DNA of 64,000 nt from assembly GCA_950295325.1 (NCBI GenBank), contig OX485805.1, positions 16,913,501 to 16,977,500 of the forward strand. Reading direction: 5' to 3'. The position numbers and the translations under genes were made by a program. Source of the stretch: Polytrichum commune (taxonomy: Eukaryota; Streptophyta; Polytrichopsida; Polytrichales; Polytrichaceae). Under the pieces are notes generated by a model that made no database searches, was not told the origin of the DNA, and was given only the letters and a program-made list of their open reading frames with translations. Positions 1-64,000 of the stretch are shown here, in pieces (within the stretch, counting starts at the first letter, position 1; every line of letters starts with the position of its first letter).

Positions 1-1570
1 TGTCACAAAACAACTATGTTTTGGATAACTCTCTATGATCAAGATCACCCAACAATATACGTATTTGTGGTTACAATTTCAATACAAAACCTTGCAAGAA
101 TTTGACGTACATAATACAATGAAGGATGTTAAAACGCATTACCATGTCACGCTATGTTGGTGGTTGTATTCTACTGCGGCCACAAAGGAAGGGCTTTCAC
201 AATCTTTCAAAACAATTGAGATTGTGGACTTTCTATAACAAGCAATGAATTGGTCACCTACTCTTGGTAGGTTATGAGGAAGGTTAACTAATATGTGTTA
301 TATTTGTTAACAAAACACTCATTTGGGGTATATTAAGTCCATGATCTTGATTTGACTACACTCAATTGTTATACATAACACCATTTGTTTTTGGGTCAAT
401 TTAATTGATCCTATCGTAACTTAGACATTGTAGGAGATATAAATTTTGAGCATGCTTTAGTTGTTGCAAATTTGAATTTTGGATCAATAATTTTGATTGT
501 TCCGGAACATACGTGCTTGCATCCAACAACCCAACATAACACACACAAAGTACATACACTACAAGTTCACAATCTAGTGACTAAGGCTCTTATTGAAGAT
601 TTGGCTTACAAAGTATACATATGGGAGGGCCATTGTTTAACCTAGCTATGTACGATTCAATAGGGTGCTATGATTGTTTTGGTAGAGGTAAGTATGTTCT
701 TTGGATGCCACAAATTAAATAGCACAAGTGTATAATAGGGGTTTTTTTGAGGCATTGATGTTTATAATATATGTAAGGGGGAGTTATTGTTTACTATAAT
801 TGTTTGTTGTCTACAAATAAAGTGGCTATTGAAAATCTAAAAGTATATGTAGATGTACAAATCACATCCGTCAAGTTAAAAAAATTGACAATACTTTTGC
901 TTATGTTATAACTTAAATGACCATTTGTTGGTACATCTAGATGCTATCATTTCCCTAGCTTCAACGACACATGTTGCATGGTCAAATTCTCACAAGCTAT
1001 ATCATGATGATGAAAATTTCTTTAAAACCTTTCTCAAATTTGAAAGCGAAAGTGGATTGGGGATGAGGTATTTCATTTGGAACTGAACCTTGAGATGAGA
1101 CATTTAATCTAGAAGATGTTGGTTTCCAACTCCATAAATACAAGGCTATAATCACAACATTGAATATTGGAATTTATCTCAAACCTCCCTTGAAAACGTT
1201 CTCAAATCTAAGTTTCATTCACTTTAGACACCCACTGTAACAAACCTCCCACATGTTTGCTACCAACTTTCACAATAACAATTATCAATCAAAATGATGA
1301 GTTGAAGAACTCAAATTATTTTCCTTGTGACATCTAATTACAATCATAGACTAATTAGATATTGGTCTAAGCTTAACCACCCGACCATAGGAGAGAGACA
1401 AAAAAGATCCTCTCTCCTCCCCTGAGCTTCCTCTTATCCCAAAGGCACAAGTTTTACTTCCTATTTTCACATACACTAGAAGTATTCTATTCATAGCTCT
1501 ATCTTTTAGTTCTACTATGAATCTTCTATCTTTTGTTCTTCTAGAACTTACTTCCATCTTTTAACCCAAT
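1..1570. other. A+T-rich intergenic DNA, no gene seen
   Basis: All six frames are short and none shows a recognisable domain or a plausible splice chain. No tRNA, rRNA or long inverted repeat was seen. Probably decayed intergenic or transposon-derived sequence. Confidence 0.5.
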
Positions 1571-2002
1571 CACATTCTTCCAGTTGGAACTGTCTAATTC
1601 CAACTTGATTCATCCATCCCTTCATCTAGTTGGAACCGTTTAATTGCAACTTGATCCATCCATCCATTCTTCCAGTGGGAGCCATCTAATTCCAACTTGA
1701 TCCATCCATTCATTCTTCTAGTGGGAGCCGTCTAATTCCAACTTGATCCATCCATCCAATCTTCTAGTTGGAACTATCTAATTCCAACTTGATTCTTTCA
1801 TCCATTCTTATATTTGGAAATGTCCAATTCCAGTGCACCTCATTGAGAGCTATCTAACTCATGTGCACATGTTCTCATTATGGAATGGTCTAATTTCAAT
1901 GCACTAAATGTAGAGTTGTCTAACTCCTGTGCACATATTGTCAACTTGGAGTTGTCTAGCTCCAATCCATCCATCTTCAACTGGGAGTTGTCTTGCTCCC
2001 AT
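1571..2002. repeat. Hairpin-forming minisatellite, about 50-bp units
   Basis: Roughly eight to ten degenerate units follow each other. The first five are about 50 bp and share a core of the form AGTTGGAA-n-GTCTA-n-TTCCAACT followed by TTGATCCATCCATCC. Later units (from about 1840) keep the GTCTA centre but change both arms together, for example GAGTT-GTCT-AACTC near 1914 and TGGGAG...CTCCCA near 1984. The arms of most units are therefore complementary and each could fold into a short stem-loop. Short open frames crossing it are incidental. Confidence 0.75.
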
Positions 2003-4724
2003 CATCCTCTACTTACACACTGGCTTATGTGGTTAGAATATTCAATCACCCAACAAAATTTCTAGTTACCTTACACCCACCCCACCATCCGGTACTCCAA
2101 GACAACTTGGCACAATCCAAATGCACATATTGCAAAGCCTGTGAACAAATGGGAGAGTAAAATGCTTACAACATATGCCATGCTGGGTAATGAAGGCCAA
2201 TAGGTTATACTTCTATGTACAAGGTTGACTAGATAATGATAAAACACCTTCATGTATGCAGCCATAACTTTAAATTACAACAAAGTCATGTGCATTATAA
2301 CCAAATCATATACAATTGCAACCCTCGTCAAGTACTAATAGCAAATAATATATAAAATTTTATGAACTTTTGATATATGCAGGTGATTGTAGCTATTTTT
2401 TCAAGGCCCAATTACTAACATTCAAGGTACAATTATATGTTAAGGCTTGTTTCTAGATCTACAAACACAAGGTTGATGACATGATAATAGACCCATGGAC
2501 AAGATGTCGAGCACGAATTCCATGGTAATAGGGTTTCTTTTGCAAATGTCAAATGTCCCCTTTCATTCCATTTATAGTCAAAACATTCAAATTATATGGA
2601 ATATATTTTATAAATGAAAACTTATATCTCATGTTATTGCTCACTGCTCACATGCTGCACTAAATATGATATTAGTGTCATATGATATTTGATGTCAATG
2701 TGGTAACTTCTTGTGAACACTTATGGACAAGTTTACAAATGTTGTCATGGATGATGGATGAGTTCATCCATTGGCAAAAACCCAACCTTCCCTTGTCAAC
2801 AACTTGTGATGAAGTATTGTCATGAATGATTGAAACTTGGATGAAAAATCACTTGGTAAGTGATAGTAATTGCAACACTGTAAGTCTATAATCCCCAAAA
2901 GATTTACAAAGAATGACAAATAATGTTGGGTTGGTGATAGTATACCGTGGTTTACAATCAATATTGAACATGACAATTAGAATTGGTGATTCTAAATATC
3001 ATAATTAGTGTGGCTTCCCTATGCTACACAATGGTCTACAAGTTTACTAAAAGTGTACACAAATGACGCTTAGCATTAGCATGCTCGAGAGTTCTTTCTC
3101 TTGCATAAAAATATGTAAACACACGACACTTGCCATTAATATGCTCAATAATATCTTCCCCTTATATTAAAATGCAAAATTATCATCTCAAATATCCCTA
3201 ATGCGGTACTCTACATGTCATAATGTAAATAAATTTTCATTGCAAAAGAATAACTTATGTTGACAAATTGTATGAAGTTCACAATTAGCAGACATGCCGC
3301 TTTGAGACCCCTAGGCATCTGGTACAAGCCCTTTGCAAATAGTGTACATGACATTGAATACCATAAACAATGTGAACTATTTCGGGGTCTCTAATGCCAT
3401 TTGCAGAGTCAGACGGTAAAAAGGTTTTTTTTCAAACTATCTAATGGATGAATTCACATGGACATCACTAATCACTACAATCCACCCTTGATATGTGTTA
3501 CCTAAATAAGTGTTCAAATTGCAAATGTGTTAAGGAAAATTATGCTCCTGCAAAAAGTCCAAAACATACACGAGTAAGCGTTAATTGTTACGTGTTAAAA
3601 TAAATTATAAAAAGTATGCTCCCCTCTTCAATAAATTCACCTCGATAAGTGTTAATATGGATGAAAGTGAAGCTATGAAAGTTTATACCTTGGATGAAAT
3701 TGAATTAGGTCCATTGCAAATCATGTATAGATCATGTTGGGGTCCGTCATGTATAGATCAATTATGAACCATAATTTGCTCCAACAATCCCTACACACCT
3801 ACCAAGGAAGAAATTATAGGTAATATTCTTGATGAAAGAGACGATGCAACTGGCAATGAACCCATTGAAGAAGTTGACAATGTGCAAATTGAAGATGTGG
3901 TGGTAGATAGAGTAAATTCAAGGATGTTGAAAGTGAATTAATGACCTTGAAACAAATTTTGGAACAATGACCTACTCATTTTACACCTCTCACCCAAAGC
4001 ATTCAAACGCTTCAAAATGAAATAGGATCTTGGCGTGCACAAGAATCTCATCAAACTACTTTACATTCGTTCTTCCATTATGCTCAGATGTATGATGACA
4101 TTCATGTCTTATGTATTTTCATTCTCTATTTATATAAGTGCCATTGCTTGTCATTCCAATGTCACATAAATGTAATTCATATAAGTGTTACAAATTGTCT
4201 ATGATACCCCCAATAAGTGTTAAAAGTGTTAACACCACATAAGTGTTATAAGTTTCATGCTCCAAACCAAGAGCCATGACCTGAAATTGTGAGAGCCAAA
4301 AAGAAAGTATCCGAAGGCCGTCCCAACACACCTCCAAAATCATGTAGCGTGGTCACGGATCCTCAAGTGTAGTGTGAAGTCATATGTTGTTGGGCCCTCA
4401 ATCAATTGCTATTTTCAATGAATTTCTATTCATGTGGGTCCTCACACATGATAAAAATAGAATATATCAATGGTTGTGAGTGTTCAGAGTGCCGTGGTCT
4501 CCTGGTTTAGTGTTCGACATACCTCCAAGAGGTGGTTTTTGAAAAGAGTCCAAGTGACCATGAAACGCGATCCATTGAATGCCATGTCAAAATCCACGTA
4601 GACTTTACATCCATCTTGCATCCACATACTCGGTTGGCCCCTCAAGCGTAGTGTGAAAGCAAACTTGGACGGGCTCCACCTTTTTCCACCAATGAGAGTG
4701 CTTGAAGGGTAACTGTCACGGGCT
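2003..4724. other. Intergenic DNA, no gene seen
   Basis: A+T-rich sequence with many scattered copies of short words such as AAGTGTTA between 3.5 and 4.3 kb. No open frame has domain character. Nothing else is supportable here. Confidence 0.45.
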
Positions 4725-4729
4725 CTCAG

Positions 4730-5159
4730 GGGCGGTTTACACTATGGACCATGAAGTCGTCCCACGTAAGAGGCCTATTTTGCGTGGGACGACTTCCATG
4801 GTCCGAGTTACTAAAATATTAGTTTTCATGGTTCATGGGCCCTTCACTAGGTGTAAACTGAATGTGGACCATGAAGAATGACCATGCACCAAAAAGGCTT
4901 AAAACGGCATTTTTCTGACATGGGCCCTTGCTCTTTTTCCCGGACCACCTCTTTTGCTTGTCCCAACGGAAAACCCGTTGGACCATGGCAGTGGATAGAG
5001 TAGGCTTAAAAAATAATATTTTGTGGACCTCAATCTCTGTGGTCACTCTGCCATTTTTTCCTTGGTGTAAACCCAAGTCGTCCCGGGACGACTTCAACGT
5101 CCAATCACATCGCTTAGACGGCCGTGGGACGACTTCATGGTCCATAGTGTAAACCGCCC
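4730..5159. mobile_element. MITE with 36-bp terminal inverted repeats
   Basis: The left end reads GGGCGGTTTACACTATGGACC and continues into GTCGTCCCACG; the right end is its reverse complement over about 36 bp. The flanks are CTCAG on both sides (4725-4729 and 5160-5164), a 5-bp target duplication. If one more G is counted as element, the duplication is TCA, 3 bp, which would suit PIF/Harbinger (Tourist-like) elements. The interior holds further inverted copies of the GTCGTCCCACG word, including a 20-bp palindrome near 5072-5092. It has no transposase, so it is non-autonomous. Near-identity of the ends suggests fairly recent insertion. Confidence 0.85.
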
Positions 5160-8100
5160 CTCAGTCTCGTGTGTGAAGTGGCCCTTGATCTGCACTAGCT
5201 TGGGGCATCCAATGGTTATATTCTGAGGGCCCACATGACGAAACACATACTACTTAACAATGTGGTGTCACCCAAATCCCAAAAGACGTGCAATGTTTTC
5301 ATGTGGAATAAGTCATGTATCAAATAATATACTTATAGATGTGGTATCTATTTTACGGCTTTATTCAGCAACCGCAATGTTCCGACATTCTCCCCACTCC
5401 TCAGCTCGGGGGTCGAATAATAATAATAATAATAATAATAATTCGCTGGCACCAAAGTCCTAGCCCGGCCCTAGCCGCCTGCCAACCGCCGATTTTGTGA
5501 TTCGATCTCGTGTCAAAACCGGCCTCATTCCCCTTGTGATCCCCCGCCCCCATTCTAGATGAATGGAGGCTTCCGGGTTTTTAATTAAGTGTGTTAATAA
5601 TACGGATGAAATGTGTCCGTATTAACGGGTGGGTGTTATATGAACCATATGGCGGGGCCCTGGGGTCCTATCGGCCCCTGGCTCTTGCGTAAACTCTATA
5701 GCACTATCAATATACCTCTGATTCTTAGTATGGAGGCGGCAGTCGACTGCTCACATCATGAGCTCCACGGGGACGTTCATATTAGTTTTTTTTTTTTTTT
5801 TTTTCTCTCTAATGGTGATGCAATGAGTCGTTTTTAGGGGCATCATGCTCATTTTTTAGATGGGTTTTTGGAGAAATAAGTAAGAAAAAATTTTTGAGTG
5901 AAGAAGGTTATTAGAAGGGAAACTTAGTTGAGAGCAAGAGAGATCCTATGGTACGCTGCAAGATGCAGTAATGACTTCAATCCAACATCTATAGGTTTAG
6001 GTTTATGTCGCAGCATAAGCACTTCAGCAAAATAATTAATTAATGACGTTTTGAGACGGAGTCTATGTGGGGGCCCGCCATAAGGTTCATATGAAGATGT
6101 TGATATTGTGTTTCATATGATATGTTGTGTTTAGAAGAAAGCAACATCACAACATTCATCTGCAGTGAGCCGGGCTACTAGTTTATTAGGCTGAATCTAC
6201 TATGGACAAGCATCATGGAGGTATAATTTTCGCACATCTATGTCAGACGTCCGGCCCCACCTAACTTGGTCGCTCAAATAGATAAAGTTATGCAACATGG
6301 ATGTGCCAAGGATAAGATAAACATGCTTAATTTGGTTACTTATGTTAATCATAAACCTTGACTTGAATGATATGTGGTTAGGTGTGGTAGTTTATGTTCT
6401 AAGCTTGGCACTCACCGTAGGCTCCCCACCAATGTCCGAAAAGTTTTTGAAGTTATTAAGGTTAATTGCCTACCTCTTTAAAAGGGCATAAGCTATTTCC
6501 CTCATGGCATAGGTTGCATCATACAATATCAAATTTTTGTAAGTTGAAAACCTTTTGAGTTTTTAAGTTACCCGCCAATTGCCTTCAAAACAAATTTTTA
6601 ATAGGTTAAAATCCTTCATATCTTTTAATGTTGTAGGCTTTAAATTCAAATTTTGAGTACTAAGTGGTATCCTTGGCAGGAATTGAACCTGGCTAAGCCC
6701 TTCACCACGTTTGAAGGCCAAGGATTAACCAACTCTTTTTTAAAGAGTTGATTATAAGTTATGAAAGGTTGCTAAAATTCAAATGAGTTTAAGGGTGAAA
6801 GTCCTCACCATCTTCTGATTCAACCTCTACTCTTCCTGGAAGATATAGCCTAAAGATATGTACTTAGGCCAACTAATTTCCCAATTTGAAGAAGGAAGAA
6901 TGACTAAAATCCTCTCTTTCAAAAAATTTGTAGGCAAAATTTCCTACATGTTTTTTATCACATAGGTTGATATCCTATGTTTTTAAATTGTGCATAGGCT
7001 CTTTGTCCTACACTTTCAAAAATTTATAGGCTAAGTCACAAATTTTGTAGGCTGCATTTGTATTAACCTTAGGCTCTTGCCGGACGCTGCTCCCCACCAA
7101 GAAGAAGGCAAAGTATAAACACTTCCGTCCACATGTTTATGGTTATAAATTCACTTCAATTGAGTCGCACGAAAGTGAGTGAGAGTGTATGATGGGACAC
7201 CATTAGTCCTATTAGTGTGGGTTACCATTGGGAGTTTTGACGTTGCTATTACTTTTAGTGTACTTACCTCCATAGTGGAATCGACATAGAGAACAATGTC
7301 CATGTCAAATTCAAGTATGCTATAGTGGTTGCCGACGGCGTGGGCACCTTCACTTATGACGGGAGATACACAATTAGTGTGGATTAGCTCAATGAAGAGC
7401 AAGACATCCATCCGGCCCGCATGGATGGATGATAATGGTGGGTGGATGGATGGATGGATGATAATGGTGGTTGGGTGGGTGCCCCATTCGAGGAGGGACT
7501 CGTGGGGGAGATCTCGCAGCAGCCGGCGTAAGTTAGATGTGCGATCTCCGTGCTGAAAGGGGCAGAGAGAGAAAGAGAGACATATGTTTGGATGGATGAA
7601 AAGTGTGCATACATGGTATGGTGTTCATCACATGGATGAAATTTCTTTGAGGCTGGTTTACTTGGTATGATGTTACATTTTTAAAACAATACTTGAGGTT
7701 ATTTTCATACTTAAAAGTGGATTTAGGTGAACCAATACATACACTCGTTCCTTGTTGGATGCCTAAACCCTTGTCTCCAAGGAATCAATGTACGGGTCGG
7801 TTTGCGCCCGCCCTTAGAGTACTGCAACATCCAAGGAAAGGATTTTAACTATTGCTTGGGCACTCACCTTTACATGCATGTTTACGTTACAATCTTCTGA
7901 TTTGGGGCAGGTGGATAGTTGACATTGTGTTGTGCTGACATTTCTCAACTCAACAACGAGGTCGTTTGTACGGTTATTCCACCACCAAATGTGCACATTC
8001 TTCTATAATGGGCTTATGGATTGGGATGAGATGTTTTAGATCATTTGGGATAGGTTTTGCTTTGATTTTGAGAGGTTAAGGGGGAGGGATTTGTAAGTGT

Positions 8101-9284
8101 TGGAGAGAGCTAACTTTCATAACATGATATGTGGCATATATAGCCACACTCCACCACTTTAAGCTTGAAACGGTGATCGCCCCAAAACTTCTCCAACCAA
8201 ATGGCCACAACGTCAATAATTAACCATTACTAAGAAAGAAGTGTTACTGTGTCTTTAAACTATAATTTCACTTTTTTCTTCTTCAATACAAGACAAAATA
8301 ATTGGGAATTGTCCCAAGGACATTCATTAGTTTCCCAATTACTTATCATGTTTTTGCAACAAATCGACAAATAACGAGTCATAGCCATTTCTAGGCACTA
8401 CAAGTCTTGGCCCAACATTGACCAAGCCTTGCGGTAGCTATGGTTTGCATCCGCCACATTGGCCATTGTTGCCGCATGCCCCGACTACTAGTTGCCAATA
8501 GTTGTATGGATGAACCTTCAACCTTTTAACTTCATTACCTTCTAAGTCAAAAAGAAAAAGAAAAAGTTGGAACTTAATTTAACAGACATATACCTTTATG
8601 TTGTGAGGAGTTACCATATTCAACCATATTTTCTTTCATTACTAGCCTGAGCAACCCACTCCAAAAAGGGGCAACATCACGTGAGTGAAGAGACTCTTCG
8701 TTCATGCTTTATCCCACGGGAGCCAACGTCTACGTACCTTTCCAGCCACAATAGAGGGTTCTCTATCCTACCACAAAACAATTAGTCCCCTCAAAAATTG
8801 CCATGTGTCATGCTCACATTAGCCACAACCCACTTGTATCCCACGTGAAAACTACATTTCAACCACATGAGAGTAGAAAGCCCTCTGCAGGATTTGTCTA
8901 TCTATGTATCTATCTAAGCATGCCATGCTTGTGATTGGACTTTTGAGTGTAAACAATAAGCATAATAAGTCACTTGAATTTCCGGTTGCCGCTAGGTATG
9001 ATGTGATTCATAACTCAACTCTACATAATACATTTAGTGCTCATCGGTCGGATAGAATCAAAGAGCATTCAATAAATTTGTTCAATGACTACCGACTCAT
9101 GACGTTCAAGGATGATGCCGCTGTAAGTACCCTTACCTCTTCATTACAAAACTCCGAATTTCTTCCAAGGAAAGCATAACCTAATAACTACTAATAGTTT
9201 AGACACCATGATGATGATGTTGTTGATGATGATGATGATGGCGTGGGATGGAAGAATATACTTGCTAAGAAAAGACACGTTAAT
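5160..9284. other. Intergenic DNA with simple repeats
   Basis: Contains an (AAT)n microsatellite at 5416-5442, a T run near 5786-5804 and GGAT-rich repeats near 7424-7475. No coding region with domain character or coherent splice signals was found on either strand. Confidence 0.45.
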
Positions 9285-9640
9285 GGAAAGAGTCATAGCA
9301 TATTGTAATGATCCCTAAGTAAGTACATGTAAGTAGATGCTATGCAACACTAGCGATTATGGGAACTCATCAACAACATATTATGTTAGGGCAAATTTAC
9401 ACGGAATCCATTAGGCCTTGGCTCTTGAGAATCCTTGAATACCATTGGTTAAGAGAGTCGTTGGAAAGAGTCATAGCATATTGTAATAACCCCTAAGTAA
9501 GTACATGTAAGTAGATGCTATGCAACACTGGCGATTATGGGAACTCATCAACGACATATTATCTTAGGGCATATTTACACGGAATCCATTAGGGTTTGGC
9601 TCTTGAGAATCCTTGAATATCATTGATTAAGAGAGTCACG
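9285..9640. repeat. 178-bp direct tandem duplication
   Basis: Two head-to-tail copies, 9285-9462 and 9463 to about 9636, both starting GGAAAGAGTCATAGCATATT and differing at only a few positions. The copied unit includes the left end of the Tourist-like MITE that begins at 9567, so the duplication probably arose after that insertion. Confidence 0.85.
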
Positions 9641-9944
9641 CTCCTTCCTCCCCCCCTCTCCTCCTGGTATGAGGATAGTTTTGGACGACAACTCATAACA
9701 TCTTCAATGCATGAAAAATCTACATGGAATCCCACATGGCATGATGACTAGGATTATAGGAGACTTTTCTAGGACAACTTTTGAGGGTTGGGATGATAGA
9801 ATGTGCGGTGGGAATTTGGGTTTACACTAAGGGTTCCAAATGTTTTGGGGTTTAGTTCATGGACTTCTCTATGATCTCATCCAAAAAGGAAGGTACTGTG
9901 GCATTTGAGGGCCATGGCCTCATGCCTTTGGTGTAAACATGCCC
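9567..9944. mobile_element. Tourist-like (PIF/Harbinger) MITE
   Basis: A 378-bp element with ends GGGCATATTTACAC and, inverted, GGGCATGTTTACAC (13 of 14 identical), flanked by TTA on both sides (9564-9566 and 9945-9947). A TTA/TAA target duplication and GGG-starting ends are typical of PIF/Harbinger MITEs. It has no coding capacity. A second copy of the left end at about 9391 comes from the local tandem duplication. Confidence 0.75.
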
Positions 9945-9947
9945 TTA

Positions 9948-12900
9948 GGGAGGGAGGGAGGGAGATGGCAAAGGCTACAATAACATGTGCAATAGATTGC
10001 CTATTCACCCACGCAAGTGACCTTGGGTCAAAATCGTGTTACAACAATTTATAACTTTGTGTTATTCATATGTAAAGCAACCACCACAGTCTTAAAGCAA
10101 TTCTTGCGTTTTGTTAATATAATAATAATGACTCATTGTAGTGTGGAATGTTGATAAATTAGCATTGGGACGATCTAATTGCACATATCATTGTAGTTGT
10201 CTTGCTCTTATCTAAGACATCTAGCCCTAGAGGAGGAGGATACATGGTGCCCAACTTGACTATATAATCAAATGCGACGATGGAAGATCACATCGAATGC
10301 ATGACTGGTCACAAACAAATTAATCCAATAAGACCTAGTTGGGAATTGGGATTGAATTAAGCCCAAGGTTTTAGTAGCAACGTCTCAGGTCTATAATCAA
10401 GATTTATGCATGGATTTTGAGTATAATGATGTTGTTTTTAATATTGTGGTTCTATTGGCAAGCCCTATGGTAGTAGACATGGTAGAACCTAGCCTTGAAT
10501 GTGGCCTACCTCTCTCGTTGTTAACACATTTTAGTTGCATGTATATCATGTTGTTTGTGAAAAAATAAAAAAACTTCAGTGGTGTTTCGATTGCGCTACT
10601 TTCAAATGTGTTTACTTAGGGCCTCCATCATATAGTCTTAGTTTTCTTGCTCCAAATAATTTGATTTGTAATGTGCATGTATCAATGTTGCAAAGAACAC
10701 ATACAATTTTATTTTCATTTACTCCATATCTATTTGACTCTTATTTATTTGACTAGACTCCCTTTACCTCTACAAGTAAGATTCTTGGGGCCCCAACTCC
10801 AAGAGCAAGACATCCGATTAGAGGCTCCGACTCAATTTTTTTTTTCACAACATCCACCGAGGGGGGGGGGGGGGGGAGAGGGACAATAAAACATGTCAGT
10901 GGTTGATTCATCCCAATTCAAATCCACTAGATTGATTTGTGGGTCACCGATCCAAGTTTAGGGGTCATTTCAACTAAGATTAATAATTCTCCTTAAACTG
11001 GCTAAAATAGTAATCAACCTTTCACCCTCCCTTTGTTAGGTGTCATGACACTTTACCCCTTTAGCTTTGGCCATGAAAGATGGGTAAATGTTTACAAGAC
11101 CTACCAACGGGAAGGTTGAAACCGTCAATTCCCGAGCATGGATATTGTTGTTTAAGGCCAGAAAAATACCAACATTTGGGTGAGAGATGGCATATCATTC
11201 CACTAAGATCAAATATGGATGAATTAATAAAATCGAACATTGTAAGATGTGTGTTTTGATGCACGGTGTATTGATAAATATATAGATGAAATAATGGTAT
11301 CCAAAACCATCATCAAGAAAAAGGTCTCAAAGAACCCACCCATGTATATCAAAATTGTAATTGGTAAATACCAACACCAATCAAAATGGCGTCTCAAGAT
11401 GAGAGAGTCTTTGCATACCCAAATTATTATTCCGTTCAAATACTATCATTCTCTAAACCACATCCACACTAAAACAATTCCTCCCTACCTCCATCAAACA
11501 AACATGCAATTCACGATCACTACAAACACCCGCAAAACTTACAAAAAAGAAAAATCATAATTAGTGTAGTATCAAGTTATTTGTGGTTGGAAACAAAACC
11601 AACGAAAGCAAACGACATCCAAGGAAGACGGAGAGAGAGGGAATTATTGTATACAAATGTACCTCGCATCCATCCAACATCAAAAGGCTTGAAATAGTAT
11701 ACAGCCCAAAGGTTAAGGTGTTTTTCTAATTGATTTGACACCAGCATTAGCTTTAAAGACCCTGAATTAGTGTAGTGCAAGTCATTAGGGATGAAATTGG
11801 CCAGAAACCTCAAGGGAAGTCAAGTTCTTCGGATGTTGGATGGATGAGAGGCGCTCCGCTCGCATGCGAGCGAGGATCCCCTCTGTCCGAGGAAGGGGGC
11901 AGGCGATGGATGAGGACCCCACTCGGCGGATGGGAAGTGCACGAAAACGAGGGATGAAAGCAGGGATCCCGGGGATGAAGGCGCTCGGGGTGGACGGATG
12001 AGAAACGGGGGGTCCGAGGTGGCGCCCTGTCAGCAGCGAGTGGGAGGGGGGGCGAGAGCGCTGCGCTCGTCAGGGGCAGGAGGCCGGGGGGGAGATCTTG
12101 ATGAGGCCGCGAGCCAGCGGCTAGATGCTGGCGGCGCGTGAGGTGGAGGGCCTCCTCCATCAAGTAAATGCGTTGCCGCTGTTCCATTCCAATTCCTTGG
12201 CATTAAGAGTGGGGGCCACCGATCCCGCCTACGCCGCATCGAAAACGAAAAGCCTCTGTCTTCCCAAAATAAGAAGGAGGCATTCATTCGTCAGTCACCC
12301 GCGCTAGACTACGATTAATCTATCAGGACTCGCGTCTCCCACATTCGGAGGAGGCGGAAAGAGGGCGCAATTAATAAAGAAGGAGATCAAGAGGACTTCA
12401 AGAAGACGAGGTTGATGATCAATAAAGGAGGGGAGGGTTCGTTAGAGATCCGCCGTCTCATGCAGAAGCAGGCTGACAGGGCGGCGGCGCTGGCAGGCAG
12501 TCAGGGGTAGCAGTGGCAGTAGAGCAGTAGTAGCAGCAGTAGCAGTAGTCGTAGTAGTCCGAGCTGGACAACTCTCCAAACCAAATCAACAAAACAGAAC
12601 AACCAGACAGATTCTCTCCTCATCTCATCTCATTCCATTCCCATTCCCCAGTTTCCACAGCAGAGTATCGCATCCTCGGACGCATGCAGCTCGCTCGGGT
12701 GGTTGGTTGCCTCCTCACCGTGACACCAATTTATCCGTTACATCGAATGTGGGTGGCTTCATCAGTTCCGAGCTCGTCACTCATAACTTTCTGAGGCTTT
12801 TTCTTTTGGCGGCGCTCCTCAGACTGCGAGCGTCGTGGTGTTGTTGTGATGGTTTTGGGTGTGGTTTTGGTGAGATGAGATGTGATGAGAATAGACGAGC

Positions 12901-13473
12901 AACGACAAGTGGGCGATGATGATGGGTTTGGTGGCTTGGGCTTGGGTTTTGGTTACCTGAGAGAGGGGAGGGTGTGAGATTGGTGGGATTGGGTGGTTCG
13001 CCATGCACGCCCCGCGGAGAGTTTGCTGTCGCTGTTGGTGCGGATATTAGCTGCCTGCCTGCGAGCTCACTCCGCATGCGTTGGGTTTGGTGGGAGGACC
13101 TGCTGGCGTTCTGGGGAAGATCATCGGTGTGATGGGGATGGGGACGGGGACGAGGATGGTTTAAACTGAGCTGAGAGAGTGGGGGTTATGTGTGTGTGTG
13201 TTGATGGATTTTGGGTGTTAAGGTGGGATTCGGCTGTGGTAGGGGATGGGTACTGTGGCACGGGAAATGGTTTCTGCTTCTTCGGTGGATTATGAAGAGC
13301 CCATGGGGCTGATAGTTGTGGATGGGGAGTTACGAGGATTAAGGTGAAGTGGGTGGAGGGAGGAGGTGGTGACGAGGAGGGGGAGGAGGAGGAGCAAGAG
13401 AAGTTTTGGGGGATTGGATTCCTCCAAATCTTCTTGGCCTCAAATGTGAGCCTGGCACAAGGTGGTGGGAGGG
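9948..13473. other. Intergenic DNA and GC-rich upstream region of the acetyltransferase gene
   Basis: A 16-base G run lies at 10861-10876. From about 11820 to 12300 base composition becomes strongly G+C- and CpG-rich, unlike the neighbouring A+T-rich DNA. Then come CAG/TAG-rich repeats (12500-12560) and purine-rich DNA up to the start codon at 13474. The region probably holds the promoter and 5' UTR of the downstream gene. No transcription start can be placed, and the open frames on both strands here look like products of base composition. Confidence 0.45.
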
Positions 13474-15536
13474 ATGAATCTTGGTGCCGCTGCGGTGATG
13501 GACAACAGGGAGGTCGTGAATGTTCGCAGGTACAGAGAGACAAGTGATGTGGAGCAAGTGGAAGCACTTGAGCGGCGGTGCGAGGCTGGCCCCGCAGGCT
13601 CCAGCTCACTCTTCTGTGACTTCCTAGGCGATCCGCTGTGCCGAGTCCGCCATCTCCCCTTTTACTCCATGCTGGTCAGTCAGTCAGTCAGTCACTGCCT
13701 ACCTACCCCATTTTCCTTGTCTCCGTTTTTCACTTTTGCAATGCTTTTTTCTCATTGTGTTTCTTAAGAGAATGTCTGGTGTGCTCCTCTGCGATTCTGG
13801 GGTAAAGTCACATTGGGCTACCTAGTGTCTGTCTGTGTGCTTGTGTACTCAATTGTTGCTGCTCTGCATTTCAACAGGTTGCGGAGGTCGGGGGACGAAT
13901 AGTTGGAGTGATCAGAGGTGGCGTGAAGGATGTTGTTTGCCGGCAGAGTGCTTTGCTGCGCACTGAGAAAGCCGAGATCCGCATTCCCCTGTATGCTCGA
14001 GTGGGTTATCTCCTCGGCCTCCGCGTGTGCCCTCACCACAGGTTGGTGAAGATGTTTTAGCGGACGATCCACGAAGCTTCATAGTTTTCGAGGTTAAAGG
14101 AGGGATTACGTTGCTTGATCGAGGGGGAGAGAGAGAGAGGGAGGGAGGGAGGGTGGTGGCGGCGTTGATGTAATTGTCCTCGTTGGTGGCTTCAGACGCA
14201 CGTGTATTACATATGGACAATCCACGGAGTCTGATAGTTGTTGGGGTAAAGGGTAGGATTACGGTGCCTGAGAGAGAGAGAGAGGGTGGTGGTGTTGATG
14301 ATGTACTTCTTCTCCTCGGTAGCTGCAGACGCATGGGTTATACATGACAGTGCTTAAGAGAGAGGGTTGGTGTTGCTGCAATTCTCTTCTTTTGGTAGCT
14401 GCAGACGCATAGGTATTACATGTGGACGATTCACGGAGCTTGATAGCTTTTGAGGTTGAGGGAGGGATAACGGTGCTTGGGAGAGAGAGAGGTGGTAGTG
14501 GTGTCGATGTGATTCTCCTCTTTGGTGTCTGCAGACAGATGGGTAGTATTGCAATGAGCGTGATAGTATTTGAGGTCAAGGGAAGGATTGCTGCGGTGCT
14601 GATGATGATGTCATTGTCTTCTTTGGTGGCTGCAGAAGGATGGGGATTGCAATGAAGCTCGCGGAAGGGATGGAAGAATGGTGTGGTAACCAAGGAGCGG
14701 AGTATGTGTACATGGCAACGGAGAAGGATAATGTAGCCTCCCTGAAGTTGTTTACGGAAAGGCTAAACTATGTGCTATTCCGAACTCCTGCCATCTTGGT
14801 ACACCCAGTCTTCGTACACGAGAGACCAATAAACCCCCGCGTGCAGTTAACCAAGATAACTGCCGATCATGCATCAACGCTCTACCGGGCCACCATGGGG
14901 ACGGCTGAGTTTTTCCCCAAAGACATAGACGCAGTCCTCCGGAACAAGCTCTGCGAAGGCACATGGATCGCCACGTTCACCGATGACAGCCTCAAGGAGC
15001 TCAGCAGTTTTGGATGCGAGGGAGGGCGAGGAGGGAAGGTGGTGGAGGCTGGGTGGGCCAAAGGGGCATCCTGGGCTATGTTGAGCGTATGGAGGAGTAA
15101 TGAACTTTTCAAATGCGAAGTGAAGGGGGCGTCATGGCTATGTCGAACATGGTCTGCGCTATCCAGATGGGCGGATTACCTTCTCCCTTGGTGTAAGGTA
15201 TCCTCGGTACCGAATTTCTTCGCACCATTCGGAGTGCAATTCATGTTTGGCTTACATTCCGAGGGCGCCAAAGGGCCCGAGCTTCTTCACTCTCTCTGTT
15301 GGCACGCGCATAACTTAGCCCGGAAGCATGGGTGTCAGGCCATCATGTGCGAAGTGGCGCCCTCCGATCCTGCCTCCAAGAGTATTCCTCACTGGAAGAG
15401 GTTGTCATCCACCGATGACATGTGGTGCATCAAGTCTTTGAGGAAACCTTTGGAGAAGAAAGGCAACCCCGAAGACTTCGATTGGAGTCTAGCACCTGCG
15501 AAGCCGGTCCTGTTTGTGGATCCGCGAGAGGTATGA
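13474..15536 (+). CDS. HLS1-like: HOOKLESS1-like GNAT N-acetyltransferase
   Basis: Three exons (13474-13674, 13878-14041, 14636-15536) give a 421-residue protein; Arabidopsis HLS1 is about 403. All junctions are GT-AG and in frame. Exon 1 holds the family start (VRRYRET, then LFCDFLGDPLCRVRH). Exons 2-3 hold the GNAT core VAEVGGRIVGVIRGG and LGLRVCPHHRRMGIAMKL, where R-R-M-G-I-A (residues 122-127) is the acetyl-CoA pyrophosphate loop. The C-terminal HLS1-specific part follows (SWAMLSVW, PFGVQFMFG, CWHAHNLARKHGC, IPHWKRLS), ending in the family-typical FVDPRE. In Arabidopsis HLS1 is nuclear, acts in apical-hook growth with auxin/ethylene signalling and is a putative histone acetyltransferase; its role here is inferred. 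The start could also be the ATG at 13498. Intron 2 is made of tandem copies of its own acceptor region. Confidence 0.93.
14042..14635 (+). repeat. Intron 2 built from tandem copies of its 3' splice region
   Basis: This intron of the acetyltransferase gene contains four to five degenerate units of about 130-150 bp. Each has a GGACGATCCACGGAGCTTGA-like start, an AGGGATTACGGTGCTTG stretch, a (GA)n run, a GGTGGTGTTGATG stretch, and a copy of the acceptor (TTTGGTGGCTGCAG). Acceptor-like copies end near 14189, 14326, 14404 and 14533; the real acceptor ends at 14635. The copies after each AG also resemble the start of exon 3 (GATGGG, ATTGCAATGA). Confidence 0.8.
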
Positions 15537-15636
15537 ATAATTGACACTGGCGATGATGTCATGTCAATCAATACCTGACCTTACCCCAAATTGTACTATA
15601 GGATTCCCTCCCTCGCAATTGAGGGGATGCACCATC
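15537..15636 (+). other. 3' flank of the acetyltransferase gene
   Basis: Directly follows the TGA at 15534-15536. It is presumably 3' UTR; no poly(A) site can be placed with confidence. Confidence 0.4.
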
Positions 15637-16400
15637 GATCTTGCACCGAAAGTTTGTGTCGATATTTCGCATGCTCAATGCTGCTTCGAAGTTTTGGTAG
15701 ATAGGCAAGTAGGTAGTGCACACAATAGATTCTAGATTCAATCCTTCAAACAATGGAAACAGACAGTTCTGTGTACACGCCCCCCTGGGCATTGTATCCG
15801 AGATATTTCCCCAACACTGCGGCTTCAAATATAATTCACCTGGTTAGGTACACGATTCTTCACGATTCGACTATAATTCCTCTCTGCGTCCTCAATGTTG
15901 TAAGTGCCTGTTATTGTGCGATCTTGCACCAAAAGTCTGTCCATGTATTGCACATGCTCAATGCTGCTTTGATATTTTGGTAGATAGGCAAGTTGTGCAC
16001 ACATTACATTCAATCCTCCTAACAATGGAATAAACACCTCTGTGGGAACGCCCCCTGGTCATTGTATCCGACATATTTCCCGACCTCTGGGCCTTCAAAT
16101 ACATGAATTCGAATTCCACAAGGTTCTTCATAAATTTTACTCTCTATAATTTTGCAAGTGCCTTGCACCAAAAAGTTTGTGTCCATATTTGACATGCTCA
16201 AATGCGGCTTCGAAGTTTTGGTAGGCAGGGAAGTTATGCAACCAATAGATTAAACTCTCGAAGCAATGAAACAAGCGTCTTTAGACGAATTCAAATACAT
16301 GCTACTCACTCATGAATTGGAATTCCACACGATTCTTCACAGATTGACTCCTGTGTGCCTTCAATTCTGCCGGTGCCTGTGAAGTTTTTGCGGAAGTAGG
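15637..16400. repeat. Tandem repeat, about 240-283-bp units, 2.7 copies
   Basis: Units begin with CTTGCACCRAAAGTTTGTG near 15640, 15923 and 16163. They share CATGCTCAATGCTGCTTCGAAGTTTTGGTAG, an ACAATGGAA segment, GCATTGTATCCGA and CACGATTCTTCA. Copies are degenerate, with spacings of about 283 and 240 bp, so this is an old array. No coding function. Confidence 0.75.
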
Positions 16401-16865
16401 CAAAAAGTGGGTGTGCTGGTGGGGTTAGTGCTGTAAATAATGAAGCGGACAGGTAGATGGTACACACTTTCTGGTGATCTTGTCATTGCACTGCCTGAAT
16501 GTTATGCTCTTTCTTAGAAAGGTGGGCATCAGGTGACCTCCAAACACACATGTTTTGTGCTGGAAAGTGCAAGTGGTGATCTGACCACGAGTACGCAAGG
16601 ATAGACACATAGTAAAATTGTCGTGTTCAGTTCTCCCATCAATAAAGAGGAACTAATGAGCTTGTGATTCAGCACAGTAATGTGACGAGTCTCTCATTTG
16701 GTGAGGCCACACAAACACACACAATGCACATGAAGATGTATCCTATTAGTCTGCTTATTAGATGCAACGGAAGCAAACCCTCTCTTCCACCTGTTTGGTG
16801 CTTCGGCTACCTTTTATTTGCTCATATTGCATTTTAATCGATCTCTCCACTTTAGGATGAGCTCG
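16401..16865. other. Intergenic DNA, no gene seen
   Basis: No recognisable gene. The last 60 bases resemble DNA on the other side of the large retrotransposon (about 30485-30530), showing that a local duplicate exists. Confidence 0.4.
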
Positions 16866-17140
16866 TCGGGAGCTGGTTCCCTATGATTTTCCATTGGTTG
16901 TTTTGCATACAATATCAATGAATTCTTTCCACTTGTGATGGTGCATGCTTGGAGGTAGTGTTTGAATTTGAATGGAAGGGACATAATGTCACAATGAGTT
17001 TGAGCCTCCATAAACTTATGTCACTTAGAATGTTCTTCGTTTCACACCTCCACACTATCTGGAACATCCCCAACATGCAAGCTATTGTATGCAAAACTAT
17101 GTACTCGCGATTGAAAGCGATGCCAATTTAAGGTTGACTC
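16866..17140. mobile_element. Inverted-repeat MITE, family copy 1
   Basis: The left arm reads GGGAGCTGGTTCCCTATG, then GGTTGTTTTGCATACAATATC and GGTGCATGCTTGGAGGTAGTG; the right arm carries the inverse (CACTATCT, CAACATGCAAG, TGTATGCAAAAC). Two related copies lie at 53285-53590 and 62480-62660. The related DNA right of the retrotransposon (30485-30640) lacks this insert and so acts as an empty site, placing the insertion between GAGCTCG and GACTCG. No coding capacity; the exact ends are uncertain by about 10 bp. Confidence 0.7.
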
Positions 17141-17686
17141 GAATTACACTCCCCTGTTTGCACTTGTGATATGTGGATATGTAACATTAATATTTTATCC
17201 CAGATAGATTATTGTGCCCAAGGTAGGCAATAGTGCCTCAACAAGTGTCTCTTTATATATATATTTTTTCTTTTGAAGTGATGATCTGGCTAGAGTATAT
17301 ATGCCTTGCCCAATTCCGAGGTATTTGCAAGGACATAAATATTTGTGTTCAATGTTCCTCTTATTAACTAAAAAAGTTGGGCTTGTACTATATGCATCTC
17401 GTTGGAAGAACTGCGATACACTCAACATACTTAGGTGCCTTAATTATTATTTGTGCTTGGAAAGTGATGATCTGAGCAAAGGATGCCTTGCCAAATCTTG
17501 AAGCATCTACTGTGGATGGAAGTTATATGTATTCAAATCTCCCATCAATAGAGAAAATGGGCTTGTGATCTAAAGGATATTGTATTCCAAAGGCTAATTT
17601 GAGCGCTAGTTGCTTACCTCTTTGGTTAGCTACCATGCACTACCTAGAAAATCAAAGTAATAGTCTGGTTGTGTGTAGTATTAAAG
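17141..17686. other. Intergenic DNA left of the retrotransposon
   Basis: No gene seen. Positions 17185-17260 resemble 30570-30640 on the far side of the retrotransposon, part of the same duplicated segment. Confidence 0.4.
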
Positions 17687-17700
17687 CAAAACCTCTTCAA
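17687..17700. repeat. Target-site duplication, left copy
   Basis: CAAAACCTCTTCAA, identical to 30464-30477. It immediately precedes the (GAA)n that is the reverse complement of the element's 3' tail. Confidence 0.93.
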
Positions 17701-17720
17701 GAAGAAGAAGAAGAAGAAGA
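17701..17720 (-). repeat. (TTC)n tail of the retrotransposon
   Basis: (GAA)n on the plus strand, so the element RNA ends in (UUC)n. Some LINE groups end in short tandem repeats rather than poly(A). Confidence 0.8.
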
Positions 17721-17747
17721 ACTCCGGTCCCTACTAGGGACCGGAGT
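17721..17747 (-). promoter_or_regulatory. Perfect 3'-terminal hairpin of the retrotransposon
   Basis: ACTCCGGTCCC, a TACTA loop, then GGGACCGGAGT: an 11-bp stem with no mismatch, directly next to the (TTC)n tail. Terminal stem-loops beside a microsatellite tail are known reverse-transcriptase recognition sites in several LINE families; that role is inferred here. Confidence 0.8.
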
Positions 17748-18246
17748 GAATAAAGTGTCTGTTCGTAGGACAACCGTGGCCGTACCCCAGGGTAGCAGCG
17801 TTGGGTGTAATACTACTTCACCCTTTGTAGGGAGTAGACACTATGTTAGTAACCGATGTTTTAACCGGTTGAACCGGGGGGGGGGGGAGGGCGGTGTGTA
17901 GGGTGCATGGGTTTTAATTTAGAATTATGTGGGTTTTGCTACTATGTTGGAGACGAGAAGCGTGCGTATTTGTTTGAGTATAAATGATGGTTGATTGTGT
18001 TGTTGGTCGCCAAGTCATGGTTCCAAGGTTGGTTGGATAAGGACGTGCGTGTTGTATTAATACGGTCCGGGTTCGATTCGCGTTGAATCCGTCTGAGCGT
18101 GTTAGTGCAATACACTTTGACTTGGTGCTGCAAGTGAGTTAATCATAGGCAGGAAAGTTATACCAACCAGCCGGCTACTCCCCGCCTTTCTGAGCTATAG
18201 GTGGTAACTTAATAACTAGTGGTCTGACCACTACCCCTCTCTAATT
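17748..18246 (-). other. Retrotransposon 3' UTR
   Basis: About 500 bp between the last stop codon (18247) and the terminal hairpin. It includes a G-rich run at about 17877-17888. On the plus strand, GGTCCGGGTTCGATTC at about 18063-18079 resembles a tRNA B-box. Confidence 0.7.
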
Positions 18247-21200
18247 TTAGTTATGATTTTGTAGGTCTGTGATGGGTTGTCTATTTTCTATTCGTCTTTT
18301 GTGGATTAATATTGAGTGTGCATATTGGATGGCAATTATGTTAAGTTGTTTGAATGTGTTCCTAATTTGTGATGTGGGGAGTTTGAGCTTTGTTTCAAGT
18401 TCGTTCATTGAGGGGATGTGAGTTGTGGCTCGGGCACCAGATGCTAATACAATAAGTGGGGCTACGTTCCAACCCTTTGCGATGATATTATTTATGAGTG
18501 GTTGATATTTTGTGATTTTTTGATTTATGGTTTCAGTGGAGAATATGTCATTACAGTATGTGAATTCTATAAATTGAACTGTAATTTCTGGTGTGGGTGC
18601 TTCTGGTGGTGGGGAATCGTAAGGGTGCCCTATAATGCATAGAATGTCGGGTTTGAGTCTAGCGTTACAATGACATCTTTGGGTACCACATGTGCAGGGT
18701 AGTAACCATGTTGGTACTGTGTTGTCTTGGGGTAGTTCATTATATGTACCTGCGTTCATGAGTATGTAGTGTCTTGTTATTTTATTTGAGACAAGAAGTT
18801 TGCGTATTTCCCATACCGCTTTGTTATGTCTTTTTGTAATTAGTGCGTGGATGTGTTGTTGTTTGCACTTAAGGAGTATATGTAGCCATGTATCCGCTTC
18901 TAATGAGTTGCAAATGTTACATGTATGGGATGGGTATGCAATTCTACCAAAAAAGAGTTGTTTTCTAGCTTGTCCCATGTATTGTCCGGTTCGGAATTTT
19001 ACTAAGCACGTTTTTTGCTTGTCTGAGATAGCCGGGTTGGTCCAAAAGTCATTTGATAATGTTTTGTCGATATCTTTATTATCAAGCCATTTATGTAATT
19101 GATGTGTTTGGGTTGCTAGAATGGATAGGTTGTGTTTTTTATCGTGTTTGATGATGTATTTGCCAAGGTGTCGGATGGGGCCTTTGTCTGGTGTTTCTTG
19201 CATTGAATGCCACCAATCTTTTTGGAGGTAGTATGGCGTGGGGTGCGCATGCTCATGTGTGGCTATAGCGTCTCTATGTTCTAATTCACAACCCAATTTT
19301 GCTAATTTATCGGCTTGTTCGTTACCTTGAATGTTTGTGTGGGCTTTGACTTTGTGTAGTGTGGTGGTTTGTGTGCGGGATTGCAACATCTTAACTATGG
19401 ATTCTAGTATCTTTTTATCCGGGTGGCTATTGTGTAGTGTTGGGTGTTTAGTTTGCGTGTTCAGGAGGTATAAGACATTGAGACAATCTGTAAAGATATG
19501 TGCCGGTTCATTCCGGTATGTGGTAGTGAGGAGGTGGAGGGTGTGGTGTATAGCCATAAGTTCTGCCCTAAGTATATTTTGGAGTCCGGGTAGTCTTTCT
19601 GTGATTTTGAGGTTTTTGAAAGGGTTATATATACCATACCCTGCTTTTTCTCTTCTCCAATGCCCTCGGGTTATTTCTTTGGGTGGTATGAATGATCCAT
19701 CCGTGTAATAGCAAAATTGTGGGTGGTATTTGAGGGGTAGGCATATGTCTTGATTCGTGTATATGGGAGTGTTAGAAGTTTGGTTTGTAAGTGGATGGGG
19801 GGGTGGGTATATAAGTTGGGACCATTTCTTGCTTCTATTTACTAAGGTGTTTATAGGTGTAGGCGGTGCCGGTGTGTGAAATGATGTGGGTATTTGGAGG
19901 GTAGTGCTAATAGTGTCCATACGATTCGCATATTCACATGATCCGGGGGACGTGTGTTTGTGGTGTATACATAATATGCGGATGTCATGATTTTCTGTTC
20001 GTGGGTTAGTTCGTAATTCCGGGGGTATTGTGGGTTCATCATATGCAATGGTGTCTGCTTTGAAATGTGAGATAACGTGAGAATCTGGGAAAGGGCCTTC
20101 ATGGGGGTTGAGGTTGTGGTACCAGTTTGGGTCAGTTGTTATGAGTATTGTGATTGTGTCTGGGTTATGCTTGGCGGCAAGTCTAGCCCAATGTAGGGCT
20201 TGTTGGGTGTCTTTTTCTGTGTGCGGGTGGGCATATCCCATCCCTGCCCATTTATGTTGGAATGCTGTGCCTATTGACCCGAATACCTTGTCCCTAGAAA
20301 ATGGGGAGGAGAATTGTTTCAATGTAGTAGGACATGTGATTGGTGATGAGAAGTAGGAATGGGTGATGTGGAAGGAGTCAATGATGTTTTCTATGATGGC
20401 ATTTGGGAGGGTGTATTGTGAGAGTTTAAGGGGGTCGTTTTTGGGCATTCTATATTTGTATCTTTGATACAACCATGCCACTTCTTTTTCAAAGGATTGT
20501 ACGGGGGGCTCTAAGTTGTGTGGTTTGTTTAATGCATTTTGGTATTGTTCCCATAGCCATTGTAGTCTTAGTTCGGGAATGGTAATTAGGTGGCGTCCGT
20601 CATTATCATAGATGTGTGATTCGCCATATTGGCTTTGAATGGTGTGTTGTGTGCATTCAATGTCATTATCTGGGTTGCATTCATTGATATGAATGTGGCA
20701 TAGGGGTATGTCTTGTGGTGGGCGGACATATCTTGTGTCTCTCATTTGTGTTTCACTAAAGTTTATTTGGAGAATGTTGGTGAAGTGTTGGTGTTGTTTT
20801 TGGGTGTAGTATTGTGTTAAGAGTAGTATGTTGTAATTTATAGTGTTTTGGTTGTTCCAAGGGAATAAGTCTCTTTGTGGGAGCCATTTATGGTATTTGG
20901 TTTCGTTAGGAAGTACCCATTGGCAAAGGTAGGATGTGTAGTGTTTTGTGATTTTGTGTTTGTCTTTGTATGTGTGAGGGTGGTCGTTTATTATAGATTG
21001 TATTGGGAATTGTATGTGGTTTTGTTGGATGTGTAAGGGGGGTTTTGGATATTCCGGTAGTGGGGGTGGCATGGGGTGTATGTTATGTCTACTCAGGCTT
21101 GTGTTTATATGATGATTTTGTATTTTGTAGGCGTCCTTGAGAGTATTGGGTGTCGTATGTGTTAGGCAAGTATTTAGGCATTGGTTATGACAAGGGGGTT

Positions 21201-21666
21201 TACAAAATATCTTACGCGCGTGTTCTAGGGCGGTTTTAACTAGTTTAGTGGGTGGGGCATAATAGTACTTGAATTCATCATTTGTCATGAGGTGCGTGCC
21301 ATTGGGGTGCGTTATGTGTTTTAGTTCGGTTATGTTGTGTAAAATTAATTTATGTAAGTATTTGAGGGAAGTGGTGGGAGTTAGTGTGGGTATATGGTGT
21401 GCTTGACTCATCCATTGTGTCTCTAATGGCGTAGGGTGAAGGGGGAATTTTGCAAGTGTACTTCTAAGGTGAGTGTCACTAGTTTTTTTGAGTAGGTATA
21501 ATGTTCTAGTAATTGGTGATCTCATGCAATCATGTGGGGTTATTCGTGGTAAGTGGAGTGATCCGCCATGTTTGGCAAGGATATGTTTGGTTACTCCATT
21601 ATATATTCTTCCAAGTCTTCCTTGGTCGTTGAGGGCATTGATGAGTTGTTCTCCGACACATGTTAT
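18247..21666 (-). pseudogene. Retrotransposon ORF2, 3' part: methyltransferase-like, RNase H, zinc and restriction-like endonuclease domains
   Basis: An open frame of more than 1,090 codons. After the end of the reverse transcriptase comes a region (about 20390-19900) with YFSSPITC, SPFSRDKVFGSIGTAF, TITILITTDPNWY and YDEPTIPP, resembling PCIF1-type adenine methyltransferases; the usual NPPF position seems to read AHPH. RNase H follows (about 19720-19270) with YTDGS, LRAELMAI, FTDCLNVL and KAHTNIQGNEQADKLA, so all D-E-D-D and His residues are present. Then C-x2-C-x9-H-x4-C with RHNKAVWEI (about 18920-18800), as in R2/NeSL-type elements. Last is the PD-(D/E)XK-like part: LKPDILCI (18640-18665), VQFIEFTYCND and QKITKYQPL. 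The frame joins the upstream reverse transcriptase across an A7 run near 21678. Confidence 0.85.
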
Positions 21667-23227
21667 ATAGGCGTTTTTTTAGTGAGAAAGCTTCGGTGCC
21701 GAACATATTTTGTGGAAGTTGTGTAATGGCGTTTGATAGGCATTTCGGGAGGCCACATATATTTTTGTGTAGGGCAATTATTCTTTTATCTAGTTTTTTA
21801 ATAGCGGGAAGTGAGTATGGGACGGCATAAAAGCTATAGGCTATGCCGGCTCTTATGACTGTGTCAACCATTTGTATTTTTTGCTTCATGGTGGCTGGGC
21901 ATGTGGTTAGGAGTTTACATTGTTTGATTAGTTTGGTTGTTGTGATGTGCGTTTGTATTTTCCATTGTAGTGATGGAACTAAATTGATTCCGAGGTAAAT
22001 ATATGGTTCGTGTTGGCTTAGTATCGGTATTGGTTGGTTTCGGAAGTTAATATTGATGGCCGTTAAATGTGTTTTAAAGGCTTGTGCATTTAGTTTGGAT
22101 TTATTTGGGCATCCTGTGATTGCGCATTTCGGGATGCCGAGGTCCATTCCGGCCCATTCGCAATATCTATCTAGCTTGTTCAATTGTTGTTGGATGGATG
22201 TCGTATTGTTGGATATGACCGCTAGATCGTCCGCATAGGCCGCGGAGCTTAATTTTGTATTAGAGGTTTTAAAGGTGTATCCGTGGGGTCCGCGTTGTAG
22301 CCATCTAAGTAATGGTTCGAGAAAAATGATGAAGAGGTAAGGGCTTAGCGTATCTCCTTGTATGGTTCCCCTTTGTATGGGTATGGGTAGTGTTTTATCG
22401 AAGTATTCCCCGATAAATGTGGTGATTGATTGTGAATAGATATTTCCTACTAGTGCTATGGCATCTTGCGGATAACCGAGGTCTTTCATAATGGCGAGGA
22501 GTCTAGCATGGTCGATAGAGCCAAAGGCATTTTTGAAGTCTATGTATAAGATGTAGATGTCTTGGTTAGTGAGTTGTGCATCTTCTAATGCGGCGATGAG
22601 GGTTTGAAGTTGTCGGGCGGTGCATCTTTCAGCTCTAAAGCCCTCTTGGCTATCATGTAGAATTTGGTGTTTTTCCCCGTATCAGGAGAGTATACTAGTG
22701 AGCGTGCTAGTAAATAATTTGTAAATAGTGTTGGCAAGTGCAATAGGTCGATGGTTGGTGAGGTGATGGGGGTTGTCTTTTTTGTATAAGAGTATCGTAA
22801 GGCTCGTTTTCCAAGCTTCAGGTATTTGTTTTTGTTTATAACAGTGGGTAAAAAATAATAGTAGAAGCTTGTGGAATCTTGGCGGCATATTTTTTAGTAT
22901 GGTGTTAGGAATTTGATCGGGTCCCGGCATTTTTCCGTTGGTAAGGTTTTTAAGACATATATCGTATGTTTCTTGGTCTAGGTATGTGTGTAAGGGGGTT
23001 AAGGCTTCGCCTCTCTTTTCTATAGTAAATCCGTTGAGGTCGTGCCACGGATATTGTCTAACTCCACATAGGCATTGTTGTGGGTGATCGGGTTGATAAT
23101 GGCATGTTGGGACGGTTGGTCTATTGCTTATGGATTGTTGCACATGTATTTCTTGTGTGATGTCTGTGGGGCTTGTAAGGATATTATTGAATCGGTCTAT
23201 TAGGCAGTCTAAGGGGGGGGGTGTCAA
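21599..23227 (-). pseudogene. Retrotransposon ORF2, reverse transcriptase
   Basis: Motifs in order: NGKMPGPDQIPNTILK, LLYKKDNPHHLTNHRPIAL, SQEGFRAERCTARQL, YILYIDFKNAFGSIDH, IQGDTLSPYLF, and the catalytic AAYADDLAVI at about 22213-22243 (YADD box), then GMDLGIPKCAITG and YIYLGINL. All catalytic aspartates are present. One in-frame TGA lies just before the YGEKHQ segment (22682-22684). The frame from the endonuclease changes in a C9 run near 23213-23221, and the frame into the downstream part changes in an A7 run near 21678. Confidence 0.93.
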
Positions 23228-25010
23228 TATTCTTGAAGACTTTTCTATTAATTTTCTTGGGACTTTTGTTATATAATTGTTGGTATTTGCATATGGTTTT
23301 TTTGATTTGTTGGGTTATGTAGTTTGTTGTTATTTTGCGGGCTTTGTTTTTAGCTTCTTTGGCGATGTTGGCTAAGTTGGCTAACCATGTTTCGTATGGG
23401 TGGGAAAGATGTGGAGGTGGGGGTATAGTGACAGAGGTATGGTTGTTAATTTCTTGTGTGATAATGGGGTGAATTCGCCAATTTGGGTTGTTTTTTATAA
23501 TATATATTGTTTTTCTAATAAGATGGTAGGTAGATAGATGTATTTTCCATTCTTTTTGGAGTTTCTTTGGAAGGTAGCCTCTTTGTTTAGCAATTTTGTT
23601 TGATAGCGTGGGAATGGGTGGGGCACTACATGTTTCTAGGACGGTGGTTGTAATGTTGTCGGTGAGGGAACTTATTGATTGACATGCTAGTTGCCATTGT
23701 TCATTTGTCAAGTGGTAATTTTCTAACAATTGTATGAGCTCGTCAATTTGGTTTGAATTGTCCTCGAAGAATTTAGTGTGGAAGGTTTCTAGGTTTTCCT
23801 TGGGTATAGGGTTGAATATCCTAGGTGGTGGGTCGGGGGTTGTGATTGGTTCTCTTGCTATAAGTGTGTTTGGGGGTATTCGGAGTTGTATAGGTAGATG
23901 ATCGGAGTTTAGGCGTGTTGTTTGATTTGTAGTTGAGGTGAATTGGTGGTTATGTGGGGTTTTGATGTAAAATCCATCTATTAGGCTATTTTGTGTGTAA
24001 TTATGTCCTCCTTGTCTTGAAAATGTTGTGTTTGTCGGGATGTATGTTAGTTCTAGATTGGTTGTAAAGGATCGCCAAAGGTAATCTTCCGGTTGCGGCG
24101 GTGTGGTTTGTTGGTCGTTTTGTCTTCCAATCAAAGCAACGTCTCTATTAAAATCTCCACATATGATGTATGCGTGATTAGGGTGTGTATTGATTTGATG
24201 AGTGATGTTAGTTTGTATGATGGGGATGAGAGGTAGGTCCTCCTCATGTGAAGGCATATATAAATTAATTAAGAGCCATGGTTGTAAAGGTTGGTTTGCT
24301 ATGCGCGTTACTTGGAGGAATGGGGATATGTTTGCGGGGGTGGGAATTTTGGAAAGATTACCTGGAAATGCATGTTTGTTGTGTATTAGTAGTAGTAGTC
24401 CTCCTCTATATCCTCTATATGTCATTCGTTGGCGTGTGATTCTTGTGATGTTGTGTGTGTTGTTGAAGAAAAGTTTGTATTGAGGGAATAGGTGTTGTAT
24501 ATATTTTGTGGATTTAGTGGCGGAAAGCTTGGTTTCTTGAATGGTGATGATTGATGGGGGTTGTTGGGGGTCCGTGATTAGTTCTTGTAGACATGGCATG
24601 ACAATGTTTAGTGAGGAGGCATTCCAGGTTATGGCGTATGATTCTTGACTAGTTAGCGGGACCGGGTTGGGCGAGGGTGTTGAATGGTAAGTAATGGGGG
24701 GGTTAGGACGTGTGTATTCATTTATAGGTTCGTTATATCTTAGTGCCTCCATTAGTAGTTGTCGTGGTAGATATGAGAATTTTTCTTGTAATTTTTCCAT
24801 ATTAACGGAGTTATGGTTTAGATGTATATAATCATATAATTGTTTGTGTATTGTGTTGGGAGGGGTGATAGTGTCTTTATATATATGACAAAATTGTGTA
24901 TATGGGTGTGGGGTGTCTATGTGTTTTTCTGGTGGGTTTTGCAATCTTGACATTCTTTCTAATAGTTGAGATGTCCATTCTTGTATTGGTTGGTGGTGTA
25001 GGAGTGTTAT
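23184..25010 (-). pseudogene. Retrotransposon ORF2, APE-type endonuclease
   Basis: An AP-endonuclease-like domain with its usual landmarks in order: ITWNASSLNIV, TIQETKLSA (catalytic Glu), YRGGLLLLI, WLLINLYMPS, IICGDFNRDV (about 24131-24170), and LNSDHLPIQLRI (about 23880-23915; catalytic Asp-His). These residues nick the target to prime reverse transcription in LINEs. A lysine/arginine-rich linker leads into the reverse transcriptase. The frame differs from that of the upstream 2A linker, with the change somewhere in 24877-25010 where both frames are open. Confidence 0.92.
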
Positions 25011-25275
25011 ATGTTAGAGTGGAGGGACTAATGGTTACGATTATTGCATAGATGACCCTTTGGGGAGGATGGTGATTATATTGTTGTATGTGATTATACA
25101 AGTACGGGAGGGAGTGTATTATTTGTGTATGTAGCGGATGTGTATTTTGGAAAAGGGGTTTGATTGTTTCGGCCAAGTGTTGGTATTCTGGGTGGAATTT
25201 GATCGTACTTGGTAGGAAATATGTTGTTTGTCTTCTCTTGTGGTCAAGGGGGTGTGTTTTTAATAGGTCAGGCAT

Positions 25276-25345
25276 AGGTCCTGGGTTAGGGTGGATGTCA
25301 CCTCCTAGTAATATGATTATGGAGTTGTTCCATGTATAGTAGTGT
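25276..25345 (-). other. 2A-like motif, copy C (GDIHPNPGP)
   Basis: Preceded by YYTWNNSIIILLG and followed by MPDLLKTHP. His-Pro replaces the Glu-x pair of the consensus. It is in frame with copy B, about 417 bp further on. Confidence 0.75.
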
Positions 25346-25692
25346 GTAACTTTAGTTTTTGGATGTTTGAGGTGGGTGTGGGTTGTGTGATGGATGGTGC
25401 TTATATGTGTTATGAAGATTATAATTGGTGTTTGGAGTGTAGATTGGTTGAGTGGGATGGGTTGGATGGTGTTATGGGTGTTATATGTGTGGTTGGGATG
25501 ATTATATGGGAGGGTGGTTGTAGCTTTATGGTATGGGTGGTATGTGTGGTATCCATAAAATGCTTTTAGTGAAGTGGTATGTGGGGTTAGGATGGTGATG
25601 TGGGTGAACGTGCATGAGAGAATAATCATGGTGATTATTATGTAAACTCTTTGTGTGTATTCTTTGGGGAGGTTTTTGAGGATGGTTGAAAG

Positions 25693-25770
25693 CGGCCCCG
25701 GGTTTAGTTCAATGTCTCCGTGGAGGAGTATGAGTGTAGAGTTGTTCCAAATGTAGTATGTTATGATTTT
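25693..25770 (-). other. 2A-like motif, copy B (GDIELNPGP)
   Basis: An exact match to the 2A consensus, preceded by YYIWNNSTLILLH. Lies about 233 bp downstream (in element sense) of copy A. Confidence 0.85.
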
Positions 25771-25925
25771 AATTATTGGTTTTTGTGGTGTGTGTGTGTT
25801 ATGTAGTAGAAGTTGCCTATATGTGTCATTATATTAATGGGGGTGATTGTGTGGGTTGTGTTATTGTGATTTGTGTATAGGTTGTGTATTTGTTTATGTG
25901 TGATGTATGTACATATGTGTGATAG

Positions 25926-25993
25926 TGGGCCCGGGTTAAGTTGTATATCTTCACATAGAAGAATGAGTGTGGAGTTGTTCCATGTGTAATATT
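25926..25993 (-). other. 2A-like motif, copy A (EDIQLNPGP)
   Basis: Preceded by WNNSTLILLC. It matches the 2A consensus D-[V/I]-E-x-N-P-G-P except for Gln at the Glu position. 2A peptides make the ribosome skip the Gly-Pro bond, separating the flanking proteins. Confidence 0.75.
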
Positions 25994-26700
25994 GTATGTT
26001 TTTGGTTTTTGGGGTTTTTAAATGTATGTGTGTTATGTGACAAATATTGCCTATGTTGTTGATGTTGTTTATTAGTGTGTGTGGAGGGGGGGATTTTGGT
26101 GGTATTATGGTTTGTGCGGAGTTTGTTATTTTGTGTGTGTGGGTATAGTTGTGGTGTGGGGAAGTGGTGGTAGATGTATGGGTCATATATGTTGTGTGGG
26201 GGATATATGTGATTGTGTGGGTTATGTTTTGTGATGTTAGGAGGTTGGTGTGTACGTATGTTGTCATGGTGAGAAGTGTAATTATTATGGTGTATGCTTG
26301 GTTGGTAGAGGGTGTAGTTTTGTATTTGGGCGTGTATGTGGGAGATTTTGCTCCTAGTGTGGTTATTTTGGACGTAAGTGTGTATCCTTTATTTATATGT
26401 AGGAGGGAGGTACATAATAGATGTATGAGTAACATCCATGAGTATATTATGTGTGTGCTATTCATGGAGGTGGTGTGGTATGTTATATGGTGTGGACTTG
26501 GGGGGTTAGTGTGTATGTATGTTATTAAAGAAAGAAGTGTAATGAATGAGATACATGTATGTCTATCGGTGGGGGGGACTTTGTGAATGCCTATGTATGG
26601 GGCAAGTTTACCCAACATTATTGTGAGCTCTTTATTATATATAAAAAAAGTAATACAATATGTAAGAAAAAGAGACCATTTGTGATGTCCTAGGTGGTCA

Positions 26701-29700
26701 CTAACCATTAAATGCGTTGGGTCCTTGGTGATGCATTTGTGGGTTAGTGTGGAAGCCCGGGGGGGCTTGTAGGGGGAGTGGTGGGGTGTTCGCATGGAGA
26801 CCTTGCGGTATCGAGGGTGGAGCGGTTCTTTGTATGATTTCCGGTGCGGCGGCGGAGAGGCCATTCACCAAGCCTTGCATTCGGAGGTTGGATTGTTGAA
26901 ATTCGTGGGCAATCGTACCAAGGAGCGCTTGAAGATTGGCGGTGTGATGTGTGATCGTGGCCGTAGTTGCTTCGAATCGGCGATCCGTGTGGTTGTTGAT
27001 GGTGGTGGTTAGCGTACCAAATTTTTCATCCAACTTGTCTTCAAACTCCTTCATGGTTTTGGTAAGGTGCTTTTCGGTGAGGGGCGGGTTGGAGTTGGTG
27101 GCATTGCTCATGGCTTGTATTTTATCCGCTATCGCCTCACGTACGGGTGCTTGGGCTAGGCGAATCGATGTCTTGTTAGGGTCCGTGCCGTCTATGCTCC
27201 CGCGATGAGGTATGAAATCTATGCGCCGGCCGAGGATGTAGACCGATTTGTGAAGCCATTCCGTGTAGACCGCGGCGTTGAGACATTGGATATGACACCA
27301 ACCCGCTTGCTTGTCGTTTTGGGTGTTGTTGCCGAAGCCAATGCCAACTATGTTGTCCGCTCCGAATGTTTGTTTGATGACCTTCGAGATAGTGGTTTGG
27401 GACTCTCGTTGTGGGAGATTATTGGCGACGAGCGTGGTGCTAATGCGTAGCTCCGATGGGTTGCCGGTGCCGCGATCACGTGTGACGCTAACTTGGAGCT
27501 TCTCTTGATTGAAGATGATTCCATCTTTGAGCACGTTGTCCCTAACCTCTTCCGTAGTGAGTGTAAGAAAAGCGTAGTTTTTATCTACCTCCGGTTTGGT
27601 AAGTCCCATAAACTCATCTTGTTTGCCTATGTAATAGCTCTCATGTACTAATGCTTCAAAGATGGTAAATGCATGTTCATGTCGGAGGGTTTCTCCTTTG
27701 ATGTGTAGACGTAGATTGCTAGCCTTGGTGACTAATTCATATCCTTTCTCTACCTTGCCTATTACTCTCTCTCCATCCTCCATTTCCATGACAAATGCCC
27801 TATTGCCATGTAAGAATGCTAGTCCATCTCTCTTGGGGTGTAATAAATGCACTTTTATGAAGCCCGCCCAATTCTTAGTAACGGCATTGGTTCCTATGTC
27901 AAGAGGGTTGGAGTATGTGTTACCAAGTGGGATGTCCATTTGTTGAAGCCGTTCTAAGCATGCTTTCTTCGCCTCATGTCGGCTAATGCTCTTGAAACCA
28001 TGGTCGAAGCGGATGGTGATGTGGAACCCCTCGGAGAGGCCGGTGGTTGGGTTGATCTTTTCTAGTCTTGGAACTTGGGTGAAGTGGAGGTGGTGCCCCG
28101 GGACCGCATCCGGTCTCTCGCTCGGGTAGTATGCTTGAGGGACGTGTGGGAATGCTCTTCGAAGGGTGCGGAATTCGAGGATCTCTCTTGAGGGGGTCCC
28201 GATCATGGCAAACTCCTCATTGGTGCGGGTTTCCCTTATGATCTCGGTTCCTCTATGCAATGCCATGGCCTCATGGATGGGAAAACCGAGCCACATGTGT
28301 GCCACTATGTCGATGCTTGGAATTGCTACTTTGTTGCGGGTGATTGGTTGCTTACTAGTGCCGGTCACGAATGCATGTGTGTCCATCTCACTCCTCCTTC
28401 TCTTGGCGCTTTGAGTGTCGGTGGTGTTGTCATTGTGCATGGATGTTGGAGGGGTCCTATCGGCTAGGTTGATAGCTTCGAGTCGTGATGACGGTATGCC
28501 GGCTTGATTGGGAGTGGCCGCATACTCGTCCCTTGATGTGGAAAGTTGAAGAGAGCTCCCGCCGTGCTCGGGTGAGATGTCCACTAATTGCATGTCGATA
28601 TCATAATCTTGTGAGGGAGGGGCCATCTCCTTCACGTTGGTAGGTTGGTTTGCGTGCTGCCCATTTATGGTTCTCTCTTCTTCGTCTTCATCACTGTAGC
28701 TGTCTAGTAGAGCTCTCCGTCTGGAACCGCTCCTTGTGTTTCTGCCTTCGCCGCTCTCGCTCCTCTTGCTGGAACCGTTAGATCTCCGGGTCCCGGTCCC
28801 TAGTCTGTAGCTGCCGGTTCGTCCGGCCTCGACCCCTCCTTTGGCTCTCTCGCTGGCCCTGCCTGCTATCTCCGTCGTGGCTCCTCCTCGACCGGTGCCT
28901 TCGACGCCGGGCTGCTCCTCTTCTTCGACGTCCATCCTCCCTGTGCTCCTGCCGGCCTTGCTCTCGCTTCTCTCTGGCCTGCTGCTATGTAACTGTTGCA
29001 GACGTCGACCTGACTGTCGCTGCCGTCCCGTAAAGTTTGTGTCTGTGCCGTTCCTTAGTTTGGTTGCCGAATCTGCTCCATTACTCTCTGCTGGGGTCTT
29101 GTGGGCTTCTCTGCTGGTGGCCATGATGGTGGGTAGGGAGGTGTAGAAGAGATGGATAGTTGAGAGTGTGGGAGGCGAGGGTATTTGAGTGAGAGAGTGT
29201 GGCCTTGTATGTAGATGGCGGCATGTTGTTTTTGGATGTGTGAGTTGTCTTGTGAGATTTGCTTTGGGGGTTTCGGCGATTCTAGGTTGGTGCAGGTTGT
29301 GTGTTGTATTTTCGGCCTTGGTATGCCTTGGTGAGGTGGGTTTTTTCTTAGATTGGGATGTTGCATGCTTTGTGTGTGGGGGGTTTTTTGTTGGGTGGGT
29401 GGTTTTTAGGTTTGGGGGTGGTGGGTGTGTGTAGGTGACTGCCTTTTTGTTGGATCTTGTGTGGTTTTTGGCGGATTTCTGACAGAGGGAGTGCTGGACC
29501 ATCATCATGTGGCGGGGTTTGGAGCTCCGATGTGTTTTTTTTGGAGGTAAGTTTATAGATAGTTTGTTTTTTGTTTTGTGGTGGCTTTTGGTGGGAATGA
29601 GTGTTTGGTGAGTGCAAGTGGCTTTACTTACCTTGATGTGTGTGGTTTTGTGTTGTGTGGGTGGTGGCGGCGATATGGATGGGTGTGGCATACATTCCGA

Positions 29701-30435
29701 GCTTGGAGGTGGTCTTGTGGTGGAGTAGTATCGACTTGATGAGTAGGGAGTTGATGGTTGTATTGGGTGTTGGGGGTAGCTTGGTGGGTAGATTGTGGGA
29801 GGTGGTATTGATGAGTTGGTATTTTGGAGCTTTGAGTGGCAACCTCTTAGTGGATAGATTGTGGGTGGTGTCTTTGGTGGGTGATAGCTTGGTGAGTTGA
29901 TGATGGGGGTGAGCTTTGATGGAAGTGCATTGTGGTGTGTGCAAGCACACAAGAGGATGGTGCTTATTAGCACCCATATTATAAGTAAGGGTGAAACCCT
30001 AGTTTTGTTGATGGATGTTGGTGAAGCTCCGCTCCTACCCTCCTTCACTCCTAGATCTAGATCTGGTCTACTTGCCTCCTCGTTCTTGAGTTCAGATTCT
30101 TGATGTCGATCTGCTGGGCTTGCTTGCCGAACTGCTGGACTTGCTTGCCGAACTGTTGCTCTTTTCGGAGCTCTCTGTTTCAGGTGTACGGTATTAGGGG
30201 CGCCGCAGATTGTTCGGGCCGCAGTGTATTCATAACCTCCTTCTGTCGCCTTCGTCTCTCTTCTCTCGCTCAATGCTGTTAGGTACTGGCTGATCTGCTG
30301 TTGCTTCTGTTCGGATCTTCCTCGCAGACTTCGTTGTTCTCTTCTCTCGCTCAATGCTGTTAGGTACTGGCTGATCTGCTGCTGCTTCTGTTCGGATCTT
30401 CCTCGCAGACTTCGTTGTGGCTGTCTTCTCTCCAT
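26701..30435 (-). CDS. Retrotransposon ORF1 protein
   Basis: An uninterrupted frame of 1,244 residues from an ATG in excellent context (ACCATGG, 30435), 28 nt from the element's 5' end. A second candidate ATG at 29124 would give 807 residues. The first 440 residues are basic, Pro/Thr/His-rich and contain two 27-residue tandem repeats near the start. Next is a Ser/Arg/Gly/Glu-rich linker. The C-terminal half has an RRM-like fold at about 985-1090 (TTLVANNLP as RNP2-like, KQAGWCHIQ as RNP1-like) and a coiled coil at about 1118-1180 (KEFEDKLDEKFGTLTTTINN). By analogy with other LINE ORF1 proteins it should bind and multimerise on the element RNA. No CCHC knuckle seen. Confidence 0.8.
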   Translation of the reverse strand: MERRQPQRSLRGRSEQKQQQISQYLTALSERREQRSLRGRSEQKQQQISQYLTALSERRETKATEGGYEYTAARTICGAPNTVHLKQRAPKRATVRQASPAVRQASPADRHQESELKNEEASRPDLDLGVKEGRSGASPTSINKTRVSPLLIIWVLISTILLCACTHHNALPSKLTPIINSPSYHPPKTPPTIYPLRGCHSKLQNTNSSIPPPTIYPPSYPQHPIQPSTPYSSSRYYSTTRPPPSSECMPHPSISPPPPTQHKTTHIKVSKATCTHQTLIPTKSHHKTKNKLSINLPPKKTHRSSKPRHMMMVQHSLCQKSAKNHTRSNKKAVTYTHPPPPNLKTTHPTKNPPHTKHATSQSKKKPTSPRHTKAENTTHNLHQPRIAETPKANLTRQLTHPKTTCRHLHTRPHSLTQIPSPPTLSTIHLFYTSLPTIMATSREAHKTPAESNGADSATKLRNGTDTNFTGRQRQSGRRLQQLHSSRPERSESKAGRSTGRMDVEEEEQPGVEGTGRGGATTEIAGRASERAKGGVEAGRTGSYRLGTGTRRSNGSSKRSESGEGRNTRSGSRRRALLDSYSDEDEEERTINGQHANQPTNVKEMAPPSQDYDIDMQLVDISPEHGGSSLQLSTSRDEYAATPNQAGIPSSRLEAINLADRTPPTSMHNDNTTDTQSAKRRRSEMDTHAFVTGTSKQPITRNKVAIPSIDIVAHMWLGFPIHEAMALHRGTEIIRETRTNEEFAMIGTPSREILEFRTLRRAFPHVPQAYYPSERPDAVPGHHLHFTQVPRLEKINPTTGLSEGFHITIRFDHGFKSISRHEAKKACLERLQQMDIPLGNTYSNPLDIGTNAVTKNWAGFIKVHLLHPKRDGLAFLHGNRAFVMEMEDGERVIGKVEKGYELVTKASNLRLHIKGETLRHEHAFTIFEALVHESYYIGKQDEFMGLTKPEVDKNYAFLTLTTEEVRDNVLKDGIIFNQEKLQVSVTRDRGTGNPSELRISTTLVANNLPQRESQTTISKVIKQTFGADNIVGIGFGNNTQNDKQAGWCHIQCLNAAVYTEWLHKSVYILGRRIDFIPHRGSIDGTDPNKTSIRLAQAPVREAIADKIQAMSNATNSNPPLTEKHLTKTMKEFEDKLDEKFGTLTTTINNHTDRRFEATTATITHHTANLQALLGTIAHEFQQSNLRMQGLVNGLSAAAPEIIQRTAPPSIPQGLHANTPPLPLQAPPGFHTNPQMHHQGPNAFNG
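30254..30418 (-). repeat. 81-bp tandem duplication at the start of ORF1
   Basis: Two nearly identical in-frame copies encoding RSLRGRSEQKQQQISQYL followed by TALSERRE. A 27-residue periodic unit near the element's 5' end. Confidence 0.85.
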
Positions 30436-30463
30436 GGTGCTCCGGCTTCCCACTCCGGATCGT

Positions 30464-30477
30464 CAAAACCTCTTCAA
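30464..30477. repeat. Target-site duplication, right copy
   Basis: CAAAACCTCTTCAA, identical to 17687-17700. Confidence 0.93.
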
Positions 30478-33397
30478 ACTATTTGTGCGTATTGCATATT
30501 GATGGATCTCTCCTTTAGGATGGGCTCGATTACTCTCTTTATTTGCATTTTGATTTATGGTCTAGAACATGAGAATTTTGTCCCATGTAGGTGAATGTGT
30601 CCAAGATACGCAACTGTGCTCTATCAAGTCTCTAATATGTAGTTGCAATAACAACACATTCAACCAATGTCTCTTAACCCTTAAATGCCTATAATAATCT
30701 AAAGGGTAAGGAATTTCTAAGATGTGCTATGAAACAACATTTCCAAGGGGTTTCTAAAGGAGTTATAAAACGAAAGTTGCAAGGCACTATTATTAGAGGA
30801 TCACATCCATGCAGCTAAACATACGATTTTTCTTCTAGTCTTCTTTGATGAATTTAAAAGTTTATTGGAGGGTTCACAACCTCATTAATTTTGATGACAA
30901 TTCTAATAATCATAGATGTTGCAAATTGGTGGAAACTTACAAGCATAATTTGATCTTGAAGTGATCAAAGCATGAAACTGTCTCTTGAGATGTGAGCACT
31001 TTGTGAGGTATAAGCAAGGATCCAATTTCATGATCAAGCTTTTGGAGGCGATAGATGATTCCATTAACAACATCGAGGAAAACCAAAAAGTGCTAAAAGC
31101 ATGCTTATATTTGCTCAAGATCAAAGGTATGTTTAGGCCGTGGACTTAAAAAGTCCTCAAAGAGTTCTATAGTCATGCATGGGAGGGATTGTATTGACAA
31201 GATTAATTCATGAGATTCCTGGCAAGTTGAGATGCTGGTATTGCCTGGTCACTTGAAACCATGTGAAAGAGACCCCGACTATGAGGAGCCTTATAACATG
31301 CACGATCTTAAGCACCAACCCTAACATATGAACCGTTGAAAGTTTCAAATCATGGATGTGAACTATGGCGAATGTGTTGAATTTAAGTAAATCTGGACAT
31401 ATTTTAAAAATCTAGACTTTTCAGTTGTTTCAATCCTATCATAGGATCCTATGACACACTTCTAATATACGTAAATTTTATAGGTGATGCGTGAGTCCTT
31501 AGTGATCACTTGAGTTTTATGCTATTAAAATATGATGGAAAAGATCAAAGGTCTTATTTTTTATGTTAAATATATATAAAAATAAATGTTGATAGGTGAA
31601 TATACAATAAAAAACTGTTGTAATATCATCATAATCAACTATGCATATTTTATTGGAAGTCCTCATCATACAATCCTATTGTAAGATCCTATGATTGAAT
31701 TCAACATGTTATAATTCTAGACTCAGACTTAGTCCAATTTTACTTAAATATGTGTTAAATAAGTTGAGAGAATCTTTTGTCGTTTAATGACCTTGTTTGT
31801 GTATGGGGTGGGATATATACTTTCGTGCATGAGGGGCCATGTGGGCAAGAGGTCTCCCTCAGTCCCACCTTTGTGCCTTGGGACACCAGTTCATCCCCTT
31901 GTTCTTACGTCTGTGATAATTGTGCCATGTAAGTTGAATGTAAAAACTTTCAGAGTCCTTTATAGCATGGATGCTTTTTATGTTTTGATGTGTGTGTGTG
32001 TGTGTTTATTACTTTATTATCTTATTTAATATAAATTCTTAATATACTTTTAAAAAACAAATTTGACTCCCGAAATCAACATCATAAACTTGAAATCAAT
32101 TTAGTAAGATGATTTTAGAATGATTTAGTCATAAGCTTATTGGTGGTAAGTTCGTACTGATACCTCTAACATGGCTGCCACAAGAACTTAGCCGTTCTGC
32201 ATTGGAATAATTTGTATGTGTAAAATTGCCTATCACCTATTTTATCATGGAGATCTCGAATCCTTGCAGTGAGGCTTGAAAGAAAAAACTTGATTGCTTC
32301 CCTTGTTCAAGCTTCATATCCTATCAAAAGCACCTTTGTTGTTGGAATGTGATGTCTAGAGGTGACCAGCTTTGGTGCTCGGTGACAGACAACCATGCCT
32401 GCTCCTGGACGTCTAAATTATACATGACATTGTGATCAATAAAGAGAAAAGTGGTTGTGACTTAAGGGACACTTCCAGCACTTGAGATCCTTAACATGCT
32501 TGAAAGTTTTTCCTGGAAAATTTAAAGAAATCTGACAAAATCCAGGAGGAGAATAATGAAAGTGGGTTCATGAAATTTCGAACTCAATGTGATTTCCGTA
32601 TGCTGTAGATATGAATGTCAAAGTTTCTTTGCTGTAAAAAATCATTACAATGTATCGTGTCCCTCAATCAATGAGCTATGTTTTGATCCTTTAGTATTCA
32701 TTTTGTAGGACATAGCTGCTCCCTGCAGATCAATGTAGGTGTCCACATTATATTGAAGTCCTTATTAGGCGCTCCTAACTTATTTGTTCTATAAACTAAC
32801 CTCAAAAACCCCTAGTTTTAAAATACGTCAATGGTCTCTTTCCTGCCTCGCTTTAGTCTAGACGTCTACACTTTCACCAATTTGAGATTTACACACTTGA
32901 GGACTGTTTTACCATACCTAACACAAAATGAGCACACTATTTGTCTTAAATAGTGTGGGCGTATGTGTATAGTGAGACTTTCCCTGGATAAACCTACAGT
33001 GGTGACCCACATTATACACCATCATGCTAGTTACAAACCAAGTTAAAGTTGTCATGCCCCAGTGACATACCCAAAGGTTGGAAGTCTTTCAGATGCACTG
33101 TTTTAAAACCAATTAAAGTATAATAATCTACAGCCTGCACCTTCATCTTAAGTATTGTGGGTTATTAGATAGTGTGCACCCATAGTATTATCCTGAATGT
33201 TATTAGTTTGAAAATAAGCACAATAGTGTGGCCCACACTATTCACCATAATCACTGTGGCTTCAAATGACCCCAGAACTTTCCAGTTATAACCTTAGGTC
33301 TAAGAAAACTACAGGACATGAGAAACTTCCCAAACACAATTGCAGCAATAAACTCTTCATGTCAGTTTTCATATATGACTTCAAGTCCAAGCCTGAT
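30478..33397. other. Intergenic DNA, no gene seen
   Basis: Positions 30485-30640 resemble the left flank (16810-16865 and 17141-17260) without the MITE found there. A (GT)n run lies near 31989-32003. No coding exons or RNA genes recognised. Confidence 0.45.
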
Positions 33398-36300
33398 CTA
33401 GTTTCTTTGAGAGCAGAATTCTGCTAGAATTGACACAAACGATGTTGGCTTCTCAACATGTGGGATATGGCCGCAACTTTTGATATACTGAACTCTTGCG
33501 TTTGGCAGGTCTTCAAGGAATCTCTGCATGACAAGCAGGTATTTCTACATGCGTAAGAATGTGTTGGAGGACTAAGTACAGATAAACTGATACTCAGGCA
33601 GTTCAAGAAAACCTCAACAAAAGGCTCACTCACCTCAGCGAAGGTTTTGGGAACAATAGTGTCCATCTCTCCCCATATTATGAGTGCCTCTTGCTGAACC
33701 TGTACAATATAAAATTGCCTCACAAATGAATACAAGGAAACCACTCTCAAAAGGATGACAAAGTCTAACCTATGCACCCCACCTGAGAAAAAAGGCTTGA
33801 TATGCGAGTACAAATAAAAATTCCTACATACTGTTCATTCTATTTCACATTTCAAAAAAGTGCTCATAATCACCTCTTTGGAATTATTTGCCCAAGAACA
33901 CACAGAAAGAAACTGTCCAAACTCTTACCAAGGACATTCAAAATGGCTAAACAACCAATGTGAACATCTATCTATCTATCTATCTATCTATATATCAACA
34001 ATTTATGCAACTAGTATTCTTTTGTAACCGATTGACACGAATTTTTCAATGTACTGTCATATCTATCTAAAATGCTTAATATTTTCAGTTGTTGATTAGA
34101 ATCCAATCGCACCTGTGAAATGGTGTCTGTAACATTGTATCCTCCACTAAGCATGAAGCTGACTGTTGCGTCTGCCCATCCAGGCATCAGGCAGTGCAAC
34201 CTTCCCACCTGATTAAAATATGTCAAAAGTCTCCCATGTTGAGACATATTGACAGGTGTCTTTATGGAAGTCAATGAGTCCCTATTGACCCACATTAATC
34301 AAAACTGTTCCACGCCAGGAAAGTAGAGCAAGATTAAAGTTTAAGCTCAAGATCACTTACTCGCATTGAATCCAACAGAAAATCATAAGTAGCTTTTGTA
34401 AAAATTAATGTATTGGCGTAGAGTCGAAGAGGTACACTTTTCAGTAATGCCACCTGCCCCACCATTTCCTTCTCCACTGTTGAGACAACAGTCTTCTGTG
34501 TATGAAGATATTCACATACTTTCATGTAGTGGGAGCCCATCACATCAATGACATAGGTAAATTCAAGAAAATCCTACTTAGAACACAAAGCCTGTTGTCA
34601 TAGCTTTGGATATGTCACCATGTATATCTGCTAAAGACAAGAATACCTAGCAACTCAAAAAAAGGTGAAACCATGATGTTCACACGTGAAGACTGGCATT
34701 TATGAAACACGAGGTTCGCAATACAGGTCGAAGAGAGTACCCCCAGGTAAGCAATTAATTTTGGCATTGTCGCCATTTCCCCCACACCTTCTGTATAACC
34801 TTGTGCGTCAACTAGGACCAGCTTTGCAACCTGCAATACAAAATGGAATTACCTAAATTGCCTTATCACAACCAGGATCTAAAGTCTTTGTACGTAACAA
34901 TCATGGGAAACATGTAAAATAATATGTTGCAACAAAACCCACATTGTACAATGTTTCCATGAAATGAAGTGTAGTTTTGGTTGAGAAAGTTGTCACCTAC
35001 AGCTTCAGGATGTGCAACAGCAAAGTCGATGGCAGCCGCCCCTCCTAAGCTAGGACCCACCAACACCATGGGTCTCTTCACATAAGTCTTCCAGAACTGG
35101 AAAATACCTGTATTGCTGTGAGTATAAGCAGACAGTTATAAATACACTTCTACTGAGATTTTGCAAATGAAATAAGAGAGACTTGCTCGTTTTGACATAA
35201 GTCGCAAGGTCACTATTTTGATTGGTTTGGACTCTAACTAAACTCATCAAAAGGTGTTGGTGAGGTTGGTCACCTCATACATATGCTCTCGCTTTGCTGC
35301 AACATTGTATGACTTCACTCCATCTGCCATTACAAATCACATCATCATCTTTCATTAGTGACATTCCATTTCAATCCTTCTGGTTTCCATTATATCTAGC
35401 ATTCAAACCTGTCCCTCATTGCAAGCAGGAAACTGATTGAACAATAAGTTCATGCTATAGCACAGACCAAGCAAGGGGAATTTTTACCAGCGTCTGAGAA
35501 ACCCCAACCAAGAATGTCCATTGCCCAGGTTTCGAGTCCTGCCTCCTCTAATAAGGGGTAAGAATATCGCCATTCTAACAAGGAGCTGCCAATGCCAATA
35601 ACCTACAGTGGGTCAGATTAGGCGCAAATCAACAATTTTTGGTCAACAGTGCCACATATCATCATATAATTGGTTTGTATCTCTTAGAAGATGACGTGGG
35701 ATTATATTTAGGTAGAGACATGACCAATCCGACCTGAACATATGCTAGTTTAATCAATGAGAATGGAGACCCAATTGTTAAGCACCATAAATGAATTTCC
35801 CTCTACTATGATCCAGATGAGGAAAATCTTATATTTCCAAAGAGCCTGACCTATCAAACCCATGCAGAAGCATGATCGGTGTTGGAGAATCTGTTGCCTT
35901 CGGCACCACGCAGCTCGTCATGATCGGCCCTGAAGCTAAACTAGTCTGGTGCACCACATCACCAACTTCACTCAAATGTGGGTTTGAAAACAATCCCAAA
36001 GTTTATAATTTCTGTGAATATAATGTAAGTGGTATGAATGACTTGGAATAGAAGTTAGAATTCACTGTGTATGTAAGTGCAAAATAAGCCCAGATGTAGT
36101 TTCCAACGTACTGGCAAAGAAAAGAAAAGAAAATTTGCAGGTCACTCCAACTACATTACCTCCACAGGAAGATGCTGGATTCTGGCAGCCATGTTGCGTG
36201 CCACCGGCTCTCGTAGCAGTTCCACATCACGCGGTAAGAATGCGGGAAACTTTACCGATGCTACTTCTGCGGTGGAAACTGAAGCCTGTCACGAGGACTT

Positions 36301-36930
36301 CAAATCAGTCAAATCAAGAATAAACTGAAAATCGCAGAGAAATGGTAAGGATCAATAGCAGAGAAGATAGTGACAACCTCAAGACACTTTACCTCGAATA
36401 AACCTGGAAACCCTAAATGAAGCTTCTTAAAGTGTGGATACTTGCACATAACAAAATAGAGAAGGAGATTCCGAACATACACAAATGACATCAATGCAAT
36501 GGCTAACCTTCACTGTAGAGCGCCCTTGATTCCATTGGCGACGTGGATAAGCATTTCGTAATTGCGAGGTCAAGTTATCAAATCCAGACGAAATCAACTT
36601 CGTGTGGGAATGCAACGATCTCTGAGTCTCAGAAAGGACCAACTTGGATGGCTTGTATTTGGTATGCTGGTCATGGCAGTCAGTGGAAACTCTGCTTAAT
36701 CTGCACAACCAACGAAATACTTTGATTGCCTGCATAGCTAATATCTATTCCATGAGAGTGCATTCATGTCCAATCTCTTCCGAGCCAGATATACTTCTCT
36801 CTTGTATTGGAGTATAATTCCATCTGAGCATTAATTGGCATCGGCACAAAATGATCAGTCTCTTCCACAAGATGATGAAATGGAAGGCTAACCTGCAACC
36901 AACTGGAGGTGCAATTGCGATGGCCGCCAT
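33398..36930 (-). CDS. Alpha/beta hydrolase, plastid-type, 13 exons
   Basis: Exons: 36930-36893, 36700-36508, 36440-36393, 36285-36160, 35945-35851, 35585-35488, 35323-35274, 35096-35001, 34830-34741, 34453-34361, 34208-34113, 33699-33634, 33523-33398; 404 residues, all junctions GT-AG and in phase. It matches the plant family containing (from memory) Arabidopsis At5g39220: LLHGFDSSLLEWRYSYPLLEE, DILGWGFSD, then the nucleophile elbow GPSLGG. The catalytic triad is intact: Ser232, Asp354 (GEMDTIVP), His382 (GHIPHVEKP). The Ser/Arg-rich, weakly acidic start suggests a plastid transit peptide. The substrate is unknown. Exon 3 (16 codons) is the least certain: its acceptor was chosen for the pyrimidine tract before it. 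Divergent from PsbW across 1.5 kb. Confidence 0.92.
33962..33992. repeat. (ATCT)n microsatellite in a hydrolase intron
   Basis: About seven perfect tetranucleotide copies inside the intron between exons 11 and 12. Confidence 0.9.
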
Positions 36931-38432
36931 AGCGATTAGCCCCTCAGCTTCTCTTCCTCCTCATAATCATGTAAGAATTTATAAGATCCTCCTGCCAATT
37001 CGAAGTCAGGCTCAGAAATCTTCCAGAAAAAACTCATGAACAATTTTAGAAGTAGGTTCCTGTATGGGGACATGTGGATGAATGATGTTGAATGCACAGA
37101 AAGGTTGGCTCATCAACCAGGAGGTAGTCTCTGAATAAAACACAGTCCACTCAAACCCTGCTTTCGTCATGTTGTGAAATTACCTGATTGTGAGCACTAC
37201 AACCATAAGGTTTCAAATTCAAATACCAAATTTCCAACATAACATAACATATAATAAAACCAAAAAAAAACCAACATAAAAAGTCTCACACCGAATTATT
37301 AACTAGCTTTGGAGGCAATCATGTAGATACTATGATATTCTTCCCAGTTAGTCCAGAACCTGAGCAATCCTTGAGTTTTAATGCAGGATTAGAAACTCGT
37401 GAAACCTACCTAAAACCAAAAACCCAAAACCCAAAACAAGAAGGAATCACCACACGCATTAATCTAATCCTGAGTTTATCGAAAGCAAGGAAATGCAGTG
37501 TCAACGAAGACACAAAACTCAAGGACAACCCAAAACTAAAACTCCTCCACAACCACAGCCACTGCCTTCCCCCCGGAAAACCGCAGCCACGACAAAACCA
37601 AAATTGCATAAATCCCCCAAGAAATAACTCATTCTCTGCCGGCAAGTACGTAATCATTTGACGACCTTCGAAAATTCATTAAATTAATAACTTAAATCCT
37701 TACCCAGAACACAAAACCCAATAGCTCCAATTCCAACACCTCACAACAACGATGTGGTACAGTAATAAGATTCCGTCACATACTGCAATTAGCGGTGTGT
37801 ATTAAGTGAGGCCAAAAGCAGCGCCAGCAAAATCACTAGGACATTTATCCCTTTCTTACAAGTTTTCTCTCCATTCTTGTGACTTACCTTCACCGCAACT
37901 AAGTTAGCAATGCAGAATCCTTTGGGAATCTCAGAATGGAAATTTGGATGGAGCACAATTCCTCGATGACGCATTCCACGGCCCAATGTGCTCCATCCAA
38001 TAAGTTTTCACATTTTTTATGATTTTGTTTCGTAATTGGACATGCTTGCATTTCAAGTTTCACTCACAACCCATCACTCATCCAAGTGCAGAGCATTTCC
38101 AGCTTTCCTGTTTGCTTTCCTGTCCACACAAAGAGCATCTGCATCCATAACCTCATCTTTCTGTCCATAAGTATACCGATTATGCCCCACCTCGTAGGTT
38201 TCACCATCCACCCACCCACCCATCCATTCATCCATCCACGTGGCGATTTGAAGCCTCTCATTGGCTGAGACCGTTCTTGGGATCGCACCCTATCCCCCAT
38301 CGCCCTGGTCACTTCACCACCATCACCCTTTCTCCATCAATCTCTCCGCCTCTGCTGAAGAACGGTGACAGGCGAATCGAACGAGAAATTCTCTCGAATT
38401 CTTTCAGGAACAAGAATTTGCAATCCTACACC
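36931..38432. promoter_or_regulatory. Divergent promoter region, hydrolase and PsbW
   Basis: 1.5 kb between two start codons that face away from each other. On the PsbW side there is a G-box core CACGTG at 38237-38242 and an inverted CCAAT motif (ATTGG) about 20 bp further. G-boxes are common in light-regulated photosynthesis genes. No clear TATA box seen. Short open frames at 37.3-37.7 kb look incidental. Confidence 0.5.
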
Positions 38433-39724
38433 ATGGCCGCCACTGTCTGCACCTCGATTACCACCTGCTTCGTGCAGACATCGCTCGTCTCCTTGAGCCG
38501 CAAGGCCGTGGTCGCAAGCCCCGTTGTTGGTGAGTTGTCTTTACTCTTTTTTGTGCTGTGTAACAATCTTGGAACGATGAATATTGCGGACAATCTTGGT
38601 TGAAATGTGAAATGGGTGGTATGGTGGTTTCAGGATGCAATTGCATGTGGTGAGAATGTGGATATAGTTTTATGTTGTTATTAAGGATATGGTGGTAGGG
38701 GGTGGGAATTTGGGTTTCATGTCGTTGAGACATTTTTTGACAGATATTGAAGAGTGGAGGGTAAGGTAAGGTAAGGTAAGGGTGAGTCCTCCGGGTATGG
38801 GTGGGATAGTTGTGGGATAGACTGGAGTGTTTTTGCGGACATGATTGGGAATTGGGGAGTGGATGTCAGTCATGGGTTTCTGGACTTTATTCAATTGAGG
38901 TCCATGGGTTATGGACGTGGGTGGGTGGGGGGGTTAGCTGGACATGGTTGGATTGGCATTGGGAGTGGGCGTGAGTGACGAGTTTTTTTGAACTGGATTG
39001 CGAGTTCTGGATACGGAAGTTGATGTGGGTGGGAATGTGGATTCTATGTTGTTGAGATATTTTTTGGTAGATTATGGAGAGTGGACGGTAAGTCAAGGCA
39101 AGGTTATGGGCGGACGATTGTGGGATGGATTTGAGTGTTGCAGACGTGAGTGATGATTTGTTGTTGGACTTGATTGCGGCTGTGGGTTGTGGATGTAGGT
39201 TGAGAATTTGGATTTATTGTTGTGGAGGTAATGAAATTTTGTATGTTTTGGCGGGGTGGAGGGTGAGGTAAGGCGGGTAATTTAGCTATGGCTGGAGAGT
39301 TTTGAGATATGTGAGATATTGTGGGATATGTGAGACATGTTTGGGATTGGAGAACAAAGAAAGAACGTGATGGAAATGTGGATGGTGCAATGTAATTTGT
39401 CGTGATGCAGGCCTTCCTGCCCTACGGATGCCAAGAATCTCATGCTCTGCCGAGAGGAAGGAAACCAACAAGAAGGGGGAGGTGAGTGGCCTCCCACAGC
39501 TGGCCGCAGCTGTGACTTCTGCCGCCACTTTGGCATACGCCCACCCAGTGTTTGCTCTCGTTGACGAGAGGCTGAGCGGTGAGGGAACCGGACTTGGACT
39601 CGGAATCAGTAACCCAAGGCTGACATGGATCTTGGTGGGAGTGACCGCCCTTGTCTGGGGTTTGTACTTTGTGTACTCCTCAAACCTTCCAGAGGGTGAC
39701 GACGATTCGGGCCTCTCACTATAA
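38433..39724 (+). CDS. PsbW: Photosystem II subunit PsbW precursor
   Basis: Two exons (38433-38529, 39411-39724) give 136 residues. PsbW is a small one-helix nuclear-encoded subunit of the thylakoid that stabilises PSII dimers and supercomplexes. The N-terminus is a Ser/Thr-rich transit peptide. A hydrophobic thylakoid-targeting segment ([19 protein letters not shown]) precedes mature [19 protein letters not shown]. The single transmembrane helix is [19 protein letters not shown], followed by the acidic tail ending DDDSGLSL, typical of PsbW. A donor-like GGTGAGT occurs inside exon 2 (39480-39486) but reading through it keeps the frame and the expected protein. Confidence 0.95.
38530..39410 (+). 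repeat. PsbW intron with degenerate tandem repeats
   Basis: Three diverged units begin with GGGTGGGAATKTGGRTT near 38699, 39026 and 39197. Each runs through a TTGTTGAGATATTTTTTGRTAGAT-like stretch and a GAGTGGAGGGTAAGGTAAGG block, which near 38758 becomes (GGTAA)4, a series of donor-like words. The sense strand is strongly G-rich. Confidence 0.65.
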
Positions 39725-41353
39725 ACTACCTTCTTGTATTATGTTGTAGTTCGGATTGTGTCACAGACCGAATGTTCCAATTAGCCGATTAAACATACAC
39801 GTGTACATGTTTTTACAACTCAAATCTTCTTTTCAGGATATTTTTCAGGATTTGATTGTGCTGCATCAGGCATTCATGCTGCAAATCGCATCTGTTTCTC
39901 CTTTTTGCATTATGCTCAAATTCTACGTTGGTGATAACGACATTTGTTGACAAGTATCAATGTCCAATTGCAATATGATTCTAGAAAGTGGCTAAGTAGT
40001 CTAAGGATTAGGTATGCAGCTGCATTGTGGGACACTTCTAATTCCACAAACAATGTTGATAATTTATGGATCAAATGGGGAGTCGTCTCATCCAGTTAGC
40101 AATGGTGATTCTTCATTTCAAGTTTGTCTTTCAAGTTTCAGAAATGGAGTGGAGATGCAGAAGATAAAAGAATGGAAAGTGAAGATTCCTGATTTATCTT
40201 TAACTGATCACAAAGGGCCCTCCCAATCAAACTTAGAATGGTAAATATATTCTGAGCACATAGTCCAATTTCTTCATAACACATGTCTTCTTGCTGGCTA
40301 TTCTTAACTACAAGCCTTGCCATATACTCAAATAAAGGTGTCCAATTGTGAAGAGTGACCACATAAGGCCCACATTACCTTAGTAGTCTTATCTAGTATG
40401 TACTTTTCTCAGCAGAGATAAGAAATCTCATTGCAACTTTACCAAAGATGCATAATATTTTCCTTTACAGTTTGCAGTATCCCGATCATACTCGACTATC
40501 CAGACTTACATTGTATCTGGTAACTTAAACGGAACTTTGTCTCATGCTGGGGGGATTCTTGGTGAGCTCAATGAAAGTGAACGTCCTAAAGTTTGATGAT
40601 ATTTTGATTCAGTTAGGGGTGCGAAGGTCTTCATTGGAAATTGAAAGAATTCTCAAAACCCCAGATTCCTGGATGTTTGCATGGAAGAAGTAGAATACTA
40701 TTCCTACTTTTGTATTTCTTAAAGATCTCCCACCCCTCAACTTTACAATCTTGATTGTACCTGTCAAAACAACTGGATGGTCGAATGAGCACCACGTTCC
40801 CTTAGATTACAAGATGCATGTGGAGAAGCTCAGAAAACAGTACAATTAAAGAAACCTGTCAAGACAAGACATGAGATAGCATTTTCTGTTATTCGAGATC
40901 CAGAAAATCTCTTTCACACCATATATCAGGGAGCACACAAAGGTTAAACATGTTGACTGGAGAAACACAAAAGCACATTGCTAGAAAGAGCTCTGACGAT
41001 TTGATTTGATTCTCATATTTTATTCATGTGGTTCCACACAGGCTGAGATGGCCTTTGAAACCAGGCTAGGTACTTTTTCCAAGAATATAATCCAGGAACT
41101 CTCTGGGAATTGGATTCCAGAGGGTTTTTATGTAGCTCAACTGGGACTACTACATAAGTCGTCTCCTCAAATGTTGATTCCCCTCCATAAGTGAGGAGGG
41201 GGCCTAAAGTAGGAAAGAATGTCAGCTTTTACAAGCTATATTACAAACTACATAACCAAAGAATGACAAATGGTCTCTCACATGCCGAAACTAGCAATGA
41301 GAGAGGAAGAGGCTGCCTGTTTTACATCCGACTATCCTAATAGGCACAACTAC
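39725..41353. other. Convergent intergenic region between PsbW and the NPG-like gene
   Basis: PsbW (+) and the NPG-like gene (-) converge here, so both 3' UTRs lie inside. No further coding exons or repeats recognised. Confidence 0.45.
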
Positions 41354-44300
41354 TCACCAAGATAAAGATGGAATTATGGAACTAAATGGCTCAACAGGTG
41401 ATGACTGTTCAAGCTGTACAGCAGCTTGGAAGCATTCAACAGCTTCCTGTGTGTGACCCTCGGCCTTATGCAACAGACCCATCTGCAACCAAGCCTCCTC
41501 ATGCGTAGGCTCCGCTTGCAAAGCTTCCGCCAAATAGCTACGAGCCACAGGCAAAGAATGAGTACCGCCTTTCTGAACAAGGAGAGCTCCCAGCCTCACC
41601 TTGCTGTCAACATGGGACGTGTCAATAGCCAACGCATTTTTGTAGCTTGCTAATGCCTCCTCTATCTGCCCCCGAGCTTCATGTAGCCTCCCTGTAATTA
41701 ATTTCAAGAACAATGAGCACCCTGGAGTAACACTAAATTTTACTGTGCGACAAAAAGAAGAAAAGAAAAAAGGATATCGCCCATGAGAGCTATATTGCCA
41801 ACACTAGCATGAGAGCTAAAGGAAGATGACCTGATGTTGCCACCAGTTTGACTTATGGTGTTGCTTCATTTTCAAGTTGGTCTAAGTCTAAATGTAATCC
41901 TAAAACAGTCATTACAAGAATGAGAGGACCCCCAAAGACTACTGCCTCCATTCAAAGGCAAGCCCCTAGGTTCCCATGTAGTTGGTTGAAGGAACAATGT
42001 GACAGGTTGACCAGGTGACCCCTCACAAGGATTGGGTGGGTCATAGCAGGTAACACCAGCACAGCTTGGTAGAGAATGGAGCCAGCACCATTTGCAAGGC
42101 GGAGATGGTCCCACACACTCAAGCTATTGGCTTGACAATAAGAAAATGCATATCTTAACCTAAACTGAACAACCTGTCCTCATGATATCGCAAACAGGAA
42201 AAAGAAAAACCCACCAGTAGCACACCAGGTTGTAGCAGAGTATTTGTTTAGAGCCTGCGCTTTCTCCAAGGCTAGTTCCACATCCCGCCATTGTTTTAAT
42301 TCTATATATACATTTGCCAGGTCTTGCCACACCTCCACCTCGTCAACCCTTCCTCCCACCTGCAGTTCACAGCACATGAGAAAAATCTGACGCTTTTATT
42401 TGATTTAAGATATGTAGGCCTAAAGTGGTCAGTGACCTTAAATGGTTTCTAGCATATAAGTACATATTCAGAAGAAATCCATTTAAAAACATCTATAAGC
42501 GCCACTTCAAGAATTCAGAAGAGATTCACTTTGACTCCAAAAATAGCAAGACCAAATCTGATTTTCTTAATTTGGATTTCCTAATATATTCATGTGAGTT
42601 TTTTTGGGTTCTCAAGCCCCAGGATATGTTGAAATGCTGGAAGTGTCCACTTTAGGCACACATACCTTATGTTGGGATAAGGCTAGAATTGAAAACTTCA
42701 AGTGACCTTTAAAAAATGTAACTTATCAATTTAATAAAGCTTGTAAGGAGGTCGATAAACATAGAGTGCAACTAGAATAAAAAGGTCTACCAACCTTATT
42801 TCTTTGCCAATTTCCAGCCTCGAAGCTAAAACTTTGGTGCCCTGCTTGCACAAGTGACAGCAATTGCCGATACGTATGAACCGCACGCAGTGGCTGCCCT
42901 ACAGCCATTTGAACTTTGGCTCGTGTTTGCAGCAAAGGCCCCTGCTGCCATGGACTGGTCTCTTCCATTGCTGCTTCTAGTACAAGCTGGGCCTCAGAAT
43001 GCCTTTCCTGCGCTGTGAGTAGCAAGGCAAAAAACCTCCAACCTTGTACCCATGCTCCACTGCTAATATCCAGAAAGTGTTTTGCACAATCTAGCGCCCG
43101 GCTCAGCTGCCGTTGCAAAGCATATTCTAAACCTAGATCAAATATGATTGCAGGGTCTTCACTCTCCAAAGCAGCAGCTTCCTGTGAGATGAAAAAATAT
43201 ATATATAGAGTAGAGAAATTAGAATCCTACATACGTATTTTATGACAGAATCCAGAAATGGGAATTGAAAGGGAGTTAACACGCAAGTACTTGAGTGGTT
43301 GTGGTTGTGGTTGTGGTTTGGGCCCACTTTCAACTACAACCACGACTTTTTTGTTTACAACCAACTACTACTTGTAGTTGAAGAGTAGATTTGACCTCAA
43401 TGATCGTCCCTCTTATTGATGCAATTAGTGGAGTGGAGCGGAGACAAACAATTTCTGGATTCTAGTTGTAAGTTTGTCTTAAGAGTAATCACATCTTATA
43501 AATCCTCTTCTCCCATGCTTTGGCCTTGAAGTTCTCTCTCAGTGCCGCACAGTAACTACAAATAGAATAGAACCAAAGAAAGTAAACTACAACCATCACA
43601 ACTACTCCCAACTACACCTTGAATCGTAGTTGGTCAAGGTAAACTAGTTATGTTGTCATCAGAGCAATTTATTCCTCCTCCCTCGGAATAGAACCGAAGA
43701 AAGTAAACTATAACTAAGGCTTAAAGTTGGAACTTTATGGCAATGAATAGTTGTAGGGACTGTACTAAAAAGTAAACTATTCATTGTCTAAAGATAAGAG
43801 ACTGGCTTGTTCCAACACATCTAATGAAAGAGTGAATGATCAAGTCAAAGAGCCATTCTGTAGGGGAATTGAGGCATATGAAGAATTACTGCATTTTACC
43901 AAAAAAATCAATGACTCAAAGCAATGGTATCCCAAAGATAGCAATCAGACATACTTGCAGAGAATGAAGAGCGCGGTGCTGAAGCCTTCCCCTTTCTGAA
44001 TCCGAGGATGCAACTTTAGCCTGTGCACTAAATGCAACACCTAGAATATGGAGGGCAGTGCTTTTCAAGAATACAAGGTCGTCTCCGTGTATATGTTCCA
44101 AGGCCAATTGTGCGTAATTAACACCCTCAGTTGCAAGGCCTGGTTTACATGCACATATCCTAGCTGCCAACAGCAGGGAAGCCACATCATGTGGCCTCTC
44201 CACAGGGCTCAGTGACTTCCGTAGAAGATTAAGTGCCAAGTCATTCTCCCCTGCCCCACAATAACAGAGAGCCAAGTTGTACCAGCGATCCGCCCTTGCA

Positions 44301-47109
44301 AATGTACCTGGCAGAAGCTCTTCATATTGGTGCCCAAGCACCTTCAATTGCCCAGAAACTGACAGAGCAAAGCACAGGTGGTCCATGACACTGCTGTCGA
44401 AAGTGCCTTTCGTCGTTGCAATGTTCTTACGCAGTAAAAGTAGTAACAGTAAAATTGCCTCCTCAGTACTGTTGACAGGGACATACCCGCCTTCTCTGCG
44501 TGACCCCCAGTGAGATGGTGCTGAGGATGAGGCGTCGACACCTCCGTAGAGCAAAAAAATTGCAAATTCCTTCTGAAGTGCAGAAAGTGCGTGCTCGTTG
44601 TGACTCCATGTGCTTAGCAGTGCCTGCCGATATGCAGGTAGAGCTTGATCAATCAAGCCCTCTTGTACAAGCAATTGGGGGTATAATAGCAATGCATCAG
44701 CAACAACTTTGGCCACTTTCGTCTCGCCCCATCTATGTGGCATGCCAGCTGGAAATGCATCCTCCATCAAGTCCAGCACACATTTGCACTCCCGTGCAGC
44801 ATCTGCAAAACACACCATTTCATTTTTAGGTTACCATTGCTATTAGGTTGGAGAAAGTTTGTTGTTGAGGAAGTTTCTGAATATACTTATGTCCTAACTA
44901 GTCTTTTTGATAATGCCCGATTTCTTGATATGATTGACAAGGTTATACTTCCTGATGGTTTCAAAGGAGTAACACCACATCCAAGCCCTAAATCCACATT
45001 GAACCTTCATAATCGATCAAAATACACTATTTCATTTTAGGTGACAACCACTACCAAGTCAAGAAAGTTTGTTGTTGAGGAAATTTCTGAATGTTCACCA
45101 GCAACACCTTCAAGAGAGCCATCCCTTGACGTATCATCTTGTCCTAACTAGTCTTTTCAACAGTGCCAAATTTCTGAGGTGGTTAGAAAGATTATCCTTC
45201 CTGATGCTTCAAAAAAAGTAACACTGCATCTGAGCCCTGAACAAGCACAGGGCATTCATACACAATACTAGACGCACCATTTCATATTAGGTTTCAACCA
45301 CTACCAGATCAAGAAAGTCTATTTTCAAAGGAACTTCTGTATGTTCGCCAGCCTGTTCAAGAGTGCTGACCCTTGGGGTATTGTTATGTCCTAATTTGCA
45401 TTTTCAACACTACCAAATTTCTTATATGGTTAGATAAATCATGCTTCCTGATGCTTCAAAAGAAGTAACACTGTATCCAAGCTCTAAACACACATCAAAC
45501 CTTCATCGCTGACACATAAAAATGGGTGCAGGCATTTCAACAACAAAAGCAGCAAACCTTAGTAAAACCATCATCACACCAAAGAAGCACACCTGCAGGA
45601 CCACCAAGTCGTTGGAATGTCTTGGCCTTGAGGTAAATTGCCTCAAGAAGAATGCCAGTGGAATGCAAGAAGTTGTCCAGTGTGCCACTCTTTGCTCCCT
45701 TCCCTTTCTTGTGGTGCCCTCGGCCCTTGTCAGATGATGCAAAGGAGCGCAAGCGCATGAGGAGTGCTCCCAGATTGATGCCCTCAAATAACTCCAGCGC
45801 ACCTTGCAAATTGCCCTTCTCGTATTCCATGCGTCCCAGCAAGCAGCGTGCCTCCTACAGGTCCCTCCAAATTCCAGGTTACAACAACTTATCACGACAA
45901 TGGACAACAATTTTTTTATACTACCATACTGCCAATTACGTTTTTCAATGATAGATAGGGATGTTGCCTGGTCCTGTACTAATTGATAAGTGTTAACTAG
46001 ATGGAGCAGGATGATGTCTTTCAGCTGTTTGCGATTTCACCCACAACTAAAACTGACCTAGAACTTCACCTTAACGCCATCACAGGGACTGACAAAATGA
46101 AAACTGTGTTACCATACGGGCGATTATGTTTGTCAATGATAGCTGGAATTTCTCTGGTTCTGTACTAAAATGGTGAGAGTCGACTAAAATAGAGCACGTA
46201 AATGTCTTTGATCTGTATTTGATTTACCCACATCTAAACCTTACCTAGAACTTCACCCTGAACTCATCACAAGGACTAAAACATTTGTTTTTTTGTATTG
46301 CCACACCGCCAATCAGGTACTTCGATGATAGATAGGATGTTTCTGGTCCTATATTGAATTGATAAGGATTAACTAGATGGAGCAGGATGACGTCTTTGAG
46401 CTGCTTGTGCTTTTAACCACAACTAAAACAGATCTAGAATTTCACCCTAAACCCATCACAAGGACTGACATTTTCTTTTGTATTACCACACCGCCAATCA
46501 GGTATTTCAATAACAGATAGGATGTTTCTGGTCCTGTACTAGCTTGATAAGGGTTAACTAGATGGAGCAGGATGATGTCTTCAAGCTTTGTGTGATTTAC
46601 CCACATCTGAAACTGACCTAGAACTTCACCCCAAACCCATCACAAGGGATTACTCTTTCTTTTGTTTGTAGTACCATACCGCCAATTTTGATGTGTTTCA
46701 ATGATAGATAGGATGTTTCTGGTCCTGTACTAAATTGATAAGGGTTAACTAGATGGAGAGGCAAATGATGTCTTCGAGCTGTCTGATTTTACCCACAACT
46801 AAAAATGACCTAGAACTTCACTCTAAACCACTGCTCCTACCTTCATAGTACCTGTGGAGCTGGCTAGAAGAAAAATGAGGACATTCATCCGTACGGGACG
46901 TAGATTACCTCATGGTTGATAGGTAGAGATTCTCGAAGAAGAATTTCGGCCTCCTCAAAATCGCCTTCATCTAGCCTCGCTTCCCCCTCCAGAATGTTCG
47001 GTGACAGCTCCTTGGAAGCAAATTCGGGGAGGCTCTCCGGAGTCACGGCGTCATCGAATTTCTCATGGTGTCTGAGCCACGCACAACGACGACAACAACA
47101 ACGCACCAT
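41354..47109 (-). CDS. NPGR-like: NPG/NPGR-type TPR protein (TTC7-like)
   Basis: Six exons (47109-46909, 45854-45593, 44802-43955, 43181-42795, 42359-42215, 41691-41354) give 726 residues; Arabidopsis NPG1 is about 704. All junctions are in phase. Landmarks: EARCLLGRMEYEKGNLQGALELFEGI; the long helical middle with WGETKVAKVVADALLLYPQLLVQEGL; DRWYNLALCYCGAGENDLALNLLRKSL; and C-terminal TPRs ending TPTHEEAWLQMGLLHKAEGH-like and AVECFQAAVQLEQSSPVEPFSSI. NPG1 binds calmodulin and is needed for pollen germination; NPG/NPGR proteins resemble TTC7 and serve as scaffold of the PI4K-alpha1 complex at the plasma membrane. The stop lies in a perfect donor-like word (GGTGAGT), so a further 3' exon is possible but the length fits the family without it. 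Two large introns are tandem arrays. Confidence 0.94.
44815..45530 (-). repeat. NPG-like intron 2 tandem array, about 210-250-bp units
   Basis: Three degenerate units start with ATTTCATTTTAGGT near 44817, 45029 and 45280. Each repeats AGAAAGTTTGTTGTTGAGGAA, TTCTGAATGTTC, TCCTAACTAGTCTTTT and TTCCTGATGSTTCAAA. All lie within the intron 44803-45592. Confidence 0.75.
45905..46845 (-). repeat. NPG-like intron 1 tandem array, five units of about 188 bp
   Basis: Copies of GATAGATAGGATGTTTCTGG occur at about 45950, 46138, 46329, 46513 and 46704 (spacings 188, 191, 184, 191). Each is followed by TAACTAGATGGAGCAGGATG, TTTACCCACAACTAAAACTG and CTAGAACTTCACC. The array fills almost the whole intron (45855-46908) and stops short of both splice sites. 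Confidence 0.88.
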
Positions 47110-48200
47110 GGCACCACGTAGCTTGGTGTTCTTAGTATTGCACCTCTCAAAACACCACCAAATCCTCATCGTAACCCCTCAACAAAACCAATTCAATTCT
47201 ACTTGCCCCAAACCAACCACAACCCCGCAATTCATCAACTCCACAACTCCTCCCACCAAAAAGCTACACAGCTAGATGCCAAACTCCATCCATCAAATCA
47301 CATCCTTCTTCCCAAACCTCATCTCCAAAACTCCCACAGAACTTCACCCAACCCATCCCATGTCATCTCATCTCATCTCAACTCAACTCATCTTCTCTCA
47401 TCTCGTTTCATCTTAACCTTGCGGGATCTTAACCCCGAGGAGAAGGCATGGGAGTGTGTGTGTGCGCGCACTTACTTCTTATTAGCTTTGGCCCCTGCGG
47501 GCCACGCTAGGGATTTCATGTCATTCTCTTTTCCCTTTTCTCTCTGTAGATGCTGCGGCGCCCTAATTGAGGGGAAGGAGGGATGATGACTCCGGATGAT
47601 TCAAACTGACCCCACAAGAACAGGACTGTTCCAATACCGGAAGGATATCGATGCACATGTCTTATCTATGGTAAACAAGGAAGACTCGATGCAAACCAAA
47701 GGACCCACTGCCACTTGACTTCGTCAGACGTCTTCTCTCGGAGTAGAGTCTTCTTCCACTTGGTCAGAGAACTGCAAGGCAAGGCAAGGCCAAAGGTTTC
47801 TTCAAACCCTGCCCAGCTTGCTTGCTTGCCCTCCAACCTGGATCCGCTCTGGCCAAAGGTATGGAATCCCGTGTGATCAAGGTCGCTCTCAAAACTCGAA
47901 AGCCACACACAAATCACTTAACCCACATTTGGCATTCAGGAGTCTGAAGCTCCTACAGGCTAAACCTCCCTAAACCTGCTATTTCGGATTTGAATACCCT
48001 GGCTGCAATCATGGAGGTAATCATCAGGAGCAGGGAGGGAGAGAGTCAGGCTTCGATCCGCGCGTTACTGTTGGCTGCGACGGAACATGTTAGGTACTTG
48101 CATCATCCCTATGTGTTTTCCCCCCTATGTTTTATTAGGAAACCTTGAACATGGTGGACATGTATAGGAATATTCCACTGGAGGAGTCATAGCTTTTGAG
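47110..48200. other. Upstream region of the NPG-like gene
   Basis: Includes a pyrimidine-rich CATCTCATCTCATCTC tract near 47365-47410, presumably promoter or 5' UTR. A short plus-strand frame at 48011-48093 (27 codons, MEVIIRSREG...) ends in a good donor (TTAG|GTACTT) and could be an exon, but I found no partner exon. Confidence 0.4.
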
Positions 48201-48202
48201 TA

Positions 48203-48802
48203 CAGTGTAACCTCTATAAATGTTAACCCTCGGGAGTGGATCAAAGTTAACATTTATAGAGGTGTTAACAGTTAACAATTATAAAATTACTTTTTGGAGC
48301 AATATACAAATCTTAACATTTATAAATATAAGCAATTGTGAAGAGTCCTTGTGAGAGAATACCATTCATAAAATTGCAAACCCAATCAAAACTTTATTCA
48401 ATATCAAGTTTACAAATCGCGGGTGAAGTATGAATCAATGGTTCTTTGGTGAGATTCATCTGCATGCACAACTTGCAAATATTTCTCAATCTGCACCAAC
48501 AAACCCACATACTTGGACACATCACATGAACGTGATTCCATGTACCTTCTAATGGTACCAAAACTAGATTGCAAGTCACTATAAGATGGAATGTAACTGG
48601 ATGTGTAGTTTTTATCATCCATATTATGGTTGTATTTCATTCGTTAACATTTATAGAGTCAAATTTACAAAGAAGGGAGTACCATTTTGTTAACAGTTAA
48701 CACGTTTAACATTTATAGTGTGCAATATGTGGGGAGTAGAAGAAAGTTAACATTTAGAGAGGGTTAACACTTATAGGTGTAACATTTATAAAGGGTGGAC
48801 TG
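48203..48802 (-). mobile_element. Deleted pogo-type (Emigrant/Lemi-like) DNA transposon
   Basis: A 600-bp element with ends CAGTGTAACCTCTATAAATG and, inverted, CAGTCCACCCTTTATAAATG, flanked by TA on both sides (48201-48202, 48803-48804). CAGT ends with CCTCTATAAAT and a TA duplication are typical of plant pogo/Tc1-mariner elements. Several subterminal GTTAACATTTATAGA words occur at both ends. Between them a minus-strand frame (48640-48410) retains the C-terminus of a pogo transposase, ending HQRTIDSYFTRDL; the catalytic DDE part is gone. Non-autonomous derivative. Confidence 0.85.
48410..48640 (-). pseudogene. C-terminal fragment of a pogo-type transposase
   Basis: 76 codons: a helical segment (DLQSSFGTIRRYMESR, VGLLVQIEKYLQVV) followed by QRTIDSYF. 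The latter fits the PCNA-interaction (PIP) box Q-x-x-[I/L/M]-x-x-[F/Y]-[F/Y]. Pogo-family transposases are known to carry a C-terminal PCNA-binding box. The helix-turn-helix and DDE domains are absent, so it cannot transpose DNA. The start is uncertain because the upstream part is deleted. Confidence 0.75.
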
Positions 48803-48804
48803 TA

Positions 48805-50051
48805 GGTAGGTAATTGTTGTCATTGTAATTTGTATTTAAGGTAATCAATGTCAACCCCTACTACAACTCCGATGAGAGTTTGTAACTTTGTATAAGTTAC
48901 AATACCTCATCAAGTCATAAGTATTCCAAGTAAACCAATGATCTCAGTAAAATTGATCTATGCTGAATGCTGCAGTCATATCTAGAATTGAAGTCCATGT
49001 GAACCAACACAAGCTATTGTGTGGAAGTTGGTTCTTTCCAGATTAGACTTGAGTCCAAAGTCTCAAAGTATTGTCATAGGTAGGATTTAGATAACTGCTG
49101 ACAAACTTAGTACCTAGTATTGGACTGCTAGATTGTAGTTTTGTAAACAGGAGGAACCAGATGATATTAAAGATTAAGCAGAGCATTTGGGGCCACAGGT
49201 TACAAATGGCATAATCAACCCTGATATTGAGCAAATACGTAATCTCCACAAGCCAGTTAATAATCTGATAACCTTTTATCATGATTCACAGCACCGGAAC
49301 CATCCTTTGACTTGCATTGTACAAGCTTCCATAGTGATGCAGTCGAGTTATGATGCAAATTTGGAAATTTTCAATGTAACAGGACATGAGGATGCCCTGT
49401 TAAGTTATGCTTCATGGTTTTTGCTATTGAGCAAACACCTCTGAAGATTTGTAGCTTTATCTCTCTCATCTGTTCATTGCAAAGTACTCATTATGTAGTG
49501 AACCCTGAGAACTGTACTGCCAAGATTTATCAGTAAGGATTAAGATAAAGGTCTTATGATTTGAGGAACTCTTGGGCATGCCTTCACTAAAGTACACATA
49601 GACTTCACTTTAAAATTAGCATGACAACGCTGTGAAAGCGGCCAGAACACACGACAAGATGACCATTATACTGAATCAAGTTGAGCAAATTCATGGTAAG
49701 AGTATTTATTGGTAAGGGCATTGTTGCAGGAAAAAACCGTGAGGAACACTTTCGTGAACACATTATGACCAAGGAGGAGTTCAGCTGTTTGATGCTGGTA
49801 TCCTATTGACTGTTGAAACGTCTTGATCGATTGATGTACATGTGCAAATCCATCCACAGAAATTGGAATAAACAAAAATTATCTCTCTTGCGGAGGGCAG
49901 TCAATCAACGAGTAACCGCACGTTACTCAATCTCCCGATCACCGCGATTTCAAAGGCGTTCTGCAATTCATACTATACACCCAGTTGATAGTGCAGAATC
50001 ATATTTAGGGAGGGAGGAAAAGGATAGTGCCGTATTATGAAGAACCATGTA
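48805..50051. other. Intergenic DNA, no gene supported
   Basis: Several short open frames on both strands, none with recognisable domain or consistent splice signals. The right end presumably holds the 3' UTR of the next minus-strand gene. Confidence 0.4.
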
Positions 50052-51121
50052 TCAAGTGGGATGCTTCTTCTGCCTCCTGATGATAACTTTTGGAACAGGG
50101 TCCCTCTCATGGATGTTAGGAAAGGGTTCAGGGCAGTCAATGTGTGCGCGACCCCCTGCGAGAACCCAAGCAACGAAGCTTATTGTGGCCCACATCGAGA
50201 ATCGAAACAGAAACCCCGTGTGTCTCTCGCCTCGTTTCACGCCTTCCTCTTCTTCAACGATTTCATATCTTTCACCGTCGGGCGTCTTTGCGTCTGGCGG
50301 CCCGAATAGAAACCTCCTAACCTCCTCCTGTACCTGCACCCAAGAAAGTAATTGCTCCTTCAGCCTTTCTGGTCAACTTTCAATTGCCCTCTTCAAAATT
50401 TGCAAAGCTACCCAGATGTGCACTTGTAGGTAACAAGAAGGCGGGAATTCTAAAATACCTTCTTCCTTTACCAAGCATGGTGACCTAAAGACGACACTGC
50501 CGGGTAAGGTTCTTAATCTGTTGTAATCACCTCAAGCACATGGAAGACTGAATAGCTCTTGGGGACAATTTAACCATGAGTTTTATGACTTCTCCGAAAT
50601 TAGACACAGTACGATACCTAGTGCAATCAAACCGCATACATACCCAACAAACCCTAGTTCTGTTTCTCGCTCTTGCCATACAAGAAGGAGGAGGCGAACA
50701 TAACCCTTTCCTCCAAAGACAATTTTTTAGCAGTCATTTCAAGGTCCAGGTGCTTCCAACACAACCAAAAACCTTGTCAGCGTTGTGATTGTGATACATA
50801 TCACCAAAAAACAGAGGAACAGAAGCTTACCTTCGATCTGAGTGACTGTGTTTGCTCGCCCTTCTTCGTGGCCTTTGAGGGTCTCTTCTCCTTTCCTAAG
50901 TCATTGCCGTTGGGTTTTCTCATTGCCGGTGCTCTTTGTTCCCTATCTCCTAAACCAGAAGACCTCTCTTGCAATTCCGAACTCGTGGTGACACTGGAAG
51001 TGCCTCTCAAGTCTCCTTGCGACGTTGAGGCATCAGTTCCTCTCTCCGGATAGTGAGTACTTCTCTCTCCATTACCATCAAATTGACTTTGGTCTGAGCC
51101 TTCCTCCAACGCATGCACCAT
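50052..51121 (-). CDS. Unrecognised single-pass membrane protein, two exons
   Basis: Exons 51121-50831 and 50333-50052, joined by a GT-AG intron in phase 0, give 190 residues. I do not recognise the family. Residues 1-97 are hydrophilic, Ser/Thr/Glu/Arg-rich and likely disordered (GDREQRAPAMRKPNGNDLGK), ending in a basic cluster. Exon 2 starts VQEEVRRFLFGPPDAKTPDG, then ERYEIVEEEEGVKRGERH, then one hydrophobic helix at about 142-163 (FLFRFSMWATISFVAWVLAGG). A 30-residue tail ends with the basic RRQKKHPT. There is no N-terminal signal peptide, so a signal-anchor or tail-anchored-like topology is likely. Support: clean splice sites, one ATG, and amino-acid character that changes at the exon boundary. 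Confidence 0.7.
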
Positions 51122-52437
51122 TGCAGAGAGGGTACAAAGTTCCTTCCCAAAGATTGAACCCTATCATGCACTTTTGCAAACATTGAACACTATCATACTA
51201 GAACACAATGAACAGGACCTCTACTTATGACGATTCCATCCTCAAAGAAAACTAATACAAACTAATTCCAGCTTCTCCAGTTGGAAACCTAAACCAAATC
51301 CCCTCACCTGCCGCCTTTCTAAGCAACACAAGTCAGCTTACTCGTCAAATTGACGTTTCGAAGAATTCCAGAAGTGATGTTCCAGCAATGGGACACTACT
51401 ATTTCACATGCGCAAACTGAACCTCAACATCAAAATTTCCTGAGCATGTTCACCTGCAGTTGCTCCAGCTCTCTCCGCACATGTGAATTCGGTCACCAGT
51501 ATTGATGAAACATGGAAGCGAAGTAAGTTAACCCTGAGCTCCACCTTACTTGCTGCCCCGAAGTGATTTCCTTAAGCCCTCATTGAGAGGATGTGGTTGC
51601 AAAGTTTGCCACCTGGGCCTTCTGATGAACACCTGGAAATGAAATGTTAACCCTGAGGGCACCTTTCTTCACCGAAGTGATTTTGCAAGCCCTAATTCAC
51701 AGGATGGGGACGCAGAGTTTGCCACCTGGCATCGCTAATTCACCCTACCCTTAAAAAGGTCGTTAAATTTGAGCGGTGACAGGTCACCATTGCCTACCTA
51801 CTTACTTGCGGCATTAACCATCCCTACCTTGCGATGAGGTAAACAACAGCAGGCTAACCTAGCCATAGAATCAGGTCACAAAGCGTTCCCTAGTAACTAC
51901 TTACATTGAAGCGTCCGTGTTATGTGGGGCACATGTAAAGATGTCATTGTTGGCATTCCCATGATCCTATTGTAAAATGATGTACTTACAATCCCAACAT
52001 GACATTGAATTTGTACCAAGCAATCTACGGTGATGTAGGTTATTCGGAGAAAAAATTGCGTAAGATCTCCCTGGATTTTTCTTTGAGAACTTCGGAGATA
52101 AATTGACATACCCACATTGTGAAAAATGAGGCTATGGTGGGAAGGGCGGGATTTGGTGGTAAAATTGTGCATTCCAAGTCATGCTGGTCCATCGTGATCC
52201 TGACATGGAAGATGGCATATTATGAAGTCATGGTGGTTATGCGAGTTGTTGATTTATTATGGGGCAGGTTCAAGACTGGTGATGAGTTGGATGGAAAAAA
52301 GGGGTGGCAACATCTGTTGATCAGATGGTAGTCTTATTATTTGGTCGTGGTTTCTTCAAGAATCGTCGGAAATCAGAGTTATGGATCGGTTACTGCACAT
52401 ACATGGCGACACCACCCCAACTGATTTGCGAACGTCA
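51122..52437. promoter_or_regulatory. Divergent upstream region of the membrane-protein gene and CEP104
   Basis: 1.3 kb between two divergent start codons. It contains two diverged tandem copies (about 51525-51632 and 51646-51730) sharing GTTAACCCTGAG, CCGAAGTGATTT, AAGCCCT, and AGTTTGCCACCTGG. No clear TATA box. Either or both genes may be driven from here. Confidence 0.45.
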
Positions 52438-55400
52438 ATGGCAGGAGGCTCCACCACCATTGAAGACAAGAACAACAATGACTCGCCGCCCGCCAAGACT
52501 GTCCCCTTTGCAGTCGTCTCATGCTCCGGACAGGTACTCACATTACAAGCGTAATTTCCAAACAATATTGTAATGTAGAATAAAACAGGAAGATGAAGTT
52601 AATTCTCGAGACATAACTTAGGTGATTGAAAACAGAGGATTTTGGTGGCATTGTGGTGCTTCTGACATATGAAATTGGTGAGAGATACATACATATATTA
52701 TTTAGAAGACATACATAGCAAACTTAAGTGGTGTAAAAGTGAGTATTCTCCTTAGATAAGCATCTTGAAGAAGAGTATACATTCGGTGAGCATTCTTTTT
52801 GGCAAAGATTTTTAAAAACTGAATCTTGGTAGATGGGAGAAGGCTTTCTTCAAAGAAGATTAGGTAATAAAGACGTGTCAACTAATGAGAGCTTGCCACT
52901 TGACTATGCTTGGCATTCATGCATGTATTCAAGGACCTTATTCCTGGAAGTTTATTCTTGAAGCTAGAATGGAAACACATGCTTAAGAATGCTATGGAAG
53001 GTTTTTGTTAGTTAACGTATTATGAAGGAATATCTGAGTGAAGGAATATCTGAGTGATTGGGTTAATATAGGATGAAGATTACCCTGCAAGTGAGCTGAA
53101 TAAGGGAGTGCTAGGTCGGGGTTGGCAGAGCTCCAGGTACATATATCACTTCAACCGCCTAATTTAAATCATAGAGCATACTTCACATAGCACATGTTTG
53201 AGGTTCAATTTTGCATTCATCGTGGTGAGGCAGACATTTTCTTGCATTCTTGATAGACATTAGACCTTTGAGTCAATGGGACTTCTCATCGAGAGTTGAT
53301 CCCCTATGGTTTTTCATTGAGTATTTTGCAAACCATATCAATAATTACTTTCCACTTGTGCATGCTTGGAGGTAGTGTTTGAATTTGAATGAAGAGCAAC
53401 CTATTTTGGTTCATTGAGGGCCAAACTCGATTTAGCACCTCTTGGCATGCCCAAATGAGATTGACCTCATTGAACCAATAAAAAGTGTTCTTCGTTCAAA
53501 CCTCCACACTACCTCAAGCATGCACCACAAATGTACCGAACAGATGGTTATATGCAAAACAAACAACCAGCTCTCGACAAATAAGTCATGTTGAGTTAGA
53601 GGATGACTCTATTTTCTGTCTCATGTTGGATGGTTGTTTTGTTGTTCCTGCTCAAATGATTTTCTATTAGGGGAATGGATTGTATGCGCATTATAACCAC
53701 CTGACGAATTTCTTGGTGAGAATTCAGATTCTGCGCCTTTCCACAAGAGCTTGTGCTGGAATTGAAGCAGCCATCACGGGTCATCAACATGCAGCTTTTA
53801 TGTCATGAATATAAGGTGAGCTCATCATCATCACAATTCCGCTTGTCCTCTTTGCCACCTTATAAAATTCAGTTTAATTACAGAGTTTCAGAGTTTCAAG
53901 TGTGGTCACATTAATGCTGTGATCAGCTTGGCAACTGCCATGGGATGCTCCAACGCATATTGTACATGTCTCAAATGTCACGAATGACCATTCATGTAAT
54001 TGTTTTGTAAAGGTGCTAACTGGAGTCTAGTGCAAAAAACTAAACTAAACTAAGGCAAGTGTGGGATCTATCAGTAATTGTCTCTTTGCAGTTTATGTAA
54101 TTCCAATAGAAGTTATGAGCTTGAGCACCAATGCTTATTTCCCATTTTTTACTCTAACATCCTAAATCAGCCCGTGTGCAGATCCCCTCCAAGGTGGAAA
54201 TCTTCGTGAGCATGATGAATCCATATATCCACAGTGAAGAAGCTATTAGACAGATGAAACGTCTGGGGTCAGTTACACAAAAATCTGTGAATTAATGTTT
54301 AGGATTGGATGATCTAATAAATAGCACAGATTGTGGAAAACCAAAGTTTGTAGGGTGTTGGAAAAGGTGGTAATTCAACACCCTAGACCCATTTGTTTTG
54401 CGATTCTTCAGGTTGCAACAATATTAGTTTATGATGATTCCATCATGTTAGCATCATTCTACCCTCCCTTCCTTCTTTGCTCCAGGTCTCTTCACATTAG
54501 TTTCACTGTGATGTAAGTTGGAACCTCAACGCCCTCTGTTAAGGAAAAAAAAAAGCTCACAATCGTTAAAAACTAAAACTATACCTTCTTGTTGTACTCA
54601 GATACTTATCTTTAGATCCAAACAACCGCAGCGGGCATCAAGCAAGGGAATTAAAGAGCATTCATGTAGACTCTGCAGCAGCAGCAATAAGACTACTACT
54701 TCATAACTGCTATTCCAACAAGCTGAATGTGTACAATCAGGTGCTCTTTTCACTAACATGAAGAACGTAAGGGCTTTTCAGGCTAGTAAGATGCCACTAT
54801 TTGTTTCAGCATTCAGCACTAGGGCATATTAAAGCATCCACTCACATCATTTCAGAGACGAACATAGGAAGAAGAGTAAGGGTGTATTTGCTACCCATTT
54901 TGTTGGCAGGTATGTAGGATATGATTGATAGCATGGTTTAGGCCTACAACTATATATAACAAGCTGATCTTGCTTGACAAACTTGATTTGTGAATTTTGA
55001 TGTGTGCAGAATACTATAATCTATGGATCTTCTTTGGTGTCACTTTGAAAAACCTCATTGTCATCTGTTGCAGCCTTAGAACCTTGAGTCATGGGGAACA
55101 GCAAAAACCTTGGGATTGACGAAATGAGTTATCTGTGGTTTACAGGATCAAGCATTATCAATTAGTTGACATCCATGGAGGTCTTTGAATTTGGCAGGTG
55201 GGTTTGATGGCACTCATAATCACAGGCGATATCCTTGAAGCTCAAACCAGGGACTACAGCAACCAGCAGGATGCCACAATGCCCTTGCATATTTCCAGGT
55301 ACCTTCTTTTAAACTTAATTATTGAGTATTTTCTACAACTTATCTACATGTAGACAGCTGCAGTGATTTCTGACAGTTTTCAACCACATCTTGATATAGA

Positions 55401-58400
55401 TGATCCATTGATCATCTTCTTCATTAGAGGATGGAAAGAATACTTACCTTACATCTTTCTGAGAGGTCATTAATTGCGTTTAAAACATCTAAGTATTCTC
55501 AAACTAAGATGTTAGTAGACGGAAATACTACCCTTTTTTAATTGAATGTTTGACACTCTCCCCTCATCTTTTCCTGTATGAGTATTGAAAGTGCTTAGCA
55601 AGCTTCCCCTCTAAATTTAGAAAGTCTGCTGTCATTCTGTACTTCTCATTGTCGTGTGACCATTTAGGCTATTCTGAGATCGATAATGTTTTAGTTCAAA
55701 CTTTGTGCCCTAGAGCTCAAGAATGACATTGCAGTATCTGTTGAACTGTTGTAGTGTTTAAGAGGCACAAAATTCAGTATTATGCAGTCATTTTGTAGAA
55801 TCATGCTCAAGGACTGACTGAGTGGAAGCTAAAAATTAATTTCGTCAAAATATTTTGCAACCATTGATGATAGGGTGCTGTGTTGATCCAGGATACAGGT
55901 TGCGAGTGCAAACGCATTGGATTCCAGGAAACAGAGTCCAAGTCCTCTAGCAGTTGATGTCAACTTCAAGGATTTTGATTCGTCAACATCTGTCCGCCTT
56001 CGCCAGGTGTTTTTCTGTTCCTTCTTGGTCCTTATCCTCTAGATACCAGTGCTGGACTGGCATCAACTTTTTTATGATACCACGCGGGAATATGTAATGA
56101 GGTTTTTTCTTTTTGTAAAAGATTTTTAGTGCCTGTAGGGTATGGCATTTTGAGGACATTTTTGTTTTTGATACCATTTGGGTCTGTATACCATTGACTA
56201 CCTTCATAACAAGATAAAACTACCCTAGTATGAATATAGGATTGACCCAAATAATGACTTGGGTATACAAAGATTCTCTCTTCTTGTGATACCTACCAAG
56301 TATCAATATTTGATGGTTACTACATTTTTAATACTGGTCCGGTAGGTTCTTTGATACCATCAGTGGTATTGTGTGTTGATACCATTCATTCACCTATATA
56401 CTAGTCCAACATTGGTAGCTACAGTGAATACGGTAGTTAGTATGTGGACTACAATTTTGTGGTGGGAATCAGTGTGGGTGCCACACAGGTGCTTTGCATG
56501 CTTGTGTTTATTGACCCACACTAATCTTGCAACTACACTAAATACTAAAATCAGCATCATAAGAGCGCTTTGCATTTATTTCTCATGGGTGCATTTTGAC
56601 ACAATGAAAGGTTGTGGCAGTTGTTTCAGGAGAAGAATATGGCAGTTGCAAGGGAAGACTATGACGAGGCCAAGCGTCTGAAGGTAGTCCACATTGGTTG
56701 CAATCAAAAAGTCTGAGCAAGAACTTGTCAGGCTAAGGCCTCTTTAAATGCGCATGGGTTTTGTAGGAGCAATCGAGTCTTAGATTTGAGCATATTAAAG
56801 GAATGGCCTGAATTACTCCATCAACCTACATTACAGAACCAGACTAACATATACCAACATGGGTTGTCAAAATCATCAGGTTCATAGTGCGCAAAGGTGA
56901 GAAACAACTAGTTTTGTAGATATGTGCCATTTGTCGAATCTCATGTGCTCGTAAATTTCTTTACTAAGTAACTCAAACAATCAGGTTAAACAAGATCAGC
57001 TGTAACCTGGTCTTTGGAAATTGCAGATAATGAAGGTCAATTGACCAGCGTCCCATTTCTCAACTTGTTGATTAAATTCACAGGCAGTGATTGAGAGGCT
57101 GAAAGAGCATGGGAAGAAAATTAAGCACCTGGAGCGTCAAAAACTTGCAGCAGTAGAGGTTGAGGACTATGATACGGCAAAGCGTTGCAAGGTATGGTTT
57201 TAAATTTGATCTTAATTTTTTTTAAATTAATTTTTTGAATGTTTTCCTTTGCTCTCAGGAGCTAGTAATTTATTAGAGAGTAATCTAGTCACATTTCTCT
57301 GAGTGATACTCAGTGTGTCACATCACGGAACCAATCCATGAGATGACACATTATAACTTGCTTATGGCTGCACACGATAACATTAACATCAACACATGCA
57401 TGCAAAATGTTAGGAAATGTTTTTGATATTTTTTTCTCTTCTTTACTTTACATGAAATTGTGAGCATAGAACCTATACTTCATCACTCTATCCTCCTGCA
57501 CCAAGATTTAATGTGTGAATGATATTCTGTGCTCTGATAATTTTGCAATACACATGATAATGCAGATGGAAATTGAGCGTTTGCAGTTATGTGATGACGG
57601 GCCTGTAGAGGATGGGTGGAGTGACAAAGTTAAATCTTCAGACAGGTGCATAATTGTTTTTCTTGAAGTTCTGAGTTGGTAGTGCAAGCAAGGAAATTTT
57701 CTGCAAAGTTTGAGTTTCTGGATTGCTGGAAATAATTTGCAGATAGCCATATATTCAAGAGGACACCTCCTTCCTCCCTCCCAATACGTCCCTAAAGAGT
57801 TTTAAGTTGCTCAATTGCCATCCAGGTGTAATTATTTAATGCCATAAGTTGCTTGCACAGATCAGAGCATGGCAGCACTGGGGCATTTTCAACTGACAAT
57901 CTGCAGGAAGGATCGGGATATGAGGTATGCTCATAATGTTTTTGAAGTTTGTTTATTGGCAATTCTATAAGGGTACATAAGGGTAGGCAGTCAAAAGGTT
58001 ATAGGAGGTTGTTGAGTATGTGCTGAATTTCTACTTGTGTAGGTGTGAAAGCATACAGAAAGATAGATGTGATGACTGTTTGATTTGACTTGAATGTAGG
58101 GGTTAGGTATTAAAAGAATAATAATTGATGGAGAATAATACTGATACAGCTCTGATTCACCCTCAACCCAAGGAAATTGTAAAGCAGCCAGAGTTTTCAT
58201 CTTAAATTAGGTGCAATTAGGTGACTTTCACAAAGCTAATTGAACTAGAGACTTTGAGCATGGACCATTTTTTTCTGAAAATTGTAGGGCAATTCGACTG
58301 CAACAATGTCTGAACATATAAAAAAAGAAACTGGAACTCAGACAATTCCGGACAAGAATAATGATGCAGTGCAACTAGGCAATGCTCATGGAGAAAGTGG

Positions 58401-61400
58401 ACTCCCTACAATGGTCCGGGCAACTTTGGAGTCCATCCCTACCTATTCCTCCTTCAAGATTCGTAAGCCCACTGCTTTTTAGTTCCCAAGTGATGTTCTG
58501 AAAGAACATTTGTTCTTGCTCTGTAGATGTCCTTGTAGCAATCATATTAAGGTAAGCGGGTCTTAAACGGACATTTTTAGCTCTGCACTCACTTCTCGGA
58601 GGGTACGAAATTAGTGCAATATGATTTAGCAAATCCAAATCACTCCTGTAGCCATTTTCCTTGTAATTTTTGGAGCTAATATGAATATCATATGCAATAT
58701 CACAGTGAAGATTCTCTTTCTCATTAAATGATCATATAGGTCCCCCCTTATTATTTTGACTATTGAGTCTAGAATGGTTAACAAATTTTAAGCACGGGTC
58801 CAGTCTTTTGGACATATGACATCTTTTTGGTCTCCGTTCTTAGATCCACACCTAACCACACACCACTTATATTTAGGTGCTCATTGAAGATGCTAACCAA
58901 ATCAGGCCAGCTGACCTTTATTAACATTTTGTTCCAATAGAGGTGTGGAAAATGATTAAGGGTAATAAAGTTGGTAAAGTGGTAAATTTATGCAAGCTGT
59001 TCCAACTATGAGATATTATTCCAAGAAACAATTTTATACTGAAAGCTGTTCTTGGCTGATGAAAGATTGGGTTGTTTGAATATGACTAGGTCCCGGGAAT
59101 ATTTCTGGAGCCTTGAGTTCTCCAGTCTCTGTTATTGACAAACAGACAGGATCTGTTCCAGGGAGAGTGCCATGGTGGCAGGGTCATGGTGTTCTTAAGT
59201 CCTCAGAAATATCTCTTCCGCCAACTGTAGGACAACAAGGAGGTCACTAACTAACCTCTTCACATCATTTTGCTGCTACAAAGCAAAGTGTTTCACAAAA
59301 TTAAACATAAGGTATGCGGATGTTATTCGGTTAGTTTTTCTTGTTCTCCATCTTCTATTGATCACATTTACGTCATCAAATTTGTGTTGCATTAGCAAAT
59401 CTATGATGAAACATCAACAAAAACCAGATTGAAATTCGGACCTCCCCTGATCTAGTTATGGTTAATGGAAGTGCATGTTTGTTGATTCCTTAACTAAAAC
59501 ACATAGGTTCTCCCAACTGTGGTCACTAATGAGTGTGGAGTAGTTAATAAGTTTGAAGATGTAGTCCAATCTCTTTTAATACTTGTCTTTATGGTGTTTG
59601 TTCCTTGATCCTCACCTAACCACACACCAATCAAATATAGGTGTCTGGTTAAGAAAAGTAACCAAACAACACCCGCATACCTTATGCATAAGATAATTGT
59701 TTTATACACCACGAGGTATACTGTTGATATAGTAATTATGTAATACACCACCCTTTGGAAATTTGTGATTCTCTTAGCTCACATTTCATCTTCATCTTCA
59801 CTTTCACTTTCATCTTCATGTTATCTTCATTTTTTGCTTGCAGGCCCAGTAACACCAGCAGTGATAGTGCCCACTCCAACAATTGCACCTGCAAGTGATT
59901 TGATTTTAACTCCACAACAGGTACCAAGAGGCTCACAGAATTCACTGACAAATTATGCGAGTAACCACAATGGATCCTTAGCTTCTTTGTATACTACGAC
60001 AATCCAAACTTTGCCGTGTAATCGCTCCAAATCTCCAATCCCGCAACCGGCAGCAGCGAGAGTTAAGGCAAATTTGACCATTCTTCCAGCACCATCACTT
60101 GTTTCAAAACCGCATGAGCTTCCAGCTGGTTTTTTAACTCCATATGCACCACCACCTATGGCTACGACCCAGAAAAAGCTTGTGCCCCCACTAATGGCTT
60201 CAACAATATTATTACCACCCAGTTGTATACAAGAGGACGAACCAGAAGCCGAATTCCATATAACAACGTGGGCGCAATACAGTCACCGAGTTGAGTCCCC
60301 GGCAGACATTAATAATCATCTGTCACCAATACCACCAACAATTATTCCATTTCAAGCTGGTGGTTCACCCAATTCTCAGTGTTCAACAACATCATCGTCA
60401 AAGAAAACTGATCAAGATGATGCCAAACTTATAATACCATCATCTGTTGATGCAATTATACCATCAGCTGTTGAAGAAATCTTGGTCCCAGAAGCACTCG
60501 CGGACTCGGTGAAATTGGAAGCGGGGCCTTTGTTGTCTGTTTTAGATCTTTACCATGTTGAGTGCTTGTACAGCAAACACTGGCAGCTGCGAGAGAAGAC
60601 TCTTCTTTTTCTTATGGAGGAAGTGGCAGCAAGGAATTTGCGTGAAGAACCGCCTGGATCTTTCAAGTACACCCATTATCAATGCAAACCTGAAGGGTCC
60701 TCATCCTAAGAGCCAAAAAAAGAAAAAAGAAAAAAAGAAAAACACTTCGGGGTATACCAACCACAATATCCACTTACATCCAGTGCAAAGACATCAATTT
60801 GTTTGTATCAGAGCACAAGATAATGCAGGCTCGTCTCTTTTCAGTTACTCACTTGATTAACTTAGAGCAACTCCTATGGTCATTGGAAAAATGATTCTCT
60901 CTATGATCATCGGCTTTCAATGTTTTTTGGGGCAATGCCGGATGCTCATCCACACAGAAAGTCCATATATATCCTAAATCCTTATTGCCCACCGATTATG
61001 GAGAAAGAGACGACCCGCTAAAGGGGTTTAGAGGGTTGCCTCTCTCTCAATAAATTGGTGGGCAACAAGGATTTGGAAAACGTATGGGCTTTGTGGGATA
61101 AATGAGCATGTGGTCTTGCCACAAAAAATATTGAATGCCAACGATTATTGAGAGATCATTTCTCCAGTGATCATAGGAGATTCTCTAAGCTATCCCAAAA
61201 ATCAATTGAAAAGAGACTCCATTATTCTGTGCTATGATAAAACCAGTTGATGTTTCTGCACTGGGTGTAAGTAGACCCTGTTGTGTGTTTTCCCTAGTCT
61301 GGAACACATAAGATAGATTGCAGATGGATTAAAATATCTCCTGAGTGAGTGGATTGTCCAATTACATGACGAAAACTTGAGAGACTCTAAATTACTGCAT

Positions 61401-64000
61401 TTCAGGAAAACCACATCCAGATCTGTTTTTTTCTTAGAAAACTAGCGCCTTTAAATTTGAGGATACAGTAGGCCAAAAATCTGAGCTTAGAAACGTGAGT
61501 ATGCTGGCAGCAAGCAGAAAAAATAAAAATTAGAGGAAAAGTGTACAGATAAAAGAGTGAGAATTGTCAGATTGTACAGGAAATGAGAAAAATGATGCAA
61601 GCTTTGAACTTTTTATGTGCAGGACACTGTATAGAGTGCTACTGCGAGCACTTAATGACAGGGTGGCCAATGTTTACAACACCTCTCTGCAGGTCAGATT
61701 GGTTTGATATACAAATTGCACGTCAATTAACATTAGTTAACACTTCAATGGTCTACGTGGTTGTGCAATCTCTTCAGTGCATCTCCATTATCTCTACGTG
61801 ACGGAATCACCTATTAATGATGTGCAGTAATTCTTTTCCTCTTGTCTCATGTGCTAATGCTGAACAGTAAGCAACCAGGTATCGCAAATTTTCAGTTACG
61901 TTTAACTAGAGGTGCATATTTTGCAGTTACTACGCATGGTGATAACAACATACTCATCAGTTGTCCCGCATAGAGAGCTGCAAGTAGCATCGACTGGATT
62001 GATCAATATTCTTGTGGAGAAGCTAGGGGACTCCAATGTGCGAACAAAGGAAGCATCATGTGAGACACTGATGTTTCTTGCATCTAGAAAAGAAATTGGA
62101 ATTCACATCCTCTCTGGACCATTGTTGAAACCAGTCAAAAATCAGGTTTCTCTCCTGGACTTATCTTTGATTTAGATTGGACATGATACACACTTGTTGG
62201 TTACAAAGAATGATGAAAGTAAAGATGAACTTCCATCTAAATATATTGGTCTTCATTCTGGATGTACCTATATTGCAGCAATCATTGCAGATACAATATA
62301 TAGTAAGACTTGATAAAAATTCCAGAGACATATGTAAGCAATATTGTAATTATGCTTATCTAACTCAAGATGACTTTTCGTGAGGAGTTAGTAGTTTTGC
62401 ATACAACACCTTCCATGTTCAGTAATTTTGTGGTGTGCTTCAAGGAGGGAGTGTGAAGGTTTGCACAAAGAACTTCCGATATCAGTTAGTTCATTGAGGG
62501 TCAAACTCATTTTGACATGCCAAGAGGTTGCTCTTCATTTGAATTCAAGCACTACCTCCAAGCATGCACCACAAGTGGAAAGAAATTATTGATTTTGTAT
62601 GCAAGACAACCAATTGGGAAAAATAGGGGACCAACTCCTTATAAAATTCGCATTGAGTACATGGGTAACTCTATTCTTAGTGGCTAAGTGATAAACTGTA
62701 TTGGCCAGGGAATATGGAGGCCGGTGTTGGGCCGCTTGCACTTGTTACTCAATGCAATTCCTCTGTTTGGAATCCAACCTCCTGGCTGCTCTGGGTTTTC
62801 ATCAGAAGATCTCATGACTTTTGTGAGCCAAGCATTTAACAGCCCAAATGGAGATGTTCGAAACACCGCGATCAAGGTTACAACCGAGGTGTACAGACTG
62901 ATGGGGGCTCCAGTTGAAAAGTTCCTCAAGGGTATCAAACCGGTCATAAGAGAGGTTGGGCTCATATCACGTCATAATATTTTGTATAGCACATGATACG
63001 GCAGACGTAAAGGAACTTAGTAACCGTAACTATCATATATATATATATATATCATAGCTCGAAGTGTTTGATTGACCCCTGTGAGCTATTTTTCCTTTTT
63101 TCTTAGCGCCATTTCTGTTTCTTTATCTTGGGTTCTCGTTGCCATCCATTCCGCAACCACGCAGGGATTTCCAAGCTATTAATGACCTAAACCAGGAATG
63201 GCTTTTCATCGTGTTCTGACCAATTAGGCTGCTCCTACACATTATTGCTTCACAATTGTACACTGTTTTTGGGGTTTCTTGAGGAAGTGATAACCTGTGG
63301 ACAAATCATTTCAGTGCTTAGTGGCTGCTGTCAATTTCGAGCATGAAAATGATACAACAAGAGCTTTGAGGTCAGATAATGTTGACCTTATAATTATATT
63401 ACCTGAACGTCGTGCAGGTTTTAACTTCCAACTTTGAGAGGGTGACGCGCGAACTTGAGGAAAGGAATGAAACGTTTGCAATCAACCTTGTAAAGTCTGA
63501 TGAAAGAGCTCATGATGTGGGGCTCCACTCACTGCGCGTCACACAGGCTCTTGAAAATGGTGACAACAAGAGCCATGAATTATTGGCATTGTCACCCAGG
63601 AAGTCAGGGGGCATTTCAAGCACCTCTTCGCAGGTAGGCTATCAAATCAAAGTGCCTTGTCATGCTCTGGATGTTATTACTATATCGATATCGTGACCAC
63701 ACTTGTTGGCATCTAAGGATGTCATCACGATTCATATTGAGGACAATAGAGTTGTCTTTAAATTCTCTCAAAAACTCATGTTTGGATAGGGAGTTTAGCC
63801 CCACTTTTGACTACCTGAAATGTTTAAGGAGCGTTCAAGTGGTGTCGGAACAGATGCGGAGGTGTTTGACTTTGGCCAAGAGACGGTTATATAGAAATAT
63901 TCTCCTTGTCAAACTTTCGAGAGCACCATTATAGGTGCCTTCAAAAGTTTGCCATGATATTCATTGTGATAAAGCCATCTTTTGGCCAAAGTCAAACGCC
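52438..64000 (+). CDS. CEP104: CEP104 (ciliary/centriolar tip protein), 5' part; runs off the window
   Basis: Eighteen in-phase exons: 52438-52533, 53072-53136, 53728-53815, 54182-54267, 54602-54740, 55198-55298, 55892-56006, 56630-56683, 57084-57191, 57566-57645, 57861-57924, 58288-58462, 59090-59242, 59844-60666, 61623-61692, 61927-62145, 62709-62954, 63418-63633; 966 residues so far. CEP104 binds microtubule plus ends and tubulin at the tips of cilia. The N-terminal jelly-roll domain is clear (VPFAVVSCSGQ, GWQSSRFCAFPQELVLEL, INMQLLCHEYKIPSKVEIF, GHQARELKSIHVD, NKLNVYNQVGLMALIITGD). Two UVR-like coiled-coil repeats follow (REDYDEAKRLK, EVEDYDTAKRCK), then a disordered linker and the TOG domain (LLSVLDLYHVECLYSKHWQLREK, LRALNDRVANVYNTSLQLLR, LVEKLGDSNVRTKEASCETL). 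The zinc-finger C-terminus would lie beyond 64000. Confidence 0.94.
53285..53590. mobile_element. Inverted-repeat MITE, family copy 2, in CEP104 intron 2
   Basis: Shares TGCATGCTTGGAGGTAGTG and TTTGAATTTGAATG with copy 1 (16866-17140). The right half is the inverse of the left (CACTACCTCAAGCATGCACC, TATGCAAAACAAACAACCAG), so it is a foldback of about 300 bp. The ends resemble TCGAGAGYTGRT. Lies between CEP104 exons 2 and 3. Confidence 0.75.
60771..61274. mobile_element. 504-bp foldback element in CEP104 intron 14
   Basis: Two arms of about 230-240 bp are inverted copies of each other: ACTTACATCCAGTGCA at the left end against TGCACTGGGTGTAAGT at the right. Further matches include AACTCCTATGGTCATTGGA against TCCAGTGATCATAGGAGA, and CCTAAATCCTTATTGCCCACC against GGTGGGCAACAAGGATTTGG at the centre. 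The loop is only about 30 bp. No coding capacity; a MITE or foldback transposon copy. The target duplication is not clear. Confidence 0.85.
62480..62660. mobile_element. Inverted-repeat MITE, family copy 3 (partial), in CEP104 intron 16
   Basis: Contains CACTACCTCCAAGCATGCAC, CCACAAGTGGAAAGAAATTATTGA, GTATGCAAGACAACCAATTG and GGGGACCAACTCC, the inverse of copy 1's left arm. The opposite arm is poorly preserved. Confidence 0.65.
63862..64000. mobile_element. Short foldback element at the right edge
   Basis: GGTGTTTGACTTTGGCCAA at 63862 and its inverse TTGGCCAAAGTCAAACGCC at the window end. The arms match at roughly three quarters of positions over about 70 bp, leaving almost no loop. MITE-like, in the CEP104 intron after exon 18. 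The right end may extend beyond the window. Confidence 0.7.

Follow-up and report, generated by a model that had tools for sequence, protein, structure and literature searches.

Judging from sequence comparisons, the three NPGP motifs found in the 64-kb window (the whole stretch of DNA analysed here) are very probably StopGo/2A sites carried by ORF2 of an APE-type non-LTR retrotransposon, where they would part a leader from the endonuclease–reverse transcriptase (RT) protein and where their arrays would have been built by recombination. NPGP occurs exactly three times in the six-frame translation of the window, in the modules that we call m1, m2 and m3 (Table 1), and the octamer ends agree with the positions given in an earlier sequence-only reading of this DNA.

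The three modules and the element that carries them

Each module is 22 residues long, with the octamer at its end. Compared with the core (D/G/C/N)(V/I)ExNPGP, m2 is exact, as had been claimed for the middle copy; m3 is a variant with His at position 14 (p14) and m1 a variant with Gln. The outer motifs had been said to vary only at the Glu-x pair. This description fits their p14 residues, but m1 also carries Glu in place of Gly before Asp in the window copy, a residue that is Gly in the copies L014, L015, L023 and L042; the run upstream of m1 ends with CE in the window copy and with CG in relatives. By eye, there is a likeness between the LLLLSG class and the upstream sequences STLILLHG and SIIILLGG, whose ends are His-Gly and Gly-Gly and not Ala/Ser/Cys-Gly.

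The insertion associates an apurinic-type endonuclease and an RT with a target-site duplication and a 3′ simple-repeat tail, i.e., the features of an APE-type non-LTR retrotransposon. Among solved structures, the nearest to the RT of the copy L016 is R2 (E 1e-31), L1 being more distant (E 5e-20). The PCIF1-like stretch matches solved PCIF1 (6irx) weakly (E 0.65); at the place that corresponds to the PCIF1 catalytic motif, which we take to be NPPF, the LINE stretch seems to read SSPF. A literature search with most subscription journals outside its scope returned no report of PCIF1 together with non-LTR retrotransposons. The post-2A domain, in its L003 version (L003:855-1499), gives an all-helical AlphaFold2 model (pLDDT 83) without clear match in the PDB using Foldseek (best E 1.4). 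The linker has no relative below E 0.36 among solved structures, and no Rfam family reaches its gathering score in the 64-kb window. Near the ORF1 start, two 81-bp tandem units, 99% identical, occupy positions 30257-30418, and just 28 nt (30436-30463) separate the element 5′ end from the ORF1 ATG.

Table 1. Coordinates of the LINE insertion, of its parts and of the three 2A-like modules in the window.
Feature	Position	Strand	Basis or remark
Whole LINE insertion, 12,763 bp	17701..30463	minus	both ends read; 14-bp exact target-site duplication each side; 3′ (TTC)n tail
Target-site duplication, 5′ side	30464..30477	.	TTGAAGAGGTTTTG, only two matches in window
Target-site duplication, 3′ side	17687..17700	.	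exact 14-bp repeat TTGAAGAGGTTTTG
ORF1	26701..30435	minus	open frame; its ATG follows the element 5′ end by 28 nt
Proposed ORF2 start codon, overlapping the ORF1 stop: ATGGTTAG	26701..26708	minus	scan for TTTAATGG[AT]TAG
ORF2 leader, several hydrophobic stretches	25992..26708	minus	253 codons from ATG to first 2A octamer; 17-residue hydropathy up to 1.94
m1	25991-25926	minus	YYTWNNSTLILLCE-DIQLNPGP; YYTWNNSTLILLCEDIQLNPGP; B-type 2A, p14=Gln, p11=Glu
m2	25758-25693	minus	YYIWNNSTLILLHG-DIELNPGP; YYIWNNSTLILLHGDIELNPGP; B-type 2A, exact consensus
m3	25341-25276	minus	YYTWNNSIIILLGG-DIHPNPGP; YYTWNNSIIILLGGDIHPNPGP; chimeric 2A (from alignments), p14=His
Post-2A domain start (MPDLLKTHP...)	24877..25275	minus	conserved in relatives; frame ends early in window copy
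Apurinic-type endonuclease domain	23889..24632	minus	PF14529 E 2.8e-8; PF03372 E 4.4e-4 (below curated cut-off)
Reverse transcriptase (profile position 35 onward)	21983..22666	minus	PF00078 E 5.6e-24
PCIF1_WW-like stretch, between RT and RNase H	20149..20529	minus	PF12237 E 2.5e-9, above curated cut-off
RNase H	19288..19716	minus	PF00075 E 9.7e-15

In the window, ORF1 terminates in TTTAATGGTTAG, and the ATG within this sequence probably starts ORF2. Our scan for a Met located a short distance upstream of a conserved Lys-Trp covered 21 sequences, L009-L028 and the window element, and could report only places with a Met; all of the 13 places obtained read TTTAATGG[AT]TAG. Of the 10 sequences in which both frames were located and the ORF1 end is intact or almost intact, 7 have ORF2 shifted by +1 with respect to ORF1 (8 including L023); in L017 and L020, both ORFs share one frame, with no overlap. 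A long frame upstream in L014 was considered as ORF2 and dropped: L014 does not match L015 upstream of their common part, and looks like a 5′-truncated insertion.

The window copy itself is broken. Its enzyme part is spread over several frames; m1 lies in an ORF at 25773-26864, and m2 and m3 lie in another frame, in an ORF at 24877-25833. A ribosome coming from the ORF2 ATG would find a stop between m1 and m2 and would meet m1 alone. The proposal of three motifs in series thus fails for the window copy as it stands, but it is sustained by other copies, in which two, three or four modules are carried in one frame. This is the case in L014, L015, L023 and L042, the frame of L023 running from the ORF2 ATG.

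Copies across the genome and the origin of the arrays

In the assembly (408 Mb in 64 contigs, seven long ones accounting for nearly the whole), the pattern G-D-I-E-x-N-P-G-P is present at 67 places, versus 0 for the reversed pattern, and D-[VIM]-x-x-N-P-G-P at 460 places, versus 5. Site statistics were established on the first 100 of these 460 places (96 on C1 and 4 on C2). Among these 100 sites, p14 is Glu in 59 and another residue in 41 (Gln 20, His 14, Lys 5, Arg 1 and Tyr 1). When same-strand neighbours less than 1,500 nt apart are grouped, the 100 sites listed form 85 clusters, of which 73 hold one site, 10 hold two, 1 holds three and 1 holds four. Within these clusters, 14 of 15 spacings are divisible by three (binomial P 2e-6), an in-frame spacing that does not by itself exclude a stop between two sites. 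Glu occupies p14 in 2 of the 27 clustered sites versus 57 of the 73 single ones (Fisher P 9e-11, hand-counted), a contrast that is not an independent test because the sites are related by descent.

Two enzyme lineages were told apart by their post-2A residues and by blastn. Lineage A, marked by MPDILRTHP-like residues following the 2A, includes the window element, L012, L021, L025 and elements with a single 2A, for instance L003; lineage B, marked by LSTILKNLP-like residues, includes L009, L016 and others. The A-type copy L025 is 91% identical to the B-type L016 over 2,890 nt, a match that ends 116 nt past the first 2A (blastn); further downstream, their sole long match is at 64.5% over 1,302 nt. 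The enzyme part of L025 is 96% identical to that of the window. Since L025 matches L016 in its 5′ part and the window in its 3′ part, B-type 5′ halves are joined to A-type enzymes. Another joint is seen in L022 and L029, where two 2As are 54 nt apart; L043 carries a B-type, an A-type and then a B-type 2A in one frame, and L042 four modules in one frame, with spacings of 234, 417 and 306 nt.

Between m3 and the third module of L042, identity is 95-100% from -417 to -15 and 93% over the last 15 bases to the Asp codon. Between m3 and the fourth module, it is 100% over the octamer and 92-100% to +300 (then 0.37 ungapped from +300 to +400, presumably because of an indel), versus only 0.28-0.44 upstream of -15. 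The m2-to-m3 spacing in the window is 417 nt, as in L042. Because the 5′ match is to the third module and the 3′ match to the fourth, m3 results, on this alignment, from a crossover inside the Gly-Asp-Ile codons with the loss of one 306-nt unit, and is thus a chimera combining two adjacent 2As of an element with four modules. We infer the direction of the crossover from the third-to-fourth arrangement, with its 306-nt spacing, that L042 and L021 have in common.

These alignments indicate that tandem 2A numbers change by recombination. From the sequence comparisons, arrays of two to four sites are explained by fusions of the 5′ part of one lineage (A or B) with the 3′ part of the other, at their 2As or close to them, and by recombination between neighbouring 2As; the basal state was probably a single 2A immediately upstream of the post-2A domain. 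We also propose, tentatively and giving it rather less than even credence, that the 2As are exchange seams at which lineages swap their 5′ halves, and that arrays of attenuated (Gln/His/Lys) sites set the amount of leader-free enzyme in a land plant. The 5′ halves would be swappable at the 2A because the enzyme is freed of anything attached upstream, and a reason that we offer for the gain of 2As by retrotransposons is that the 2A makes such an exchange harmless to the enzyme.

Single 2As with other following residues (MPNVLKEHP; KHNLLLNHP-like) are carried by L004, L031 and L034 and by the relatives P0061-P0063, P0075, P0080, P0104 and P0115. These following residues suggest that the LINE family has more than two branches.

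Conservation of the octamer and competing readings

The loci L001-L041 were picked with the GDIE-NPGP pattern, so that their matched octamers are a biased sample. The table of 61 modules (NPG core, upstream hydrophobic pair and enough flank, L006 and L007 being omitted because they duplicate L012 and L013) served for description and for module pairs, and not for conservation counts. A query with the post-2A domain, blind to the motif, produced 150 scored places out of 672 candidates, 31 of them on the largest contig, C1. The octamer is located at most 60 nt upstream in 25 of these 31 C1 copies, 6 having no match to the pattern. Open frames around the motif-blind places reach 2,924 residues; one of 2,663 residues (C1:51775372-51776016 of G000) has a 2A reading DIKPNPGP, with Lys at p14.

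A database search with the single-2A ORF2 protein of L003, in which the motif makes 8 of the 545 query residues, gave 143 matches, the best 120 being listed. Conservation was counted in 63 of 121 relatives, the best BLASTP stretch of the 58 others not covering the site. [DGCN][VI]xxNPGP is kept in 51 of these 63, with 41 exact (D/G/C/N)(V/I)ExNPGP, 5 His and 5 Gln at p14; it is broken in the 12 others, mostly by one change. In the same 63 relatives, the mean share of rows keeping one residue is 0.87 for the core columns, versus 0.56 and 0.58 in two adjoining stretches, and the N, P, G and P columns reach 1.0, 0.89, 0.94 and 0.98. The reading of 2A-like motifs in a LINE is supported, and the expectation that NPGP is kept in relatives is borne out by both the database and the motif-blind counts. 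The L014 linker matches 30 proteins. Over the 139 relatives, [DGCN][VI]xx[NH]PGP is absent in 70 (many too short upstream), present once in 63, twice in 5 and three times in P0125. P0126 has two sites, DIETHPGP and DIEIHPGL, in which His replaces Asn at position 16, a rare variant that showed activity in a published assay.

Selection was estimated by comparing the window modules over 22 codons. Silent versus replacement change is 12.0/14.8 versus 5.0/51.2 for m1/m2 (one-sided Fisher P 4e-7), 10.5/14.8 versus 7.5/51.2 for m1/m3 (P 1e-4) and 11.5/15.0 versus 9.5/51.0 for m2/m3 (P 9e-5); in the 20 codons after the octamer of the same pairs, this contrast is absent (P 0.42-0.93). In distant families, dN/dS over the last 45 leader codons, 2A included, is 0.09 for L016/window, 0.18 for L016/L013, 0.19 for L013/window and 0.10 for L013/L017, about 9 of the 45 codons being imposed in L013 and L016 by the pattern used to find them, and none in window m1 or in the first module of L017; the other computable segments of these four pairs give 0.23-0.65. 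Among close pairs, the 2A stretch is not lower in three of four (window/L023 0.77, L024/L025 0.40, L016/L021 0.32), L016/L024 being the sole one with the contrast, with zero replacement changes in the 2A stretch. In four A/A pairs, pN is 0.00-0.16 in the octamer versus 0.45-0.56 in the preceding 14 codons, which have diverged as elsewhere. By these values, the core alone is kept among A-type 2As, and the StopGo-like signals look kept by selection.

Other readings of the motif have to be weighed against these data. The linker is rich in Thr, Asn, His and Pro, and such a biased composition could in principle yield the motif by chance or as a low-complexity feature; yet, when the linker residues are shuffled 20,000 times, NPGP appears even once in just 120 cases. 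Together with the 460 genomic sites against 5 for the reversed pattern, the shuffles rule out this origin, to which the silent-site pattern of the window modules is also opposed, and its probability is practically nil. NPGP could also be kept for another reason if the Met that follows it in A-type modules were the true start of the endonuclease protein, by internal initiation. NPGP-M is indeed found in most A-type modules of the module table and gene models start at precisely this Met in 11 of the 121 relatives, but we read these 11 models as gene callers choosing the first ATG. The Met column is kept in only 0.60 of the 63 relatives, well below the N, P, G and P columns, and B-type and other relatives carry Leu, Lys, Arg, Ile and other residues there, which makes internal initiation very improbable.

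The hydrophobic residues near the 2A had also been seen as a targeting signal. In this reading, as in sea-urchin NLR proteins, they would double as a signal sequence, skipping deciding between ER and cytoplasm; since the leaders hold hydrophobic stretches, failed skipping could send the enzyme to the membrane. Each of the 10 leaders has a stretch with a 17-residue hydropathy of 1.37-2.05, and some copies, i.e., L012 and L021, do have a hydrophobic stretch near the 2A (1.74, ending about 28 residues before the octamer). However, the run adjoining the 2A is short, and its hydropathy is 0.13-0.55 in those 7 of the 10 leaders that have it among their top five stretches. The sites are internal, 237-290 residues after the ORF2 ATG, and an N-terminal 2A forming the hydrophobic core, as in SpNLR-type signal sequences, was not found in the leaders examined. 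Because the adjoining run is so low in hydropathy compared with the leader tops, the targeting idea is weak for the 2A itself, and we consider a signal-sequence role unlikely. Nor would the linker be cut into small hydrophobic peptides, as had been suggested: in L014 and L015, the pieces between sites are of 78 and 139 residues (spacings of 234 and 417 nt) and, by eye, mostly polar with one hydrophobic stretch. A more serious possibility, which we hold to be arguable without favouring it, is that activity is confined to the last 2A before the post-2A domain, the modules upstream of it being passive leftovers of 5′ exchange and duplication. Single-2A elements carry exactly this last site, and some upstream modules show changes that putatively kill activity (AIHTNPGP in L012, L021 and L025; NLGP in L018; Glu before Asp in window m1). 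Against it, window m1 and m2, like several upstream modules elsewhere, have more silent than replacement change within the motif only, spacings stay in frame in 14 of 15 cases among the 100 sites listed, and intact sites occur in tandem in 6 of the 139 database relatives, many of these 139 being too short upstream to show them.

Predicted products, activity and known 2A systems

According to the StopGo reading, translation of ORF2 would start at the ATG overlapping the ORF1 stop, probably by termination-reinitiation. The ribosome would then make a leader of 240-290 residues, release it at NPG^P and continue with a second product starting with Pro and made of the post-2A domain, the endonuclease, the RT, the PCIF1-like stretch and RNase H. 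The sites would thus likely serve to detach the endonuclease-RT protein from its leader, and a working 2A would make in-frame additions upstream of it tolerable by separating them from the enzyme.

Published assays help in predicting which sites could work. In the survey PMC12846837, examples with His at p14 or p16 are more than 95% active, an L-rich upstream motif supported StopGo, and older mutants with Gln at p14 had 56% or 26% activity; Ala at p12 abolished the activity of the FMDV 2A, and chimeric 2As were often inactive (PMC12846837). Because of these variant activities, m2 and the single 2As are expected to be active and m3 probably active, with window m1 weak; m1, m3 and the middle module of L021 (AIHTNPGP) may nevertheless be weak or dead. 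More speculatively, sites in series whose core Glu is replaced by Gln, His or Lys may be leaky individually and act together.

Among animals, non-LTR elements bearing a 2A include Rex1, Crack, L2 and CR1. More generally, 2A sites are described in LINEs of trypanosomes (L1Tc/Ingi) and of animals and, as in these APE-type elements, the octamer found here is in frame in an element encoding endonuclease and RT (PMC4981915, PMC5972666). Unlike them, the present element seems to have a land plant as host, and it carries one to four sites per ORF2, an ORF1 with start-stop overlap, RNase H and a PCIF1-like stretch; Gln, His and Lys are common at its p14, and its 5′ parts are exchanged at the 2A. In Paavivirinae picornaviruses, the number of serial 2A-NPGP also varies, with about 50-150 residues between them (PMC11512398), but these are viruses and not retrotransposons, and the comparison made here is that of the motif. 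Sea-urchin NLR 2A signal sequences, in a eukaryotic genome too, likewise have a 2A adjoining hydrophobic residues (PMC4981915); they lie at or near the N-terminus, whereas here the 2A is internal and the adjoining run short. The overlapping stop and start recall the ORF1/ORF2 coupling of SART1-type elements (PMC5972666), a coupling that in the present case is predicted from the sequence.

In plant viruses, a 2026 survey obtained no evidence of StopGo (PMC12846837), and no natural StopGo use in land plants is reported in the literature surveyed. Our literature search (titles and abstracts, most subscription journals being outside) revealed no apparent tandem 2A in retrotransposons, no 2A in plant LINEs and no report of a 2A peptide in LINE retrotransposons of moss. 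The plant host, the tandem arrays, the exchange at the 2A and the frequent Gln, His or Lys for Glu therefore look new. If the StopGo reading is true, natural StopGo recoding would be placed in a land plant, and the natural 2As in which Gln, His, Lys, Arg or Tyr takes the place of Glu (41 of the 100 sites listed), some of them in series, would offer material on the tolerance of the core.

A land plant with swimming sperm is suggested as host by two other features of the window, which elsewhere encodes TPR proteins, with a TPR gene that we take to be NPG1-like, together with a CEP104-like TOG stretch, CEP104 being a ciliary protein.
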